This document shows, in pieces, positions 1-64,000 of a DNA stretch of 64,000 nucleotides. Under the pieces are notes generated by a model. That model did not search any database and was not told the origin of the DNA. It saw only the letters and a program-made list of their open reading frames with translations. The stretch's first letter is position 1. Every line of letters begins with the position of its first letter. Position numbers and translations under genes: made by a program. The DNA comes from Dokdonia sp. (GTDB lineage Bacteria; Bacteroidota; Bacteroidia; Flavobacteriales; Flavobacteriaceae), in assembly GCA_020630915.1 (NCBI GenBank), contig JAHDIF010000002.1, positions 186,001 through 250,000 on the forward strand, read 5' to 3'.

Positions 1-675
1 ATACATAATGTAAAACACTATAGGGCTTGTGCCACGAGCGCTATGAGAGAAGCGGGTAATGGGTATGCTTTCGCGAAAGCGATACAAGAACAAACCACTA
101 TCAATATTGACATAATCAATGGAGAAGAAGAAGCTGCCATTATTGCAGCGACAGATTTATATAGTTTCATTAAAAAAGATAAAACCTATTTGTACATAGA
201 CGTAGGAGGAGGGAGTACAGAATTTACTGTGTATAATGAAGGAAAACCAGTGACTTCAAAGTCATTTAAAATTGGTACCGTACGTCTAATTAATGAGAAT
301 GTAGCAGATACCGTATGGGAAAGTGCACAACAATGGATTGAAAAGAATACGCAAGAGTATAGAAGTATTCGTGTGCTCGGTACGGGTGGAAATATTAATA
401 AGATATTTAAGCTCAGCGGTTTTAAAACAGGTAGACCTTTAACCTATCTGTATCTAGTGGGTTACTACAAGAAGCTTGCTAAAATGACTTATTCACAACG
501 CATTACAGAACTATCACTCAATCCCGATAGAGCCGATGTAATTATTCCAGCTATGGAAATTTATCTTAAATCTATGCAATGGTCTAAAGCAGAGCATATT
601 TATGTTCCTAAAGTAGGGCTGGCAGATGGGATTATTAAGTCTCTTTATTTGGCTAACCTAGAAATAGAAGGATAG
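1..675 (+). CDS. ppx: Ppx/GppA family phosphatase (exopolyphosphatase type), 3' part of gene
   Basis: The frame is open from base 1, so the gene starts left of the window; 224 C-terminal residues are visible. The first residues read YRACATSAMREAGNG, matching the Ppx/GppA motif with A-T-S-A-x-R-E-A-x-N. It is followed by INGEEEA, which holds the catalytic-type Glu, and DVGGGSTE, the phosphate-binding loop of the ASKHA fold. The family hydrolyses polyphosphate or pppGpp in the cytoplasm. The visible part ends soon after the second ASKHA lobe, so this looks like the short form without an HD domain. The palindrome GCTTTCGCGAAAGC at 67-80 encodes AFAKA in this protein. The choice between polyphosphatase and pppGpp phosphatase cannot be made from sequence. 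Confidence 0.88.
   Translation: MHNVKHYRACATSAMREAGNGYAFAKAIQEQTTINIDIINGEEEAAIIAATDLYSFIKKDKTYLYIDVGGGSTEFTVYNEGKPVTSKSFKIGTVRLINENVADTVWESAQQWIEKNTQEYRSIRVLGTGGNINKIFKLSGFKTGRPLTYLYLVGYYKKLAKMTYSQRITELSLNPDRADVIIPAMEIYLKSMQWSKAEHIYVPKVGLADGIIKSLYLANLEIEG
67..80. repeat. Iterated palindrome GCTTTCGCGAAAGC, copy 1
   Basis: Perfect 14-bp copy inside the ppx-type gene, read in frame as AFAKA. Outer bases are T on the left and G on the right. Confidence 0.95.
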
Positions 676-811
676 GGTACTTCAATTGTTTAAATAGATA
701 GAATTATTGACAATTCAAGTGATAATTGACCACTTTATCGATAAAAAGTGTTCCTTGAAAGATGTACACTTCTTAATTTATTTTTTTATGATAAGGTCTT
801 TTAGAAGACTA

Positions 812-819
812 TATATTTG
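812..819 (+). promoter_or_regulatory. Candidate -7 element (TATATTTG)
   Basis: This matches the Bacteroidota -7 consensus TAnnTTTG, 41 bases before the start codon of the beta-barrel gene. No convincing -33 TTG was found at the expected distance, so support is partial. Confidence 0.45.
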
Positions 820-860
820 TGCTAAATATTTCAATATTCGGAGTATAAAATTTAATATTT

Positions 861-1448
861 ATGAAAAAATTACTTTTAGGCGTTGTTGCTATTATATTTT
901 CGGTAGCAGTAAGTGGTCAAATTACTTCTGGAGCTAAAGGCGGACTTGTATTTAGTAAACTAGCTAGTTTTGAAGCTGATGGGTCGGGACTCATTGATAA
1001 TGTTACTGCTACTATAGAAGGTGGTCGTACTGGATATTTTGCAGGATTTTTTGTTGGAATTCCAATCAAAGAAAACTTAAGTTTTCAACCAGAATTTCAA
1101 TACGTACAACAGGGAAGTAATGCAGATGCTTTGCGTATAGATTACTTACAATTACCACTAGCGATTAACTACGATATAGGTCAGAAGCTTTTTATAAATG
1201 TAGGGCCTCAACTAGGAATGAGGGTTTGGACGCCTGGAGATTCAGGACTTATTGATTCCTTTGATTATTCTGTATTTGGTTCTTTAGGATACCATATCAC
1301 AGAGAGTATATTTATAGAAGGCCGATATTCTCTTGGATTAAATGATATAGCAAAAGGTGGTAATATAGACTTAAGTCTTAATGATGAATTAACAAACCCA
1401 TCGTTTAAGAACTCTTACTTTTATTTTGGACTAGGTTATAAGCTTTAG
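861..1448 (+). CDS. Outer-membrane beta-barrel protein (porin family, OMP_b-brl type)
   Basis: A 195-residue protein with a clear signal peptide (residues 1-20, ending VAVSGQ). The rest alternates hydrophobic and polar residues and is rich in Gly and aromatics. Segments such as PEFQYVQQG and LPLAINYDIGQKLFINVGPQLG are typical of the small 8-strand barrels of Bacteroidota. The last residues (FYFGLGYKL) form a barrel C-terminus ending in a hydrophobic residue. A passive or structural outer-membrane role is likely; no substrate can be named. The gene stands alone with a TAnnTTTG-like element upstream and a stem-loop terminator directly downstream. Confidence 0.85.
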   Translation: MKKLLLGVVAIIFSVAVSGQITSGAKGGLVFSKLASFEADGSGLIDNVTATIEGGRTGYFAGFFVGIPIKENLSFQPEFQYVQQGSNADALRIDYLQLPLAINYDIGQKLFINVGPQLGMRVWTPGDSGLIDSFDYSVFGSLGYHITESIFIEGRYSLGLNDIAKGGNIDLSLNDELTNPSFKNSYFYFGLGYKL

Positions 1449-1470
1449 AAGAAAGTATAGTATATAATAA

Positions 1471-1500
1471 AAACGCCTCTGCAACTGTAGGGGCATTTTT
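1471..1500. terminator. Stem-loop terminator between converging genes
   Basis: Arms 1475-1480 and 1489-1494 (GCCTCT / AGGGGC, one G-T pair) are flanked by an A-run on the left and a T-run on the right. It can therefore serve both the barrel gene on the plus strand and miaE on the minus strand. Confidence 0.7.
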
Positions 1501-1503
1501 CTT

Positions 1504-2109
1504 TTATCCGTGCATCGTTTCTGATACACTAAGTTCTTTTATCACACTTGCTTCGTAATCAAGAAGTTCGTGCCATTTTTTATCTACAAGCTCACGATCT
1601 CCATATTGTCTAGCAAACTTGAGGAACATTGTATAGTGACCAGCTTCACTTATCATTAATTTTCTATAAAATTTTGCAAGTTTCTTATCTTCTAACTCTT
1701 CTGATAGCAATCTAAAACGCTCACAGCTTCGGGCTTCTACTAATGCTGCCACGAGTAACCTATTAATCAAACTTTCAAGCCTACTACCTCCTTTAGGAAA
1801 ATAGAAACGCAATTTATTTACATACACATCTTTGCGCTCTCGTCCTAGAGTTAGTCCCCTTTCTTTCATAAGATCATGAACCATTGTAAAATGACTCATT
1901 TCTTCTTGCGCAAGATCACTCATTTCTGACACTAGTTCTGTATAATCTGGAAAGCCTACTATAAACGATATTGCAGCACTGGCAGCTTTTTGCTCGCAGT
2001 AAGCATGATCGGTAAGGATATCTTCAATATTCTTTTCTACAATATTCACCCACCTAGGATCCGTAGGAAGTTTAAGGTGAAGCATTTTGATAGCATCTTT
2101 CTGTTCCAT
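1504..2109 (-). CDS. miaE: tRNA-(ms2io6A)-hydroxylase MiaE
   Basis: A 201-residue protein of the diiron, ferritin-like MiaE family, which hydroxylates the 2-methylthio-N6-isopentenyl group of A37 in tRNAs reading UNN codons. Diiron ligand motifs are visible in order: an N-terminal Glu in HAYCEQKAA, EEMSHF, EARSCERF and EAGHYTMF, spaced as in a four-helix carboxylate-bridged diiron protein. The length fits the family. It starts 3 bases after the dnaX stop codon, so the two are almost certainly cotranscribed. The modification needs oxygen, consistent with an aerobic host. Confidence 0.9.
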   Translation of the reverse strand: MEQKDAIKMLHLKLPTDPRWVNIVEKNIEDILTDHAYCEQKAASAAISFIVGFPDYTELVSEMSDLAQEEMSHFTMVHDLMKERGLTLGRERKDVYVNKLRFYFPKGGSRLESLINRLLVAALVEARSCERFRLLSEELEDKKLAKFYRKLMISEAGHYTMFLKFARQYGDRELVDKKWHELLDYEASVIKELSVSETMHG

Positions 2110-2112
2110 AGT

Positions 2113-3918
2113 TTATAGTTCTAAGTCAAAGGTCTTTCGTAATAAATCTATATCTGGATTGTGTTCTTTTAGTTTATCATACTTTTCTTGTGGAGTATAG
2201 GCATATCTGCGCTGAACCTCCTCGTTTACGTTAATTTCCAGCGTTATAGCATAGTTTTTGAGAGAACGTTTTAAAAACTCTAATAAAGGCCCTTGAGCCC
2301 TTTCTACCTCGACCTTCATTGTTTCATTAGGAAATTCTAATTTGATCGCAGTGCCTTCTAATTTGGGAGTATCTGCCTCTAGATTTGAGGCTATAATGCG
2401 CTCTCCTTTATGGATAAGTTTTTTTACATATTCTTGCCAGACGGCTTGCATGGCAATCTCTGTAAACGGCTCACTTGGGAGATTAGTTTGGTCTACTTTT
2501 TTCTCTGACAGTTTTTCTTGAAGTTCTTTTTTCTTTTGGAGTCCTTTTAATGATAGACCTGAGACTCTTTCTTTAGTAATACTAAGGCTAGGTTTAGGAG
2601 TATGATCTTCTTGTATAGTTTTGGGAAGAACTTCTGATGATAGCTCTGTAATAGCTAGAGAAGCAGTGTTAGATTCATTATAGGTCACATCTAACTTTTC
2701 TTTAGTACTATTTATTGCAGTGGCGATAGATGATTGTTGACTCCCTTGGATATCTGAAGATTTGGGAGGTTTTTCTTCTTTTGTTTGGCTAATTGTAGAG
2801 GGTTCTCTTTCTTTATAAAAAGAAGGCGGAACTATGCTGGGTGTGTCATTTTTTTTTTCTCCATCAAAAGTGATAGAGGCAAGTTGCATCAGGCAAAGTT
2901 CTACAAGGAGTCGCTGGTTTCTGCTTGTTTTGTACTTTAAGTCACAATCGTTTGCCATTTCTGTTGCCTTGAGCAAAAATTGCATTTCTGTTTTTTGTGA
3001 CTGTTCGTAGTATCTTTTTTTGGTACCATCACCTACTTCTAATAAGTGTATAGTCGCTGGCGTTTTACACACCATAAGATCTCTAAAGTGAGATGCAAGC
3101 CCCGCTATAAAATGATGTCCATCGAAACCTCTAGATAGGATATCATTAAATTGTAACAGTAAATCTGGTATATTATTACTCATTATGTGATCGGTAGCCA
3201 CAAAATAAGTTTCATAATCTAGTACATTTAGGTTTTCGGTTACCGCCTTACGCGTGAGCGTGTTACCACTAAAACTTACTACTCTGTCAAAAATGGATAA
3301 TGCATCACGCATAGCGCCATCTGCTTTCTGGGCAATAATATGCAGGGCTTCTTCATCTGCATCGATACCTTCTTCTTGGGCGATGGTCACTAAATGTTTT
3401 CTAGCGTCTGACACAGAAATACGTTTAAAATCAAAAATCTGACATCTGGATAAGATGGTCGGGATGATCTTATGTTTTTCTGTTGTTGCAAGTATAAAAA
3501 TAGCATGCTTGGGAGGCTCTTCTAAAGTTTTAAGAAAAGCGTTAAAGGCCGCCTGAGATAACATATGTACCTCATCTATTATATATACTTTGTAAGATCC
3601 AACTTGTGGCGGGATACGCACTTGATCAATCAAGTTACGAATGTCATCTACAGAGTTATTGGATGCTGCATCTAGCTCAAAAATATTAAAGGCAAAATCT
3701 TCATCTGGCTTTGTATCTGGTGTGGTGTTAATTCTTTTTGCGAGAATGCGGGCGCAACTTGTTTTACCCACACCACGCGGACCACAAAAAAGCAAGGCTT
3801 GCGCTAGATGATTATTTGCAATGGCATTTTCTAGAGTATTAGTAATAGCCTGCTGTCCCACAACGTCTTTAAAGACTTGAGGTCGGTATTTACGGGCAGA
3901 TACTATAAAATGTTCCAT
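2113..3918 (-). CDS. dnaX: DNA polymerase III subunit gamma/tau DnaX
   Basis: A 601-residue clamp-loader ATPase. Walker A is GPRGVGKT (residues 46-53), Walker B is in YIIDEVHMLS, sensor 1 is in ILATTE, and the arginine-finger SRC motif is in LSRCQIF. After the AAA+ core and domain III (to about residue 350) comes a low-complexity Ser/Thr/Lys linker, then a C-terminal tau-like domain from about residue 480. The four-Cys zinc module of proteobacterial DnaX is absent: Walker A runs through a short acidic stretch straight into FELDAASNNSV. I recall this being common in flavobacterial DnaX. It is the first gene of a pair with miaE. Confidence 0.95.
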   Translation of the reverse strand: MEHFIVSARKYRPQVFKDVVGQQAITNTLENAIANNHLAQALLFCGPRGVGKTSCARILAKRINTTPDTKPDEDFAFNIFELDAASNNSVDDIRNLIDQVRIPPQVGSYKVYIIDEVHMLSQAAFNAFLKTLEEPPKHAIFILATTEKHKIIPTILSRCQIFDFKRISVSDARKHLVTIAQEEGIDADEEALHIIAQKADGAMRDALSIFDRVVSFSGNTLTRKAVTENLNVLDYETYFVATDHIMSNNIPDLLLQFNDILSRGFDGHHFIAGLASHFRDLMVCKTPATIHLLEVGDGTKKRYYEQSQKTEMQFLLKATEMANDCDLKYKTSRNQRLLVELCLMQLASITFDGEKKNDTPSIVPPSFYKEREPSTISQTKEEKPPKSSDIQGSQQSSIATAINSTKEKLDVTYNESNTASLAITELSSEVLPKTIQEDHTPKPSLSITKERVSGLSLKGLQKKKELQEKLSEKKVDQTNLPSEPFTEIAMQAVWQEYVKKLIHKGERIIASNLEADTPKLEGTAIKLEFPNETMKVEVERAQGPLLEFLKRSLKNYAITLEINVNEEVQRRYAYTPQEKYDKLKEHNPDIDLLRKTFDLEL

Positions 3919-3976
3919 TATGGCAAATATAAATGAGACACCTTAAAAAAAGGCGCCATCTTAGCCCAAATCATAT

Positions 3977-4150
3977 TTATTTATTAACAGATAGGGCTGC
4001 AATCTCTTTTTCAATTTCGGCAGCGCGGGCGTATAGTTTGTCGCTTTCACTTCGGTTGCTTTTACTAAGTTTAAAAGCATCTTCTAGCACTTTTTTGTGT
4101 GTTTCTTGAAGTTTTTCTAACGGTGACTTTTTCTTGAATAATCCGAACAT
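3977..4150 (-). CDS. Small Lacal_2735-type protein (57 residues)
   Basis: A short gene found by reading the minus strand. It starts at 4150 with MFGLFKKKSPLEKLQ and ends in a TAA at 3977-3979. The sequence is Lys/Glu rich, predicted fully helical, and contains LSKSNRSESDKLYARAAEIE. It matches my memory of the flavobacterial Lacal_2735 family in length, in the MFGLFKKK start and in the central SNR-x-SD-x-x-YA pattern. No enzymatic motif is seen and the function is unknown. It lies between dnaX and the 2TM cluster and has its own upstream region carrying an iterated palindrome. Confidence 0.8.
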   Translation of the reverse strand: MFGLFKKKSPLEKLQETHKKVLEDAFKLSKSNRSESDKLYARAAEIEKEIAALSVNK

Positions 4151-4191
4151 GTCTTTTTTTTAATAAAGATACTTTAAAAGTGAGGTATTAC

Positions 4192-4205
4192 GCTTTCGCG
4201 AAAGC
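4192..4205. repeat. Iterated palindrome GCTTTCGCGAAAGC, copy 2
   Basis: Perfect copy in the divergent intergenic region between the 57-residue gene and the first 2TM gene. Outer bases C and A. Confidence 0.95.
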
Positions 4206-4331
4206 ATAAACCTATCTTAAAAAAGCTGCTGTATACAATTCAGTCTTATAAAATGACAATTGGGTAAAGCATAGTTTGTGAGGAGCCTTTTTTCTATGAT
4301 TTTTACACCGTAATCAAAAAACAACATCGTT

Positions 4332-4610
4332 ATGTACTCACAAAATCAACAAAAATTAGAAAGAGCGAAAGCTCAGGTGAAAGAAATAAGAGACTTTTAT
4401 TCTCACTTAATTACCTATTGTATAATGATGCCTATATTTTTTATAGTAAACTATTATACGACTTCATTTCCTTGGGCTATTTTTCCTACAGTAGGATGGG
4501 GGATTGGTATATTGTCCCACGCGGCACAGACTTTTAGATGGAATCCTTTTTTTGGAAGAGATTGGGAAAAACGTAAAATAGAAGAACTTATTAGAAAAGA
4601 CGAATTTTAA
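4332..4610 (+). CDS. 2TM domain-containing protein, first of three
   Basis: A 92-residue protein. A short charged helix (KLERAKAQVKEIRDFYSH) leads into two hydrophobic segments (about residues 27-45 and 52-70) and ends with WNPFFGRDWEKRKIEELIRK. This is the layout of the Pfam 2TM domain: helix, two membrane spans with a short linker, then the W-E-x-R-K-I-x-E motif. In other flavobacterial proteins the domain is attached to sensor histidine kinases. Here it stands alone, 12 bases from the next copy. Function unknown; the downstream LytTR regulator suggests signalling. Confidence 0.8.
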   Translation: MYSQNQQKLERAKAQVKEIRDFYSHLITYCIMMPIFFIVNYYTTSFPWAIFPTVGWGIGILSHAAQTFRWNPFFGRDWEKRKIEELIRKDEF

Positions 4611-4622
4611 AAAACGAACACT

Positions 4623-4919
4623 ATGGAAACTAATCAAGATAAATACGCAAGAGCAGCCGAAAGGGTTGCTAACATTAGAAAATTTTATGGCAAAATCACA
4701 AAATTTGTAATCTTTATTGTCTTTTTAATCATATTTGATCTATTTATTTATGAACTAGAAGGGACTTGGTTTATATGGATCTTAGGGTTTGTATCTTTAG
4801 GCCTTATTCTTGAAGCATCTAAACTGTTTGGATTAAACCTTATTTTAGGTAAAGACTGGGAGCGACGCAAGATAGAAGAAGAAATGCGCAAAGAAGAGAA
4901 CAATACATTTTATTCATAA
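4623..4919 (+). CDS. 2TM domain-containing protein, second of three
   Basis: A 98-residue paralogue of its neighbour. It has an N-terminal charged helix (KYARAAERVANIRKFYGKI), two membrane spans (about residues 28-46 and 50-68) and a C-terminal LGKDWERRKIEEEMRKEE motif. The three copies share the helix-2TM-WExRKI plan but have clearly diverged in the spans, so the tandem duplication is old. It sits 12 bases after the first copy and 9 bases before the third, which indicates one transcript. Confidence 0.8.
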   Translation: METNQDKYARAAERVANIRKFYGKITKFVIFIVFLIIFDLFIYELEGTWFIWILGFVSLGLILEASKLFGLNLILGKDWERRKIEEEMRKEENNTFYS

Positions 4920-4928
4920 TCTTAAAAC

Positions 4929-5264
4929 ATGGACGAGAATAAACTAGAAAGGGCAAGAAGGCAAGTAGAACTTGAGAAGGGATGGTACACACATCTATAC
5001 GTTTACCTTTTGATTAACTTAGCACTTCAGTTGTTTTATGCTGGGGTTTTTGATAACGGGAGCTTTACGCAATACTTCCCGTGGTGGGTAAAATTAACAA
5101 CTCCCTTCTTTTGGGGTCTTAGTTTATTAGGACATTGGATTTATGTTTTCAAGAAAGTTAGAATTGTAAGTCCTTTTAAAAAATGGGAAGAACGTAAAAT
5201 CCAAGAGTTTATGGAGAAGGAAGAACAAGATTGGAAAACTATTAATAAAAGAATTAATAAGTGA
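4929..5264 (+). CDS. 2TM domain-containing protein, third of three
   Basis: A 111-residue paralogue with the same plan: KLERARRQVELEKGWYTHLYVY, two spans (about residues 24-42 and 58-76) and KKWEERKIQEFMEKEEQDWK. The linker between the spans is longer than in the other two. It is the last of the run; the LytTR regulator begins 124 bases later behind a possible promoter of its own. The N-terminal lysine-rich helix and C-terminal WEERKI motif are the parts conserved among all three. Confidence 0.8.
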   Translation: MDENKLERARRQVELEKGWYTHLYVYLLINLALQLFYAGVFDNGSFTQYFPWWVKLTTPFFWGLSLLGHWIYVFKKVRIVSPFKKWEERKIQEFMEKEEQDWKTINKRINK

Positions 5265-5357
5265 AGTTGGGATTTAAAGATGTGATAAGTAAAATTAGTT
5301 TCTGGCGTCTATTTTTACATTTTTTTTAAAAACTAGCCTCCCAGACATTACTAAGAA

Positions 5358-5365
5358 TAAATTTG
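5358..5365 (+). promoter_or_regulatory. Candidate -7 element (TAAATTTG) for the LytTR gene
   Basis: It matches TAnnTTTG and lies 23 bases before the regulator's ATG. No clear -33 TTG is present. If real, it lets the regulator be expressed separately from the 2TM genes. Confidence 0.4.
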
Positions 5366-5388
5366 ATCAAACATAAATAGATAACCTG

Positions 5389-6147
5389 ATGAATGTACTA
5401 GTTATAGAAGATGAAAAGCCCTCTGCAAGAAGGTTAAAAAGAATGCTTGCAGAACTTGATGTAGCTGTTCAAGAAATGCTTCACTCTGTTGAAGAGGCCG
5501 TAGAGTGGTTTAAAAGTAATGAGCATCCTGATCTTATTTTTCTGGATATTCAGTTATCGGATGGTTTATCTTTTGAGATTTTTGATCAAGTGACTGTAAA
5601 GAGTGCCATTATATTTACCACGGCTTACGATGAGTATGCATTGCAAGCTTTTAAATTAAATAGTATAGACTACCTATTAAAACCTATTGATGATGAAGAT
5701 TTAGAAAAAGCAGTTACTAAATTTAAGGAGCGTATTCCTAAGCAACAGAACGTTTCTCTCAATTTTGAAGATATTAAAAAATTATTAGGCGCAACTCCTG
5801 TAGAACGCGAGTACAAAAAACGTTTTACAACCAAAATAGGACAGCACATAAAAATGATTCCAGTAGACGAGATAGAATGTTTTTATAGTGAAAATAAAGG
5901 TACGTATGCGGCTACATTAGACAAACGCAATTATTTGCTAGATACAACATTAGAGCATCTTGAGAATGATTTACATCCTGAAGAATTCTTTAGAGTAAGC
6001 CGTAAGTATTTTGTGAATATTCACGCTATAAAAGACATTGTGTCTTATACCAATTCTAGGCTACAGATCAAATTAAATAACTGGGATGAACAAGAAATTA
6101 TAGTGAGTAGAGAACGTGTGAAAGATTTTAAAACTTGGATAGAGTAG
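5389..6147 (+). CDS. LytTR-family response regulator
   Basis: A 252-residue two-component regulator. The receiver domain spans residues 1-120, with acidic pocket IEDE, phosphoacceptor Asp53 in FLDIQLSDG, Thr in FTTAYDEYA and Lys in YLLKPID. A LytTR DNA-binding domain follows at residues 145-250, with the typical IPVDEIECFYSENKGTY and FFRVSRKYFVNI segments. Such regulators usually pair with a LytS/YehU-type membrane histidine kinase, but none is encoded here; the upstream neighbours are three kinase-less 2TM proteins. It converges with the LETM1-related gene, 6 bases away. Confidence 0.92.
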   Translation: MNVLVIEDEKPSARRLKRMLAELDVAVQEMLHSVEEAVEWFKSNEHPDLIFLDIQLSDGLSFEIFDQVTVKSAIIFTTAYDEYALQAFKLNSIDYLLKPIDDEDLEKAVTKFKERIPKQQNVSLNFEDIKKLLGATPVEREYKKRFTTKIGQHIKMIPVDEIECFYSENKGTYAATLDKRNYLLDTTLEHLENDLHPEEFFRVSRKYFVNIHAIKDIVSYTNSRLQIKLNNWDEQEIIVSRERVKDFKTWIE

Positions 6148-6153
6148 TAGTCT

Positions 6154-7338
6154 TTAGGTTTTATTCTCGTTAAAAGCACTAGGCAACAATTGCGGAATAA
6201 ATTTCACCAATAAAGGCATTAAAATAGTACCTCCAGGGAGTAAAAAAATGGCAAGTGAAGGTACCGTTTTACAAATATCTAATAGCTGGGTTCTTACAAT
6301 TCTCTTTTCTTCTTTAGATAACTCTCTCACGGTAGAGTGACTTAACAAAACAGCAAGTTCTTTACTTTGGGATATTTCCTTTGTCAATCGCGTTTTATTG
6401 CGTAGGACTAGTGTACTCACGGTCTTACTAGTTTGATTATAAAAATGTTGTAGGGGGTTACTGTATTTTAAATAAGAAATATCTTCTTTGTGTTGCTCAA
6501 TAAATTTTATAATAAATAGGAGTGCGTCTTTTTTATCGAGAAATGTAATATGAAGTTTTTTACATACCTCATTAATAAACTGCATTTCACTACTATCTAT
6601 TTCTTGATCACTTCCTATAGCAAGGGCACATATATCCATGAGATATTTTTTTTCAAGAGGATGATCAATTGTTGCAACTAGTTTCAAGAGATCTCCTTGA
6701 TTTTTTATGGGCCAGCTATTATAGCGTATAGAACTTTCAAATAACTTCATTAAAAGCTCATTATAGGTGTCTTTTTTTTGCTTTCGCGAAAGCGCCACCC
6801 ACACCGTTTGCATACATATTGCTTCAAAATGTCTTGCGTACTCCTCTGGAGACTCGTTGGTAATTAAAAAATGCTCAAAAGCTAATACATCTATATATAG
6901 TAATGCATTGGTAATTAGATGGCTAAAGTTTTTTTTGAGAAGAGGCTCATTGGTTTGAATGCGGTGATCTATTATTTTTTCTACCTGTTCAAATGAGGTC
7001 TCTTTTAAAAGGTTAAATTTTCCTTTTTTTGCTCCTTGTTCTAGAGCAGCATAGAACTCTATAATAGCTTGAATACACTCCTGTTGGTTTGCATTGCTAA
7101 TGCTATCATAAAAGGTATGGACGAGGGCGTCAAAAAGATTAATTTTTGTTTTTTCTTCCTCAGTCCATTTAAGTTGCTCACTCTCTTCATCACACATGGT
7201 TGCGATAGACGTACCGTAAATAAACCCATTTTCTCGAAGTTTAGAATACATCTGGTAGTCTTCCAGAGGATGTGCTGCGAGATGGTTAATCAAGTAACCG
7301 AGGTGTTTTTTTATCCAGCCAGAAGCAGATGGGTTCAT
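6154..7338 (-). CDS. LETM1-related protein
   Basis: A 394-residue protein that is largely alpha-helical. Its C-terminus has the LETM1-like signature: a helix with RELSKEEKRIVRTQLLDI, then PSLAIFLLPGGTILMPLL and KFIPQLLPSAF. In flavobacteria this family is annotated as LETM1-related biofilm-associated protein; the name rests on annotation tradition rather than anything visible here. The hydrophobic stretch around PGGTILMPLLVKFIP could be a membrane span. The palindrome at 6780-6793 encodes LSRK inside the protein. Orientation is convergent with the LytTR gene. Confidence 0.7.
   Translation of the reverse strand: MNPSASGWIKKHLGYLINHLAAHPLEDYQMYSKLRENGFIYGTSIATMCDEESEQLKWTEEEKTKINLFDALVHTFYDSISNANQQECIQAIIEFYAALEQGAKKGKFNLLKETSFEQVEKIIDHRIQTNEPLLKKNFSHLITNALLYIDVLAFEHFLITNESPEEYARHFEAICMQTVWVALSRKQKKDTYNELLMKLFESSIRYNSWPIKNQGDLLKLVATIDHPLEKKYLMDICALAIGSDQEIDSSEMQFINEVCKKLHITFLDKKDALLFIIKFIEQHKEDISYLKYSNPLQHFYNQTSKTVSTLVLRNKTRLTKEISQSKELAVLLSHSTVRELSKEEKRIVRTQLLDICKTVPSLAIFLLPGGTILMPLLVKFIPQLLPSAFNENKT
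6780..6793. repeat. Iterated palindrome GCTTTCGCGAAAGC, copy 3
   Basis: Perfect copy inside the LETM1-related gene, read on the minus strand as LSRK. Outer bases T and G. Confidence 0.95.
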
Positions 7339-7377
7339 CGTCTATTTTTTTAAATAAAGATACTTAAATAGAGGCAT

Positions 7378-7405
7378 AAAAAAAGCTCTTGCACTATGCA
7401 AGAGC
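7378..7405 (-). terminator. Rho-independent terminator of the minus-strand barrel gene
   Basis: A perfect 9-bp stem (7385-7393 with 7397-7405, GCTCTTGCA / TGCAAGAGC) and a 3-base loop are followed on the minus strand by seven U residues. Confidence 0.9.
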
Positions 7406-7428
7406 CTCCTGTTGTATTAAATAACTGT

Positions 7429-7998
7429 TTAGAAACGATATCCTACATTTACACCTCCTCTAAAGAAACCTTCTGGGGCAAAGTCGTCACCACCAAGATA
7501 GCGACCTCCTCCAGCCAATAATTCAATAACGAATCCATTGCGACTTACCCATTTCTGACCAATTGCAAATCCTACCCCAAACTGAGACCAATCTTCTTGC
7601 ATTAGGATAGATTCCTGCGCGTTTTCATTAAAATCAAAGAAGCGATTTTCTCCGGCGCCATATTGTAAAAGACCTTCTGCAAAGAAACCTCTTGCCCCGT
7701 AGTCTTTTTTATTAAAAAAGTATTGCCTATAATAAGGAGTTATTGCAAAATTTTGATCAATACCATCGTCAGTATCTAGCGTGAAATTCACACTTAATCC
7801 AGCTCCAGAATATTTACTCATGACATATTCATAACTGATATCTATAGCAGGAACAGCGAGGCCTTCTAAGGCATCAATACGTAACTCATGCTTTTTATTA
7901 TTTATATCGCTAAGGTTAACAGATTCCTCTTCTTCTTGTGCCACAGCATTGAAAGAAAATAAAAGTGCGGCAAGTAATAAAATTTTGTAATTTTTCAT
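7429..7998 (-). CDS. Outer-membrane beta-barrel protein
   Basis: I place the start at the Met at 7998 rather than the upstream in-frame ATG at 8037. From 7998 the protein begins with an immediate signal peptide (MKNYKILLLAALLFSFNAVAQ), whereas the longer form would put 13 residues in front of it. The mature protein (about 168 residues) starts with an acidic EEEESVNLSD stretch. It continues with barrel-like strands such as LRIDALEGLAVPAIDISYEY and ends GGVNVGYRF. It resembles DUF3575-type barrels. It is monocistronic with its own terminator. Function unknown. Confidence 0.8.
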   Translation of the reverse strand: MKNYKILLLAALLFSFNAVAQEEEESVNLSDINNKKHELRIDALEGLAVPAIDISYEYVMSKYSGAGLSVNFTLDTDDGIDQNFAITPYYRQYFFNKKDYGARGFFAEGLLQYGAGENRFFDFNENAQESILMQEDWSQFGVGFAIGQKWVSRNGFVIELLAGGGRYLGGDDFAPEGFFRGGVNVGYRF

Positions 7999-8034
7999 GA
8001 TTGTTTGTTTTTTGACTTTAATTGAATACGCAAA

Positions 8035-8067
8035 CAAAAGTTAGACTGTTTGTCATTCATGTAACAA
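8035..8067 (-). promoter_or_regulatory. Candidate promoter of the barrel gene
   Basis: On the minus strand TTG is followed after 21 bases by TAACTTTTG. The -33 TTG and spacing fit the flavobacterial promoter type, but the -7 element has one extra base relative to TAnnTTTG. Confidence 0.4.
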
Positions 8068-8134
8068 GCCTAAAACGAATTTACCTACCTTATATTTGAA
8101 CTTTAGGATTGTATTAACAGGATAAACATCGTAA

Positions 8135-9376
8135 TTATCTGTTTTTTAGAGCAGTAATTTCAGCGATTTTTATGATAACTTCTGTTGCTTTGACCATGCT
8201 TTCTACAGGAACGTACTCATATCTCCCGTGAAAGTTATGACCACCCGCAAAAATATTAGGACAAGGAAGCCCCATAAAACTCAGTTGTGAACCATCAGTA
8301 CCTCCACGTATAGGTTTTATAAGTGGTTCAATATGTAATGCTCTCATGGCTTCCTCTGCAATATCTACAATGTGCATTACAGGTTCTACCTTCTCGCGCA
8401 TATTATAGTATTGATCCTTCACCTCAATTTTCACAACTTCCTTCTCTAGTTGTCCATTAAGTTCTGCGGCGAGTTTGCGCATCATTTCTTTACGGGCTTC
8501 AAAATGACCTTTATCGTGATCTCTTATAATGTATTGCAGCGTAGTACTATCTACACTTCCATGAATGTCATAAAGATGAAAAAAGCCCTCACGACCCTCT
8601 GTATGTTCTGGTGTTTCGAGTCTTGGAAGAGAGTTTATAAAATCTGTTGCAATGTACATGCTGTTTACCATTTTTCCTTTGGCGTATCCTGGATGAACAA
8701 TTTTCCCTTCTATAGTAACAATAGCACCAGCAGCGTTAAAATTCTCATACTCTAGCTCGCCTATCTGGCTTCCGTCCATTGTGTAGGCCCATTGTGCTCC
8801 AAATTTTTCTACATCAAAATGATGTGCGCCTCGACCTATTTCTTCATCTGGAGTGAAGCCTACACGTATAGCTCCGTGTTTAATTTCTGGATGTGCTAGT
8901 AGGTATTTCATCGCTTCCATAATTTCCGTAATTCCTGCTTTATCATCTGCACCTAAAAGGGTTGTTCCATCTGTAGTGATAATGGTTTGTCCTTTGTATT
9001 GACTTAAATCTTCAAAATATGAGGGAGACAACACAATATTTTGTTCTGCATTAAGCATAATGTCACCACCGTCATAATTTTCAATAATTTGTGGTTTTAC
9101 ATCTTTACCCGTAAAATCTGGTGTAGTATCAAAATGTGATACGAACCCAATAGTTGGAACTTCGTGCGCAACATTGGATGGTAGGGTAGCCATGACATAG
9201 GCTTTGTCGTCTATCGTAACATCAGACATTCCCATTTCTTTGAGTTCGTCAGCGAGTTTATTTGCGAGATCCCATTGTCGTTCTGTACTTGGAGTTGTAT
9301 CGCTATTTGGATCACTTTCAGTATAAATAGTAACGTAACTTATAAATCGATCTATGAGTGCTTTTTTATCAATCAT
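8135..9376 (-). CDS. pepT: Peptidase T (tripeptide aminopeptidase)
   Basis: A 413-residue M20B zinc peptidase that removes the N-terminal residue of tripeptides in the cytoplasm. Visible motifs in order: [12 protein letters not shown] (metal-ligand His and catalytic Asp), [12 protein letters not shown] (bridging Asp), [14 protein letters not shown] (catalytic Glu and metal Glu), the dimerisation lid domain, and [18 protein letters not shown] followed by [13 protein letters not shown] (final His ligand). All expected ligands are present and the length is normal. The start has a small direct repeat: the 15 bases at 9354-9368 recur at 9375-9389. It is divergent from pyrD across an intergenic repeat. 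Confidence 0.95.
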
Positions 9377-9414
9377 GAGTGCTTTTTTAAGATGTAAGGA
9401 TGTTGTAATTTTTA

Positions 9415-9474
9415 CGCTTTACCGCTTCGCTCTCCCGTTGGTCGTGAATCTCACAGGTTCGCTTTCGCGAAAGC
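9415..9474. repeat. 60-bp dispersed repeat ending in the iterated palindrome, copy A
   Basis: This segment is about 85% identical to 40648-40708, with one single-base gap. Both include the segment GTGAATCTCAC (one extra A in the second) and end in TTCGCTTTCGCGAAAGC. It lies between pepT and pyrD. Confidence 0.85.
9461..9474. repeat. Iterated palindrome GCTTTCGCGAAAGC, copy 4
   Basis: Perfect intergenic copy at the right end of the 60-bp repeat, upstream of pyrD. Outer bases C and A. Confidence 0.95.
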
Positions 9475-9495
9475 ATAAAAATACCCTTTTTTACG

Positions 9496-9503
9496 TACTT
9501 TTG
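9496..9503 (+). promoter_or_regulatory. Candidate -7 element (TACTTTTG) for pyrD
   Basis: It matches TAnnTTTG exactly, 20 bases before the pyrD ATG. The iterated palindrome occupies the region just upstream of where a -33 element should lie. Confidence 0.5.
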
Positions 9504-9523
9504 TACCCCAGAACTCACTGGAT

Positions 9524-10552
9524 ATGTACAAACTTCTTATACGACCAATACTTTTTTCTTTTGACCCAGAAAAAGTACACTATTTTACCTTCGCCTGGAT
9601 ACGTCGTCTCTTTAAAATAGGACTAGGAGGTATGCTTAAAAGTATGGGTACGGTTAATGATGAGAAGTTAGAGCGCAAGGTGTTCGGCCTTACATTTAAA
9701 AATCCCGTAGGTCTCGCTGCTGGTTTTGATAAAGATGCCAAATTATTTAATGAACTAGGACAGCTAGGTTTTGGGTTTGTAGAGATAGGAACCCTTACAC
9801 CAGAGGCACAAATAGGGAATCCTAAAAAAAGACTTTTTAGACTTAAAGAAGATCAGGGTCTCATTAACAGGATGGGATTTAATAATGGAGGAGTAAATGC
9901 GGCTGTAGAACGTCTTAAAAAAAATAAGAATGTACTAGTAGGAGGGAATATAGGAAAGAATACTCAGACAGACCCAAAGGACTACACTGCAGATTATCTA
10001 ACGTGTTTTAACGCATTGCATCCAGTGGTAGATTATTTTGTACTTAATGTGAGTTGTCCCAATGTGTCTAGCCATGCAAAGCTTAATGATAAGGACTATC
10101 TAGAAGAACTAATTATAGCAGTGCAAGAGGCAAATCTCACTTTTGAGGTGCAGCGTCCTATCGTTTTAAAAATCGCGCCAGACCTTAATGAAGGGCAACT
10201 GGATGAAATTATCGAGCTTGTGCAAACCACACATCTGGATGGTGTAATTGCAAGCAATACTTCTGTAAATAGAGAAGGACTTAAAACCTCTAATAACCGT
10301 CTTGAAGAAATAGGCAATGGTGGTTTAAGTGGTTTACCCATTAGAGACACTTCTACAGCAGTCATTAAATACTTACATAAGAAAAGTAAGGGAAGTTTTC
10401 CTATAATAGGAGTAGGAGGAATTCATTCTGCGCAAGATGCTCTAGATAAGTTAGATGCGGGAGCTTCTTTAATTCAGTTATATACAGGTTTTGTTTATGA
10501 AGGCCCTCAACTTATCAAGGATATAAATAAAGCCATTTTAGCACGTGCGTAA
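9524..10552 (+). CDS. pyrD: Dihydroorotate dehydrogenase, quinone-type (class 2)
   Basis: A 342-residue flavoprotein for the fourth step of pyrimidine synthesis, oxidising dihydroorotate with quinone at the inner membrane. The N-terminal helix pair (residues 1-45) is the membrane/quinone-binding extension of class 2. FMN and substrate motifs follow: [43 protein letters not shown] and [12 protein letters not shown]. At the catalytic-base position the sequence is NVSCPN with Cys178, where class 2 enzymes usually have Ser (NxSSPN). The overlap with the tiny downstream gene is 8 bases. Confidence 0.93.
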
Positions 10553-10706
10553 TTCTCATAAAATATTACTAGCCGCCGTAGTCTTTATGCTTATGAGCCT
10601 AAAGCCTGACTTTGCAACCTTTATCCCACAAGTAGTTAAGGTAGGTCTGGCCGGCGTATTACTTCTCGTAGGCTTTTATCTTATGTGGAAAGAAAGGCAG
10701 TGGTAA
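10545..10706 (+). CDS. Small two-span membrane protein overlapping pyrD
   Basis: An open frame of 53 residues starting at a GTG that overlaps the pyrD end by 8 bases and stopping at a TAA one base before the neighbouring convergent gene. It has two hydrophobic segments (about residues 6-17 and 30-46) separated by a short PDFATFIPQ linker, and ends MWKERQW. Position and hydrophobic pattern suggest translational coupling to pyrD. No family is recognised. An ATG at codon 15 would leave only one span, so I prefer the GTG. Confidence 0.5.
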
Positions 10707-11612
10707 CTAGCTCTTAATCAAGCGTTGTACCGTCTGGTTTTTGTCACTTTCTACGACCATCATATAGACTCCTGAAGATAGTCTTGTATAATCTAGCTGT
10801 TGTGGCGAGCTTGTTATTTCCTTCGTGCTTAGTAATTTTCCGGTAATATCATACAAACGAACAGTGCCTTTAGATTGAGGAATGGTTACTGTAACTATCC
10901 CATTTGTAGGATTAGGGAATAATCCAATGGTACGAGCATTCACTTGGTTTGTACTTAAAATAGCTTCTAAGCTTATGGTGAGTGTCCCGATAATTTCTGA
11001 AGAGAAAGGAGCAACACCTTGCATACTTAAAATAGGTTGTGCCGGATTGGTGTCTGAATTTCCAGAAGTGTAATCTTCACCGTTATCTGTACCTGCATCA
11101 TACGCATACAAATCAATAACAATATCATTTTCTATCCAGTTGCCGGTATCATCTAAAAGCGAAATATTACTAACAGCTACTATCCAATCTGGACTAGGTG
11201 CAATCATAGAGATTAGAGAAAGGTAGTGAAAGTTTAAATCTACTTCTATAGAACCCGTAATTTGACCAAGATCACTATCTAGGTCTCCAAAATTGAGAAA
11301 CTCTTGAGCAGTTTCAGCAGCTATGGCATTGTTTACCTCATTATTAAAAACTGTAAAACTGCCTGTTTCGGCTATATTTTCAATCCCTTGAGAGGCGAGT
11401 GCACCCATTTCAAAAAAGCTTATCTGATCATTATGTATGGCTCCTACAAGTGGCGACCAGTGAGCTCCTCCAGGCAAGGACCCACTAGGATGAGGATGAG
11501 TAGCTTGACTCCAGTTACTCTCAAATGTTATGTTGTAAGAAGCACCCTCACCTTGCGCGTAAGAATAAAAGAATGCAAATAATGTTAAAAGACTAAGTAG
11601 TTTTATTTTCAT
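10707..11612 (-). CDS. Spondin-domain protein with type IX secretion tail
   Basis: A 301-residue secreted protein. Residues 1-19 are a signal peptide (…FFYSYAQG). Residues 25-215 fit a spondin N-terminal domain: ITFESNWSQATHPHP, GGAHWSPLVGAIHN, MGALASQGIENIAETG and PDWIVAVSNISLLDD. The last 75 residues are a type A T9SS sorting domain: LFPNPTNGIVTV, RLYDITGKLL, LSSGVYMMVV and a terminal basic stretch. It would be exported by Sec, passed through the type IX system and released or anchored at the surface. In animals spondin domains bind matrix; the bacterial role is unknown. Confidence 0.88.
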   Translation of the reverse strand: MKIKLLSLLTLFAFFYSYAQGEGASYNITFESNWSQATHPHPSGSLPGGAHWSPLVGAIHNDQISFFEMGALASQGIENIAETGSFTVFNNEVNNAIAAETAQEFLNFGDLDSDLGQITGSIEVDLNFHYLSLISMIAPSPDWIVAVSNISLLDDTGNWIENDIVIDLYAYDAGTDNGEDYTSGNSDTNPAQPILSMQGVAPFSSEIIGTLTISLEAILSTNQVNARTIGLFPNPTNGIVTVTIPQSKGTVRLYDITGKLLSTKEITSSPQQLDYTRLSSGVYMMVVESDKNQTVQRLIKS

Positions 11613-11699
11613 GATTGTGTAGTTTTGACTTTGAACGCAAAACTTGTAAATACCTTACAAAACTTTACAACTAATTTATAATTTTAACAGTTTTATTAA

Positions 11700-12311
11700 A
11701 TGATAGAGAGCTTAGTAGCTTTTATAGGCGCTACAGTGTTGTTAGCAATTTCACCGGGGCCTGATAATATTTATGTACTCACACAGAGTATCACCAATGG
11801 TGTAAAATCTGGACTGGTAACAACGGCCGGACTTATATCTGGCTGTATAGTACATACCACGCTTATTGCTTTTGGTATTTCTGCTATTCTTGTCGCCTCT
11901 CCTAGGATCTTTCTAATTATTAAAATATGCGGCGCTTTGTATTTATTATTTCTCGCCTACAAAGTTTATAAAAGTAACGGAAGTATTGCTCTTAGTGATA
12001 GAGCTCCTCAAAAAAGCTACTTAAATCTTTTTAAACAAGGTGTACTAATGAACATTTTAAACCCCAAGGTTACTATTTTCTTTCTTGCTTTTTTTCCAGC
12101 TTTTTTATGGGAGCCATCTGGAAATACCATTGTTCAGTTTTACGTATTGGGTATTGTATTTATGATAGTAAGTTTTTTAGTTTTTAGTTCTATTGCTGTT
12201 CTGGCAGGTCGTATTTCAGGATATTTGAAACAACAAAAACAGGCTGGATTATTTTTAAAATGGTTACAGATAGTAGTTTTTGTAGGGATAGCGGTTTTTA
12301 TTCTTTTTTAA
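11700..12311 (+). CDS. LysE/RhtB-family amino-acid exporter
   Basis: A 203-residue inner-membrane protein with about six hydrophobic spans. The N-terminal motif ISPGPDNIYVLTQSITNG and the following GLISGCIVHTTLIAFGISAIL are the family signature, and GVLMNILNPKVTIFFLAFFPAFL is the conserved central NPK motif. Members export homoserine, threonine, lysine or other small metabolites by proton antiport; the substrate cannot be told from sequence. It is followed by an intergenic palindrome and HMG-CoA lyase. Confidence 0.9.
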   Translation: MIESLVAFIGATVLLAISPGPDNIYVLTQSITNGVKSGLVTTAGLISGCIVHTTLIAFGISAILVASPRIFLIIKICGALYLLFLAYKVYKSNGSIALSDRAPQKSYLNLFKQGVLMNILNPKVTIFFLAFFPAFLWEPSGNTIVQFYVLGIVFMIVSFLVFSSIAVLAGRISGYLKQQKQAGLFLKWLQIVVFVGIAVFILF

Positions 12312-12351
12312 GATGATCGTTTACAAAATTGAGTTTTATAGTTTTGATCAT

Positions 12352-12365
12352 GCTTTCGCGAAAGC
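12352..12365. repeat. Iterated palindrome GCTTTCGCGAAAGC, copy 5
   Basis: Perfect copy between the LysE-type gene and HMG-CoA lyase, 23 bases before the GTG start. Outer bases T and G. Confidence 0.95.
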
Positions 12366-12388
12366 GTAATTAACCCTACTTTTATCCT

Positions 12389-13255
12389 GTGAAAGAAACT
12401 GTTAAAATAATAGAGTGCCCTAGGGATGCTATGCAAGGGATTAAGGATTGGATCCCTACAGAAACAAAGTTGCAATATGTACAGTCTTTATTGAGATGTG
12501 GTTTTGACACGATAGATGTAGGTAGTTTTGTATCACCTAAGGCTATCCCACAAATGGTGGATACGGCAGAATTATTGCATCAACTAGATCTGTCTACAAC
12601 GGAGAGTAAGTTGCTCACAATCGTAGCAAATGTGCGAGGTGCCTCAGACGCTGTGCAACACGAGATGGTGGATTATCTAGGTTATCCATTTTCAATTTCT
12701 GAAAACTTCCAGATGCGTAATACGCATAAAACTATTGCCCAATCTGTAGAGATATTGCAAGAAATTTTAAATCTGGCAGATGCGCATCACAAAGAAGTGG
12801 TTGTTTATATTTCTATGGGGTTTGGAAATCCATATGGGGACCCGTGGAATGTAGACATCGTAGGTGAGTGGACAGAAAAATTAGGCGCAATGGGTGTAAA
12901 AATTCTTTCACTATCTGATACCGTAGGAACATCTAATGCTCAAAATATTGATTATTTATTTTCTAATTTAATTCCTGCGTATCCCAAGATAGAGTTTGGA
13001 GCTCACTTGCATACTACTCCAACAACGTGGCACGAAAAAGTACATGCTGCTTACGAGGCTGGATGTAGACGTTTTGATGGCGCTATACAAGGTTTTGGTG
13101 GATGTCCTATGGCAAAAGATGAGTTAACAGGAAATATGCCTACAGAAAAATTAATATCCTATTTTGCAAAGGCAAAGGCATATGATAATATAAATACGAT
13201 GTCTTTTGAGAGTAGTTATAATGAGGCTCTCAAAGTCTTTAAGAAATATCATTAA
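12389..13255 (+). CDS. Hydroxymethylglutaryl-CoA lyase
   Basis: A 288-residue TIM-barrel enzyme that cleaves HMG-CoA into acetoacetate and acetyl-CoA in leucine degradation. It starts at a GTG at 12389; no earlier in-frame ATG is plausible. Active-site elements: IIECPRDAMQG (catalytic Arg-Asp; the usual GLQ is AMQ), SDTVGTS, GAHLHTTP (metal-ligand His pair) and GFGGCPMAKDELTGNMPTE (catalytic Cys loop). The length is slightly short but complete. Its 3' end overlaps the DinB-like gene by 4 bases on the opposite strand. Confidence 0.88.
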   Translation: MKETVKIIECPRDAMQGIKDWIPTETKLQYVQSLLRCGFDTIDVGSFVSPKAIPQMVDTAELLHQLDLSTTESKLLTIVANVRGASDAVQHEMVDYLGYPFSISENFQMRNTHKTIAQSVEILQEILNLADAHHKEVVVYISMGFGNPYGDPWNVDIVGEWTEKLGAMGVKILSLSDTVGTSNAQNIDYLFSNLIPAYPKIEFGAHLHTTPTTWHEKVHAAYEAGCRRFDGAIQGFGGCPMAKDELTGNMPTEKLISYFAKAKAYDNINTMSFESSYNEALKVFKKYH

Positions 13256-13719
13256 GACCGCAGTAGTTTCTTAATTAACACAATCTGTCCTAAATGATAG
13301 TAACAGTGTTCGATCATGCCATTCATATTACGATTATAGTTACCATATTTATCATCTACAAAAGGTTGTTCTATAACCTCTTCAGATAGACGGGAAAGAT
13401 GTTCTTTAAATTCACCAGCATTATCTATAAAATTTTCTCTTAAAGTGTTCCAGTCTTTTTCATTTTCTAGCGGTGGCATATCAAAACTATAGGCATCCCT
13501 AATGCCAAGCTCCCCGCCTTTAAGTACTTCAAGGACGCCAAGTACATAATAATTGATGTGAAAAGTTAGTAATCCAATACTATTAAGCCCTAGATAGGAT
13601 GTCGCAGCCTCTTTATAAGTAACATCTGATAGGAGTTCTTTATAGTTCGTATTCGTAACCCATTTACCATTTAAGAGGGCCTCTTCAAAGCGTTTGGCTA
13701 ATTGTTGTCCTTGAGTCAT
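13252..13719 (-). CDS. DinB-like / DUF1572-type protein
   Basis: A 155-residue four-helix-bundle candidate. Two His-bearing helices, LTFHINYYVLGVLEV and MIEHCYYHLGQIVLIKKLL, supply the three-His metal site expected of the DinB/YfiT superfamily. These proteins bind a metal and in some cases act as thiol transferases; no specific substrate is indicated. Placement by fold pattern rather than strong motif. Confidence 0.65.
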   Translation of the reverse strand: MTQGQQLAKRFEEALLNGKWVTNTNYKELLSDVTYKEAATSYLGLNSIGLLTFHINYYVLGVLEVLKGGELGIRDAYSFDMPPLENEKDWNTLRENFIDNAGEFKEHLSRLSEEVIEQPFVDDKYGNYNRNMNGMIEHCYYHLGQIVLIKKLLRS

Positions 13720-13854
13720 CTGTATTGATTGTTAGTGTCCCAAGATACACAAGTGTGTGATTTTTTGAAAAATCTTTAAAACCAATTTGAAACTTGTTAA
13801 AAACTCCTAGTAATTTTCTCTGTTTGAGGGGCTATTTTGTGATGTTAAAATTGG

Positions 13855-13862
13855 TATTTTTG
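13855..13862 (+). promoter_or_regulatory. Candidate -7 element (TATTTTTG) at the guaA start
   Basis: It matches TAnnTTTG and ends 3 bases before the guaA ATG, so transcription from it would give an almost leaderless message. No well-spaced -33 TTG is seen, so this remains tentative. Confidence 0.35.
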
Positions 13863-13865
13863 TGA

Positions 13866-15398
13866 ATGCAAAACAATGTCCTTATTCTAGACTTCGGGTC
13901 ACAGTATACGCAGTTAATCGCGCGCAGAGTGCGAGAGCTTAATATTTACTGCGAGATTAAACCATATAATAATCCTCCTAAGGATCTGTCAAGTTTTAAA
14001 GCTGTAATTCTTTCGGGTTCACCACATTCTGTGCGTAGCGAAGATGCACCGCACCCAGACTTGTCAGAGATCAAAGGAAAAAAACCGCTACTTGGTGTAT
14101 GCTATGGTGCACAGTACCTTGCACAGCATTTTGGCGGAGAAGTGGGTCAGTCTAATACAAGAGAGTATGGACGAGCAAATCTTTCTATGGTAAAAGACGG
14201 AGAGACTTTTATGAAAGGAGTCTCTAGTAATAGTCAGGTATGGATGAGCCATAGCGATACGATTAAGAAACTACCTGCCAATGCGGTACGTATTGCTTCT
14301 ACACACGATGTAGAGAATGCAGGGTATCGCATCGAAGGAGAAGATACCTATGCTATACAGTTTCACCCTGAGGTGTATCACAGTACGGATGGGAAGAAAA
14401 TTTTAGAAAATTTTTTAGTAAACATTGCGGGTATTGCACAAACTTGGACACCAGATGCTTTTGTAGAGACCACAGTAGCAGATTTAAAATCTAAATTAGG
14501 TGACGACCGGGTGATCCTTGGACTCTCTGGAGGCGTAGATAGTACGGTAGCCGCTACATTATTACATAAGGCTATTGGCAAGAACTTACATTGTATTTTT
14601 GTGAACAATGGGTTACTACGTAAGAATGAGTTTACAGATGTACTTAAACAATACGAAGGAATGGGTCTTAACGTGAAGGGGGTAGATGCTTCGGCACGCT
14701 TCTTGAAAGAGCTGGAAGGAGAGAGCGATCCAGAAGGAAAGCGCAAGATTATAGGAAAAGTATTTGTAGATGTTTTTGATGATGAAAGTAAGCTCGTAGA
14801 AAATGCAAAATGGTTAGGGCAAGGAACCATATACCCAGATGTAATAGAAAGTGTGAGTGCAACAGGGGGTCCTAGTGCCACTATAAAATCACATCATAAT
14901 GTAGGTGGTTTGCCAGATTATATGCAACTTAAAGTAGTAGAGCCACTTAAAGCCTTATTTAAAGACGAGGTACGAAGAGTAGGAGCTAGTATGGGACTCT
15001 CTGCAAGTCTTTTAGGGCGTCATCCTTTTCCAGGGCCAGGTTTAGGAATACGCATCTTAGGAGATATCACGCCAGAAAAGGTAGCGATGCTACAAGAGGT
15101 AGATCATATCTTTATCAATGGGCTGCGAGAGGCTGGTTTATATGATAATGTATGGCAAGCAGGAGCCATGTTATTACCTGTAAATAGTGTAGGAGTAATG
15201 GGAGATGAGCGTACTTACGAAAAATGTGTAGCTTTAAGAGCTGTAGAAAGTACAGATGGAATGACGGCAGATTGGGTAAATCTACCGTATGAGTTTTTGC
15301 AAAAGGTCTCAAATGATATAATAAACAAAGTAAAAGGCGTTAATAGAGTGGTGTACGACATCAGTTCTAAACCGCCAGCCACGATAGAGTGGGAATAA
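13866..15398 (+). CDS. guaA: GMP synthase (glutamine-hydrolysing)
   Basis: A 510-residue enzyme converting XMP to GMP with ATP and glutamine. The class I glutamine amidotransferase domain (residues 1-190) has a complete triad: Cys79 in LGVCYGAQ, and His167 and Glu169 in QFHPEVYHS. The ATP pyrophosphatase domain has the PP-loop SGGVDS at residues 221-226. The C-terminal dimerisation domain includes [14 protein letters not shown] and ends PPATIEWE, the expected terminus. Length and motifs are fully canonical. Confidence 0.97.
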
Positions 15399-15406
15399 AC
15401 CAATTT

Positions 15407-17449
15407 ATGAAGAAAGTAGTTTTAATAGTGGTGATGGTGTTTTGTTACGCTTTCGCGAAAGCGTATGCAGCACCCGCATTGTTGCAAGAGTTTGTATCAC
15501 ATCAAGTTCAAGAAGGAGAGACCGTATACAGCATAAGTAAAGCATATAATGTCTCAGAAAAACAGATATATAAGCTCAATCCAGATGCCAAATCTCGTAT
15601 TTACGAAGGACTCGTACTTATTTTACCTAGTACAGCTCAAAAACCTGCTAAAAATATAGTAGAGCAGGAAAATGTTACTTTTAAAACCCATAAAGTAAAA
15701 CGTAAAGAAACATTATACAGTATTTCTAAGAAATACGATGTCCCAGAAGATGTCATTAAGAGATATAATAAGGAGCTTTATAGTCAAACATTACGAAAAG
15801 GTGCGAAGCTTAGGATCCCAGCAAATTACAAAAGTACTACTGTAATCACAACAAAAAAAATAGATCCAGGTACTATAACATCGACTGTAGTAACAGTACC
15901 TCAATATGTTAATTATATTGTGAAGTCTAAGGAAACTAAGTACGGCATTGCAAGAAAATATGGTATTACCATAGCACAGTTAGAAGCTCTTAATCCATCT
16001 ATAAAAAATGGACTTAAGGAAGGGATTACTATCAAAGTCCCGGACGTGAAGACAAACGCAACCGCCGTTATAGACGAAACAAAATATTCTTTTTATGAAG
16101 TAAAAAAAGGAAATACAATGTACAGTCTGTTAGGTGATTTAAATCTGACTGCAGATGAGCTCGTTGCTTTAAACCCATCTTTAGATGACGGACTTAAAGA
16201 AGGAATGATTTTAAAAGTTCCAAAAGGAAGTGTAGGTAGTGTGCAAACACAATATACTCAAATCTCTATTGCAGAGAATGCTGGAAAAGTAAGCCTTGCA
16301 GATAGCCTTAGAAACTATTCTGTAAAAAAGATAGCCGTAATGTTGCCTTTTGGTTTACAAAGAGCAACCTCAGACTCTTCAGATACTCGTAAAGATATGC
16401 TCAAGAGTGATCGCGTATTACGTCTAGCACTAGATTTTCATAGTGGTGTTTTAATGGCTGTAGAAGATGCAGATAAATTGGGGATAAACGCAGAGGTACA
16501 TGTTTATGATACAGAATATAAACGTAGGGACGGGAGTGCTACAAATGCACGAAAAATTGAAAATATTATCAACACAAACGATTTTAGTGATATAGATGTT
16601 GTGATAGGACCGCTACTAGGTGGTAATGTGGATAGAGCAGCGAGTATGCTAGCTAGAAAGAATATACCCGTAATATCCCCTATGACTCAGAAAATATCTG
16701 GAGGGCCTAATGTTTTTCAATCTAGGCCTAGTGATAATATGTTACAAGAAAAAATGTTGAACTTTTTAAAAGAACATGGAAAGGACAAGAATATTATTAT
16801 AATAGCTGATGCAAAAAATAGCAAAGCAAAAGCAAAGCTTATATCTATTTTTCCAAATGCAAAACAAGTAGTCCCTAGAACTGGAGATAACGGATTATTC
16901 TTATATCCAGATGATATACCTAATCAGATACAAAAAGAAAAAGATAATTGGGTGATCTTAGAAACAGATGATGTACCATTAATAAGTAATGTTACTACGA
17001 GCTTGAATGCACAGATGTCTGTCTTGTCAAACGAGCAAATTATTGAAAACGTAAAGATTACATTGTTCACCACAAACAAAGGAAGGGCCTATAAGAGTGA
17101 CGAGATTCAGCATACACATTTAATGAACCTTAATTTTCATTTTCCTTCTATAGATAAAGAGTATGATGACAATGCATCAGCCTTTATAGATGCTTATGAA
17201 GAGATGTATAATATTACACCTAGCACAGAAGCTATACGGGGTTATGATATAATGATGGATACGCTGCTGCGTTTAGGATATGCTCAAGATTTGTACCAAG
17301 CTGCTGCTGCTGGAATAGAGACAAAATACATTGAGAATAAGTTTAAGTATACTAAAAAACAATATGCAGGTTTTTACAATGACGCTGTGTATATAATGAA
17401 GTATGATAAGATGCTTACTCTTAAAGAAGTTTCTGTTGTAGAGGATTAA
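15407..17449 (+). CDS. LysM-repeat protein with periplasmic-binding-protein-like domain
   Basis: I start it at the ATG at 15407, not the in-frame ATG at 15389 inside guaA, because only the later start gives a normal signal peptide. The 680-residue product has four LysM repeats (roughly residues 27-67, 84-131, 161-204 and 223-267, each beginning with a pattern like VxxGETxYSISKxY). A region from about residue 305 to the end then resembles a type 1 periplasmic binding protein (IAVMLPFG, DVVIGPLLGGNVDRAA, KNIPVISPMT). LysM repeats bind peptidoglycan, so an envelope-anchored periplasmic protein is likely. The palindrome at 15449 supplies AFAKA in the signal peptide. Confidence 0.85.
   Translation: MKKVVLIVVMVFCYAFAKAYAAPALLQEFVSHQVQEGETVYSISKAYNVSEKQIYKLNPDAKSRIYEGLVLILPSTAQKPAKNIVEQENVTFKTHKVKRKETLYSISKKYDVPEDVIKRYNKELYSQTLRKGAKLRIPANYKSTTVITTKKIDPGTITSTVVTVPQYVNYIVKSKETKYGIARKYGITIAQLEALNPSIKNGLKEGITIKVPDVKTNATAVIDETKYSFYEVKKGNTMYSLLGDLNLTADELVALNPSLDDGLKEGMILKVPKGSVGSVQTQYTQISIAENAGKVSLADSLRNYSVKKIAVMLPFGLQRATSDSSDTRKDMLKSDRVLRLALDFHSGVLMAVEDADKLGINAEVHVYDTEYKRRDGSATNARKIENIINTNDFSDIDVVIGPLLGGNVDRAASMLARKNIPVISPMTQKISGGPNVFQSRPSDNMLQEKMLNFLKEHGKDKNIIIIADAKNSKAKAKLISIFPNAKQVVPRTGDNGLFLYPDDIPNQIQKEKDNWVILETDDVPLISNVTTSLNAQMSVLSNEQIIENVKITLFTTNKGRAYKSDEIQHTHLMNLNFHFPSIDKEYDDNASAFIDAYEEMYNITPSTEAIRGYDIMMDTLLRLGYAQDLYQAAAAGIETKYIENKFKYTKKQYAGFYNDAVYIMKYDKMLTLKEVSVVED
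15449..15462. repeat. Iterated palindrome GCTTTCGCGAAAGC, copy 6
   Basis: Perfect copy inside the signal-peptide coding region of the LysM protein, read as AFAKA. The dyad extends to 20 bp (TACGCTTTCGCGAAAGCGTA). Confidence 0.95.
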
Positions 17450-17468
17450 TGTTTTGAGACACTGCTAC

Positions 17469-17508
17469 AAATTAATAAGGCTTCTCTTTAGAGAAGCCTT
17501 ATTAATTT
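17469..17508. terminator. Bidirectional terminator, 18-bp perfect stem
   Basis: Arms 17469-17486 and 17491-17508 are perfectly complementary around the loop TTTA. A/T-rich ends on both sides serve the converging LysM gene and the unknown gene at 17527. Confidence 0.9.
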
Positions 17509-17526
17509 ATTTTAGGATAATGATTG

Positions 17527-18981
17527 TTAAGATTCTATTTCCAACGCATTGTTGCTAAATCCAAATAAATCTCTAGATTTAATCATCTCTGCAATTCCTT
17601 CTGGCAGCATTTCTTCCCAACCTTCTTCACCTTGACTAATCATTCGCAGTACTTCTCTAGAGAAGATGCCAGAAATACTCTCATCATAGTTTTCTATATC
17701 TACAACTTTACCATTATACTTAAAGAATTTATAGAGCTCTTTCATACGAGGATGCACTTTTAAGTTTTCGCTTGTGGTTAATGTATTGGTCTTTACATCC
17801 ATCATAGGGTAGAGGTATACTTTAAGATCTTTAAAGAATAACTTTCCAAAAGCTTCTAGAATTCCTCCACTTAAATGACGGTAATAGGTAGTGTCAAAAA
17901 CATCTACAAGATTATTTACCCCCATCACAAGTCCCATACGCTCTTTTGTATAGTTAGAGAAATACTCTACAACTCGATAATATTCCTTAAAATTGGAAAT
18001 CATTACCGTTTGACCTAAGGAGCCTAATAATCTAGCTCTTGCCATAAAGTCTTCCTCGTCTATTTCACCTTCTGCTCTTAGATTAGAGAGGGTGATTTCA
18101 AAAATAACTTCGGTTTTTTTCTCGTTTACCCTATTGGCTTCTAAGAACATGGCTAATGATTTTTCATACATATCCATATTAACCTTTGTTACGGGTCTAA
18201 AACTGCCTCTTAAGGCAAGTACATTTTTCTTATATAGGATGGCAGCTGGAAGCACATTATTTCCTTGTGCATCAAACATAACGGCTTCTGTCATTCCATT
18301 TTTAACGAGTTGTAAGCTCATTAATCTGTTATCTACATTTTCAAATTGTGGTCCAGAAAAGTTTATAGTATCAATTTCAATTTGATCTTTATCAATATGA
18401 TCGTACAGATACTTTAATAAGTTTTTAGGATTATCGTGCTTATAAAACGCCCCATAAATAAGGTTAACTCCTAAGGTACCAAGGGTTAATTGCTGTAATC
18501 GCGCATCTGTCTCATGAAAACGTACGTGAAGAATAATCTCATTAAATTCACCCTCTGGAGTTACTTGAAATTTTATACCAACCCATCCATGGCCTTTGTA
18601 TTTCTTAGCAAAATCAATAGTAGCCACTGTATTTGCATAACTAAAGAAAATCTTGTTTGGTTGTTTGTAACGAGAGATACGGTCTTCTATAAGTTTCATC
18701 TCGTGAGATAACATTTTTTTCAGACGCTTCTCTGTAACATAGCGCCCATCATCTTCCACACCGTATATAGCATCAGAAAAGTCTTTATCGTACGCACTCA
18801 TTGCTTTTGCAATAGTACCACTGGCACCACCTGCTCTAAAAAAGTGTCTTACGGTTTCTTGCCCCGCACCTATCTCAGCAAAGGTTCCATAAATATTTTC
18901 GTTAAGATTAACGCGCAGTACTTTGTTTTTAATAGAAGGTACTTTTTCAAACTCTCTGTCTCCTAAAATTGAAATAGCCAT
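17527..18981 (-). CDS. Conserved protein of unknown function (about 484 residues)
   Basis: The best start is the ATG at 18981 (MAISILGDREFEKVPS); an upstream in-frame ATG at 19014 would add 11 residues. No signal peptide or membrane span, so probably cytoplasmic. Distinct stretches include FAEIGAGQETVRHFFRAGG, ASGTIAKAMSAYDKDFSDA, IYGVEDDGRYVTEKRL and VHPRMKELYKFFKYNGKV. I do not recognise a characterised family. My recollection is that flavobacterial homologues carry inconsistent, probably mistaken names. The high density of conserved-looking motifs and its intact length suggest a housekeeping role. Confidence 0.8.
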   Translation of the reverse strand: MAISILGDREFEKVPSIKNKVLRVNLNENIYGTFAEIGAGQETVRHFFRAGGASGTIAKAMSAYDKDFSDAIYGVEDDGRYVTEKRLKKMLSHEMKLIEDRISRYKQPNKIFFSYANTVATIDFAKKYKGHGWVGIKFQVTPEGEFNEIILHVRFHETDARLQQLTLGTLGVNLIYGAFYKHDNPKNLLKYLYDHIDKDQIEIDTINFSGPQFENVDNRLMSLQLVKNGMTEAVMFDAQGNNVLPAAILYKKNVLALRGSFRPVTKVNMDMYEKSLAMFLEANRVNEKKTEVIFEITLSNLRAEGEIDEEDFMARARLLGSLGQTVMISNFKEYYRVVEYFSNYTKERMGLVMGVNNLVDVFDTTYYRHLSGGILEAFGKLFFKDLKVYLYPMMDVKTNTLTTSENLKVHPRMKELYKFFKYNGKVVDIENYDESISGIFSREVLRMISQGEEGWEEMLPEGIAEMIKSRDLFGFSNNALEIES

Positions 18982-19051
18982 AATGTGATAAACCCTTTTA
19001 AATTGGGTGCTCAAAGATACTAAATCGAGAGGGTGAACAAAAAAATAACCG

Positions 19052-19059
19052 TATTTTTG
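19052..19059 (+). promoter_or_regulatory. Candidate -7 element (TATTTTTG)
   Basis: It matches TAnnTTTG, 16 bases before the TTG start of the metallo-hydrolase gene. No -33 TTG at normal spacing. Confidence 0.4.
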
Positions 19060-19075
19060 TAAGAAACTTTAGCAT

Positions 19076-19855
19076 TTGAAAATCACTTTTTTAGGGACTG
19101 GCACATCACAAGGAATTCCTGTTATAGGGAGTGATCATCCTGTATGTTTAAGTGCTGATCCTCGTGACAAGCGTCTTCGTGTTTCATTGTTAGTGCAAGT
19201 AGATGGGTTTAATTATGTAATAGATTGTGGGCCTGATTTTAGACAACAGATGTTAGGGAGTGCGCTTTCGCGAAAGCGGTTACCTCTACACGGCATTCTT
19301 TTTACACACGAGCACGCAGACCACGTAGCAGGATTGGACGACATTCGCCCTTTTGTTTTTAAACAAGGTGATATGCCTATTTATGCGCATAAACGCGTGT
19401 TGGATATTTTAAAACATCGCTATGCCTATGTTTTTGAAACCGAAAATAAGTATCCAGGAGCTCCAAGAGTTGAGACTTTTGAGGTTGAAAAAGATCTTCT
19501 GGTTCCTATAAAGGAAGGAGTAGAGGTGATTGCTATAGAAGCCTTTCACGGAGAGCTGCCAGTATTAGGGTATAGATTTTCCGGTATGGCATATCTTACT
19601 GATGTAAAGACGATAGATGCATCAGAAATACAGAAACTTCAAGGGGTTGATATACTTATTATTAATGCATTGCGTTTTGAAGAACATCGCACGCATTTAA
19701 ATGTGAAAGAAGCCCTCTCATTAGTTGATAAAATTAAACCTAAAAAGACATACTTCACGCACATAAGTCATCATATGGGGTTTCACGCTGATGTTGAAGA
19801 TCAATTACCAGATAACGTACACTTGGCTTATGACGGCCTCGCACTAACTATATAA
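19076..19855 (+). CDS. MBL-fold metallo-hydrolase (PhnP-like)
   Basis: A 259-residue metallo-beta-lactamase-fold protein starting at a TTG; no upstream ATG is in frame. The metal motif is HEHADH at residues 78-83, followed by AGLDDIRPF. Later ligands lie in IEAFHGELPVLGYRF, YLTDVKTID and FTHISHHMG. The N-terminal FLGTGTSQGIPVIG and the CLSADPRDKRLRVS stretch resemble the PhnP-type cyclic phosphodiesterase branch. The exact substrate is unknown. The palindrome at 19264 encodes LSRK just before the metal motif. Confidence 0.85.
   Translation: MKITFLGTGTSQGIPVIGSDHPVCLSADPRDKRLRVSLLVQVDGFNYVIDCGPDFRQQMLGSALSRKRLPLHGILFTHEHADHVAGLDDIRPFVFKQGDMPIYAHKRVLDILKHRYAYVFETENKYPGAPRVETFEVEKDLLVPIKEGVEVIAIEAFHGELPVLGYRFSGMAYLTDVKTIDASEIQKLQGVDILIINALRFEEHRTHLNVKEALSLVDKIKPKKTYFTHISHHMGFHADVEDQLPDNVHLAYDGLALTI
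19264..19277. repeat. Iterated palindrome GCTTTCGCGAAAGC, copy 7
   Basis: Perfect copy in the metallo-hydrolase gene, read as LSRK. Outer bases C and G. Confidence 0.95.
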
Positions 19856-19858
19856 TCT

Positions 19859-20344
19859 ATGAAACGTACTATATTTCTTTACTTATTTCTTTTTGCAGCT
19901 CTTTGGATTGTTTTTCAATATGTGCACAATAGTAAGTACTCTGCAAATGCAGAGAATCGCATTACAAAGTTGGAAAAAACGCTTGTGTCTAAAGACTCTT
20001 TAAATGGTACACTTCAAGAAAAAATGGCAGCAGTATCTAGTTTTTCACTTGCTGGAAATGTAAACGCTCAAGAGTATTTTGAAAAATCAGACAGAAGTGT
20101 TTCAGAGATTATCACGTTAGTAAGTGACGCAGTTATTGAAAAAAATACGGCACAAGGCAATGACCTTATATCGTATAAGGGCGACACAAGACCTTTCCTT
20201 ATGAATAGTGTGCAGGTATTAAACCACAGATGGCTTATCGCCGATTTTACAGATGGTAATACGTGGGGAGAATTAATCGTGCGATACTTTATTAATGAGG
20301 ATGGCAGCGTTGATCTGGAGGTTGTGGAAGAATTACTCCACTAG
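19859..20344 (+). CDS. Membrane-anchored protein of unknown function
   Basis: A 161-residue protein beginning with a single hydrophobic span (residues 4-21), followed by a likely coiled-coil region (ENRITKLEKTLVSKDSLNGTLQEKM). A C-terminal globular part has SYKGDTRPFLMNSVQVLNHRWLIADFTDG and WGELIVRYFINEDG. It probably faces the periplasm. It starts 3 bases after the metallo-hydrolase stop, so the two are likely cotranscribed. No family recognised. Its 3' end overlaps the convergent esterase gene by 4 bases. Confidence 0.75.
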   Translation: MKRTIFLYLFLFAALWIVFQYVHNSKYSANAENRITKLEKTLVSKDSLNGTLQEKMAAVSSFSLAGNVNAQEYFEKSDRSVSEIITLVSDAVIEKNTAQGNDLISYKGDTRPFLMNSVQVLNHRWLIADFTDGNTWGELIVRYFINEDGSVDLEVVEELLH

Positions 20345-20994
20345 CTTTGTTTTACTAACCACTCTTTAAACTCATAAAAATTTGTAGGATGTACACCGTG
20401 ACCTACAGGAAACTCACTTAATGTACTTTCTATACCTATTTCTTTAAGGTATGGAGGTGTTTTGCGAGCTGCTTCTATGGGGATCACTTGATCTACCGTT
20501 CCGTGCGAGTTATATATATTAAGGTGCGCATATGCTGTATTGCTTTGTAATTCAACAATTTCTTCATTTATATAACCACTTAATCCTATAATATTTTTTA
20601 CTTTTTCTGGATAGGTGAGTGCTACTCCATAACTCAAAATAGTGCCTTGACTAAAACCTAGTAAGGTTACATTAAAAGGGTCAAGATCATACGCTTTTAC
20701 AGCTTCGTCTATAAATGTTGCAATGAGATCACGGGAGGCGCGAGCTTTTTCATTGTCAGAGGTTTTTACACCATTGTAGTCTATACTAATAGCATACCAG
20801 GCATTACCGTACGGTTGCATAGGATAAGGCGCTCGAGCAGAAATAATGCAATATTCTTTAGGTAATTCTTCGGCGAAACTAAAAAGATCATTCTCATCAC
20901 TACCATATCCATGTAGCAAAAGGATGAGAGGTGATTTACCAGAAACTTCTTTTGTAGGTTTTTGAATAATATGCTCTAGAGAGAGGTTTGCCAC
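20341..20994 (-). CDS. Phospholipase/carboxylesterase-type alpha/beta hydrolase
   Basis: A 217-residue alpha/beta hydrolase of the Abhydrolase_2 family. The oxyanion loop is in LLLHGYGSDENDLF, the nucleophile elbow is GFSQGTIL, and the catalytic Asp and His are in HGTVDQVIP and FPVGHGVHP. The family hydrolyses short acyl esters or lysophospholipids; the substrate is not determinable. No signal peptide, so cytoplasmic. It follows the DUF4870-like gene by 5 bases, as the last gene of a minus-strand run. Confidence 0.88.
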   Translation of the reverse strand: MANLSLEHIIQKPTKEVSGKSPLILLLHGYGSDENDLFSFAEELPKEYCIISARAPYPMQPYGNAWYAISIDYNGVKTSDNEKARASRDLIATFIDEAVKAYDLDPFNVTLLGFSQGTILSYGVALTYPEKVKNIIGLSGYINEEIVELQSNTAYAHLNIYNSHGTVDQVIPIEAARKTPPYLKEIGIESTLSEFPVGHGVHPTNFYEFKEWLVKQS

Positions 20995-20999
20995 GTGCT

Positions 21000-21326
21000 T
21001 TATTTTTTACCAAATACAGATTGAAAAAACTTTCCAACAAGAGGTACAGGCTGTACTTTTCCTTGAAATGCGCTTATAATACCAAATAACCATAGTGCAA
21101 AAAATGCCAAATAAAATGGGCCGCTTATCATCCAGGTATCAAAGTAGCCCATAGGCACCATTAACACTATAAATAATAAATTAAGTCCTAGCGCTTGTCT
21201 TATATGAAAGGCTGCAAACGGATTTTTAGATTCGCCGTTCATCGAGACAGCGATGAGTAATCCTATAAAAGTGAGATAACTCCATACAGCAGCTGGTTTT
21301 CCTAAGAATACCGTTTCTTCGTTCAT
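21000..21326 (-). CDS. DUF4870-like small membrane protein
   Basis: I start at the ATG at 21326 (MNEETVFLGKPAAV), which lies one base after the preceding gene's stop codon. The longer frame from 21356 would run 29 bases into that gene. The 108-residue product has an N-terminal hydrophobic span, NPFAAFHIRQALGLNLLF and two further spans, the pattern of DUF4870/Tic20-like proteins (x-F-H-x-R-Q-A). Function unknown. Confidence 0.78.
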   Translation of the reverse strand: MNEETVFLGKPAAVWSYLTFIGLLIAVSMNGESKNPFAAFHIRQALGLNLLFIVLMVPMGYFDTWMISGPFYLAFFALWLFGIISAFQGKVQPVPLVGKFFQSVFGKK

Positions 21327-21327
21327 A

Positions 21328-22581
21328 TTAATTGATGTGTAGTTTGTTATTGGCAATCACGCCATGAACTTTACCTTTAAGTTTTGCTCCCACAAAGGCG
21401 GCGTTTTTTGATTTAGAGCGTATATCGCTTTCGCGAAAGCGATATCCTCCTTTTACATCAAACAACGTAAGGTTTGCTTCAGATCCTTCTTCTATTGCAT
21501 ATGTGTTGTTTGTAAACCGTTTTCTTCCATTGGTAAGTAACTGCACGGCTTTTTTATCACTCACAAGGGTAAGTAAAGCGCCAAAAGTAGCTTCTTGTGC
21601 GATGGTACCAGAAGTTGCGTTGTCAAACTCTACTTTCTTACGTTCTATGTCTAGCGGGTTATGATCACTAGTCACCATATCGATGGTTCCGTCTTTAAGG
21701 CCTTCTAAGAGGGCTTTTTGATCTTCTGCAGTACGTAATGGTGGAGTTACTTTAAAGTGTGTATCAAAGGTTTCTAGACTCTCATCTGTAAAGAAGAGAT
21801 TTACAATCGCTACGCTACAAGTTACATTAAGCCCTTTTGCTTTTGCTGCCAGAATGAGCTCTACGGACGCCGCTGTAGAGATGGTGGGGATGTGTAATTT
21901 ACCTCCAGCATACTCTAAAATATGCAGATCTCTGGCTACTTGCACACTTTCGGCTAGGGCAGGAGCACCTTTTAGACCGAGTCTCGTGCTTACTACTCCT
22001 TCGTTTACAATACCTTTTCCTACTAGTTTGTTATCCTGCGGGAAAGAAAGTACTAGAGCATCAAAGCCTTGTGTGTATTGTAATGCTATTTTAAGAAGAT
22101 TAGGATTTTCTATAGATTTCTGGTAGTCGCCATAGGCTACGGCACCAGATTGTTGCATATCATACAACTCTGCAAGGTCTATTCCTTCACTATTTCGCGA
22201 AAGCGCACCTATAGGGAAAACACTACTGGTAAAGCCTTCTGCCATTTTCTTTACAAAAGAAATATCTGAGCTGGTGTCAAGAATAGGGTAGGTGTTAGGG
22301 TTTACGGCAATTCCTGTAAAACCGCTAGAAGCCGCTACATGAAGTGCATTTTCTATGGTCTCGCGCTCTTCATATCCTGGTTGTCCTGCACTCACACTGC
22401 TGTCAAACCAGCCTTGTGAGATATGAAGATTGTCTTTTTCGATTAATTTTTCTCCTTTGGCAGCTTCTAGATTGGTGCCTATTTGAGTAATGCGCCCATT
22501 TTTTATTCTTATATCAACTGTCTTACCGTGATGACTACTCTGAGTATCAATAATAGTAGCTGTTTTTATGAGTGCATTCAT
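21328..22581 (-). CDS. Dihydroorotase-like amidohydrolase, probably non-catalytic
   Basis: A 417-residue protein with the dihydroorotase frame: PGYEERETIENALHVAASSG, NEGVVSTRLGLKGAPALAE, KVTPPLRTAEDQKALLEGL and VTSDHNP. The metal ligands are largely lost. The usual D-x-H-x-H reads D60-S-S-V-S64, and the later P-H-H is IVN (in CSVAIVNLFFTDE). The Asp of SDHNP is kept. It is therefore likely a structural or regulatory pseudo-dihydroorotase, as I recall for other flavobacteria that carry a second, active enzyme. It sits in an operon and overlaps the BatA-type gene by 4 bases. The palindrome at 21427 encodes FRES. Confidence 0.85.
   Translation of the reverse strand: MNALIKTATIIDTQSSHHGKTVDIRIKNGRITQIGTNLEAAKGEKLIEKDNLHISQGWFDSSVSAGQPGYEERETIENALHVAASSGFTGIAVNPNTYPILDTSSDISFVKKMAEGFTSSVFPIGALSRNSEGIDLAELYDMQQSGAVAYGDYQKSIENPNLLKIALQYTQGFDALVLSFPQDNKLVGKGIVNEGVVSTRLGLKGAPALAESVQVARDLHILEYAGGKLHIPTISTAASVELILAAKAKGLNVTCSVAIVNLFFTDESLETFDTHFKVTPPLRTAEDQKALLEGLKDGTIDMVTSDHNPLDIERKKVEFDNATSGTIAQEATFGALLTLVSDKKAVQLLTNGRKRFTNNTYAIEEGSEANLTLFDVKGGYRFRESDIRSKSKNAAFVGAKLKGKVHGVIANNKLHIN
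21427..21440. repeat. Iterated palindrome GCTTTCGCGAAAGC, copy 8
   Basis: Perfect copy in the dihydroorotase-like gene, read as FRES. The dyad extends to 24 bp (21422-21445), the longest in the window. Confidence 0.95.
22191..22204. repeat. Degenerate copy of the iterated palindrome
   Basis: TATTTCGCGAAAGC: the right arm is intact and the terminal GC of the left arm is lost. It lies in the dihydroorotase-like gene and encodes LSRN. At 764 bases from copy 8 it is the only near copy that breaks the wide spacing. Confidence 0.6.
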
Positions 22582-24506
22582 TTAAGGTATTTTAAGATGA
22601 GCATTTCCATAAGTAAAAAGAACAGTGCAAAAATAACAAACCATTTCCAAAGCGATTGTATACTGTCTTGTTCTTTAAATTCTTCTATTGCATTTGAAAC
22701 AGATGTGTGATAGGTACCGTTGTTCAGAGAATTTATGTTAGAATATATTAAGTTACTCTCTGCTCTATTGTAATTATAACTGACTCCTTTTACGACACTT
22801 TCTTTATTTTTTATGATATAATTGCCAGAAATTAGAGGCATCTCGAAGGTACTAATAGTTACTTTATTACTATAACGACGCTGTAAAGGGATAAATGATT
22901 CCTGCGTGTCACTGCTATTTTCCAATGTTAAGATATTGTCCTGAGATAACTCTGTAATAACATCAAATTCATTTTTTGCTCCTACGCTGTAGTATAAATC
23001 TGGAAGCGAGAGACTTTCTTTAGCGATATTGTATAATGTAGGTACAATAAGTGGCGAGTTCTTAAAATTAGTACTGGCAATATCAAACCTGTTCGATGCA
23101 ATATACATTTGATCTTGAGAGGTAATAAATGGTTTTCCGTCTTGAAAATATAATAGCGCATCTTGACTTACAAGATTAAATGATTTTGATACCGATGGGT
23201 ATTGAAAATTGTCAATTTTCTTGTCAAACACATTGGTGTAAATAGGGTGATCATAGTTGATAGTTGTTACCAATCTATTTTGATCAACTACTCCAGCTAC
23301 GGCAGTTCTTCCCAGAGCATTAAGAAAATTATTGGTGATACTTACATCTAGTTCCTCATTAAGGATAACAAATAGACTTCCTCCATTACTTTTAAAAGAA
23401 GCTAGTGCGCTGGCTAGTGCAAGTGGTAGCTCTTTTAAACCATTAACTACTACGAGATTGTATTGAGATAAAATACTGTAGTCCAGATTTGTACTTGCAA
23501 CCGCTTTGTAATTAAATTCACTCGTTTTATATAAACGTTCGAGAAAGTCATTTTCTGCATCATTAATGCTTAATACATTAATAGGAGCGGCTGTGTCTAG
23601 TGAAAAATAAAGGCTATTGTCATATGAAAGCACAGGATCTTCTATGCGCAATTGCCCTTTGATAGCCGTTTGTTTTTCTACTTCAAAATTTATGGAAGCC
23701 GTAGTGGTATTTGTAAACGTTGCAGTAGCTTTTGCGATCAGATCATCGTTATTAAATACAGAAACAGGAATTCCTACTTCTAGGTTTTCTTGTGCACTAA
23801 GCATTGCTTCAAGCACTAGAGAGTTAGGATTTTGTTCCTTTATGTAGAGTGAATCTATTGCAATATTTGATGTGTTTACTGGAGATAGCTGCACATAATG
23901 TATCTCATTATTAGAATTTGAAAATTCCTTTTGCTCTTGTTGTTGAAAGTCTGAGATAAGAATAACCCTCTTAACGCTAGCGGCATTCGTACTTAACTGT
24001 TTTTGAGCTCTAAGATTTATTTCGGTAGTTGATAACTCCGTAGGACTGTAAGGTAATTGTAGTAGTGTGTTTCTAAGATCCTCAATATTTGTGTCCTTGT
24101 AAGTGTCGGTATTGGTCAATAGGGTAAAGGTAGTCTCCTTTGGAAGGTTACTTAACAATTCTTGTACGGCCTGTTTTAAAAGAGGGCCAGCAACACCCTT
24201 TGCTTGCATACTAAAGGAATTATCAAGATATATAAGGGTTTCTTTTTCTTTAGTAGCGCTATCTGAAGCTGTGAAAAATGGTTGAGCAAAGGCCAGTACA
24301 GCCATCCCTATAGCTCCTAATCGCATAGATAGTACAAGCCATTTTTTTATGGTATTGCTCTTGCGGGTTTGAAGCTCTAGCTTTTTAAGAAATGCGACAT
24401 TTGTGAATTCCTCTTTTTTAAACCTTCTTAATTGAAAGAGGTGAACAATTATGGGAATGAGTAGTAGGAGTAGGCCGTAAAGTAATTCTGGATGTTTAAA
24501 CTGCAT
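22578..24506 (-). CDS. BatA-type aerotolerance protein with vWA domain
   Basis: A 642-residue membrane protein. Residues 1-80 are the BatA N-terminal domain: FKHPELLYGLLLLLIPIIVH, LFQLRRFKKEEFTNVAFL and a second span. A von Willebrand A-like domain follows with MIDAS DNSFS in LIYLDNSFSMQ and ISDFQQQ. A long beta-rich region leads to a last span near the C-terminus (WFVIFALFFLLMEMLIL). It probably sits in the inner membrane with its vWA domain outside. It is the first gene of the group continuing with the dihydroorotase-like gene. Confidence 0.85.
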   Translation of the reverse strand: MQFKHPELLYGLLLLLIPIIVHLFQLRRFKKEEFTNVAFLKKLELQTRKSNTIKKWLVLSMRLGAIGMAVLAFAQPFFTASDSATKEKETLIYLDNSFSMQAKGVAGPLLKQAVQELLSNLPKETTFTLLTNTDTYKDTNIEDLRNTLLQLPYSPTELSTTEINLRAQKQLSTNAASVKRVILISDFQQQEQKEFSNSNNEIHYVQLSPVNTSNIAIDSLYIKEQNPNSLVLEAMLSAQENLEVGIPVSVFNNDDLIAKATATFTNTTTASINFEVEKQTAIKGQLRIEDPVLSYDNSLYFSLDTAAPINVLSINDAENDFLERLYKTSEFNYKAVASTNLDYSILSQYNLVVVNGLKELPLALASALASFKSNGGSLFVILNEELDVSITNNFLNALGRTAVAGVVDQNRLVTTINYDHPIYTNVFDKKIDNFQYPSVSKSFNLVSQDALLYFQDGKPFITSQDQMYIASNRFDIASTNFKNSPLIVPTLYNIAKESLSLPDLYYSVGAKNEFDVITELSQDNILTLENSSDTQESFIPLQRRYSNKVTISTFEMPLISGNYIIKNKESVVKGVSYNYNRAESNLIYSNINSLNNGTYHTSVSNAIEEFKEQDSIQSLWKWFVIFALFFLLMEMLILKYLK

Positions 24507-24571
24507 TCCTATATAAAAGGTTTTATCAAAAGTAACAAAAAGTGTTGGATTGCTCTCAGTTTCATGAGTTT

Positions 24572-25345
24572 TTAAAACTGTTCTATTGCTCCTAGGCCAA
24601 ACAGGGCAAAATCATATTTTACAGGATCTATAGGGTCCAGTTTTCTGAGCGCAATGTCTAATTCCAGAAGGGTTTTTGCGTCATTTTGCTTTCGCGAAAG
24701 CAATTTTAATTTTCTTGCAATGTTTCCAGTATGTACGTCTAAAGGACAGGATAGTGCAGCCTTTGGGATACTATTCCAAATACCAAAATCTACACCTGCT
24801 GCAGAATCCCGCACCATCCAGCGCAAGAACATATTAATACGCTTTGCAGCTGAATTTTTCAAAGGATCGCTTACGTGTTTATGGGTTCTTTTCTGATGTG
24901 GGATTTCAAAAAACAGTTTTTTAAATAGGCTTATGGCTGGTTGCAGACTATTATTTACAGTATTATTGACAAATACCGACTCCAGTCCATTATGATGAGT
25001 ATAGATATTTTGCAATGCTCTTAAAAACGTGTCTAAGTCCGTTTCATTAAATGTTCTGTGTACAAATCCAGATAGGTTTTCTCGTTGACCTTCTGAGTAA
25101 TTCATAATAAAGTCATACGGAGATTGACCAAGGATGTCCATCATCTTGTTTGCACTGTTTATAATACTTTTTCTATTGCCCCAAGAGATGGTCGCTGTCA
25201 AGAAGGCGGCTATTTCAATATCCTCTTTTATGGTAAACCTGTGCGGTATCTGTATAGGATCTAGCGGTATAAAATCAGGTTTTTCATACAACACGGCTTT
25301 TTCATCGAGAAACTCTTTAAGTTCTTTTTTATTCATTGGGGACAT
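24572..25345 (-). CDS. TIGR02757-family protein
   Basis: A 257-residue protein with the hallmarks of TIGR02757/DUF2400: LKEFLDEKAVLYEKPDFI, DPIQIPHRF, EIAAFLTATISWGNRKSI, FVHRTFNETDLDTFL, RWMVRDSAAGVDFGIW and PLDVHTGNIARKL. The conserved His, Arg and Asp residues hint at an enzyme or nucleic-acid binding protein, but no function is known to me. The start may be 25345 or the second Met at 25336; both overlap the upstream gene. The palindrome at 24688 encodes LSRK. Confidence 0.85.
   Translation of the reverse strand: MSPMNKKELKEFLDEKAVLYEKPDFIPLDPIQIPHRFTIKEDIEIAAFLTATISWGNRKSIINSANKMMDILGQSPYDFIMNYSEGQRENLSGFVHRTFNETDLDTFLRALQNIYTHHNGLESVFVNNTVNNSLQPAISLFKKLFFEIPHQKRTHKHVSDPLKNSAAKRINMFLRWMVRDSAAGVDFGIWNSIPKAALSCPLDVHTGNIARKLKLLSRKQNDAKTLLELDIALRKLDPIDPVKYDFALFGLGAIEQF
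24688..24701. repeat. Iterated palindrome GCTTTCGCGAAAGC, copy 9
   Basis: Perfect copy in the TIGR02757 gene, read as LSRK. Outer bases T and A give an 18-bp dyad. Confidence 0.95.
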
Positions 25346-27032
25346 ACACAGATTTAAACCCGTCCTTTAATGAATTAGTTCGCAGTTGGGGGGCTAGTTC
25401 AAAATATTCTTTAAAGCTATTAAGCTGATTCTCTTGAATACATGGTAACTCCCCATCTCCTGTCGCCCAGAAAAAATCAAGGCTGTCTGGTGTATGATAA
25501 GTAAGATTGCCAATGCTTTCCTGTCTGTAAATTGTATTTGGGTGTTTTGTGATTGGATGAGGTTTGATAGCATACATTAATGAAAATGAACTAAGCTCTT
25601 GCTTAAAGGGGTTGTTTGTAAAAGAGGTAAGGCTAAAAGGAGCAAAAAGAGGAATGGCAATAATACTTGTAGCAACCACGAGGCCTATTTGTATTAAAAT
25701 ATTCCTTTTAATAAAATGAGCAGCGATAATACAGGATAAGAGGATTATATAACCAAAGAAAAATTGGTACTGCGGTGAGGTGAGCCACAAGAAAAGTAAT
25801 TGAAAACCGGCAACAATATAGAGCGTTAGAAAGGGTGTTTTTAATTTCTTGTTTTTTAATACTATGGGATAGATTAAAAGTAGTACAATCATTACTTTAT
25901 TAAAAAGCCCATGAAGCTTGGGCAGCGATACCCACTGCACTATTCTTTCTATTAAAGTCATTCGCTCATACTCTTCAGGACCTAAGAAAAAGCCGTAAAA
26001 TTGGGTGGCTTCTACTAAGTATTGCTGTAATATAAGTGGTAATACCCAATCTTCACTTAGTTTAAATATTGTGAGCGGATAAAGCGGGTAACCAGAAATA
26101 ATCGAATTTTTCACTACAAAAAGTGTAAGGGTCAATATGGAGAAAATGGTTATAGGCAATAGGCTCTTTTTTAGAGTAGCTGGATATTTAACATACAACA
26201 GCAACGGAAATACGAAGAGAAAAACTGCAAAAACTTTAATAAAAACCGCAAAAAGGACTAACAAAAATAAGAGTAGGATAGGAGTGGTTTGAGATTCTGA
26301 AGTGCTGTAATATGTAGCAAATTCAAAAAACACGATAACAGATATAAGGTATATGGGTATATCTGGTGAAGGAGCACTTATAAACTGAAATAAGAAAATG
26401 TTGAATATAGGTAACAAGCCTGCTGCTAGAAATAAGGAGTTTCTTGATTTGAAATGACTTGCTAGCTTATCAAGGGCATACGCATTTCCTAATACAAGAA
26501 ATAAACCATTACTGTCGTTGAGCAAAGGTGATATACCATTAAGATTTATTGCACCTTGAAAAATATGCCATCCTGAGCTTTGTCCTAAGAAATAATGAAG
26601 GTTTGCTAAGCCCGGTACATACCCATAAGTATCTAACCATTTAATAGTTTGAATATAATAAGATTCATTATCTATAATAAAAGGAGGACTCGCACATTGC
26701 GCCGCAGCAAACATAATAATAGCTGCAAGTACTAATTTTAGGAGTAGGGGGAAGGACGTTATTTTCGCTTTAAGCGAAAAAAAATAAGTTAAACATTTTT
26801 CTCTTTGGAAGAAAAAGTATGTTATCGAAGCGACAGCCAATAATCCTTCAAAAATGAGCCCTAGATTATCAAAAATAGCCCAAATAGCTGCCAGTAGGGT
26901 AATTACAAAACTGCCAACAAATGGTATTACTAAAGGATTTGTTTTAGGTAATTTAAGTAATGAGATGAAAGCGATGCCAAAAGTGGTGGTGAGTAAAAAT
27001 ATATAGAGCCAATATGCAATTACAATGGCCAT
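25329..27032 (-). CDS. Polytopic membrane protein (LIC_10190-like)
   Basis: A 567-residue protein with about a dozen hydrophobic spans and a periplasmic-type C-terminal tail. The stretch FIIDNESYYIQTIKWLDTYGYVPGLANLHY after the third or fourth span resembles the acceptor/donor loop of LIC_10190 membrane proteins and of GT-C glycosyltransferases. No DxD motif typical of nucleotide-sugar transferases is obvious. It sits one base from the LolD-like ATPase and overlaps the TIGR02757 gene, so the three form an operon. The family call is moderate. Confidence 0.65.
   Translation of the reverse strand: MAIVIAYWLYIFLLTTTFGIAFISLLKLPKTNPLVIPFVGSFVITLLAAIWAIFDNLGLIFEGLLAVASITYFFFQREKCLTYFFSLKAKITSFPLLLKLVLAAIIMFAAAQCASPPFIIDNESYYIQTIKWLDTYGYVPGLANLHYFLGQSSGWHIFQGAINLNGISPLLNDSNGLFLVLGNAYALDKLASHFKSRNSLFLAAGLLPIFNIFLFQFISAPSPDIPIYLISVIVFFEFATYYSTSESQTTPILLLFLLVLFAVFIKVFAVFLFVFPLLLYVKYPATLKKSLLPITIFSILTLTLFVVKNSIISGYPLYPLTIFKLSEDWVLPLILQQYLVEATQFYGFFLGPEEYERMTLIERIVQWVSLPKLHGLFNKVMIVLLLIYPIVLKNKKLKTPFLTLYIVAGFQLLFLWLTSPQYQFFFGYIILLSCIIAAHFIKRNILIQIGLVVATSIIAIPLFAPFSLTSFTNNPFKQELSSFSLMYAIKPHPITKHPNTIYRQESIGNLTYHTPDSLDFFWATGDGELPCIQENQLNSFKEYFELAPQLRTNSLKDGFKSVYVPNE
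26762..26780. repeat. Dyad TTTTCGCTT-T-AAGCGAAAA, possible deleted palindrome copy
   Basis: Nine-base perfect arms around one base, inside the membrane-protein gene. It equals TTCGCTTTCGCGAAAGCGAA (the extended form at 40692-40711) with the central CGCGA removed. It lies within the one long stretch lacking a perfect copy. Confidence 0.45.
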
Positions 27033-27033
27033 C

Positions 27034-27699
27034 CTAGCTATCTATAAATGACCCATCTACCATGGTGAGTTTTCGGTCTGCCATATTTGCAAGTTCCTCG
27101 TTGTGAGTTACGATAACGATGGTATGCCCAAAATTGTCTCGAAGTTTAAAGAACAGCTCGTGTAAATGTTCTGCACTTTCTGTATCTAGATTGCCCGAAG
27201 GTTCATCTGCAAGAATTAATGCGGGTTTATTCATTAAGGCTCTCGCCACAGCAACACGTTGTTGTTCTCCTCCAGAAAGCTCATTGGGCTTGTGATTAAA
27301 ACGATGAGATAAACCTAGAAAGGTAAGAAGTTCTTTAGCTCTAGACTCTGCTTCTTTTTTTGATGCTTTTCCAATGTATGCAGGAATACAAACGTTCTCA
27401 ACAGCTGTAAACTCTGGTAGCAATTGATGAAATTGAAAAATAAAACCTATATGCTTATTCCTAAAAGCACTAAGCTCTTTAGGTGAAAGGTCAATAACAT
27501 CTGTTTCATGTATGAACAATGAAGCGTGTTCATTTTTTTCTACAAAATCAAGGGTGCCGAGCAGTTGCAGTAACGTCGTTTTTCCTGCGCCACTAGGCCC
27601 TACAATGGCAACAACTTCTCCTTTTTGAACATCCAGAGAAACGTCTTTCAAGACGTTTATAGATCCATATGTTTTTGAGATATGTTTTGCAGTTATCAT
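27034..27699 (-). CDS. ABC transporter ATPase, LolD-like
   Basis: A 221-residue ATP-binding subunit. Walker A is [11 protein letters not shown] (about residues 34-44), the Q-loop is in [11 protein letters not shown], the signature is [15 protein letters not shown], Walker B is [12 protein letters not shown], and the switch His is in VTHNEE. The sequence belongs to the MacB/LolD/FtsE branch, which in this phylum serves lipoprotein release or efflux complexes. No permease is encoded beside it. It may work with a distant partner. Confidence 0.9.
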
Positions 27700-27752
27700 A
27701 GGATTTTCTTTACGTGAAAATAAGATATTATAACATATCTAGCAATGGATAC

Positions 27753-30194
27753 TTAGGATGGTTTTTTGAGTAATCCTTTTACATTGTTAAAATCAATAAA
27801 GTAAGTAACTCTTAAAGATACAGCGTGACTTATTGTTTGATCAAAAAGGTCTCCTAGGCTTTCTCCATAACTCAAAGCAGCTTGATCTGTACTATTAAAG
27901 ATATTGTTTCTATATAAGAGTGAAGCCTCGCTTCCAGGTGCAAAACGCCATCTAAAGCTTAGGTCCATATTCCATATATTAAAATTGGTATTAGGATCCC
28001 TTTGGATTGTAGTATCGTAGGTATCTATAGACGTTCTGGAGCCATCTTCATTAAGTAAGTAATAGATGTTACTGCTATGATCTGCTGTACTCCAGAAGTT
28101 GCGAAACCTAAGGTCTATGGCCTTATACGGATCAAAATTGTAACTCGCAGTAATCGTATTTTCTACCGAGTTGATATCTCTTAATCCCAGAAACACTTCG
28201 GTGTCGGTATTATCTACCCACCCAAAATTATTTGTGGTCGAATTATATTCTGACGATAGCACGACCAGAAAACGATCAGAAAATCGATATCTAGGAGAAA
28301 ATTCTATTCCCAAACTAGACTGTTGCTCATCTATTTCTTTAAACCAAGTTCTTGTATTAAAGTTGAGGTCAAAAGCAAATTTCTTTCTAAAGTCAGTACT
28401 AATAAATCCCCCGCCGCCTAAGCTGGCATCAAAGGTTACAAAACGTCCTTGGATCCTAGGTTCAAAATAATCTTGACGCTGGTCATTATAGTTGCTAAAA
28501 GCGCCAAAAGCAAAACGTTCCTTTGTAAAAAAGAAAGAATTGATACGCAGGCTATTACCCGTTACAACATCGGGCCTATAAAGTCGTCTATGTCTATAAG
28601 TTATATCTACGCGATATCCATTAAAGGTTTCTGTAGGCTGGATTAACTCATAAGAACCGCCTAACGTAAAGTTGTTGAAATTATTTCTAAATAAAAGCCC
28701 AAGATCATTGATGTCTATAGTGGTATTTGCAAAGTCATGTCCAAAACGATAGCGCCATGACCCACTAATTTTCCTAAAATCAAATTCTGATTGAAATCCA
28801 GTAGTAAGGCCCTCATCATCTCTCACATTGCTCACAATACCCCTACCTGAAACTCTGTAGTTATTCTCTTTATCTGCAATATCAAATACAGCTCCTGTGA
28901 CATTTGCATCCCTAAAGTTACTTCCACTCCTAATAACACTTGTATTTATAAGGGATATGGAGGAGTTATTGTTAAACTGCTGGTCTAGTACAAACACATT
29001 GTAATTAGATAAAGGTTCTACAACCTCTTCTCGTCTCTCGCTAGTTACGGTATTGCGAATGGTTGCAAACGTTCTTTCAGTTATGGAGTTTAAAAAACCT
29101 ACCCCTAAACCGTCTTTTGTGCGCCCAGAGATTTTAATAGAATTTAATAAATTTACTTTAGAAGGAAATTCTAATACCTCTTCATTTTCTTCTAAATTGT
29201 TAACAGATCCAGAAGGACCGCCACCTATCCTTCTAGAAAAGAAAATGCGTCCTTTATTAAAGAGATCCGTTCCCTCAGTAAAAAAGGGTCTGTTTTCTCC
29301 AAAGGTTTGTTCAAAGGGGCCTAGGTTAAGGCGAACTTCATCAAAGGCTACTTGCCCAAAATCTGGAATAAGCTGAGCATCCAGCGTAAAACTATCACTC
29401 AAGCCATATTTAATGTCCATTCCTCCAGCAAAATCTATAGAGGTTTCTCCATCTGAGAAGTTAGTTAACGCTTGCGCAAAAGGAAACAACGTTAACCTCA
29501 CAGGAGCATCTATATTTTTTATTCCTAGTACACGACCGTTATATTGTGTATCACGTCCTACACCACGTTCTATAAAATTCCAAGTATGGGTTTGATTTTC
29601 ATTTATAAGCCTCCTATAGAAATTAACACTCCAATCTTGCACGGGCGCTTCTGGGAAGCGTAATGCGTTATAAGGGATCTTAAACTCTGCATACCATCCT
29701 TTTTCATCACTAGATATACGACAGGTGAAAACCACATTAAAACCAAAGTCTCTATCATTTTGAGTAACTCTTTGATCTCCTATAGTTCCCGCACTAGTTA
29801 CATAAAATCGTGTCTCATTAATACCATCATTATATGTGTTCAGACCTATCATAAAATGATCTGCCTGAACAAAAATTTCGTCCCTTTGACTAAACTGTCT
29901 CGCCATTGAGCTAGGGTCGGTATGATATAAATATGCTGCTATATAAACAGCCTTGTCATCGTAAGCCATTTTAACTTCTGTCTGTAATTCTTCAGCAATA
30001 GTTCCTTCATTTCCTGGCTCAAACATTACAAAATTGCCAGATGGAGAGATAGTACTCCATACATTGTCGTCTAAGACTCCGTCTATTTTTGGGGCTTGAG
30101 TAATTCTATGAGCCTCAATTTTTTTCTGGTCGTGCTGACTTATCCCTACAAGTGATGTAAATAGGAGAGGTATAAGATATAGAGCTGTGCGCAT
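27753..30194 (-). CDS. DUF5916-domain outer-membrane protein with CBM9-like N-terminus
   Basis: An 813-residue secreted protein. Residues 1-19 form a signal peptide. Residues 25-210 resemble a family 9 carbohydrate-binding module: APKIDGVLDDNVW, AYDDKAVYIAAYLY, WYAEFKIPYNALRFP and VNFYRRLINENQ. The rest, from QYNGRVLGIKNI to the end, is the DUF5916 region, with many amphipathic strands that look like a large barrel. Its role is not known. It is divergent from the msrA-like/folE pair across an inverted repeat. Confidence 0.85.
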   Translation of the reverse strand: MRTALYLIPLLFTSLVGISQHDQKKIEAHRITQAPKIDGVLDDNVWSTISPSGNFVMFEPGNEGTIAEELQTEVKMAYDDKAVYIAAYLYHTDPSSMARQFSQRDEIFVQADHFMIGLNTYNDGINETRFYVTSAGTIGDQRVTQNDRDFGFNVVFTCRISSDEKGWYAEFKIPYNALRFPEAPVQDWSVNFYRRLINENQTHTWNFIERGVGRDTQYNGRVLGIKNIDAPVRLTLFPFAQALTNFSDGETSIDFAGGMDIKYGLSDSFTLDAQLIPDFGQVAFDEVRLNLGPFEQTFGENRPFFTEGTDLFNKGRIFFSRRIGGGPSGSVNNLEENEEVLEFPSKVNLLNSIKISGRTKDGLGVGFLNSITERTFATIRNTVTSERREEVVEPLSNYNVFVLDQQFNNNSSISLINTSVIRSGSNFRDANVTGAVFDIADKENNYRVSGRGIVSNVRDDEGLTTGFQSEFDFRKISGSWRYRFGHDFANTTIDINDLGLLFRNNFNNFTLGGSYELIQPTETFNGYRVDITYRHRRLYRPDVVTGNSLRINSFFFTKERFAFGAFSNYNDQRQDYFEPRIQGRFVTFDASLGGGGFISTDFRKKFAFDLNFNTRTWFKEIDEQQSSLGIEFSPRYRFSDRFLVVLSSEYNSTTNNFGWVDNTDTEVFLGLRDINSVENTITASYNFDPYKAIDLRFRNFWSTADHSSNIYYLLNEDGSRTSIDTYDTTIQRDPNTNFNIWNMDLSFRWRFAPGSEASLLYRNNIFNSTDQAALSYGESLGDLFDQTISHAVSLRVTYFIDFNNVKGLLKKPS

Positions 30195-30269
30195 TGTTAA
30201 AATTTATGGAGCAAAGCTAACTTGAGCGGGCAGGCAATTGTACTAATTAAAAGTTAAAAACAATTCTTT

Positions 30270-30303
30270 TTTGTTTAATTAAACATAAATTAGATTAAAC
30301 AAA
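30270..30303. promoter_or_regulatory. Inverted repeat, possible operator
   Basis: Arms TTTGTTTAAT (30270-30279) and ATTAAACAAA (30294-30303) are perfect complements 14 bases apart. The left arm overlaps the 12-bp palindrome GTTTAATTAAAC (30273-30284). It lies 11 bases before the msrA-like start and between divergent genes. It has the form of a repressor or MerR-type site; no regulator gene is nearby. Confidence 0.4.
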
Positions 30304-30314
30304 TTAATAGTGCT

Positions 30315-30869
30315 ATGAAAAATATATCAACTATTTTATTAGGAGGCGGTAATTTTTGGATTACAGAAGCAATCTTTAAGAATGTAAGAGGTGTGCTTAG
30401 GGTTACTCCTGGATATGCAGGGGGTTACCTAGCCGCACCAGTTTACAGAGAAGTTTGTTCTGGACGTACTGGTCACGCAGAGGTTGTCCAAATTCACTTT
30501 AATTCAAGTCAAATAGATTTAGAATCTCTTTTGGACATCTTTTTCACTATGCACAACCCTACTTTAGAAAATAAGCAAGGAGTAGAAAAAGGATCGCAGT
30601 ATAGGTCTTATATTGGGAGCACCAGTCTAGAGCAGTCAAAAATTGTAAAGGATTACATTAGAGTTAGACAAGAAAATAATACCTTACCGAATAATATCGC
30701 AACAGATATTGAATTAAACAATGTATTCTTTGAAGCAGAATACTACCACCATAATTACTATGAGATTCATTTGTCGCAGCCATATGCGCAACGACTCATT
30801 GCACCAAATTTACAGGAGGTAGAAGCAATATTTAAAGAGTATTATATAACACCATTATTAGCAAGTTAG
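30315..30869 (+). CDS. MsrA-family protein lacking the catalytic cysteine
   Basis: A 184-residue protein clearly homologous to peptide-methionine (S)-S-oxide reductase: [37 protein letters not shown] and [12 protein letters not shown]. The essential GGGCFWC motif reads GGGNFWI: the catalytic Cys is Asn13 (codon AAT) and the usual E-x-F helix follows. The substrate-pocket Tyr and Glu residues are kept. The reading frame is intact, so this is a pseudoenzyme or an enzyme with a changed chemistry rather than a decayed gene. The stop codon is one base from folE. Confidence 0.88.
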
Positions 30870-30870
30870 T

Positions 30871-31467
30871 ATGCCGTACAAGCAATTTGAAGAGTATAAC
30901 ATCCAAGTAACAGATGATGTTAAAAGGAGTTTTGAATCTATAATAGAAAATCTAGGAGAAGATAAAGATCGAGAGGGTATTGTAAAAACGCCAGAAAGAG
31001 CGGCAAAGGCAATGCAATTTCTTACCTCAGGATACTATATGGATGCATCTGCAATTCTTAAAGGTGCAATGTTTAAGGAAGATTATGACGACATGGTCAT
31101 TGTAAAAGACATTGAGTTGTATTCATTATGTGAGCATCATATGTTACCATTTTTTGGGAAAGCACATATCGCATACATCCCTAACGGGCATATTGTAGGC
31201 TTGAGTAAATTACCCAGAATTGTTGATGTTTTTGCCAGACGTTTACAGGTACAAGAACGTCTTACCCATGATATTCTTGAGTGCATAAACGAGACGCTTA
31301 AACCTAAGGGTGTAGCGGTTGTTATAGAAGCCAGTCATATGTGTATGATGATGCGTGGTGTGCAAAAACAAAACTCGACTACAACGACATCTGGTTTTAG
31401 AGGGCAATTTGAAAAACAAGAAACTCGTAATGAGTTTTTAAAACTTATAAGTTCAGATCTGTCTTAA
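30871..31467 (+). CDS. folE: GTP cyclohydrolase I
   Basis: A 198-residue type I enzyme making dihydroneopterin triphosphate from GTP, the first step to folate and other pterins. Zinc ligands are in [11 protein letters not shown] (Cys and His) and [10 protein letters not shown] (Cys). Active-site residues are in [30 protein letters not shown] and [12 protein letters not shown]. The enzyme is complete. It is coupled to the MsrA-like gene, an unusual partner whose own role is unclear; other folate genes are not adjacent. Confidence 0.95.
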
Positions 31468-31516
31468 ATAGTTTATGGAATACTTATTGCTCATAATGTA
31501 GTATATTTATTACTTT

Positions 31517-31816
31517 ATGAGCAAATACAAACTTTTATTTATAGGTTTATTAATAGATGCCTTTGGTATGATTACTTCTAGTTGGGTACTTCCAGTTATA
31601 GGTGATTTTGCAGATATTGTGTGGGCACCATTAACCGCTTGGTTAATGACTCGCTTATACAAAGGTAACGCAGGAAAAATAGCAGGGGTTGCTACATTTA
31701 TAGAAGAAATCATTCCTGGTTTAGACATCATACCTTCGTTTACCTTAATGTGGCTTTATACTCACGTGATTAGAGATTCTAAAATTTCTAAAGTATTAGA
31801 TCTAGATGACAAATAA
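31517..31816 (+). CDS. Small membrane protein of unknown function
   Basis: A 99-residue protein with two to three hydrophobic segments (residues 5-26, 32-46 and 70-86). It has conserved-looking patches LLIDAFGMITSSWVLPVIGDFADIVWAP and IEEIIPGLDIIPSFTLMW. The second contains an acidic pair within a hydrophobic region, which is typical of small integral-membrane proteins found in flavobacteria. No function can be named. It lies between folE and hutH with its own short upstream region. Confidence 0.7.
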   Translation: MSKYKLLFIGLLIDAFGMITSSWVLPVIGDFADIVWAPLTAWLMTRLYKGNAGKIAGVATFIEEIIPGLDIIPSFTLMWLYTHVIRDSKISKVLDLDDK

Positions 31817-31935
31817 GTAAAATCTAAGCGCTGTATCTGGCATTTCTATCTCTAATGATGGACTCTTTTTTCACTTTCTTTAGTTATACTTGTAGATTCT
31901 ATTTATTTCACGAAATTGCAATAAAACTACCTTAG

Positions 31936-33447
31936 ATGACTACCATTCATTATATAAGCAGTGAATTGCTTGATTTTAAGATTATTGCCAAGATAATTGA
32001 TCAGGACATGAAGTTGGAGTTGAGTGAAGAAAGCATTCAAAATATCAATGCTTCTCGCGCCTATCTTGACTTAAAAATTGCGCAAAGTGATGTTCCCTTT
32101 TATGGAATTAACACAGGTTTTGGTAGTTTGTGCAACGTTGAGATTCAAGATGAAAATTTAACATTACTACAAGAAAATTTAGTGCGGTCACATGCGTGTG
32201 GTACTGGAGAGTATGTGCCCAAGGAGATTGTAAAATTAATGATTCTCTTAAAGATTCAGTCGCTTAGTTATGGTCATAGCGGTGTACATTTAGATACCGT
32301 ACAAAGACTCATAGACTTCTATAATTTAGATATAATACCAGTAGTCTATACGCAGGGTTCTTTGGGAGCTAGTGGAGATCTAGCACCTCTGGCTCATCTG
32401 GCATTACCTTTAATAGGAGAAGGAGAAGTATGGGATGGTAACGAGATTGCTTTCGCGAAAGCGTACTTAGAGAAATATAAGTTGTCACCTATTAAGTTGA
32501 AATCTAAGGAAGGGTTGGCATTACTTAATGGGACCCAATTTATGGCTGCCTATGGAGTGTATGCATTATTAAGATGCCATAAATTGTCCTATATGGCAGA
32601 TGTTATTGGAGCTATATCGATAGACGCGTTTGATTGTAATCTATCTCCTTTTGATGCATTAGTGCACTTTGTGAGACCACATAGAGGTCAGATAAAAACT
32701 GCCGAAAGAATATTGATGCTATTAGAAGGGAGTGAGATAGGAGCTCTTGAAAAGAATACTGTACAAGATCCGTACTCTTTTAGATGCATACCTCAAGTAC
32801 ACGGCGCTACTAAGGACGCTATACGTTATGTATCTGGTGTCTTTAAAACTGAAATTAATAGTGTAACCGACAATCCTAATATTTTTTCTAAAGAAGATAA
32901 AATAATAAGTGGCGGAAACTTTCACGGACAACCCTTAGCTATTACTTTAGACTTTTTATGTATTGCTATGTCAGAACTTGCCAGTATAAGTGAGCGCAGG
33001 ACATACCAACTTATCAGTGGATTAAGAGGGCTACCTCCTTTTTTAGTTAATAACCCCGGTTTGCAAAGCGGAATGATGATTCCACAATATACAGCCGCCA
33101 GTATCGTGAGCCAGAATAAGCAGTTTTCTACTCCTGCGAGTATAGATTCTATAGTATCTTCTAATGGTCAAGAAGATCATGTAAGTATGGGGGCTAATGC
33201 GGCAACAAAGCTTTATAAAGTTGTAGAAAATGTAGAGACTGTCTTGAGCATAGAGTTGCTCAATGCGGCTCAGGCTTTAGATTTTAGGAAACCGCTTAAA
33301 AGTTCACCCTTTCTTGAATCTTTTATAAACTCGTTACGAGAAACGATTCCTTTTGCAAAAGAAGATAGAGTATTTTCTTATGACATAAAAAAATGTGCAG
33401 GCTTTATACGCCAGCTACAAGTAGATGCTCAAGAGCTCTATTCTTAA
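31936..33447 (+). CDS. hutH: Histidine ammonia-lyase family enzyme
   Basis: A 503-residue MIO-type lyase. The cofactor-forming tripeptide is Ala145-Ser146-Gly147 in GSLGASGDLAPL. FYGINTGFGSL is the Tyr loop, and NLVRSHACGTG carries the Ser-His pair that favours histidine. PQVHGATKDAI and TDNPNIF complete the active site. The expected reaction is histidine to urocanate; the remaining hut genes are not next to it. An aromatic-amino-acid lyase activity cannot be fully excluded. The palindrome at 32449 encodes AFAKA in a region after the catalytic loop. Confidence 0.9.
   Translation: MTTIHYISSELLDFKIIAKIIDQDMKLELSEESIQNINASRAYLDLKIAQSDVPFYGINTGFGSLCNVEIQDENLTLLQENLVRSHACGTGEYVPKEIVKLMILLKIQSLSYGHSGVHLDTVQRLIDFYNLDIIPVVYTQGSLGASGDLAPLAHLALPLIGEGEVWDGNEIAFAKAYLEKYKLSPIKLKSKEGLALLNGTQFMAAYGVYALLRCHKLSYMADVIGAISIDAFDCNLSPFDALVHFVRPHRGQIKTAERILMLLEGSEIGALEKNTVQDPYSFRCIPQVHGATKDAIRYVSGVFKTEINSVTDNPNIFSKEDKIISGGNFHGQPLAITLDFLCIAMSELASISERRTYQLISGLRGLPPFLVNNPGLQSGMMIPQYTAASIVSQNKQFSTPASIDSIVSSNGQEDHVSMGANAATKLYKVVENVETVLSIELLNAAQALDFRKPLKSSPFLESFINSLRETIPFAKEDRVFSYDIKKCAGFIRQLQVDAQELYS
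32449..32462. repeat. Iterated palindrome GCTTTCGCGAAAGC, copy 10
   Basis: Perfect copy in hutH, read as AFAKA. It follows the longest interval without a perfect copy in the first 40 kb (7.8 kb). Outer bases T and G. Confidence 0.95.
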
Positions 33448-33461
33448 GAGGGAAAAATAGT

Positions 33462-33872
33462 TTACAAATTCTCTGTTTTTCTAAGTACGGGATTGGGTTT
33501 AGGTTCTGGTAAAATTTCTATAAAGAAATAGATCACGCCTCCAATACCATTAGCAAAAACAATGACCAGTATCCATAGTAACTGTCCGTTGCTTTGCGCT
33601 TTTAGCTTTTCATTTTTTGTGATGTGCACAATGTGCAAAATCATTGCAGCAAGGCCAGAAAAAATGGCTAAAATTAAGAAGACAAAAGCCATTGCAAAAC
33701 CTGTAAAGAAAGTGCCGCTGGATACACCATTTTGTTCAAAACCACCATCTGAACCTGTAGCTATCCCACCAAAGAAGATAACAAAGAAGGATACAATGTA
33801 CCCTATAAAACAAAGAATAGGCATAAAGGTGAGTATGCCTATTCCTATTTTTTGATTTTTAGAAAGCTTCAT
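33462..33872 (-). CDS. Small polytopic membrane protein downstream of clpC
   Basis: A 136-residue protein with three hydrophobic spans (about residues 10-34, 53-82 and 97-121). The last one (LLWILVIVFANGIGGVIYFFIE) resembles the PLDc_N-type span found in small membrane proteins, and the tail is Pro/Lys rich. It starts 3 bases after the clpC stop, so it is cotranscribed. A role with ClpC or in membrane stress is inference only. Confidence 0.75.
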   Translation of the reverse strand: MKLSKNQKIGIGILTFMPILCFIGYIVSFFVIFFGGIATGSDGGFEQNGVSSGTFFTGFAMAFVFLILAIFSGLAAMILHIVHITKNEKLKAQSNGQLLWILVIVFANGIGGVIYFFIEILPEPKPNPVLRKTENL

Positions 33873-33875
33873 TTT

Positions 33876-36434
33876 TTAAGACTTAGTAGGGGTGTTTTTA
33901 CCCTTTTCTATAGAGATGCTTAAGGCATCTTCTTTTTTATCTAGATCCATAATTATGGCATCACCTTCTTCTAGATTAGAGGAGATAATCTCCTCAGCTA
34001 GAGCATCTTCTATATACTTCTGTATAGCTCTTTTAAGAGGTCTTGCTCCATAATCTTTGTCAAAACCTTTATCGCTAATATAGTCTTTTGCACTTTCAGT
34101 AAGACTTAAATCGTATCCTAGTTCTTTAATGCGTTTATATAGCTTTTCCAGTTCGATATCAATAATCCGGTGTATGTGTTCTCTTTCTAGGGCATTAAAT
34201 ACAACTACATCATCAATCCTATTAAGGAACTCTGGAGCAAATGCTTTTTTAAGTGCATTCTGGATAATACTTTTTGCATTATCATCTGCCTGATTCTTTC
34301 TTGTGGAAGTTCCGAAACCAACACCTTGACCAAAATCTTTAAGTTTTCTAGCACCTATATTAGATGTCATTATGATTATGGTATTTCTAAAGTCTATTTT
34401 ACGACCTAAAGAATCTGTGAGATATCCATCATCTAATACCTGTAATAACATATTAAAAACGTCTGGATGTGCTTTTTCAATCTCATCTAAAAGAACTACC
34501 GAATACGGTTTTCTTCTCACTTTCTCCGTAAGTTGGCCGCCCTCTTCATAACCTACATATCCTGGAGGTGCACCTACAAGTCTAGAGATTGCAAACTTCT
34601 CCATATACTCACTCATATCAATTCGTATAAGAGAATCTTCATTATCAAAAAGCTCTCTAGATAAAACTTTTGCAAGTTGTGTTTTTCCAACCCCTGTTTG
34701 GCCTAGGAATATAAATGAACCAATAGGTTTATTAGGATCTTTTAGCCCAGCTCGGTTACGTTGAATCGCTTTGGCAACTTTTGCAACAGCCTCATCTTGT
34801 CCTATTACATTATTCTTGATGGTCTCTGGAAGTTCAGATAGCTTATTAACTTCAGTTTGAGCTATGCGATTTACAGGAATTCCTGTCATCATACTAACCA
34901 CATCTGCCACGTTTCCTTCAGATACTTCCTGCTTATGTTGTTTAGACTCTTCTTCCCATTTTTCTTGTGCTATACTAAGTTCTTTCTCTATATTTTTTTC
35001 ATCATCACGCAGTTTGGCTGCCTCTTCATACTTCTGCTTTTTAACAACAGATGTTTTGAGCTCACGTACTTCTTCTAATTGACGTTCTAAATCAAGTACT
35101 TTTTTTGGTACATCAATATTTGTAATGTGTACTCTAGATCCAGCTTCGTCTAAAGCATCAATAGCTTTATCTGGAAGGAAACGATCTGTCATGTACCTAT
35201 TGGTAAGCTTTACACAAGCCTCAATAGCATCGTCAGTATATCTTACATTGTGATGGTCTTCATACTTTTCTTTTATGTTTTGAAGAATCTCAATAGTTTC
35301 TTCTACACTTGTAGGCTCTACCAAGACTTTCTGAAAACGTCTTTCTAGTGCTCCATCTTTTTCTATATGTTGTCTAAACTCGTCTAATGTAGTAGCACCC
35401 ACACATTGTATTTCGCCTCGAGCGAGTGCAGGTTTAAACATATTTGACGCATCTAATGAACCAGTAGCACCACCAGCGCCTACTATTGTATGAATTTCAT
35501 CTATAAAGAGGATGATATCATCATTCTTTTCTAGTTCGTTCATAACAGCTTTCATACGCTCTTCAAACTGTCCTCTATACTTAGTTCCAGCTACTAAACT
35601 TGCAAGATCTAATGTGACAACTCTTTTGTCAAAAAGAATACGTGATACTTTACGCTGCACGATACGCAAGGCAAGTCCTTCTGCAATAGCAGATTTACCC
35701 ACACCTGGTTCTCCTATGAGTAGAGGGTTATTTTTTTTACGTCTACTTAATATTTGAGAAACACGCTCTATTTCTTTAGATCTTCCTACTACGGGGTCTA
35801 ACTTTCCTTCGTCTGCCATTGCAGTGAGGTCTCGTCCAAAATTATCCAGTACAGGAGTCTTACTTTTTTTATTTCCTTTTCCAGCAGATGGAGCACTAAA
35901 CGGGTTTTCTTTTGCTCCGTCGTCACTAGCATCTTGATCATCACTAAATGATTCAGATTTAATAGGTTCTATATAATCTTCATCTTCGTTAGCCATCATA
36001 TGTTTAAATTGGTCTTTAACGTTGTCATAATCCACCTTTAATCTATTAAGAAGTTTGGTAGTTGGGTCATTTTCATTGCGAAGTACACACAATAAAAGGT
36101 GTGCTGTATTAATAGAAGAACTTTGAAAAAGTTTGGCCTCTAAGAAGGTTGTTTTTAACGCTCTTTCTGCCTGCCTCGTAAGGTGTAAATTTTTCTTGTC
36201 ATTTCCTTGATTTCCAACATTAGGATTTGCCGGACTCAAGATTTCTACCTTTCTCCTTAGATGTTCAAGATCTACATCTAATGCACCTAATATATCGATA
36301 GCTTTACCGCTACCATCTCTCAATAAACCAAGTAAGAGATGTTCTGTACCTATAAAGTCATGTCCTAATCGCAGGGCTTCTTCTTTACTATACGCAATTA
36401 CATCTTTTACTCTTGGTGAAAAATTATCATCCAT
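33876..36434 (-). CDS. clpC: ATP-dependent Clp protease ATP-binding subunit ClpC
   Basis: An 852-residue Hsp100 unfoldase. The N-terminal domain has two Clp repeats (residues 1-145), followed by a linker with GRDLTAMADEGKLDPVVGR. The first ATPase has Walker A GEPGVGKS and Walker B IILFIDEIH. A UVR-like coiled middle domain (QKYEEAAKLRDDEKNIEKEL) follows. The second ATPase has GQTGVGKT and VVLLDEIEKAHPDVF, with sensor and GARPLKRAI motifs after it. It would pair with ClpP, which is not encoded here. It has an unusually strong ribosome-binding site. Confidence 0.96.
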   Translation of the reverse strand: MDDNFSPRVKDVIAYSKEEALRLGHDFIGTEHLLLGLLRDGSGKAIDILGALDVDLEHLRRKVEILSPANPNVGNQGNDKKNLHLTRQAERALKTTFLEAKLFQSSSINTAHLLLCVLRNENDPTTKLLNRLKVDYDNVKDQFKHMMANEDEDYIEPIKSESFSDDQDASDDGAKENPFSAPSAGKGNKKSKTPVLDNFGRDLTAMADEGKLDPVVGRSKEIERVSQILSRRKKNNPLLIGEPGVGKSAIAEGLALRIVQRKVSRILFDKRVVTLDLASLVAGTKYRGQFEERMKAVMNELEKNDDIILFIDEIHTIVGAGGATGSLDASNMFKPALARGEIQCVGATTLDEFRQHIEKDGALERRFQKVLVEPTSVEETIEILQNIKEKYEDHHNVRYTDDAIEACVKLTNRYMTDRFLPDKAIDALDEAGSRVHITNIDVPKKVLDLERQLEEVRELKTSVVKKQKYEEAAKLRDDEKNIEKELSIAQEKWEEESKQHKQEVSEGNVADVVSMMTGIPVNRIAQTEVNKLSELPETIKNNVIGQDEAVAKVAKAIQRNRAGLKDPNKPIGSFIFLGQTGVGKTQLAKVLSRELFDNEDSLIRIDMSEYMEKFAISRLVGAPPGYVGYEEGGQLTEKVRRKPYSVVLLDEIEKAHPDVFNMLLQVLDDGYLTDSLGRKIDFRNTIIIMTSNIGARKLKDFGQGVGFGTSTRKNQADDNAKSIIQNALKKAFAPEFLNRIDDVVVFNALEREHIHRIIDIELEKLYKRIKELGYDLSLTESAKDYISDKGFDKDYGARPLKRAIQKYIEDALAEEIISSNLEEGDAIIMDLDKKEDALSISIEKGKNTPTKS

Positions 36435-36442
36435 ATTTCTAT

Positions 36443-36448
36443 CTCCTT
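36443..36448 (-). promoter_or_regulatory. Strong Shine-Dalgarno sequence before clpC
   Basis: The minus strand reads AAGGAG with 8 bases to the clpC ATG. Such matches to the 16S tail are rare in this phylum, and none of the other long genes here showed one as good. Confidence 0.65.
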
Positions 36449-36596
36449 AGGTGTTACGTAAATTTACGGATTCTTGTTCAAAAACTATTCCGCTCTATAC
36501 ACTTAGTAGCTAAAGTGGCAAATAACTGACAGTTTGCCAAGGGAAGCGTGTTGTAGTTATCAAAAAAGATAGTTAAATATTGTTAATAAAAAGTAC

Positions 36597-36610
36597 GCTT
36601 TCGCGAAAGC
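36597..36610. repeat. Iterated palindrome GCTTTCGCGAAAGC, copy 11
   Basis: Perfect copy between divergent clpC and gyrA, 77 bases before the gyrA start. The dyad extends to 20 bp. Confidence 0.95.
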
Positions 36611-36687
36611 GTAAACCCACAAAAAACCTTCAAAATCGCTACATTGCTAGCTAGTAATTTTTGACTAAAATCTAACTCAATTTATAT

Positions 36688-39225
36688 ATGGCTGCAGGAG
36701 AAAAACTGATCCCGATCAATATTGAAGATGAAATGAAATCAGCCTACATCGATTACTCGATGTCGGTCATTGTGTCACGTGCCTTGCCAGACGTTCGTGA
36801 TGGTATGAAACCAGTACATAGACGTGTGTTGTATGGAATGCATGAACTGGGCATACGGGCAAGTGGTGCTCATAAAAAGAGTGCTAGAATTGTAGGAGAA
36901 GTATTAGGTAAATATCATCCGCATGGGGATACTTCAGTATACGATGCAATGGTACGTATGGCGCAAGAATGGAGTTTACGTTATATGCTTATTGATGGGC
37001 AAGGTAACTTTGGATCTGTAGATGGAGATAGTCCTGCTGCAATGCGCTATACAGAAGCACGTATGCGCAAGATATCTGAAGATATGATGGCAGATATCGA
37101 AAAAGATACGGTAGATCATCAATTAAACTTTGACGATACGCTTAAAGAACCTACCGTACTTCCTACCAGAGTACCTGGATTATTGATAAACGGAGCTTCT
37201 GGTATTGCGGTAGGTATGGCTACAAATATGCCTCCTCATAACTTATCTGAGGTGGTAGATGGTATTGCTGCTTACATAGACAATAATGATATTGAGATAG
37301 ACGAATTAATGGAGCATGTAAAAGCTCCAGATTTTCCTACAGGAGGAACTATCTATGGGTATGATGGAGTGCGTGAGGCATTTAAAACAGGTCGTGGTCG
37401 TATTGTGATGCGAGCAAAAGCTGAGTTTGAAGAAATAAAAGGCAGAGAATGTATAATCGTAACTGAGATTCCTTATCAAGTCAATAAAGCCGATATGATT
37501 AAGAAAACGGCAGATATGATTAATGATAAGAAGATCGAAGGAATATCTGCCATACGTGATGAGTCTGACCGTAACGGGATGCGCATCGTTTACGTAATTA
37601 AGCGTGACGCGATCCCTAATATTGTACTTAACAAGCTATTTAAGTATACTGCTTTACAATCTTCATTTAGTGTAAATAATATAGCACTTGTAAACGGGAG
37701 ACCAGAAATGTTGAATCTTAAAGATATGATTCATCATTTTGTAGATCACCGTCACGAAGTAGTGGTGAGACGTACAAAATACCTACTTAATAAAGCAGAA
37801 GAGCGTGCTCATATTTTAGAAGGTCTTATCATAGCTTCAGATAATATTGATGAGGTTATAGCCATCATACGAGCAAGCGCAAATGCAGATGAGGCACGAG
37901 CAAACCTTATAGATCGCTTTAAACTCTCAGAAATCCAAGCGAAGGCTATCGTAGAGATGCGTTTGCGCCAGTTAACAGGTCTAGAACAAGATAAGTTGCG
38001 AGGTGAGTATGAAGATATTATGAAAACTATAGATGATTTAAAGGACATTCTTGCTAATAAAGAACGTCGTATGTCAATCATTAAGGAAGAGCTTTTAGAA
38101 GTAAAAGCAAAATATGGAGATGAGCGCCGCTCTGTTATAGAATATGCAGGTGGTGATGTAAGTATTACAGATCTTATTCCAGATAAGAAAGTAGTGATTA
38201 CCATTTCGCACGCGGGTTACATAAAGAGAACATCTCTTACAGAGTATAAGACTCAAAATAGAGGAGGCGTAGGGCAAAAGGCATCTACCACCCGTAATGA
38301 AGATTTCTTAGAGTATTTATTTGTGGGAACAAACCATCAGTATATGTTATTCTTTACGCAAAAAGGAAAATGTTTCTGGATGCGTGTCTTTGAAATCCCA
38401 GAAGGAAGTAAAACTTCTAAAGGACGAGCAATTCAAAACCTTATTAATATTGAACAAGATGATAAGGTAAAAGCATTTGTATGTACCAATGACCTAAAAG
38501 ACGAAGATTATATTAATAGCCAGTACATCATTATGGCTACTAAGAAAGGTCAAGTTAAGAAAACGAGTCTTGAGCAATACTCACGTCCTAGAACCAATGG
38601 GATTAATGCCATTACTATTAAGGAAGGTGACGAGCTGCTATCTGCAAAGCTTACAAATGGCGAGAGTCAGGTCATGCTGGCTGTTAAGTCTGGTAAGGCG
38701 ATACGCTTTGAAGAAAGTAAGACTAGGCCTATGGGAAGAAACGCATCAGGTGTTCGTGGCATAACTCTTGCAAATGATCAAGATGAAGTCGTAGGAATGG
38801 TATCTGTAAATGACGCAGAGAGTAATATTCTTGTAGTTTCGGAAAAAGGATATGGAAAACGAAGTAGTCTTGAAGATTATAGAATTACCAATCGTGGAGG
38901 AAAAGGAGTAAAAACCATTTCTGTAACAGAAAAAACTGGAGAACTTGTTTCTATCAAGAACGTGACAGATGCAGATGATCTTATGATTATCAATAAATCT
39001 GGAATTGCAATACGAATGGAAGTAGCAGATCTGAGAGTTATGGGAAGAGCCACACAAGGAGTAAAACTTATTAATCTTAAAGGAAATGATTCTATAGCTG
39101 CTGTCGCGAAAGTAAAACACGACGAAGATGAAATAGAAGATGAAACAGATGGAGTAGAAGGTGAAGCTGCTCTAAATAACGAAAATCAAACCTCAGAAAA
39201 GCCCTCTTCCAACGAAGAGGAATAA
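36688..39225 (+). CDS. gyrA: DNA gyrase subunit A
   Basis: An 845-residue type IIA topoisomerase subunit. The winged-helix catalytic Tyr is in AMRYTEARM. The quinolone-region segment [17 protein letters not shown] is present. The C-terminal half has six beta-pinwheel blades, and a gyrase-box-like sequence reads [13 protein letters not shown] long acidic tail ([14 protein letters not shown]…) ends the protein. The length and domain plan are normal; a GyrA rather than ParC assignment rests on the pinwheel and box. Confidence 0.95.
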
Positions 39226-39288
39226 GACAAAAAGGGGTTTGAAATAAATTTAAGTAATTTTGTAACCCCTTAATATTAAAACAATACA

Positions 39289-40545
39289 ATGAAAACAAGA
39301 ATCTTAGTAATAACAGCACTAGTATTTGCAACAATGACTTTTGCTCAGAAGAAAGAAGTAAAAGCTCTTGAAAAATCGATAAAATCAGGAAGTTATGGAG
39401 AGGCAAAAGGCCTCGTAGGAGCCGCAGAAGCTCTTATGTCTGGTATGGATGGCAAGACAAAAGAAAAGTTTTTACTATTAAAAGCGCAAGCGTATTTAGG
39501 AGTAGACAATAAAAACTTTGACGATTTAAAGAAAGCCGCAGAAGCGTTTGATATGCTCAAAGACACTAAATATGCTACAGAAGGCGAAACAGGAAAAGCA
39601 AATGCAGTAGCAGCGATGGTAAATACTGCAGTAGAGGATCAAAATAGTAATAAGTACGAAGAGGCTGGTAAAAAGTTAGAAGAGGCGTACCAATATAGTG
39701 GAGACAATAAAGATTACTTATTCTTTGCAGCCTCTAATTATCTTAACGCAAAAAAATACGACAAGGCAGGAAGCATATTTGAGAACCTGTTAGAGAGTGG
39801 TTATAGCGGTCAGCGAGAATTATTTTATGCAGTAGATGCAGCAACTGGAGAAAAGAAAGAATTTTCCAGTAAGCAAGAAAGAGACTTTTCTGTATTATCT
39901 AAAGCATATATCAAGCCTACCAAAGAATTAAGTGAATCTAGAGAAGCTACAATTACTAATTATCTTATCGCTATCTATTCTTTAAATGGAAGTAATGAGA
40001 AAGCTTTGACGCTTTTAGATAAGGCCATTGCAAATAATCCTAATGATTCTAAATTGTTAGTGTCTAAGGCAAATACGTATCTTAAAATGGATAATATGGA
40101 GATGTATAAAAATACTATTTCTAAAGTATTAGAAATGGATCCTAACAATGCAGAGTTACAATATAACTTAGGAGTAAGCGAGGATCAATTAGGAAATAAA
40201 GAAAATGCAAGAAAGTATTATCAAAAAGCTATAGACTTAGATCCTAAATATGCAGCCGCATACAATAATATCGCAGCGCTTATTTTAAGTAACGACCAAA
40301 GGTTAATGGACGAGATGAATAGCCTGGGCACTTCTAATGCAGATTATGATCGCTACGATGCTTTAAAAGCCCAGCGTCAAGGTTTGTATAGAGAAGCAAT
40401 GCCCTATTTAGAAAAAGCACTTGCGGCAAAGCCAGATTACTTGGGTGTAGCAAAAACTTTGTACAATATATATCAGCAATTAGGAGAAAGTTCCAAGGCA
40501 GATGAGGTGAAGGCTAAAATTGATGCATTAGAACAAGGAAAATAA
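39289..40545 (+). CDS. TPR-repeat secreted protein
   Basis: A 418-residue protein with a signal peptide (residues 1-19, ending TMTFAQ) and many helical repeats. Clear tetratricopeptide units are found near residues 225-330 (LLDKAIANNPNDSKLLVSKA, VLEMDPNNAELQYNLGVSE, YYQKAIDLDPKYAAAYNNIA) and again in the C-terminal part. It is likely a periplasmic or outer-membrane scaffold; no partner is indicated. It is followed by a strong terminator. Confidence 0.85.
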   Translation: MKTRILVITALVFATMTFAQKKEVKALEKSIKSGSYGEAKGLVGAAEALMSGMDGKTKEKFLLLKAQAYLGVDNKNFDDLKKAAEAFDMLKDTKYATEGETGKANAVAAMVNTAVEDQNSNKYEEAGKKLEEAYQYSGDNKDYLFFAASNYLNAKKYDKAGSIFENLLESGYSGQRELFYAVDAATGEKKEFSSKQERDFSVLSKAYIKPTKELSESREATITNYLIAIYSLNGSNEKALTLLDKAIANNPNDSKLLVSKANTYLKMDNMEMYKNTISKVLEMDPNNAELQYNLGVSEDQLGNKENARKYYQKAIDLDPKYAAAYNNIAALILSNDQRLMDEMNSLGTSNADYDRYDALKAQRQGLYREAMPYLEKALAAKPDYLGVAKTLYNIYQQLGESSKADEVKAKIDALEQGK

Positions 40546-40566
40546 TACTGTATTGTACGGTATATT

Positions 40567-40596
40567 AAAAAAGCAATCCGAAAGGATTGCTTTTTT
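40567..40596 (+). terminator. Rho-independent terminator of the TPR gene
   Basis: Stem AAAAAAGCAATCC / GGATTGCTTTTTT (40567-40579 with 40584-40596), loop GAAA, then a U-rich tail. Confidence 0.92.
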
Positions 40597-40647
40597 ATTT
40601 TTATGCTTTATCACTGAGCTATTCCTGCAGGGTTTTAATCTCTGGTG

Positions 40648-40708
40648 CGCTTTAACGCTTTGCTCTACCATTGATGGTGAATCTCACAAATTCGCTTTCG
40701 CGAAAGCG
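40648..40708. repeat. 60-bp dispersed repeat ending in the iterated palindrome, copy B
   Basis: About 85% identical to 9415-9474 over its whole length with one single-base gap. Both end in the palindrome. It lies between a terminator and the stop codon of the lipoprotein gene at 40714. Confidence 0.85.
40695..40708. repeat. Iterated palindrome GCTTTCGCGAAAGC, copy 12
   Basis: Perfect copy at the end of the 60-bp repeat, 5 bases from the convergent lipoprotein stop. The dyad extends to 20 bp (40692-40711). Confidence 0.95.
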
Positions 40709-40713
40709 AATAG

Positions 40714-41385
40714 TTATGTACAATCAAGCTCGTAGCTAGTAGTATCATCTTTTACCCAATTTACTGGTATATCTCCTAGTTGATCTTCATTTACCTGTAT
40801 ACAGTTGAGGTTTGTATCTGTTGTTTCTAGGGTAAATAACTCAACGTTTGTTGATACATCAAGCGCACTTATGGGGTTTCCTTTAATATCTAGAATCTGT
40901 AAATTAAGATTAGAACCCACATTTATTTCTTGTATATCATTATTGATAAAACTTAATTTTTCTAAAACTGATAGATTGCTAACATCTATAGTTGTAACAT
41001 TATTATTATCAAAATATAAAAATTTGAGCAAGGTGTTTTGCGATATATCTAAGGAGGTAAGATTTGTATTTTGGAGCCATAGATTATCCAGATTAGGAAA
41101 ATCTTCTATTCCTGTTAAATCTGTAATGTTAAGGTCATCGAGAATTAAGTTAGTCACTATTAAGAGATTCTCTGTTACTACCTCTCCATCTACGACATCG
41201 TCTAAATTATTATTTACTAAAAACTGTTCAAAAACAGGATCTGGTATGGTAGTTTTTGCAACGTTGTCAGCTACCATATCTTCTTCTTCCGCTATGTTAG
41301 TTGTAGGTGTTGTGTCATCGTCTGAAGAGCACGAAAAATAAAATTGACAAACAATAAGAAGGACTAAAAGAGCATATGTTTTCAT
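40714..41385 (-). CDS. Leucine-rich-repeat lipoprotein
   Basis: I use the ATG at 41385, not 41406, because it begins directly with a lipoprotein signal peptide (MKTYALLVLLIVCQFYFSCSSDDD). The 223-residue product continues with an acidic linker and about six leucine-rich repeats of the type NLxxLDISxNTxLxxL (LDNLWLQNTNLTSLDISQ, LLKFLYFDNNNVTTIDVS and others), and ends with a Cys pair (NLNCIQVN and LDC). A surface or periplasmic binding role is probable. Confidence 0.82.
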   Translation of the reverse strand: MKTYALLVLLIVCQFYFSCSSDDDTTPTTNIAEEEDMVADNVAKTTIPDPVFEQFLVNNNLDDVVDGEVVTENLLIVTNLILDDLNITDLTGIEDFPNLDNLWLQNTNLTSLDISQNTLLKFLYFDNNNVTTIDVSNLSVLEKLSFINNDIQEINVGSNLNLQILDIKGNPISALDVSTNVELFTLETTDTNLNCIQVNEDQLGDIPVNWVKDDTTSYELDCT

Positions 41386-41458
41386 AACTATATATTTATA
41401 ATTCAATATATAGAATATGATTAATTGTTTAACTTATTTTATTTAAAGTTTAACAAAT

Positions 41459-41917
41459 TTATTTTTCTAATCGCCAGAAAATGAATGGAATTGTTACTTC
41501 TTCATTGGATACTTGTGCCGTAAGGGTATTGTCAAAATAGGAGTATTCTATTTTTGTAGGAAAGTCGTGTTTTGGGTTTTCTGCTCTCAAGCGGTTGTTT
41601 GTAATATTGGTAACCTTAAAGGGGACGGTATCCTCATTGGGTCCCGATATTTCTAGAGTCCATGTACTATCTTTCTTATAAAGGTACATTCTTTCTTGAA
41701 AAGTTGTGTCCTTCTTTTTAATGCTATAGCCGTGACCTTTATACTCCGTATTACTTACAATTTGCCAGTGTTCTTTTGTAATAACGCCATCCTTGGTATT
41801 AGTACGTTCCCAGTCTCCTAATAAGAAATCCAACTCTGATGTGAGTATAGGGGCTTCCTCTGGCTTATTACAAGAAATAACAAGTAGTAAAGTGATTAGC
41901 GTCAGAATAGATTTCAT
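41459..41917 (-). CDS. DUF6265-type lipoprotein
   Basis: A 152-residue lipoprotein with lipobox VISC at residues 13-16. Residues 25-152 resemble DUF6265: DFLLGDWERTNTKDGVITKEHW, YKGHGYSIKKKDTTFQERMYLY, ENPKHDFPTKIEYSY and a final FIFWRLEK. The fold is a lipocalin-like barrel in related families. No function known. Next genes on the same strand lie 54 and 73 bases away, so it may be expressed on its own. Confidence 0.75.
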   Translation of the reverse strand: MKSILTLITLLLVISCNKPEEAPILTSELDFLLGDWERTNTKDGVITKEHWQIVSNTEYKGHGYSIKKKDTTFQERMYLYKKDSTWTLEISGPNEDTVPFKVTNITNNRLRAENPKHDFPTKIEYSYFDNTLTAQVSNEEVTIPFIFWRLEK

Positions 41918-41971
41918 GGCAACCCAATATACACTTTTATAGTTAACGCATAAAATGCCTTGTTGCCCTTT

Positions 41972-44338
41972 CTATAATACAATTTTTGTTTCTCCTTGTT
42001 CACCGGTGAGTGTAACGGCAGAAACATTGCTTTGAAATTTTTTATTGCCCTCTATTTTCGGGAGTTTTATGGTGGCTTCTCCTTTTCTGTCAGTTTTAAT
42101 TGAAGTATCCCAAACTAGTAAGGGCTCTTTTTTTCTATCTCTTTTAGAGAGTGAGCCTATGTAGTCTTGAAAAGAAACTTCTGATTCATAACCTCTAACG
42201 GTAATGGCTCCTTCCTTTCTTGCTATAGTTTCATATTCTGAACCATTTCTAGTGTAAATAACGATAACGCCTCCTGCACCTCTAGACCCAAAAATAGCAG
42301 CATCTGAATTCATTAAAACTTCTATGCGCTCTATATCTGAAGGGCTCACCATAGAGATCACATCTGCCAGTCCAGTGGTTCTGGCTGTTCCAGAAACTAA
42401 GCCTGTGGCACCATTACCACCTGCCCCTGATGACAAAGCAGAAAAAGATCCAAAGGACTGTGGTTGTGATAATGGTATGCCATCAATAACAAAAAGAATG
42501 CTACCTGTTGCACTGGGGATGGTTACCGTTGGGTTAATAGGGTCCATAAAAACATTTACACCTGCTATTTGCGACAGTAGGGCTGCCATTTCTTTGGGTC
42601 TATCAGGATCTTGAAATCTTACCCTACTTGGAGGGACTTCAATTCCATAAATAGGAGGGTTTATTTTTTTTCTTTTAGCTTTTCTACCAGAAATTTGGAC
42701 TTCATCTAGTATCATAGATTCTTTATCAAATTTAAAAGACCTTGGCTCTTTTTTAAGTATCTCTTTTTCGGTGTTATTTTTTGTTAGTGATAAGGTGCTA
42801 TTAATTGCAGTAGTAACGAGTGTTTTGGACGCTATTATATCTATCTCCGTCCTTTCTAGTTTTTCAAACCTAACTAACCGCTCTTTAGTATCTTTACCTT
42901 CAGTTCTAAATATAATATCTGTATTTCCTTCAATTTCTAAGTTTTTGAGTGCGAGAATCCCGTAATCATCACTTACTAATTCACGTATAAAAGGTTGTTT
43001 TCCAGAAATACTCATTACTTGAATGGGAGTATTTCTTAGTATCTCATTTTCTAGGTTAAAAACCCTTCCTGTAAATTCTAATGAATGCTGGATATCATAT
43101 ATAGGATTAAAGCTTTGATTGGCGGGGATATTTGTGTCGTAATATGAAGCCAAAAGTTCTAGATCTTTTATAAAGAAGTTCTTTTTTTGATTAGTAGGGG
43201 TATCATTTAGATCTGTATTCGTGAAAACACTATCTTCCTCTTGAATAAATGCACTTAGGCTGATATTTGATACCATAGGATTCTCGTAGTGATCTGTCAC
43301 TTTAATACTGTGACCATCTTCTGAGTTCTTATTTTGAGTGTATAAAGAAATAACAAGTGCATTCTTATCTATCCATAACGGCCGAGAGGCTTCTATTTCT
43401 CCATTATCATTTACAATTCTTAACTCTAGAATTCCACTAGGTATCTTAGTTTTATCTAGATCAATATCTACAAATAGCTTGGTGCTAAATCGAAGGTTTT
43501 GGGTAAATTGTAAAATACCATTGCTATACCCTTGTAGCACAGGCGCGCTTGTACGCGAGTTTTTTGCAGCAACTACTCTAATGTTTGTTGTATATGGGTC
43601 CAAATTATTTACATTTAACGTAATCCCATTATCAGCAACTTCTGGCAAGTCTAGACGCTCTTGGTTATGCAAGACCACTGAGTACTTTGTTCCATAAGAA
43701 GGAGTTAAAAATGCCATGCCTATGGAATTTGTATAATTTTGAAGCTTAGCCACTACATTATTTTTATTATCTATAATGGCACCCCAATTTTTATTATCAT
43801 TATTTTCAAAACTAGATGACCGTACCACAACTTTATTCTCTACTCCTTCTATAAGTGTTCCGCCTTCAACATTTACCAGTGTTTTGCCATTGTGTTGAGA
43901 AGGAAAATTATTCATACTTGTATTGTATGCAAGAGGTTGCCTTGCATAGGTAGAACGAGGGAAATTTTGCATCCACTGGGTGTAAGCTTCTATATAATAA
44001 TGACCTTTTTTGACTTCCTTAGGTATCTGTAAGGCACTAATAACTTTTCCTTCTATAATTTTATGGTATTGAATTGTAATAGTATTCCCATCGGTATCTA
44101 CAAGAGCTACGTTTAATACTTTGCTAGCACCTTGATCGCCACTTACATTATGCTGTAAGAGATTTGCTTTAAATAGAATTTTGTTGTTTTCAGTTTCACT
44201 TGTGGCTGTATGTAAAACAACACTTTCTTGATATGACAGTGAGTTCTTATTTTGAGATGTTGCCGTCTTTATCAATGCACATAAAAAAAGAACAATCATA
44301 CTAATTGTTCTTCTATATCTCAACTCCGTGACAGACAT
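41972..44338 (-). CDS. TonB-plug-domain protein without barrel (MG2-like N-part)
   Basis: The frame is open to 44392, but the Met at 44338 starts a better signal peptide (…SMIVLFLCALIKTATSQ). The product is about 788 residues. The N-terminal two thirds have immunoglobulin-like beta domains of the kind in alpha-2-macroglobulin-related or carboxypeptidase-regulatory proteins. Residues from about 585 form a TonB receptor plug: LSQIAGVNVFMDP, ILFVIDGIPL, DIERIEVLMNSDAAIFGSRG and AGGVIVIYTRNG. The outer-membrane barrel that normally follows is missing; the protein ends about 90 residues later. It probably sits in the periplasm or at the outer membrane. Confidence 0.75.
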   Translation of the reverse strand: MSVTELRYRRTISMIVLFLCALIKTATSQNKNSLSYQESVVLHTATSETENNKILFKANLLQHNVSGDQGASKVLNVALVDTDGNTITIQYHKIIEGKVISALQIPKEVKKGHYYIEAYTQWMQNFPRSTYARQPLAYNTSMNNFPSQHNGKTLVNVEGGTLIEGVENKVVVRSSSFENNDNKNWGAIIDNKNNVVAKLQNYTNSIGMAFLTPSYGTKYSVVLHNQERLDLPEVADNGITLNVNNLDPYTTNIRVVAAKNSRTSAPVLQGYSNGILQFTQNLRFSTKLFVDIDLDKTKIPSGILELRIVNDNGEIEASRPLWIDKNALVISLYTQNKNSEDGHSIKVTDHYENPMVSNISLSAFIQEEDSVFTNTDLNDTPTNQKKNFFIKDLELLASYYDTNIPANQSFNPIYDIQHSLEFTGRVFNLENEILRNTPIQVMSISGKQPFIRELVSDDYGILALKNLEIEGNTDIIFRTEGKDTKERLVRFEKLERTEIDIIASKTLVTTAINSTLSLTKNNTEKEILKKEPRSFKFDKESMILDEVQISGRKAKRKKINPPIYGIEVPPSRVRFQDPDRPKEMAALLSQIAGVNVFMDPINPTVTIPSATGSILFVIDGIPLSQPQSFGSFSALSSGAGGNGATGLVSGTARTTGLADVISMVSPSDIERIEVLMNSDAAIFGSRGAGGVIVIYTRNGSEYETIARKEGAITVRGYESEVSFQDYIGSLSKRDRKKEPLLVWDTSIKTDRKGEATIKLPKIEGNKKFQSNVSAVTLTGEQGETKIVL

Positions 44339-44453
44339 AATAAAGTTACCTTTTTCCATCGTTTTTTTATAAAGGTAAGCTAGGAATTTCATTAAGATAA
44401 GGGTGTTATCATAACTTTAACGGTCTGTAAATAAATTATTTCAGAAGGCTTAT

Positions 44454-44487
44454 GCTTTCGCGAACCTGCCTGAAAGCAGACAGGAGC
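44454..44487. repeat. Iterated palindrome split by a 20-bp dyad insertion
   Basis: GCTTTCGCGAA (44454-44464), then CCTGCCTG-AAAG-CAGACAGG (44465-44484), then AGC. Removing the 20 bases restores an exact GCTTTCGCGAAAGC. It is intergenic. Confidence 0.85.
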
Positions 44488-44512
44488 GTACATAAAACAC
44501 TCTTAAATAGTA

Positions 44513-45274
44513 CTACATCAATTTTCTAACCCCTATAAAAACAAAGATCATCACCGAGTATCCTATAAAGAACGGAATTATAAATTCTTTAAGTCCAAAT
44601 ACAAGGAATATACTAATGAATAATAGCTGAAACCCAAGTCCAAAGGTAGAAAGTCCTGTCATTAGGAATTTTGGAAAATTTTTATGCTTTGAAGCAAAAG
44701 GGTCAAGGCGGTAGATTATATGATCAAAAATCCCGTAGCAAAAGGTGTAAAGTGTAAATAAAATTGTGACATTTTGTTGTTTTTCTCCAGGGAACGCTTT
44801 AGGAACTCCTTTTTCTACAATACGGCTCGTGGTATCCCCTTCGTGAAGATTACGTAAGATCACATAATAATAATTGTAAAGAGTTCCTTGCAATTGCAAA
44901 CCTATAAACGCCAAAAGGACCCAATACCACTGTGTATGGGTTATGAGTCCAACCGTAATAAGTATGCAAAGGTTTAATAGAATGTCTGCAACAGAGTCTA
45001 AATACCTTCCTGTGTACGAAGGTGTGTTTTTAACTCTTGCAAGCTCCCCGTCTGCGGCGTCAAGTATAGATTTTAGAATTAAGAAAAAACTAGCAATCCA
45101 AAAATATTGATAGTACATAGCAACAATAGCAATACCTCCCGAAATTATAAACCATAGTGTCACCTGTATAGGTGTGACCGAGGTGTCTTTTAAGACATTT
45201 GCAATAGCTTTTGCAATGGGCCTACCATAGTCAGATAGGTCTATAAATTTATGAGCTTCAGGTAATTTAGACAC
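44513..45274 (-). CDS. CDP-alcohol phosphatidyltransferase family protein
   Basis: A 253-residue inner-membrane enzyme candidate. The catalytic motif DGx2ARx8Gx3Dx3D is complete: DGELARVKNTPSYTG followed by RYLDSVAD. Around six hydrophobic spans surround it. Family members transfer a phosphatidyl group from CDP-diacylglycerol to an alcohol, making phosphatidylserine, phosphatidylglycerol phosphate or similar lipids. The acceptor cannot be read from sequence. Confidence 0.88.
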   Translation of the reverse strand: MSKLPEAHKFIDLSDYGRPIAKAIANVLKDTSVTPIQVTLWFIISGGIAIVAMYYQYFWIASFFLILKSILDAADGELARVKNTPSYTGRYLDSVADILLNLCILITVGLITHTQWYWVLLAFIGLQLQGTLYNYYYVILRNLHEGDTTSRIVEKGVPKAFPGEKQQNVTILFTLYTFCYGIFDHIIYRLDPFASKHKNFPKFLMTGLSTFGLGFQLLFISIFLVFGLKEFIIPFFIGYSVMIFVFIGVRKLM

Positions 45275-45415
45275 GTTTTATTCCATTTGGAGCATTTTTA
45301 AAGAGCCTAATACGTAGGATTAAAACAGCACAATATTATTGTAAATCACTAAAGTAATGACATTCATTCAAGTGACCTAAATGATCTGCATAAAACAAGC
45401 TCTATCTACAATTTA

Positions 45416-45766
45416 TTACTCAGCATACTTTTCAAAAGTAATATCTGCAAGAGCCTTTTTTGTACTATCTACAAATAAAATAGCACCTTTTAATAATGTA
45501 AATTTTTGAGTGTCTCCCGCATTTATTTGAGTAGATGTGCTTTTACCTTTTTCATCTTTAACACGTACAGAAAAAGCTGTTTCTCCTATATTTTTTACAA
45601 TGGCTATGCTATCAGATCCATAATAAGGATTAATAGCTCCATCTTGACCCGCTCCCTTACCAGTTATACACATACTTTGATCAGGCTCAAAAGTAAACTC
45701 CGTTTTAGTTTGAGAAAAGCACAATGATGTTGTGATCATTAAAAAAGTACATACAATCTGTTTCAT
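45416..45766 (-). CDS. Small secreted protein of unknown function
   Basis: A 116-residue protein with a signal peptide ending TSLCFSQ at residues 13-19. The mature part is short and beta-rich, with FTFEPDQSMCITGKGAGQDGAINPYYGSD and SVRVKDEKGKSTSTQINAGDTQKFTL. No Cys lipobox; likely periplasmic. I do not recognise a family. It lies alone, between the CDP-alcohol and the four-span membrane genes. Confidence 0.7.
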   Translation of the reverse strand: MKQIVCTFLMITTSLCFSQTKTEFTFEPDQSMCITGKGAGQDGAINPYYGSDSIAIVKNIGETAFSVRVKDEKGKSTSTQINAGDTQKFTLLKGAILFVDSTKKALADITFEKYAE

Positions 45767-45832
45767 AGTTCAATTTTTGAACTCAAAAATACTTTTAATT
45801 ACGAGTGTATTGCGTTAAGGTTTTCAAAATAT

Positions 45833-46243
45833 TCAGGCTCTTGGTGTCATTTCAAACTCCATTCTGTCTTTAGAAGGATACAGTGTGATGAGATACACGA
45901 CTAAAAGGATACCTAAAATTATAAAGTCAGGCTTTAAAAATAGAAGCATAAAAGCAGCACCTTCTACTATAGCCCATCTCAAAATACACGCTGTTTGATA
46001 CGTGGCAAGATTCTTATCAACAGATTCTTTTGTGTTCATTTCTTTGACTTTATTTTTATAAAGAAAACTACTCAAGAATAACGCTACGATCGGGATTGCA
46101 AGGTATATCAAAGAATCCGTGTATATATTTGGTAAGGATAGGTTTTTTAGGTTGGTAATATTTCCAATAAAAACGTAAGCAAGTGTTAAACCTAAGCATA
46201 ACGCTATATGAATAATCTTAAGAGGCGTAATTTTTTGCGTCAT
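45833..46243 (-). CDS. Four-span membrane protein of unknown function
   Basis: A 136-residue protein with four hydrophobic segments (about residues 9-26, 44-63, 81-103 and 106-122). Between the second and third is a charged loop (KNKVKEMNTKESVDKN), and the end is a basic/acidic YPSKDRMEFEMTPRA. The order of spans and loop reminds me of small flavobacterial membrane proteins of unknown role. It starts 13 bases after the PLP-enzyme stop, so cotranscription is likely. Confidence 0.7.
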   Translation of the reverse strand: MTQKITPLKIIHIALCLGLTLAYVFIGNITNLKNLSLPNIYTDSLIYLAIPIVALFLSSFLYKNKVKEMNTKESVDKNLATYQTACILRWAIVEGAAFMLLFLKPDFIILGILLVVYLITLYPSKDRMEFEMTPRA

Positions 46244-46256
46244 AATGATTTGGCTT

Positions 46257-48134
46257 TCAATTTTCTATTAGACTGCGCTCGTCATTTTTGCTAATTTTTT
46301 CCACAAAGCTTGCAAATATCTTTTTATGATGGTCTAGGTCCATATCTGGCGAAAGCGCTGCACGTATAATGTAGTCCTTATCACCTTCTTTTGTTGTTCC
46401 CTGCGTGGAGGTGGCAGGAATGGTCCAGTAACAGCCTTTTAATTGCCCGTAACTTACACAATACTTGCTCTCGTGAGGGATTTCTGAAATCATTAGATGA
46501 ATAAGTTCTAGGTTTAAAACTCTTTTGTAGGTCTCTCGTTCTTGATCTGTTGCTCCTTTTGTAGGAAGATCCAAAGAAAAAACGGAGGGTGTAAAATCTT
46601 GCTTTGCTAGATCTTCAGAAACAAAGTTGATTTTGGCCTCTGGCAATACGTTGGTAATAAAGTTTACAAATTCTCGTGTGTTTGCATAGGCATCTGCTAT
46701 CCGATTGATCATAGAGGGTAGTTGGGTTGCTAGGATTTCGTATTGCAGTGCCGTTGCTTCGTTGTCACATAGTGTCAGGTGCAGTTCTATGTCGCTCATC
46801 AGAGTACTAGCCTTGTCGTTAGATACGCAGTACCCCGCAGTACACTTTCCGCCGCTAGGGAATTTAGAACCACTCGCATAGGCAATGGCTTTTACAGAAG
46901 ACAGGATATTGTTTTCCCCCAGAAAGTGAACATTAGGACAAAAGGTTTGATCTAAAATAAAAACAGGATCAACAGCAATGCTTCCTGTTGCGGTTGTACG
47001 TTTTTTACGAAGAGCAGCTTCTAGTTGTTCGAGATCTGGAACCTCTACCCTTGGGTTGGTAGGAATCTCTGCAATAATATAAGGAACACCATCTTCTTGA
47101 GCTATGGATTCTAATACACGATCTACACTCTGCACCATATCGTTATCACCATCTACAGGAAGATCTACAATTTCTATATTGTCATTACACGCTGCAACTC
47201 GTCTGGCTTGATCATTGGTTCCGCCATAACAATTAGGAGGGACTATAAATTTTATAGGTTTGCCATTGTAGCGTTGTTGAGCACTATCTACAAGTCCCAT
47301 CATAATGGCATATTGCATAGATAGACCGCTAGAAGCAACAAGTGGAGTAGTAGTGGTATTGGTAATCTGTCCTAATGATTTCAAAACTGCAGATTTGTTG
47401 TGCGCAAGTGCTGGATACTCGGTTACAACACTTGATTGGTTTACAAGCGATTGTAACGCGATCAAGCTATTACTGGGCGTCATCGCGATGGTTTCTCTCC
47501 TACGTACGTGTTGTATCTCAGATAGATACTGTGCTTTTTCTATGTTGTTTACAATCAAGATACTTCCTAGCGTATCATAAAAGTGAACATAAAAATCTAC
47601 TGCCGGAGCACTATTAAAATCGCCTACTACGTCATCATTTATAAGTAAAATGGAACTTCCATTAAAAGAAGGAACATGAGCGGTACTAGCAATCTTTTTT
47701 ACCTCAAAGGTGTATCCATATACGTCTCGAATCTTTTGAGCATCAAAGTACGTGGGTAGCTCCTCAGTATATAGAATCTGGGTATTCTTTTTGTCAAATA
47801 GATTTTTCCTCAGGATTGCCAGTATAGGGGTGATTTTTGATGAAAAACTTATTATTTGCTCTGGTGCTGCATCTATTTCTTTGGCGATGGCCCATTCTAA
47901 AATACTAGAGAGTGGATGTCCTAATCTTATATAATCGTAGGCGGTAGGTAGTTTTCCTAATGTTTCTTTGTCTATGCTACCTTTAGAGAACAGTACATCC
48001 AACTCATCTAGAAACTGGGTTTTTGCCAATTTTTCGTTGTAAATATCTAGCCTATGTGTCGTTAGGGTTAACCAATCTGACGGCATATGCTGTATAATAT
48101 CTTTTAAGTAACTGTGAAGTTGTATGTTTTTCAT
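46257..48134 (-). CDS. PLP-dependent enzyme with N-terminal extension (Cys/Met-metabolism fold)
   Basis: A 625-residue protein. The last 400 residues resemble cystathionine gamma-synthase-type PLP enzymes: STSG-like SSGLSMQYAIMMGL, PPNCYGGTNDQARRV, IIAEIPTNPRVEVPD and the Lys loop ASGSKFPSGGKCTAGY. The first 230 residues are an extra domain with ISFSSKITPILAIL and no recognised motif. It probably acts on sulfur-containing or other gamma-substituted amino acids in the cytoplasm, with Lys as the cofactor-binding residue. The exact reaction is unknown. Confidence 0.78.
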   Translation of the reverse strand: MKNIQLHSYLKDIIQHMPSDWLTLTTHRLDIYNEKLAKTQFLDELDVLFSKGSIDKETLGKLPTAYDYIRLGHPLSSILEWAIAKEIDAAPEQIISFSSKITPILAILRKNLFDKKNTQILYTEELPTYFDAQKIRDVYGYTFEVKKIASTAHVPSFNGSSILLINDDVVGDFNSAPAVDFYVHFYDTLGSILIVNNIEKAQYLSEIQHVRRRETIAMTPSNSLIALQSLVNQSSVVTEYPALAHNKSAVLKSLGQITNTTTTPLVASSGLSMQYAIMMGLVDSAQQRYNGKPIKFIVPPNCYGGTNDQARRVAACNDNIEIVDLPVDGDNDMVQSVDRVLESIAQEDGVPYIIAEIPTNPRVEVPDLEQLEAALRKKRTTATGSIAVDPVFILDQTFCPNVHFLGENNILSSVKAIAYASGSKFPSGGKCTAGYCVSNDKASTLMSDIELHLTLCDNEATALQYEILATQLPSMINRIADAYANTREFVNFITNVLPEAKINFVSEDLAKQDFTPSVFSLDLPTKGATDQERETYKRVLNLELIHLMISEIPHESKYCVSYGQLKGCYWTIPATSTQGTTKEGDKDYIIRAALSPDMDLDHHKKIFASFVEKISKNDERSLIEN

Positions 48135-48213
48135 CTAGGAAACCTTAAGTCGTGTAGTAAATACTGTGTTGGATATATAGGTCGCAAAATTAGGCAAAAG
48201 TATACGTTGTTTT

Positions 48214-48227
48214 GCTTTCGCGAAAGC
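48214..48227. repeat. Iterated palindrome GCTTTCGCGAAAGC, copy 13
   Basis: Perfect copy between the divergent PLP and ABC genes. The dyad extends to 22 bp with T and A flanks. Confidence 0.95.
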
Positions 48228-48405
48228 AAAAAAAATCTCTAAAACAAGTACTAGCTTCTAACTAGAATTCGCCTTCTAGAATTGAATTGTCAAAATATGT
48301 AAGCTGTAACCAGCTATTTGTTAGCACCTTATCTATCTCACGATTATTTTTATGTAACTATTAACTTTTTTTTCATACTTATGTACCAACTTAAAAGTGA
48401 TATAT

Positions 48406-49299
48406 ATGATTCTCAGTTTACAGAATGTTTCTAAAACATATAGCAACGGTGTGAAAGCCTTGGACGACGTTACCATCGATATTAAGGCAGGAATGTTTGG
48501 TCTGTTAGGCCCTAACGGAGCTGGAAAATCTTCTCTAATGAGAACCATAGCTACCTTGCAAGAACCTGATACTGGAACAATAGATTTTAACGGATTAGAT
48601 ATTCTTTCTAATAAAATTGAGTTTAGAAAATCACTAGGGTATCTTCCGCAGGAGTTTGGTGTATATCCTAAGATGAGTGCAAGTGATTTATTGCATTATT
48701 TTGCAAGTTTAAAGGGAATTACCAATAAATCTGAACGAAATACCATTGTAGATAAAGCACTGGAAGTAACGAACCTTAGCGACGTAAGAGACAAGCATGT
48801 GGCGGGATATTCTGGTGGTATGAAACAACGTTTTGGGATCGCACAGTTACTACTTAATAACCCGAAACTCATTATTGTAGATGAACCTACGGCGGGACTT
48901 GACCCAGCAGAGAGGCATCGCTTTTTAAACGTACTACGAGAGATAGGAACCAATCATATTGTTATTTTTTCGACACACATTGTAGATGATGTAAAAGAGT
49001 TGTGTACCGATATGGCGATCCTTAATGGTGGAAGGATATTGGCACAAAGCACCCCTAAAGAAATGGTAACAAGCCTAGCTGGTAAAATATGGAAAACAGC
49101 GAGTTCAAGAGAGGCTATAGATGGATTACAAGAACAATACAATGTGATCTCTTCTAGTTTTAATGATACAAATGATCTAGATGTACGTGTGTACAGTGAG
49201 ACATCTCCTGGAGCCGATTTTGAAGCAGTTCCTGCAACACTAGAAGACGTGTACTTCACCACGCTTAACCAGAATGCACAACCAGAAACCGTAGCATAG
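48406..49299 (+). CDS. ABC transporter ATP-binding protein
   Basis: A 297-residue ATPase starting at the ATG at 48406; a GTG nine bases upstream would add only VIY. Walker A is GPNGAGKSSL, the signature is YSGGMKQRFGIAQLL, Walker B is IIVDEPTAGLD and the switch His is in FSTHIVDD. It belongs to the CcmA-type branch that serves ABC-2 exporters. The next gene, two bases on, encodes its membrane partner. Confidence 0.93.
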   Translation: MILSLQNVSKTYSNGVKALDDVTIDIKAGMFGLLGPNGAGKSSLMRTIATLQEPDTGTIDFNGLDILSNKIEFRKSLGYLPQEFGVYPKMSASDLLHYFASLKGITNKSERNTIVDKALEVTNLSDVRDKHVAGYSGGMKQRFGIAQLLLNNPKLIIVDEPTAGLDPAERHRFLNVLREIGTNHIVIFSTHIVDDVKELCTDMAILNGGRILAQSTPKEMVTSLAGKIWKTASSREAIDGLQEQYNVISSSFNDTNDLDVRVYSETSPGADFEAVPATLEDVYFTTLNQNAQPETVA

Positions 49300-49301
49300 T
49301 T

Positions 49302-52300
49302 ATGTTTAGTACGATCTATCTACACGAGATAAGAACGTGGTTTAAGAAACCTCTTTTTTATATATTTTCTGCCATAATGTTTCTGTTAAATGTGCTTATA
49401 ATGGCGATAGCCTTAGGTGTTTTTGACAGTGATAATGTTACGGTAACGAGTAACTCTTACCTTAATAGTCCGCTGGCTATTACAGGAATTTTATCGCAAC
49501 TCGCGATGCTTGCCTATCTATTGATCCCATCCATAACAGGAGGAACCATCCATAGAGATTTTAAAAACAATATGCATAATGTGCTGTATTCGTATCCGCT
49601 TACAAAGATGCAATACTTGCTAGCGAAGTTTACTGCAGCCATTACGATTAATATGTGTATTACGGTAGCGATGATTTTGGGTTTATTATTAGGATCTGTG
49701 CTACCAGGAGCTAATGAGTCTTTATTAGGGCCTTTTAATTTATGGAGTTATGTACAACCGTTTGCATTTATAATATTTCCTAATGTACTCTTTTACAGTG
49801 CCATTGTATTTGCTGTAGTAGTTTTTACACGTAATATGAATATTGGGTTTATGATGGTCCTAGTGATGATTATTGTACAACTCATTGCCACTGGATATGC
49901 AGATAATGCAGATGATACCTTTTACTATTCCTTATTAGATCCTATGGCGAATGTGGCACTACAGGAAACTACAGAATATTGGACTCCTGCAGAACAAAAT
50001 ACCAAGTCCATTCCTATGTCTGGGGTCTTACTTTACAATAGGTTGTTATGGGGTGCTATCTCATTTTTTATACTATTTGTTATTATAGCACGATTTAATT
50101 TTTCTCAACAAGCTGCTAAGGTGAGTCTTTTTAAGAAAAAGGCTGTAAAAGCAACCAAGAAAAATTTTAGCAAAGTAGTAGCTATAGAAATGCCAGAAGT
50201 CTCTACAGATTTCTCTGTTGGAGGGCAGCTTAGAACGCTCTGGCATCTTATAAAAAGTGATACAAAGTATATTATTACGGGATGGCCTTTTATCATTATT
50301 ACTTTTTTGGCAGTGGTTCTCACATTTACGATGATGAGTTTCTCATCTCTTATTTTTCAAACGGCTATCCTGCCTAAAACTTGGGTAATGCTTGCAGAGC
50401 CATCTACCTATATTATGTTATTCTCATACTTATTAATACATCTGTATTCTGGGTTTTTAATGGATCGTGCAAAAGCGGCACATATTCATCAAATTGTAGA
50501 TGTAACTCCTACAAAAGACTGGGTGTTTTTAGTTTCTAGAGGTGTAGCATTATTACTTATGACCGCTTTCTTACAAGTAGTCTTGATACTTTGTGGTATC
50601 GCATTTCAAACCATATCTGGATTTTACGACTATCAATTAGATATCTATATTTTTCAAGCTTTTCTATTAAAAGTGTGGAGTTATGTACCGTGGATTTTAA
50701 TGGCATTATTGGTGCATACACTCATCAAAAATAAGTGGGTAGGTCTTGTGACTTTATTAATATTGGGGATAGGAGTGCCATTATTAATGAATGCGATTGG
50801 GGTGGATCAAGCCATCTACGATTTTAACTCAGGAAGTGCGCCTAGTGCTTCAGATTTTAATGGTTATGGCACGTCGTTACCAAGATTTTATACCTTTAGA
50901 GCCTACTGGATTTCTTTTGGCATCATTTTATTGATGGTAGCCCTCTTATTTTATAGAAGAGGTATGGGCACAATTGCGAAGGAGCGTTTTGCTTTCGCGA
51001 AAGCGAGACTATCCAAATCCATCATTTCAATAGCAGCTGTTTGTCTCATTATATTCTTGGGAATAGGGAGTTACTCTTGGTATGTAAATAACGTAGCAAA
51101 TGAAAACCTGAGCGGTAAAGACATAGAAGAACTACGCGTGAATGCCGAAAAGGAATTGGGTAAGTATGTAGGGATCCCACAGCCTAGGATTACAGCGGTA
51201 AACACCTTTATGGATATCTATCCTAAAACGAGAGATTTTAAAGCAGGAGCTACTTTTACGATGATTAATAAAGATAGTGTTGCTATAGACACATTGCACG
51301 TAAATCTTACGGATTACCCTACAGAAATTATCCTCGATCGTGAGGCAGAAGTAGTATATGATAATGAAGATTATGATTATAGGATGTATGCGTTTGAGAA
51401 GTCTATGCAGCCTGGAGATACCCTTATGTTTAAGTTTACTACGCACAATGAGGAGAATACATTTTTAGACACAAAATCTCCCATACTTCAAAACGGAACT
51501 TTTGTAAATCAAGGGTTGTTTCCTTCTATAGGTTATGACGATCGATTTGAAATACGAAATACACAAATTAGGGAGAAGTATAATCTACCTCCTAAAGATC
51601 GTATGCCAGACCCACGAACACCGGGTGTGAGAGATCGTAATTACATAGGCGGGTATAGTGATTGGATAGATTTTGAAGCAACGGTAAGTACAGCGAGAGA
51701 TCAGATCGCGATTGCACCTGGATACCTCACAAAAGAGTGGGAAGAAGATGGAAGGAGGTATTTTCATTACAAAATGGATTCTAAGATGCTTAATTTTTAC
51801 TCCTTTTTAAGTGCACGTTATGAGGTAATGCGCGAGGAGTATCAAGGTATTAATCTTGAAATTTACCATCATCCAGATCACACTTATAATCTGGATCGAA
51901 TGATGAATGGTATGAAGAGAGGTCTTGACTATTACAATAAGAACTACACTCCATACCAGCATAAACAAGTACGTATTATAGAGTTTCCTAAAAGTGGTGG
52001 AGGTTTTGCTCAAGCATTTGCAAATACGATTCCTTTTAGTGAGAGTGTCGGCTTTGTAGCAGATGTAGATGATGAGAATCAAGATGCAGTAGATTACCCA
52101 CTAGCGATTACTGCGCACGAACTAGCGCACCAGTGGTGGGCACATCAAGTAATAGGAGCACAGGCAAAAGGAGCTACGCTCTTATCCGAAAGTATGTCTG
52201 AGTACAGCTCACTTAAAGTACTTGAAAAAACATACGGTAAGCCTCAAATGAGACGTTTCTTAAAAGATGCGATGGATGGTTATCTTTTAGGTAGAACCAG

Positions 52301-53000
52301 TGAGCAAGTAAAAGAGCAGCCTCTTATGTATAACGAGAACCAACAATACATACATTATCAAAAAGGCTCTCTTGTATTATACGCAATGAGTGATTACTTA
52401 GGTGAAGAAGTATTTAATGGTGTGGCAAAGCGATTTGCTCAAAAGTACCAGTTTAAAGGACGCCCTTATCCGCTAGCGACCGAATTTGTAGAGGATATAA
52501 AAGCTGTCACGCCAGATTCTTTAGAGTACTTAATAAAAGATATGTTTGAGACCATTACATTGTATGACAATAAAGTTGAGAATGCTACCTATACTGAATT
52601 GCCAGATGGAAACTATGCAGTTCATATAGAGGCAATAGTAAGTAAGTATCGATCAGAAAAGAAAGGGGAGAAACAGTATAAAAATTCGGTTGGAGATAGT
52701 TTATCTTTTACTCCAGAAGGAGAAGATGATGCTATTGGATCTTTGCCACTGGCAGATTACATAGAGATAGGCGTTTTTGGTGATGAGGACGAAGAAACGG
52801 GAATAGAAGAAGTTCTCTATTTAGAAAAAGTAAAAGTGAGTGAGATTAACAATAGCTTTGAGATTATCGTTTCAGAAAAACCGGCAGAAGTAGGCGTAGA
52901 CCCTTATAATAAGCTCATAGACCGTAGATCTCGAGATAATCGTAAAGATGTAATTAAGGCATCGTCTGAGGAAAATACGTCAACTAAAGAAGCTGAATGA
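49302..53000 (+). CDS. ABC-2 permease fused to M1 aminopeptidase
   Basis: A very large protein of 1232 residues. Residues 1-600 hold about a dozen membrane spans in two permease-like halves. Residues 600-1160 form an M1 peptidase-like domain with HELAH at residues 939-943, followed about 20 residues on by a Glu in SESMSE. It ends in an acidic tail. The zinc motif is intact, so peptidase activity outside the membrane is plausible. It is coupled to the ATPase gene. Substrate unknown; such fusions occur widely in the phylum. The palindrome at 50991 encodes AFAKA between the halves. Confidence 0.9.
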   Translation: MFSTIYLHEIRTWFKKPLFYIFSAIMFLLNVLIMAIALGVFDSDNVTVTSNSYLNSPLAITGILSQLAMLAYLLIPSITGGTIHRDFKNNMHNVLYSYPLTKMQYLLAKFTAAITINMCITVAMILGLLLGSVLPGANESLLGPFNLWSYVQPFAFIIFPNVLFYSAIVFAVVVFTRNMNIGFMMVLVMIIVQLIATGYADNADDTFYYSLLDPMANVALQETTEYWTPAEQNTKSIPMSGVLLYNRLLWGAISFFILFVIIARFNFSQQAAKVSLFKKKAVKATKKNFSKVVAIEMPEVSTDFSVGGQLRTLWHLIKSDTKYIITGWPFIIITFLAVVLTFTMMSFSSLIFQTAILPKTWVMLAEPSTYIMLFSYLLIHLYSGFLMDRAKAAHIHQIVDVTPTKDWVFLVSRGVALLLMTAFLQVVLILCGIAFQTISGFYDYQLDIYIFQAFLLKVWSYVPWILMALLVHTLIKNKWVGLVTLLILGIGVPLLMNAIGVDQAIYDFNSGSAPSASDFNGYGTSLPRFYTFRAYWISFGIILLMVALLFYRRGMGTIAKERFAFAKARLSKSIISIAAVCLIIFLGIGSYSWYVNNVANENLSGKDIEELRVNAEKELGKYVGIPQPRITAVNTFMDIYPKTRDFKAGATFTMINKDSVAIDTLHVNLTDYPTEIILDREAEVVYDNEDYDYRMYAFEKSMQPGDTLMFKFTTHNEENTFLDTKSPILQNGTFVNQGLFPSIGYDDRFEIRNTQIREKYNLPPKDRMPDPRTPGVRDRNYIGGYSDWIDFEATVSTARDQIAIAPGYLTKEWEEDGRRYFHYKMDSKMLNFYSFLSARYEVMREEYQGINLEIYHHPDHTYNLDRMMNGMKRGLDYYNKNYTPYQHKQVRIIEFPKSGGGFAQAFANTIPFSESVGFVADVDDENQDAVDYPLAITAHELAHQWWAHQVIGAQAKGATLLSESMSEYSSLKVLEKTYGKPQMRRFLKDAMDGYLLGRTSEQVKEQPLMYNENQQYIHYQKGSLVLYAMSDYLGEEVFNGVAKRFAQKYQFKGRPYPLATEFVEDIKAVTPDSLEYLIKDMFETITLYDNKVENATYTELPDGNYAVHIEAIVSKYRSEKKGEKQYKNSVGDSLSFTPEGEDDAIGSLPLADYIEIGVFGDEDEETGIEEVLYLEKVKVSEINNSFEIIVSEKPAEVGVDPYNKLIDRRSRDNRKDVIKASSEENTSTKEAE
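50991..51004. repeat. Iterated palindrome GCTTTCGCGAAAGC, copy 14
   Basis: Perfect copy in the permease/peptidase gene, read as AFAKA in the loop between membrane spans. Outer bases T and G. Confidence 0.95.
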
Positions 53001-53020
53001 CCTCAGAATTAATTACAATA

Positions 53021-53049
53021 AAAAAACAGCTCAAAATGAGCTGTTTTTT
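53021..53049 (+). terminator. Rho-independent terminator of the ABC/M1 operon
   Basis: Stem AAAAAACAGCTC / GAGCTGTTTTTT (53021-53032 with 53038-53049), loop AAAAT, U-rich end. The A-run lets it work for the opposite strand as well. Confidence 0.9.
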
Positions 53050-53066
53050 TTATACGTATTTACAAA

Positions 53067-53474
53067 TTACTTTGTCCAATAATCAAAAACAAATACATCT
53101 GCCACGTGTGGTCCTAGCATATCGACAAAAGCCTTGTGGTCTGGATGTGGTAGGTATACTGCTCTATCCTTTTCAGTATTAAAGGTGACAAAGAAACAAT
53201 GCGTGAAATCTTTATTAAGTCCTTCTGGACTGTTATTGAGACCCCATTCAAAATCTTTTATTTCCTTTATTTTAGAGGGTAGCGCTGCAAAGGCATCTTC
53301 TAGTTTTTTGATATCTTCCTTAGAAGAAGTATCGTTAAACTTAAAAAACACAGCGTGTCGTAATTTTTTAGATGCACTTGTGGTTGCAGACACATCAATT
53401 TCTATACCTTGAGTTGTATTTGTACAACTCATAAATAGGATACATAAGCTAAAGATGGCGGTCATAATTTTCAT
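53067..53474 (-). CDS. Dabb-domain lipoprotein
   Basis: A 135-residue protein with a lipoprotein signal (FMSCTNT). The mature part is a stress-responsive alpha/beta barrel (Dabb) domain: LRHAVFFKFNDTSSKEDIKKLEDAF, IKEIKDFEWGLNNSPEGLNKDFTHCFFVTF and YLPHPDHKAFVDMLGPHVADVFVFDYW. Dabb proteins dimerise as ferredoxin-like folds; the function of lipoprotein versions is unknown. It is convergent with the ABC operon, with the shared stem-loop between. Confidence 0.85.
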   Translation of the reverse strand: MKIMTAIFSLCILFMSCTNTTQGIEIDVSATTSASKKLRHAVFFKFNDTSSKEDIKKLEDAFAALPSKIKEIKDFEWGLNNSPEGLNKDFTHCFFVTFNTEKDRAVYLPHPDHKAFVDMLGPHVADVFVFDYWTK

Positions 53475-53537
53475 AAGCAGTGAGATTGTGATTAGTTTGA
53501 ATAAAAGTTTAATTTACAAAAGTTATATGATCTGCAT

Positions 53538-54215
53538 ATGAAAGCTATAGAAAATAAGGCATCTGATACAAAGAAACCTTGGCCTACAAAGAAAGCGATG
53601 CAACAGGTGTATGAGATGAAACTTTGGGGTTCAAACCAGACAGCGTTTTATTCGGGAGAAGGGTCCCACGATCCTTATATAATTAAACCATATATAGAGG
53701 CAGTCTGTAAATTTTTAAGTTCATTTACCAGTGCTCTCACAGTTTGTGATTTGGGTTGCGGAGATTTTAATGTAGGGAAAGAATTTGTTACGCTTTCGCG
53801 AAAGCTTATAGCCGTAGATATTGTACCCGAATTAATAGCCCATAATCAAAATACATTTCAAATCAAAAATTTAGAATTTAAATGCCTAGATATAGCCAAA
53901 GACCCATTACCCAAAGGAGATTGTGTTTTAGTACGTCAAGTATTACAACATATATCTAATGCCGAAATAAAGGCTATTCTGGGTAAACTCAAACAATATA
54001 AATATGTAATCCTTACAGAGCACCTTCCAAAAGGTGATTTTGAGCCTAATATAGATATCATTTCTGGTCAAGGTACTAGACTTAAGAAAGGTAGTGGGGT
54101 AGATGTATTAAAGGAACCATTTTGTTTGGAAGTCCAGAGTTCTAAAATTTTATTAGAAGTGCCGCTTGAAGTTCGTAAGGGTACTATAGTCTCTACCTTA
54201 TATACTATTTTCTAA
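53538..54215 (+). CDS. Class I SAM-dependent methyltransferase
   Basis: A 225-residue protein with methyltransferase motif I in TVCDLGCGDFNVGKEF and motif II in IAVDIVPELIAHN. LVRQVLQHISNAEIKAIL lies where motif III is expected. The N-terminal part WGSNQTAFYSGEGSHDP may hold the substrate-binding residues. The substrate is unknown. The palindrome at 53792 encodes LSRK directly between motifs I and II, a loop that tolerates change. The gene is isolated between two minus-strand genes. Confidence 0.82.
   Translation: MKAIENKASDTKKPWPTKKAMQQVYEMKLWGSNQTAFYSGEGSHDPYIIKPYIEAVCKFLSSFTSALTVCDLGCGDFNVGKEFVTLSRKLIAVDIVPELIAHNQNTFQIKNLEFKCLDIAKDPLPKGDCVLVRQVLQHISNAEIKAILGKLKQYKYVILTEHLPKGDFEPNIDIISGQGTRLKKGSGVDVLKEPFCLEVQSSKILLEVPLEVRKGTIVSTLYTIF
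53792..53805. repeat. Iterated palindrome GCTTTCGCGAAAGC, copy 15
   Basis: Perfect copy in the methyltransferase gene, read as LSRK. The only copy with a pyrimidine (T) on the right side. Confidence 0.95.
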
Positions 54216-54300
54216 AGAATAAAATTTGAATAAGATTTAAGTTACTCGACTAGGTTTTTTTTATAGGAGTCATTGTTAGTAACAGCTCTTCTTTTATTCA

Positions 54301-55356
54301 TTATTTTATAAATTTTTCAAATGTTGTTCCATTGAATTTATATGCTCCGTTTTCGTGAGTCCCAAGCCAAAGGTCACCTTTGTTGTCTTTGTAGATACTA
54401 AATAATGAAATGTCTTTAGAATTATCTTGAACTGGATAGTGCATTATCTTGGTTCCATCATATTTCCAAACACCATCAAGATAGGTTACAAACCACAAAT
54501 TGTTAAAATTATCTTTTACAGTTGATAAGTACTCGTCCAAACTACTGTCCTTTTTCCCATCTAAGCCGCCAATACTTTTATGTCTTGTGTAAAATTTATC
54601 GCTTTCCAATGTTGTACTGTCGTAAACGCCATAACGATATTCGGTATTGAACCAAAAATCACCATTTTTATCTTCGGTAATTGACCGTACTCCATTTGCT
54701 CCACCACTTCTAAATTCTGTAACATCCTCTTCAGTGATCCATTTAAACGATTGTCCATCGTATCGGCAAACTCCAACGGGGTTTGTGCCGAACCAAATAT
54801 TTCCTATCCTATCTTTATAAATGCTATAGACCCCAAAGGGATTAGATAAGTACGGTGGTTGAGGCAGTTCCAATTCAAATAATGTATTACCGTCATAGCG
54901 ATAAACTTTCTCCTCATTTTCATAAGAATGTCTAAACCACATATCTGTGGATTCAAGTTTCCAATCATTACTGATTTTTGCCGATATTGTTGTGAATAGA
55001 TTTCCGTCAAATTTGGATATCGTGGACTTTGAGTTGCTACTGGTGAAGTATATGTTGCCAGATTTGTCTTCTTTTATTTCATCAACTCTATTGTTTGACA
55101 AACCGTGTTTTGTTGTGTAATTAATCAATGTCTTTCCATCATATTTATACACTCCTGTTTCCCAACTACCAAACCAATAAATATTGTTCTTGTCTTGATA
55201 AATAACCATTATATTACTGCCAAGTTCTTTTACCGTGTTGCCTTTTTCGATTTGTTTATTAAGCTGTTTGGTGTTTTTTTCATAAGAAGAGGTCTGCCCA
55301 TTGCACGATGTCAAAAGAGTTAAGATGATTAGAAGTATGAGTACGTTCAATTTCAT
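54301..55356 (-). CDS. Two-component-regulator-propeller lipoprotein
   Basis: A 351-residue lipoprotein (lipobox LTSC at residues 15-18). It carries about six propeller repeats of the Reg_prop type, such as IYQDKNNIYWFGSWETGVYKYDG, IKEDKSGNIYF, IYKDRIGNIWFGTNPVGVCRYDG, ITEDKNGDFWF, VKDNFNNLWFVTYLDGVWKYDG and IYKDNKGDLWLGTHENGAYKFNG. Such repeats usually form the sensor part of hybrid two-component proteins; here they stand alone with no kinase. Its flanks carry no palindrome and its composition feels somewhat different, so transfer is possible but not shown. Confidence 0.85.
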   Translation of the reverse strand: MKLNVLILLIILTLLTSCNGQTSSYEKNTKQLNKQIEKGNTVKELGSNIMVIYQDKNNIYWFGSWETGVYKYDGKTLINYTTKHGLSNNRVDEIKEDKSGNIYFTSSNSKSTISKFDGNLFTTISAKISNDWKLESTDMWFRHSYENEEKVYRYDGNTLFELELPQPPYLSNPFGVYSIYKDRIGNIWFGTNPVGVCRYDGQSFKWITEEDVTEFRSGGANGVRSITEDKNGDFWFNTEYRYGVYDSTTLESDKFYTRHKSIGGLDGKKDSSLDEYLSTVKDNFNNLWFVTYLDGVWKYDGTKIMHYPVQDNSKDISLFSIYKDNKGDLWLGTHENGAYKFNGTTFEKFIK

Positions 55357-55654
55357 TTCTGCAGGTTGGTGTTTGTTATGTCATCGTTGAGTTACCACTA
55401 TGGGTCTGGGTATATCTTGTGAGTGACCTAGTCTGCCGAGTATTTAGATTAGATGGCTGACTGTAGAACGTGGTTTTTTGTTTTAGGACTTAGGTTTAAA
55501 TATACTTAAAGTTTTTATGTTGAAGCTTCTTTAACTTTTTGAGTAAGCTATAGTGATATTGAGCCATAATTTTTTTTACGAAAGCGTACCATAAAAAAAG
55601 CCACCTTTGGGGGAAAAGGCAGCTTTTAGGACTAAGTTGGGTATGTTGTCTGGC
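55357..55654. other. Intergenic stretch of 298 bases
   Basis: No gene was found. It holds a half copy of the iterated palindrome (CGAAAGCG near 55578) and the terminator at 55593. The remaining AT-rich part is presumably the promoter region of the propeller lipoprotein. Confidence 0.6.
55593..55627 (-). terminator. Terminator of the beta-oxidation operon
   Basis: An interrupted stem, AAAAGC-CCTTT with AAAGG-GCTTTT and two internal mismatches, followed on the minus strand by a U-run. It lies 28 bases beyond the acyl-CoA dehydrogenase stop. Confidence 0.75.
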
Positions 55655-57469
55655 TTACCCGTCAAAACGGTATTTACCATTCTTTTCAATATCTGCAGCA
55701 ATCTTATTACGTAAGCCTATAATGTTAGGCTGGTTTGTGTATTTAGTAAAACGCTTAAGACCCATAAGCATCATACGCTGCTCATCACCTTCGGCAAAAG
55801 AAACAATTGCTTCTTTCGCTTTTGTTTGGATAATGTCTACAGCGTTAAATAAATAGAGTTGCGTCATAGCAATTTGCGTTTCTTGACTCTCTACCCCGTA
55901 ACGCTTTGCGTTTTTCTCAGTACGTAGGATCGCACTTTCTGCCATATAGATTTCTATCAAAATATCTGCTGCACACATCAACAACTGTTGGTGTTGTTCT
56001 AGTTCTGTACCATACTCTTGAGCTGCAGCGCCAGCTACCATTAAAAATACTTTTTTGAGACTTTTTACCAACGCTTTTTCTTCAGATAGCGTCTCTGAGT
56101 AATCTGGGGTCTCAAAAGATGGGATTCCCATAAGCTCATCTTTTACGGCCATAGCGGGTCCCATAAAATCTACGTGCCCTTTCATTGCTTTTTTAACCAT
56201 CATTCCTACCGCAAGCATACGGTTTATCTCGTTTGTACCCTCATAAATACGAGAGATACGAGCATCACGCCACGCACTTTCCATGGGAGTATCTGCACTA
56301 AAGCCCATTCCTCCAAAAATCTGAATACCTTCATCTGTAGTATTCTGTACATCTTCAGAAACCGCTACTTTGAGGATAGAACACTCAATCGCATACTCCT
56401 CAACCCCTTTAAGCTCTGCTTCTTGGTGGGTGTTTCCTGCCGCATGACGCATAGCGATACGGTCTTCTATATTTTTTGCTGCTCTGTAACACGCACTTTC
56501 ATCTACATAAACATTGGTAGCCATCAATGCAAGCTTTTGCTTTATAGCGCCAAAGTTTACAATAGGTGTTTTAAACTGTACACGCTCCTTTGCATAGGTA
56601 GTCGCCTCATTAACCACACGACGTTGCGCGTCTAGACAAGCCGCAGCCAGTTTGATACGCCCTACATTAAGGGCATTCATGGCAATTTTAAAACCATTAC
56701 CACGCTCTGAAAGCATATTCTCAACTGGAACTACTGTGTCATTAAAAAATACTTGACGAGTAGAGGAGGAGTGTATCCCTAGCTTTTTCTCTTCATCACC
56801 TAAAGTAATGCCGTTAGAAGGATCATTCTCTACAATAAAACCGGTGATATTCTTATCATCTTCTATACGAGCAAAAACGATAAAAACATTACAAAAACCT
56901 GCATTAGAGATCCACATTTTCTGGCCAGAAATCTTATAAGACTTTCCGTCGTCAGAGAGGACCGCTTTTGTTTTTCCAGAATTAGCATCAGATCCAGCAC
57001 CTGGCTCGGTAAGACAGTAGGCTCCAAACCACTCACCAGAAGCGAGCTTAGGAACATATTTCATTTTTTGCTCTTCATTACCGTATAATGTAATAGGCAT
57101 TGTACCAATTCCTGTATGCGCTCCAAAGGCAGTACTAAAAGATCCCGTAGCACCAGAGATATAGTCACAAACGAGCATCGTACTTACAAAGCCCATCCCA
57201 AGACCTTCGTATTTTTCTGGTACGGCTACACCTAATAAACCTAGTTCTCCAGCTTTGCGCATGGTTTCTTCTGTGTAGGCATAATCTTTTGCCTCAAAAC
57301 GTTCCCAATGTGCCCATAAATCACGATCTACAAACTCTTTTGTACTATCGCGCATCATTTTTTGTTCTTCATCAAGATCTTCCATTGTGAATACATCTTC
57401 ACAAGCAGTTTCCTTTACGATAAACTGCCCACCTCTTAGGATATCTTTTTCTGTTGCTTCTGTGCTCAT
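55655..57469 (-). CDS. Acyl-CoA dehydrogenase (long type)
   Basis: A 604-residue flavoenzyme for the first step of beta-oxidation. The core (residues 20-420) includes GAYCLTEPGAGSDANSGKTKA, KMWISNAGFCNVFIVFARI and YAIECSILKVAVSEDVQ. It ends with QIFGGMGFSADTPMESAWRDARISRIYEGTNEINRM, the usual C-terminal motif that holds the flavin and active-site Glu. An additional 170-residue C-terminal helical domain places it with the longer FadE-type enzymes. It is the last gene of the operon. Confidence 0.93.
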   Translation of the reverse strand: MSTEATEKDILRGGQFIVKETACEDVFTMEDLDEEQKMMRDSTKEFVDRDLWAHWERFEAKDYAYTEETMRKAGELGLLGVAVPEKYEGLGMGFVSTMLVCDYISGATGSFSTAFGAHTGIGTMPITLYGNEEQKMKYVPKLASGEWFGAYCLTEPGAGSDANSGKTKAVLSDDGKSYKISGQKMWISNAGFCNVFIVFARIEDDKNITGFIVENDPSNGITLGDEEKKLGIHSSSTRQVFFNDTVVPVENMLSERGNGFKIAMNALNVGRIKLAAACLDAQRRVVNEATTYAKERVQFKTPIVNFGAIKQKLALMATNVYVDESACYRAAKNIEDRIAMRHAAGNTHQEAELKGVEEYAIECSILKVAVSEDVQNTTDEGIQIFGGMGFSADTPMESAWRDARISRIYEGTNEINRMLAVGMMVKKAMKGHVDFMGPAMAVKDELMGIPSFETPDYSETLSEEKALVKSLKKVFLMVAGAAAQEYGTELEQHQQLLMCAADILIEIYMAESAILRTEKNAKRYGVESQETQIAMTQLYLFNAVDIIQTKAKEAIVSFAEGDEQRMMLMGLKRFTKYTNQPNIIGLRNKIAADIEKNGKYRFDG

Positions 57470-57495
57470 TTTTTCTTGGTATTTATAGCGTTTAC

Positions 57496-57509
57496 GCTTT
57501 CGCGAAAAT
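57496..57509. repeat. Degenerate copy of the iterated palindrome
   Basis: GCTTTCGCGAAAAT: the left arm is intact and the terminal GC of the right arm is replaced. It lies in the 52-base gap between the thiolase and dehydrogenase genes. Confidence 0.6.
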
Positions 57510-57521
57510 TTACTTGTTTTA

Positions 57522-58715
57522 TTAATTTAAGAATTCAAATATTCCTGCTGCTCCTTGTCCGGTTCCTACACACATCGTAACCATACCGTATTTGCCTTGC
57601 ATGTCTCGTTTGCGCATTTCATCAAATAATTGCACTGAGAGTTTTCCTCCTGTACATCCTAATGGGTGACCCAATGCAATTGCGCCTCCATTGACATTAA
57701 TGATGTCTGGATTAAGATCTAATTCTCTAATCACGGCTAGAGATTGTGAAGCAAAGGCCTCATTAAGCTCTATGAGCTCAATGTCGTTTTGTTGTAATCC
57801 TGCTTGCTTTAATGCCTTTGGGATGGCTGCTACAGGGCCTATCCCCATAATTCGTGGCGGTACACCTGCTGCTGCATAATTTACCATACGTGCAATTGGC
57901 TCTATATTTAATTCTTTAACCATTTCCTCACTCATTACCATTACAAAAGCAGCACCATCACTCATTTGCGAAGAGTTTCCTGCTGTTACACTACCACCTT
58001 GAGCAAATACTGCTCTTAGTTTAGCAAGTGCTTCTTTGTTGGTTCCTTTACGTGGTCCTTCATCTTTAGTTACTGTATAACTCTTTGTTGCTTTTTTACC
58101 GTTTGCGTCTATATAGGTCTGTTCTACATCTATAGGTACAATCTGGTCTTGAAAACGATCTTCTGCAAGTGCGCGAAGGGCTTTCATATGTGAGTTGTAG
58201 GCAAACTCGTCTTGGTCTTCACGAGATACATTAAACTCATTAGCAACAGCTTCGGCAGTATTACCCATTCCCCAGTAATACTCCTCGTGACCAGCTTTTA
58301 CAACGGTATCGTAATTCAATTCTGGTTTAAAACCTGTCATTGGGACAGAGCTCATAGACTCTGCACCACCAGCAATAATACATTTGGCCATTCCAGATTG
58401 TATTTTTGCCACGGCCATCCCGATGGTTTCAATTCCAGAAGAACAGAAACGATTTACCGTTACACCAGGAACGTCTATAATGTCTAACCCCATTAATGAG
58501 ATCAAACGAGCCATATTAAGACCTTGAGATCCTTCTGGCATGGCGTTTCCAACAATCACATCATCTATACGTTTTTTGTCAAATTCAGGAAGCTCCTTCA
58601 TCATATGTTGGATGGTTTCTGCAGCAAGCTCATCTGCTCTTTTAAATCTAAAGACACCTTTAGGTGCTTTCCCAACCGCTGTTCTATATGCTTTAACTAT
58701 ATATGCTGTTTTCAT
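57522..58715 (-). CDS. Acetyl-CoA C-acyltransferase (3-ketoacyl-CoA thiolase)
   Basis: A 397-residue thiolase completing each cycle of beta-oxidation. The nucleophile is Cys91 in NRFCSSGIETIG. The other active-site residues are in LNEAFASQSL, NGGAIALGHPLGCTGGKLS and CVGTGQGAAGIFE, all canonical. It lies between the hydratase/dehydrogenase and the acyl-CoA dehydrogenase with short gaps (12 and 52 bases). Confidence 0.94.
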   Translation of the reverse strand: MKTAYIVKAYRTAVGKAPKGVFRFKRADELAAETIQHMMKELPEFDKKRIDDVIVGNAMPEGSQGLNMARLISLMGLDIIDVPGVTVNRFCSSGIETIGMAVAKIQSGMAKCIIAGGAESMSSVPMTGFKPELNYDTVVKAGHEEYYWGMGNTAEAVANEFNVSREDQDEFAYNSHMKALRALAEDRFQDQIVPIDVEQTYIDANGKKATKSYTVTKDEGPRKGTNKEALAKLRAVFAQGGSVTAGNSSQMSDGAAFVMVMSEEMVKELNIEPIARMVNYAAAGVPPRIMGIGPVAAIPKALKQAGLQQNDIELIELNEAFASQSLAVIRELDLNPDIINVNGGAIALGHPLGCTGGKLSVQLFDEMRKRDMQGKYGMVTMCVGTGQGAAGIFEFLN

Positions 58716-58727
58716 CTTTTCTTTTTC

Positions 58728-61136
58728 TTAGTTTCTTAAAGGCTTTCCTTTTTGCAACATATGTTGTATACGCTCCAAGGTTTTTCGCTCTGTGCTTAAT
58801 GATAAGAAGGCTTCGCGTTCGATATCTAGTAAGTATTGTTCAGAAACTCGTGTAGGTTCTGATAAATCTCCTCCAGCCATCACATAGGCCAGTTTATTAG
58901 CAATTTTCTTATCGTGCTCAGAGATGTAGTTAGAGGCTTCCATAGAGTCTGTTCCTACTAAAAACATTCCTAATGCTTGCTTTCCTAAGACCAATACATC
59001 TTTACGTTTTACGGGTTGCGTATAACCCATATCTGCCATTTGGCGCGCTACTGCCTTAGCTGTGGCGATCTGACGATCACGGTTTACAACCACAAGATCT
59101 TTCCCGTGTTTTAATATATTTAGGTCATAGGCTTCGTGAGCAGAGGTAGACACTTTTGCCATACCTATGGTTAAGAAGTGCTCTTGCAATACATTTAATT
59201 GCACATCACCTTTTGTAAATTGATCTGAAGCTCTCATAGCCATTTCTTTGGATCCACCACCACCAGGAATAACACCTACACCAAACTCTACAAGTCCAAT
59301 GTAAGATTCTGCTGCAGCAACCACTCTGTCTGCGTGCAAGGTCATTTCACAACCACCGCCTAAGGTCATTCCGTGAGGAGCAACTACCGTTGGGATAGAA
59401 GAGTATCGAAGACGCATACACGTATCTTGAAAATATTTTACGGCGGCATTGAGTTCATCATATTCTTGCTCTACGGCAAACATAAAGATCATCCCAATGT
59501 TCGCACCTACGGAGAAATTAGCTCCTTGATTTCCGACTACTAGGCCATCAAAATCTTTTTCGGCGAGATCAATGGCTTTATTAACACCTGCAAGTACGTC
59601 GCCTCCTATAGAATTCATCTTAGAGCGAAACTCTACATTTAAGATTCCGTCGCCTAAGTCTTGAACAGATACTCCTGAGTTAGAAAATACTTCCGATTGT
59701 TTTCTAATGTTATCAAGAATAATAAATGAATCTTGACCCGGTTTTTTCTCGTGCGCTTTCGCGGAAGCGGAATACACATACGTAGCACCTTCTTTTACAG
59801 AATAGAAGCTATCAATACCGTTTGCTACCATATCCGTTACCCACGAGGCAACCTCAAGACCTTCGGCATTCATAAGCCCCATTCCTTCTTGTACACCTAT
59901 AGCATCCCAAATCTCAAAAGGACCGTGCTGCCAGCCGAAACCAGCTTTCATAGCGTCATCTATCTTATATAGCTCATCGGTAATTTCTGGAATACGGTTT
60001 TGTACATACGCAAATAAGTGGGCAAAGCACTTGCGGTAAAATTCGCCAGCTTTATCCTTTCCTTTTACAAGGATAGGGAAGCGGTCTGCAACGTTATCTA
60101 CATTCTTTGTGCCTTCGAGTGTGGCAAACTTGGCTTTTTTGTTAGAACGATACTCCAGTGTATCAAGATCTAATGTGAGGATCTCTTTACGTCCCTCAGT
60201 ATTTACAGTCTTTTTATAGAAACCTTGCTTTGTTTTAGATCCTAACCATTTATTTTCCATCATCGTATTGATGAAATCAGGTAAAGCGAAAAGCTCTTTA
60301 CGCTCATCTTTTGGACAATTCTCTGCAATACCATTTGCTACGTGCACGAGCGTATCCAATCCTACAACATCTACTGTTCTAAACGTAGCACTTTTAGGAC
60401 GTCCTATAACAGGTCCTGTTAATTTATCTACTTCTTCTACGGTCATACCCATATTCTTAACGGTATGGAATAGAGACATAATAGAGAAGATCCCGATACG
60501 GTTTCCTATAAATGCAGGTGTATCCTTAGCCACTACAGAAGTTTTTCCTAAGAATTGCTCCCCGTAGTTGTTTAAGAAATCAAGAACTGATTGGTCGGTT
60601 TTAGGACCTGGTATGATTTCAAATAATTTTAAGTAACGTGCTGGGTTAAAAAAGTGCGTACCACAGAAGTGCTTCTGGAAGTCTTCACTACGCCCTTCAC
60701 TCATAAACTGAATAGGAATACCAGATGTGTTAGAAGTGATAAGCGTTCCTGGTGTTCTGTGCTTTTCTAGGTTTTCAAAAACTTGTTTTTTGATATCTAG
60801 TCTTTCTACAACCACCTCGATGATCCAATCTACATCCTTAACCTTTGCAATATCATCTTCTAGATTACCTGTTGTGATTCTTTTCGCAAAAGCTTGATTA
60901 TAAATAGGAGAGGGCTTGCTTTTGAGTGCTGCCGTGAGGGCATCATTTACCATACGGTTGCGCACCACAGTATCTTTAAGCGTAAGGCCTTTTGCTTCTT
61001 CCTTTGCATTGAGTTCGCGAGGTACAATATCTAACAATAAGACATCTACACCGATGTTTGCAAAATGACAAGCAATCCCGCTTCCCATAATACCACTACC
61101 GATGACGGCTACTTTTTTTATTCTACGTTTTGCCAT
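58728..61136 (-). CDS. 3-hydroxyacyl-CoA dehydrogenase/enoyl-CoA hydratase fusion (FadN-like order)
   Basis: An 802-residue bifunctional enzyme. The NAD-binding dehydrogenase is N-terminal (VAVIGSGIMGSGIACHFANIG, GTHFFNPARYLKLFEII, GNRIGIF) and the crotonase is C-terminal (GANFSVGANIGM, VVAPHGMTLGGGCEM, IGLVEFGVGVIPGGGG). This order is the reverse of Escherichia coli FadB/FadJ and matches the Bacillus FadN type. The start codon overlaps the MarR stop by one base (TAATG). Imperfect palindrome copies lie at 59755 and near 60880. Confidence 0.92.
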   Translation of the reverse strand: MAKRRIKKVAVIGSGIMGSGIACHFANIGVDVLLLDIVPRELNAKEEAKGLTLKDTVVRNRMVNDALTAALKSKPSPIYNQAFAKRITTGNLEDDIAKVKDVDWIIEVVVERLDIKKQVFENLEKHRTPGTLITSNTSGIPIQFMSEGRSEDFQKHFCGTHFFNPARYLKLFEIIPGPKTDQSVLDFLNNYGEQFLGKTSVVAKDTPAFIGNRIGIFSIMSLFHTVKNMGMTVEEVDKLTGPVIGRPKSATFRTVDVVGLDTLVHVANGIAENCPKDERKELFALPDFINTMMENKWLGSKTKQGFYKKTVNTEGRKEILTLDLDTLEYRSNKKAKFATLEGTKNVDNVADRFPILVKGKDKAGEFYRKCFAHLFAYVQNRIPEITDELYKIDDAMKAGFGWQHGPFEIWDAIGVQEGMGLMNAEGLEVASWVTDMVANGIDSFYSVKEGATYVYSASAKAHEKKPGQDSFIILDNIRKQSEVFSNSGVSVQDLGDGILNVEFRSKMNSIGGDVLAGVNKAIDLAEKDFDGLVVGNQGANFSVGANIGMIFMFAVEQEYDELNAAVKYFQDTCMRLRYSSIPTVVAPHGMTLGGGCEMTLHADRVVAAAESYIGLVEFGVGVIPGGGGSKEMAMRASDQFTKGDVQLNVLQEHFLTIGMAKVSTSAHEAYDLNILKHGKDLVVVNRDRQIATAKAVARQMADMGYTQPVKRKDVLVLGKQALGMFLVGTDSMEASNYISEHDKKIANKLAYVMAGGDLSEPTRVSEQYLLDIEREAFLSLSTERKTLERIQHMLQKGKPLRN
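59755..59768. repeat. One-mismatch copy of the iterated palindrome
   Basis: GCTTTCGCGGAAGC, in the hydratase/dehydrogenase gene, read on the minus strand as ASAKA. One A-to-G change separates it from a perfect copy. Confidence 0.7.
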
Positions 61137-61591
61137 TATTTAAGTGTCGTTTCTATTGGGTTATATATTTTTTTATTCTGTATTAAGTCGTTAATCGTCT
61201 CAATAACTTCATAAAAATGGTTTATTTTTTCTTCAGAAATATCTGCGCGTACTGCTTCATTAAAGCGTATTACACGATCCTTAGAATAGTCTCTTTTTTC
61301 AAGACCAAACTCTGTAAGATGGATCAACACACCGCGTCCGTCTGAAGGGTTAGGTTTGCGCTCTATTAGACCACGCTCTTCCATAGCTTTAAGCGTGCGG
61401 GATAGGGAAGTGGCTTCCATTCCCATACGTGGTCCCAATGCAGTAGAGGGCGTTCCTTCTTCTGGATCTATGCTTAGCAATGCAAAACCTGTAGCCATTG
61501 TGGTGTCAAACTGCGCTGCCTGCTCGTTATACATTTTCATAACTGCTTGCCAGGTGGCTCGTAAACAGTAATCTATAGTTTTATCTTTCAT
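61136..61591 (-). CDS. MarR-family transcriptional regulator of the beta-oxidation operon
   Basis: A 151-residue winged-helix protein: TTMATGFALLSIDPEEGTPS, LGPRMGMEATSLSRTLKAMEERGLIERKPN (recognition helix) and SDGRGVLIHLTEFG (wing). It is the first gene of the four-gene operon and probably represses it until an acyl-CoA ligand is bound, by analogy with other MarR- and FadR-controlled fad operons. A near-palindromic site lies 42 bases upstream of its start. Confidence 0.88.
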   Translation of the reverse strand: MKDKTIDYCLRATWQAVMKMYNEQAAQFDTTMATGFALLSIDPEEGTPSTALGPRMGMEATSLSRTLKAMEERGLIERKPNPSDGRGVLIHLTEFGLEKRDYSKDRVIRFNEAVRADISEEKINHFYEVIETINDLIQNKKIYNPIETTLK

Positions 61592-61632
61592 TTATAGTAT
61601 GTTCGAAAACGTTGTAAATATACAAAATTTAT

Positions 61633-61644
61633 TATGCACGCATA
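61633..61644. promoter_or_regulatory. Candidate MarR operator (TATGC-AC-GCATA)
   Basis: Five-base perfect arms around two central bases, 42 bases before the marR start codon, within the probable promoter. Size and location fit autorepression by a MarR dimer. Confidence 0.5.
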
Positions 61645-61741
61645 GTAAATAGTAATTTTTTTAAGAAATAGCCTAGATTGTTTTTCGAATATAAGCTTCT
61701 AATGGGATGCTTAAACGCTTGGATCTTGACGAAATGGCTGG

Positions 61742-61770
61742 GTCACCCTGAACTTGTTTCAGGGTCGCAT
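61742..61770. repeat. 29-bp stem-loop repeat, unit 1
   Basis: Hairpin with arms ACCCTGAA (61745-61752) and TTCAGGGT (61758-61765) and loop CTTGT, framed by GTC and CGCAT. The other unit is in opposite orientation with compensating stem changes. Confidence 0.85.
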
Positions 61771-61808
61771 CTAGTTTTTAAGGGTCATATGGTTAAGATA
61801 GCTCTCGA

Positions 61809-61837
61809 GTGCGATGCTGAAACGAGTTCAGCATGAC
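61809..61837. repeat. 29-bp stem-loop repeat, unit 2 (inverted)
   Basis: Hairpin with arms ATGCTGAA (61814-61821) and TTCAGCAT (61827-61834). Read on the minus strand it aligns to unit 1 over all 29 bases; the stem bases differ in complementary pairs. Confidence 0.85.
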
Positions 61838-61971
61838 GAATGTAAGCGTCAAAAGACTCCAACAGCGCAGCGGAGAGGATATTCAGGCATCTAGTGGCCT
61901 CGACTGATAAAAGAGCACATAGCAAAGCCATACTAAGTTTACTTACTAGAGACAACTTTTCTATTTAGGAA

Positions 61972-62583
61972 CTATATTTTAGAAAAATAATGTGTAATCC
62001 CAGTAAGTATGCTCTGTACGGCATATGCCGCTAGAATCATCCCCATAATCTTACTGATCACTGTAATACCATAACTTCCTATTTTATCCTGAAGCTTGTT
62101 TGCAGCGAGAAGGATTAAACTTGTAAGCGCTATGACGATCAAAACCAAGGCTGTGGTGAATAATTGATCTTGTATACCGTATAAATGATTGTCTGTAAGC
62201 AAAACAACCGCCATAATAGCACCTGGAGATGCGATAGAAGGAATGGCGATAGGAAAAATAGTCACATGCTTATAATCTGTTATCTGACTCTTTTCTTTTT
62301 CGGGTTTTCCGTCTCCAAAAATCATAGTAAGAGCAAATAGAAATAGAATAACACCACCCGAAATTTGAAACGCATCTAAGGTAACCGACATACTTTCCAA
62401 AATTATCTGCCCAATTACAATAAAAAACAATAAGATCAGAAAGGCAATAGCCGCGGCTCTTATGGCGATTTTCTTTTTGTGAGCTTTGTCAAATTCTTTG
62501 GTCGCCTCCAGATATACGGGAACGGTCCCAATAGGATCAATTACTGCAAAAATGAAAAAGAGCTTTGTGAGTAGTGTGATCAT
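61972..62583 (-). CDS. MarC-family membrane protein
   Basis: A 203-residue protein with six predicted spans. Family-typical stretches are FFIFAVIDPIGTVPVYLEATKEF, AFQISGGVILFLFALTMIFG, IFPIAIPSIASPGAIMAVVLL and KIMGMILAAYAVQSILTGI. The MarC family was once linked to antibiotic resistance but its real role is unknown. It is isolated, with repeats on both sides. Confidence 0.9.
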   Translation of the reverse strand: MITLLTKLFFIFAVIDPIGTVPVYLEATKEFDKAHKKKIAIRAAAIAFLILLFFIVIGQIILESMSVTLDAFQISGGVILFLFALTMIFGDGKPEKEKSQITDYKHVTIFPIAIPSIASPGAIMAVVLLTDNHLYGIQDQLFTTALVLIVIALTSLILLAANKLQDKIGSYGITVISKIMGMILAAYAVQSILTGITHYFSKI

Positions 62584-62688
62584 TATATTTTTTTAAAAAT
62601 TAAAAGCAACGGAGGCATCTGCAGGACTGGCTGCGGCTGAGAGTTGTTGTGTGTGCTGAGAAAGTAGCATTTAACTCATAATGTCTCC

Positions 62689-62743
62689 TCGAGCGCAGTC
62701 GAGAGTTTTGATTAGACTTAATTTAGGTCTCGACTGCGCTCGA
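62689..62743. repeat. 16-bp perfect inverted repeat
   Basis: Arms TCGAGCGCAGTCGAGA (62689-62704) and its exact complement (62728-62743), 23 bases apart, between two minus-strand genes. No U-run follows, so it is not a normal terminator. It resembles dispersed repeats I remember from other flavobacteria. Confidence 0.85.
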
Positions 62744-62787
62744 CCTGACAAATATAAAATTTTCAATGCTTGGCAGTCATACTGTTT

Positions 62788-64000
62788 TTAAAACCCAACT
62801 GCTGTATCATCGCCGCGCCTGTCTGCACCGCCTTCTAAGGTGCCGTCTGGTAATACGAGTATTCCATCTACTTTTCCTATAATAGGAGAGCGGTCTTGGT
62901 TGGTAGGATAGCCTTTGGCTTCGAGTGCTTTTATTACTTCTGGGTCAAAGCTATTGGGTTCAAAGAGTACCACATCGGGTAACCACTGGTGATGAAAACG
63001 TGGTGCATTTACCGCTTCTTGCATTCCCATCCCAAACTCGTGCACATTGAGTACCGTTTGTAATACAGAGGTAATTATAGTCGAGCCACCAGGAGTTCCT
63101 ACGGTCATCCAGAACTCACCATCTTTCTCCACGAGTGTAGGTGTCATACTAGATAACATACGTTTACCAGGTTCTATCTTATTAGCTTCGGCGCCTATGA
63201 GACCAAACATATTAGGCACACCAGGTTTACTAGAAAAATCATCCATTTCATTATTTAAAAAGATACCCAGCTCATCTACATACAGCTTAGATCCATACGC
63301 CCCATTTAAAGTTACGGTTACTGCCACTGCATTACCATACTGGTCTACAGCGCTAAAATGCGTAGTTTCCATACTCTCAAAACCTGGTAAAGCACCGTGT
63401 GTCATATCGCTAGACTTAGTTGCCGTATTCCAGCTAAAGCTTTCCATACGGTTCTTAGCATAGGCATCAGATATAAGTGTATCTATCGGGATCTCTACAA
63501 AATCGGGATCGCCTAGATAGAAACTACGATCTGCATAGGCGCGTCTTTCGGCCTCTGTGAGTAGCTGGATACTCTTTACAGAATTATGCCCGTATTGGGA
63601 GATGTCATAAGGTTCTATGGCTTGCATAATTTGCGCCAAACATACGCCACCAGAACTAGGCGGACTCATAGATATCATTTTAAGGTTGTCGTACTCAAAG
63701 GTTACGGGTTCGCGCCATTTGGCTTCATAGTTGGCAAGGTCTTCCATAGTCATGATACCGCCTTTGGAGGTGAGATAGTCTACGAGTTTCTGACCACTTT
63801 CTCCTTTGTAAAACTCATCTTTTCCATTGGCTGCGATGCGTTCTAGCATTTGTGCAAGGGCTTCGTTTTTTACGGTTTCCGCTTTCGCGAAAGCGGTCGC
63901 ATACAAAATACTATCGTTATTTACTTCGATAAACTTTTCGCGCAACGCGTCAAAACGTCCTGCCTGTTTTTCTGTAACCACATACCCATTGCGAGCAAGG
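62788..64000 (-). CDS. ggt: Gamma-glutamyltransferase, C-terminal part
   Basis: The frame runs off the right edge, beginning there with LARNGYVVTEKQAG, a typical mid-protein GGT sequence. It ends at 62788 with RRGDDTAVGF. The autoprocessing nucleophile Thr starts the small subunit at TTHFSAVDQYGNAVAVTVTLN. The gamma-glutamyl binding region includes SSMTPTLVEKDGEFWMTVGTPGGS. The enzyme cleaves glutathione in the periplasm. The signal peptide is outside the window. The palindrome at 63881 encodes AFAKA before the processing site. Confidence 0.93.
   Translation of the reverse strand, partial: LARNGYVVTEKQAGRFDALREKFIEVNNDSILYATAFAKAETVKNEALAQMLERIAANGKDEFYKGESGQKLVDYLTSKGGIMTMEDLANYEAKWREPVTFEYDNLKMISMSPPSSGGVCLAQIMQAIEPYDISQYGHNSVKSIQLLTEAERRAYADRSFYLGDPDFVEIPIDTLISDAYAKNRMESFSWNTATKSSDMTHGALPGFESMETTHFSAVDQYGNAVAVTVTLNGAYGSKLYVDELGIFLNNEMDDFSSKPGVPNMFGLIGAEANKIEPGKRMLSSMTPTLVEKDGEFWMTVGTPGGSTIITSVLQTVLNVHEFGMGMQEAVNAPRFHHQWLPDVVLFEPNSFDPEVIKALEAKGYPTNQDRSPIIGKVDGILVLPDGTLEGGADRRGDDTAVGF
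63881..63894. repeat. Iterated palindrome GCTTTCGCGAAAGC, copy 16
   Basis: Perfect copy in the gamma-glutamyltransferase gene, read as AFAKA on the minus strand. Outer bases C and G. Confidence 0.95.

Follow-up and report, generated by a model that had tools for sequence, protein, structure and literature searches.

What does a homologue of methionine sulfoxide reductase A (MsrA) do when the cysteine on which reduction depends has been replaced, and why does it stand directly in front of folE? The question is raised by a gene of Dokdonia sp., here called msrA*, located at 30315 to 30869 on the forward strand of the window, the whole 64,000-nucleotide stretch of DNA that was analyzed. Its open reading frame, a match to the PMSR profile, an AlphaFold2 model and PDB matches identify it as a gene for a Cys-less MsrA homologue of 184 amino acids, MsrA*.

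Fold, pocket and missing cysteines of MsrA*

By sequence profile MsrA* is a member of the MsrA family. The PMSR profile (Pfam PF01625) is matched with 162 bits against a curated cut-off of 23.7, across profile positions 1-151 of 153, and TIGR00401 with 146.9 bits against a curated cut-off of 108.1. The homologue is full-length, and its frame of 184 codons holds no internal stop and is undamaged, as the original prediction had stated. An MsrA fold is predicted by the AlphaFold2 model (pLDDT 95.1, pTM 0.90), the input of which was an alignment of MsrAs that favors this fold, and in a VIA-align comparison of the model with the PDB the top rows were MsrA structures, with Z up to 24.1.

The motif of MsrA* reads GGGNFWI. 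Codon 13 (30351 to 30353, forward strand) is AAT, which places Asn at the position of the nucleophilic Cys or Sec of the GCFW motif, and codon 16 (30360 to 30362, forward strand) is ATT, placing Ile at the second motif Cys, which is present in 140 of 143 MsrA rows (repeated loci of the same gene were left out). Both replacements, and with them the absence of the catalytic cysteine, had been predicted and are borne out by the codons. To these is added a third lost redox cysteine: codon 158 (30786 to 30788, forward strand) is GCG, so that Ala replaces the Cys of a QPYC motif in the row alignments. No pair of cysteines for a disulfide cycle is left, since Cys48 (codon TGT, 30456 to 30458, forward strand) is the sole remaining Cys of MsrA* in the row alignment. 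Position 158 is Ile or Val in 12 of the 143 rows, all Cys13-bearing MsrAs of another type, and Cys158 is therefore no strict feature of a functional MsrA.

The six residues Phe14, Trp15, Tyr44, Glu56, Asp91 and Tyr96 were followed as a pocket set, in which we take Phe14, Trp15 and Asp91 to have pocket roles in MsrA. Five of the six are identical in MsrA*. Glu56, the pocket acid (30480 to 30482, forward strand), and Tyr96 are found in 143 of 143 rows and Tyr44 in 142. The exception is codon 91 (30585 to 30587, forward strand), where Glu replaces an Asp that is present in 141 of 143 rows, with one gap in the row alignments. The claim of a conserved pocket is upheld for Tyr44, Glu56 and Tyr96 and has to be qualified for position 91, where the change is conservative. 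We know of no tested counterpart of Asn13 or Glu91 in an MsrA.

MsrA* resembles the MsrAs described by PF01625 and TIGR00401 in its whole-length match, its predicted fold, most of its pocket residues and its msrA-folE locus, and differs from them in lacking Cys13, Cys16 and Cys158 and in having Glu for Asp91. Recoding of codon 13 as Sec or as a stop was rejected, the codon being AAT and not TGA. The codon was read from the assembly only, and a sequencing error at this position is argued against by the joint replacement of three cysteines and by a separate gene in another genus, described below.

Selenocysteine MsrA, in which Sec is a working nucleophile, offers one comparison: the form from Clostridium oremlandii is likewise a natural replacement of the catalytic Cys on the same fold, but Asn or Ser would not be expected to act as the nucleophile that Sec is. 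PDB entries 4lwj to 4lwm are, by their titles, U16C and U16S forms of this enzyme. A closer comparison is with laboratory Cys-to-Ser mutants. A study of Haloferax MsrA states that C13 and E56 are both needed for reductase activity and that C13S has none (PMC5587910). A second source shows Neisseria MsrA C51S with MetO substrate bound (3bqf; PMC6210582), which indicates that a Cys-to-Ser form can still bind, and this structure, 3bqf, belongs to the best matches of the MsrA* model (Z 24.1). Neisseria Cys51, Tyr82, Glu94 and Tyr134 correspond to positions 13, 44, 56 and 96 of MsrA* by a constant shift of 38, a correspondence made by spacing alone. In these mutants, as in MsrA*, the nucleophile is replaced and the pocket kept, whereas the genes described here are natural and have lost two more cysteines, and MsrA* carries Asn. 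By analogy with the published mutants, MsrA* is almost certainly not a reductase; on the same analogy, we would put its binding of MetO at about an even chance.

Rarity of the replacement and a second gene in another genus

Position 13 is Cys in 141 of the 143 MsrA rows, and the nucleophilic Cys is absent from two alone: MsrA*, with Asn, and a gene of genome G251, with Ser. Every one of the 80 loci on named genome contigs has Cys13, Cys16 and Cys158. The search for related loci kept 80 of at least 545 relatives. With such constancy, the Asn of MsrA* does not reflect random variability at this site. The pattern GG-x-FW-x-x-EA, with x not Cys, was matched in four of 397 family genomes, themselves a draw from the larger family: the host of msrA* (G000), G251, G394 and G247, with MsrAs in the first two only. 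Repeated on 184 genomes of the class, of which five belonged to the family set above, the scan gave matches in the host, G463 and G421. The matches in G394, G247, G463 and G421 are not MsrA and were rejected as further cases, as were 18 of 19 matches to a shorter pattern, the nineteenth being msrA* itself. A third Cys-less MsrA was not found by the pattern scans of the 397 family genomes, scans that see GG-x-FW-x-x-EA only and miss motifs in which the Cys is preceded by AG, SG, NG or GA, or in which Phe is replaced by Tyr; several ordinary relatives have such motifs, which are not rare. The family search gave 104 matches at E 1e-42 or better, of which the best 30 were read and the other 74 were covered by the patterns only. 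Among viral contigs the pattern scan gave 14 matching stretches and no relatives. In literature titles and abstract openings, among the matches listed, neither a natural Cys-less MsrA nor an msrA-folE operon is described.

G251 represents another genus of the Flavobacteriaceae, one with a single genome here. Its gene (L114) is a positional orthologue of msrA*, directly upstream of folE, and encodes a protein 49 to 51% identical to MsrA* that matches PMSR with 181 bits. The protein has GGGSFWT and QPYA, that is, Ser13, Thr16 and Ala158, and retains Glu56 and Tyr96. It has three other cysteines, Cys48 included, and its Ser13 is the very residue of the laboratory mutants. The suggestion that orthologues with the same replacement and the same folE linkage might exist is answered by this gene, with which the case in which all orthologues keep Cys does not arise. 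The G251 genome encodes two further MsrAs, like the host of msrA*, where a search for other copies, proposed with the original prediction, found two, both with GCFWC. The host also has two MsrBs, encoded in tandem (L191 and L192, G000:C10:10954-11699). With two normal MsrAs and two MsrBs the reductase capacity of the host is covered.

In an alignment of 65 rows that we chose from the loci, 40 columns count as conserved, the threshold being 95% or more of the 63 rows that bear Cys; MsrA* breaks six of them (C13, C16, D91, V129, C158 and K165) and the G251 protein four (C13, C16, H145 and C158). The presence of all three redox cysteines within the broken set has a hypergeometric p of 0.002 for MsrA* and 0.0004 for G251, in an author-chosen alignment where only two rows represent the MsrAs without Cys158. 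Of the 37 remaining columns, MsrA* keeps 34, the departures being D91E, V129A and K165N, and G251 keeps 36. The count of six is unremarkable in itself, since a Cys-bearing MsrA of the host (L002) breaks seven of the 40.

The folE locus and the descent of msrA*

The gene for GTP cyclohydrolase I, folE (30871 to 31467, forward strand; GTP_cyclohydroI, 257.4 bits), starts one nucleotide after the msrA* stop codon. It is followed by orf99 (31517 to 31816, forward strand), which encodes a hydrophobic-looking product of 99 amino acids with no Pfam match. The divergent upstream neighbor of msrA* is a DUF5916 gene (27753 to 30194, reverse strand; Pfam DUF5916, 737.6 bits). Among the best 30 family loci folE stands beside msrA in 21, and in 19 of those 21 the MsrA bears Cys. 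Together with the loci of G003 and G006, two genomes of the same genus, these make 23 folE-linked loci, in all of which msrA and folE share a strand and are separated by -11 to 39 nt. Within flanks of about 1.5 kb, orf99 follows folE in 21 of these loci, and DUF5916 is beside msrA in 15. Cys13 is kept in 21 of the 23 MsrAs, and Cys158 is present in the same number, being Ala in MsrA* and G251. The tight coupling noted in the original prediction is real at one nucleotide, but it is no oddity: as a special mark of msrA* it was rejected, because ordinary Cys-bearing relatives share it. Judged by gene order, it is a common arrangement of the family, inherited, from which msrA has often been lost.

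Within the genus this loss is extensive. All 18 genomes have folE. An msrA is beside it in the host, where it is Cys-less, and in G003 and G006, where the positional orthologues keep Cys, so that the replacement is no fixed trait of the locus. In 14 of the 18 genomes msrA is absent beside folE and DUF5916 lies 114 to 272 nt from it; at these loci (L169-L184 except L172 and L183) the flanking genes are in place and msrA is missing between them. The locus of the 18th genome, G012, ends at a contig edge. The gene is thus dispensable in close relatives. No convincing remnant of msrA was found beside folE in the msrA-less genomes of the genus; one chance-level match (E 8.1) lies elsewhere in L169. 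A necessary role of the msrA* reading frame as a leader of folE is unlikely, as folE directly follows the DUF5916-folE intergenic region in these 14 relatives.

Between DUF5916 and msrA*, at 30270-30303, there is a perfect 10-nt dyad, TTTGTTTAAT/ATTAAACAAA. Exact half-sites, TTTGTTTAA or TTAAACAAA, stand ahead of msrA or of folE at 8 of 19 loci, the msrA* locus included. From its sequence and position, the dyad may serve the folE unit as an operator or promoter element.

Within the Flavobacteriaceae, MsrA* derives from the ordinary MsrA that is linked to folE. The GC3 of msrA* (0.28) is close to the values for folE (0.29) and hutH (0.30) and gives no compositional sign of recent foreign origin. 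MsrA trees, built without the redox columns, pair MsrA* with the G251 protein (support 94/95 and 96/96). In the second of these trees the pair joins the MsrA of G113 (95/94), which keeps Cys and comes from a genus also represented by one genome. In a tree of the locus (folE, orf99 and part of DUF5916) the partner of G251 is G113 (100/100), and that of the window is G010 (100/98), the sister of the host, in which the locus has no msrA. Neither alternative placement was rejected (p-AU 0.094 for MsrA* among the relatives of its genus, 0.277 for the G251 protein beside that of G113), and the end branch of MsrA* is so long (2.35 and 2.6 changes per column) that its placement in the tree is unsure. 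On these sequences, either the Cys-less gene has passed from one lineage to another or the losses have arisen twice in parallel.

Retention and possible role

The persistence of msrA* is not readily explained by neutral drift. When three starting genes were evolved in neutral simulation to the observed divergence, 2, 0 and 1 of 1000 runs stayed free of stops, and no more than 26 of the 40 conserved columns were kept, against 34 in MsrA*. In a codon model omega = 1 on the msrA* branch was rejected in all six fits (two topologies by three branch-length limits; 2dlnL 13.9 to 19.9). With branches capped at 3 or 6 the omega of msrA* was 2.3 to 3.5 times background, a size made unreliable by saturated synonymous sites, and a single omega was rejected (2dlnL 14.8 to 29.2), which would mean weaker constraint on msrA* than on its active relatives; when the limit on branch length was raised to 33, there was no difference from background (2dlnL 0.18 and 1.51). 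As the msrA* branch was at or near its upper bound in every free-omega fit, we use the rejection of neutrality alone. If the loss of the cysteines is shared with G251, the constraint came after the loss; otherwise some of the constraint may be older than the loss. The rejection of neutrality, which holds for the branch as a whole, agrees with the predicted maintenance of a pseudoenzyme, and msrA* has probably been retained by selection.

The explanation we favor, which we hold to be somewhat better than an even bet, is that MsrA* is a natural pseudoenzyme: a dead reductase kept by selection with its MetO pocket, binding without reducing. The nucleophile Cys13 has been lost together with Cys16 and Cys158, the other redox-cycle cysteines of its own clade, and without the three a sulfenic-acid/disulfide cycle cannot run. 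The predicted fold is kept, and so are Phe14, Trp15, Tyr44, Glu56 and Tyr96 of the methionine-S-sulfoxide pocket, Asp91 having become Glu. With a pocket present and a nucleophile absent, binding without reduction is expected; oxidized methionine, in proteins or free, would most likely be bound and left unreduced. We infer a cellular role as a reader, shield or competitor, which MsrA* would play alongside the host's two active MsrAs; the sensor or chaperone function and the chemistry with another residue that the original prediction raised are inferences as well.

The main rival holds that msrA* is redundant and slowly decaying: two other active MsrAs would make the one beside folE dispensable, and it would have been deleted in most relatives and have lost catalysis first in this lineage. 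The 14 msrA-less loci of the genus, that of the sister G010 included, agree with such a course, as do the very long, fast-evolving branch, the further departures D91E, V129A and K165N, and the raised omega under branch caps. Decay does not predict that neutrality is rejected, even with omega of unreliable size, that 34 of 37 non-redox conserved columns are kept, that the frame is intact at a divergence where this is rare in simulation, or that the same set of cysteines is replaced in G251. We consider it unlikely; the same pattern in a second genus points to a probably retained, non-catalytic version and not to a broken gene.

The pseudoenzyme reading can be extended, more tentatively, to natural Cys-less MsrAs in general. 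It is possible, though we would not call it probable, that they are dedicated methionine-S-sulfoxide readers, which would recognize the mark without erasing it, a form reached or exchanged by two lineages, given that the MsrA trees pair the two genes against the relationships of their host loci. To our knowledge no dedicated bacterial reader of methionine sulfoxide has been described; if the reading is true, bacteria gain a way to sense or protect methionine oxidation. An MsrA free of redox cysteines with a sulfoxide pocket would also be a ready-made MetO binder. For annotation the caution is simpler, as a match to an MsrA profile need not mean a reductase.

Less probable still than slow decay is a protein partner, with a role independent of MetO binding, for instance with FolE or the active MsrAs. 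It would suit the position of folE, one nucleotide downstream on the same strand, and the close spacing in every folE-linked locus, yet FolE manages without an MsrA* homologue in 14 of 18 genus genomes, and a pure scaffold would have no need of the conserved substrate-pocket residues. Altered chemistry through another residue, such as Cys48 as nucleophile, is very improbable: Cys48 is kept in both proteins, and its Haloferax equivalent C48 is described as a likely recycling Cys, but only 116 of the 143 rows, and 18 of the 23 folE-linked ones, have Cys at this position, MsrA* has no second Cys (G251 has two more, at other places), and Haloferax C13S, a single mutant in which C48 is presumably present, is inactive (PMC5587910).

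Elsewhere in the genus, a small contig (L105, G012:C989) carries two different MsrA ORFs about 1 kb apart, one of which has a GCFWG motif and a very long branch.
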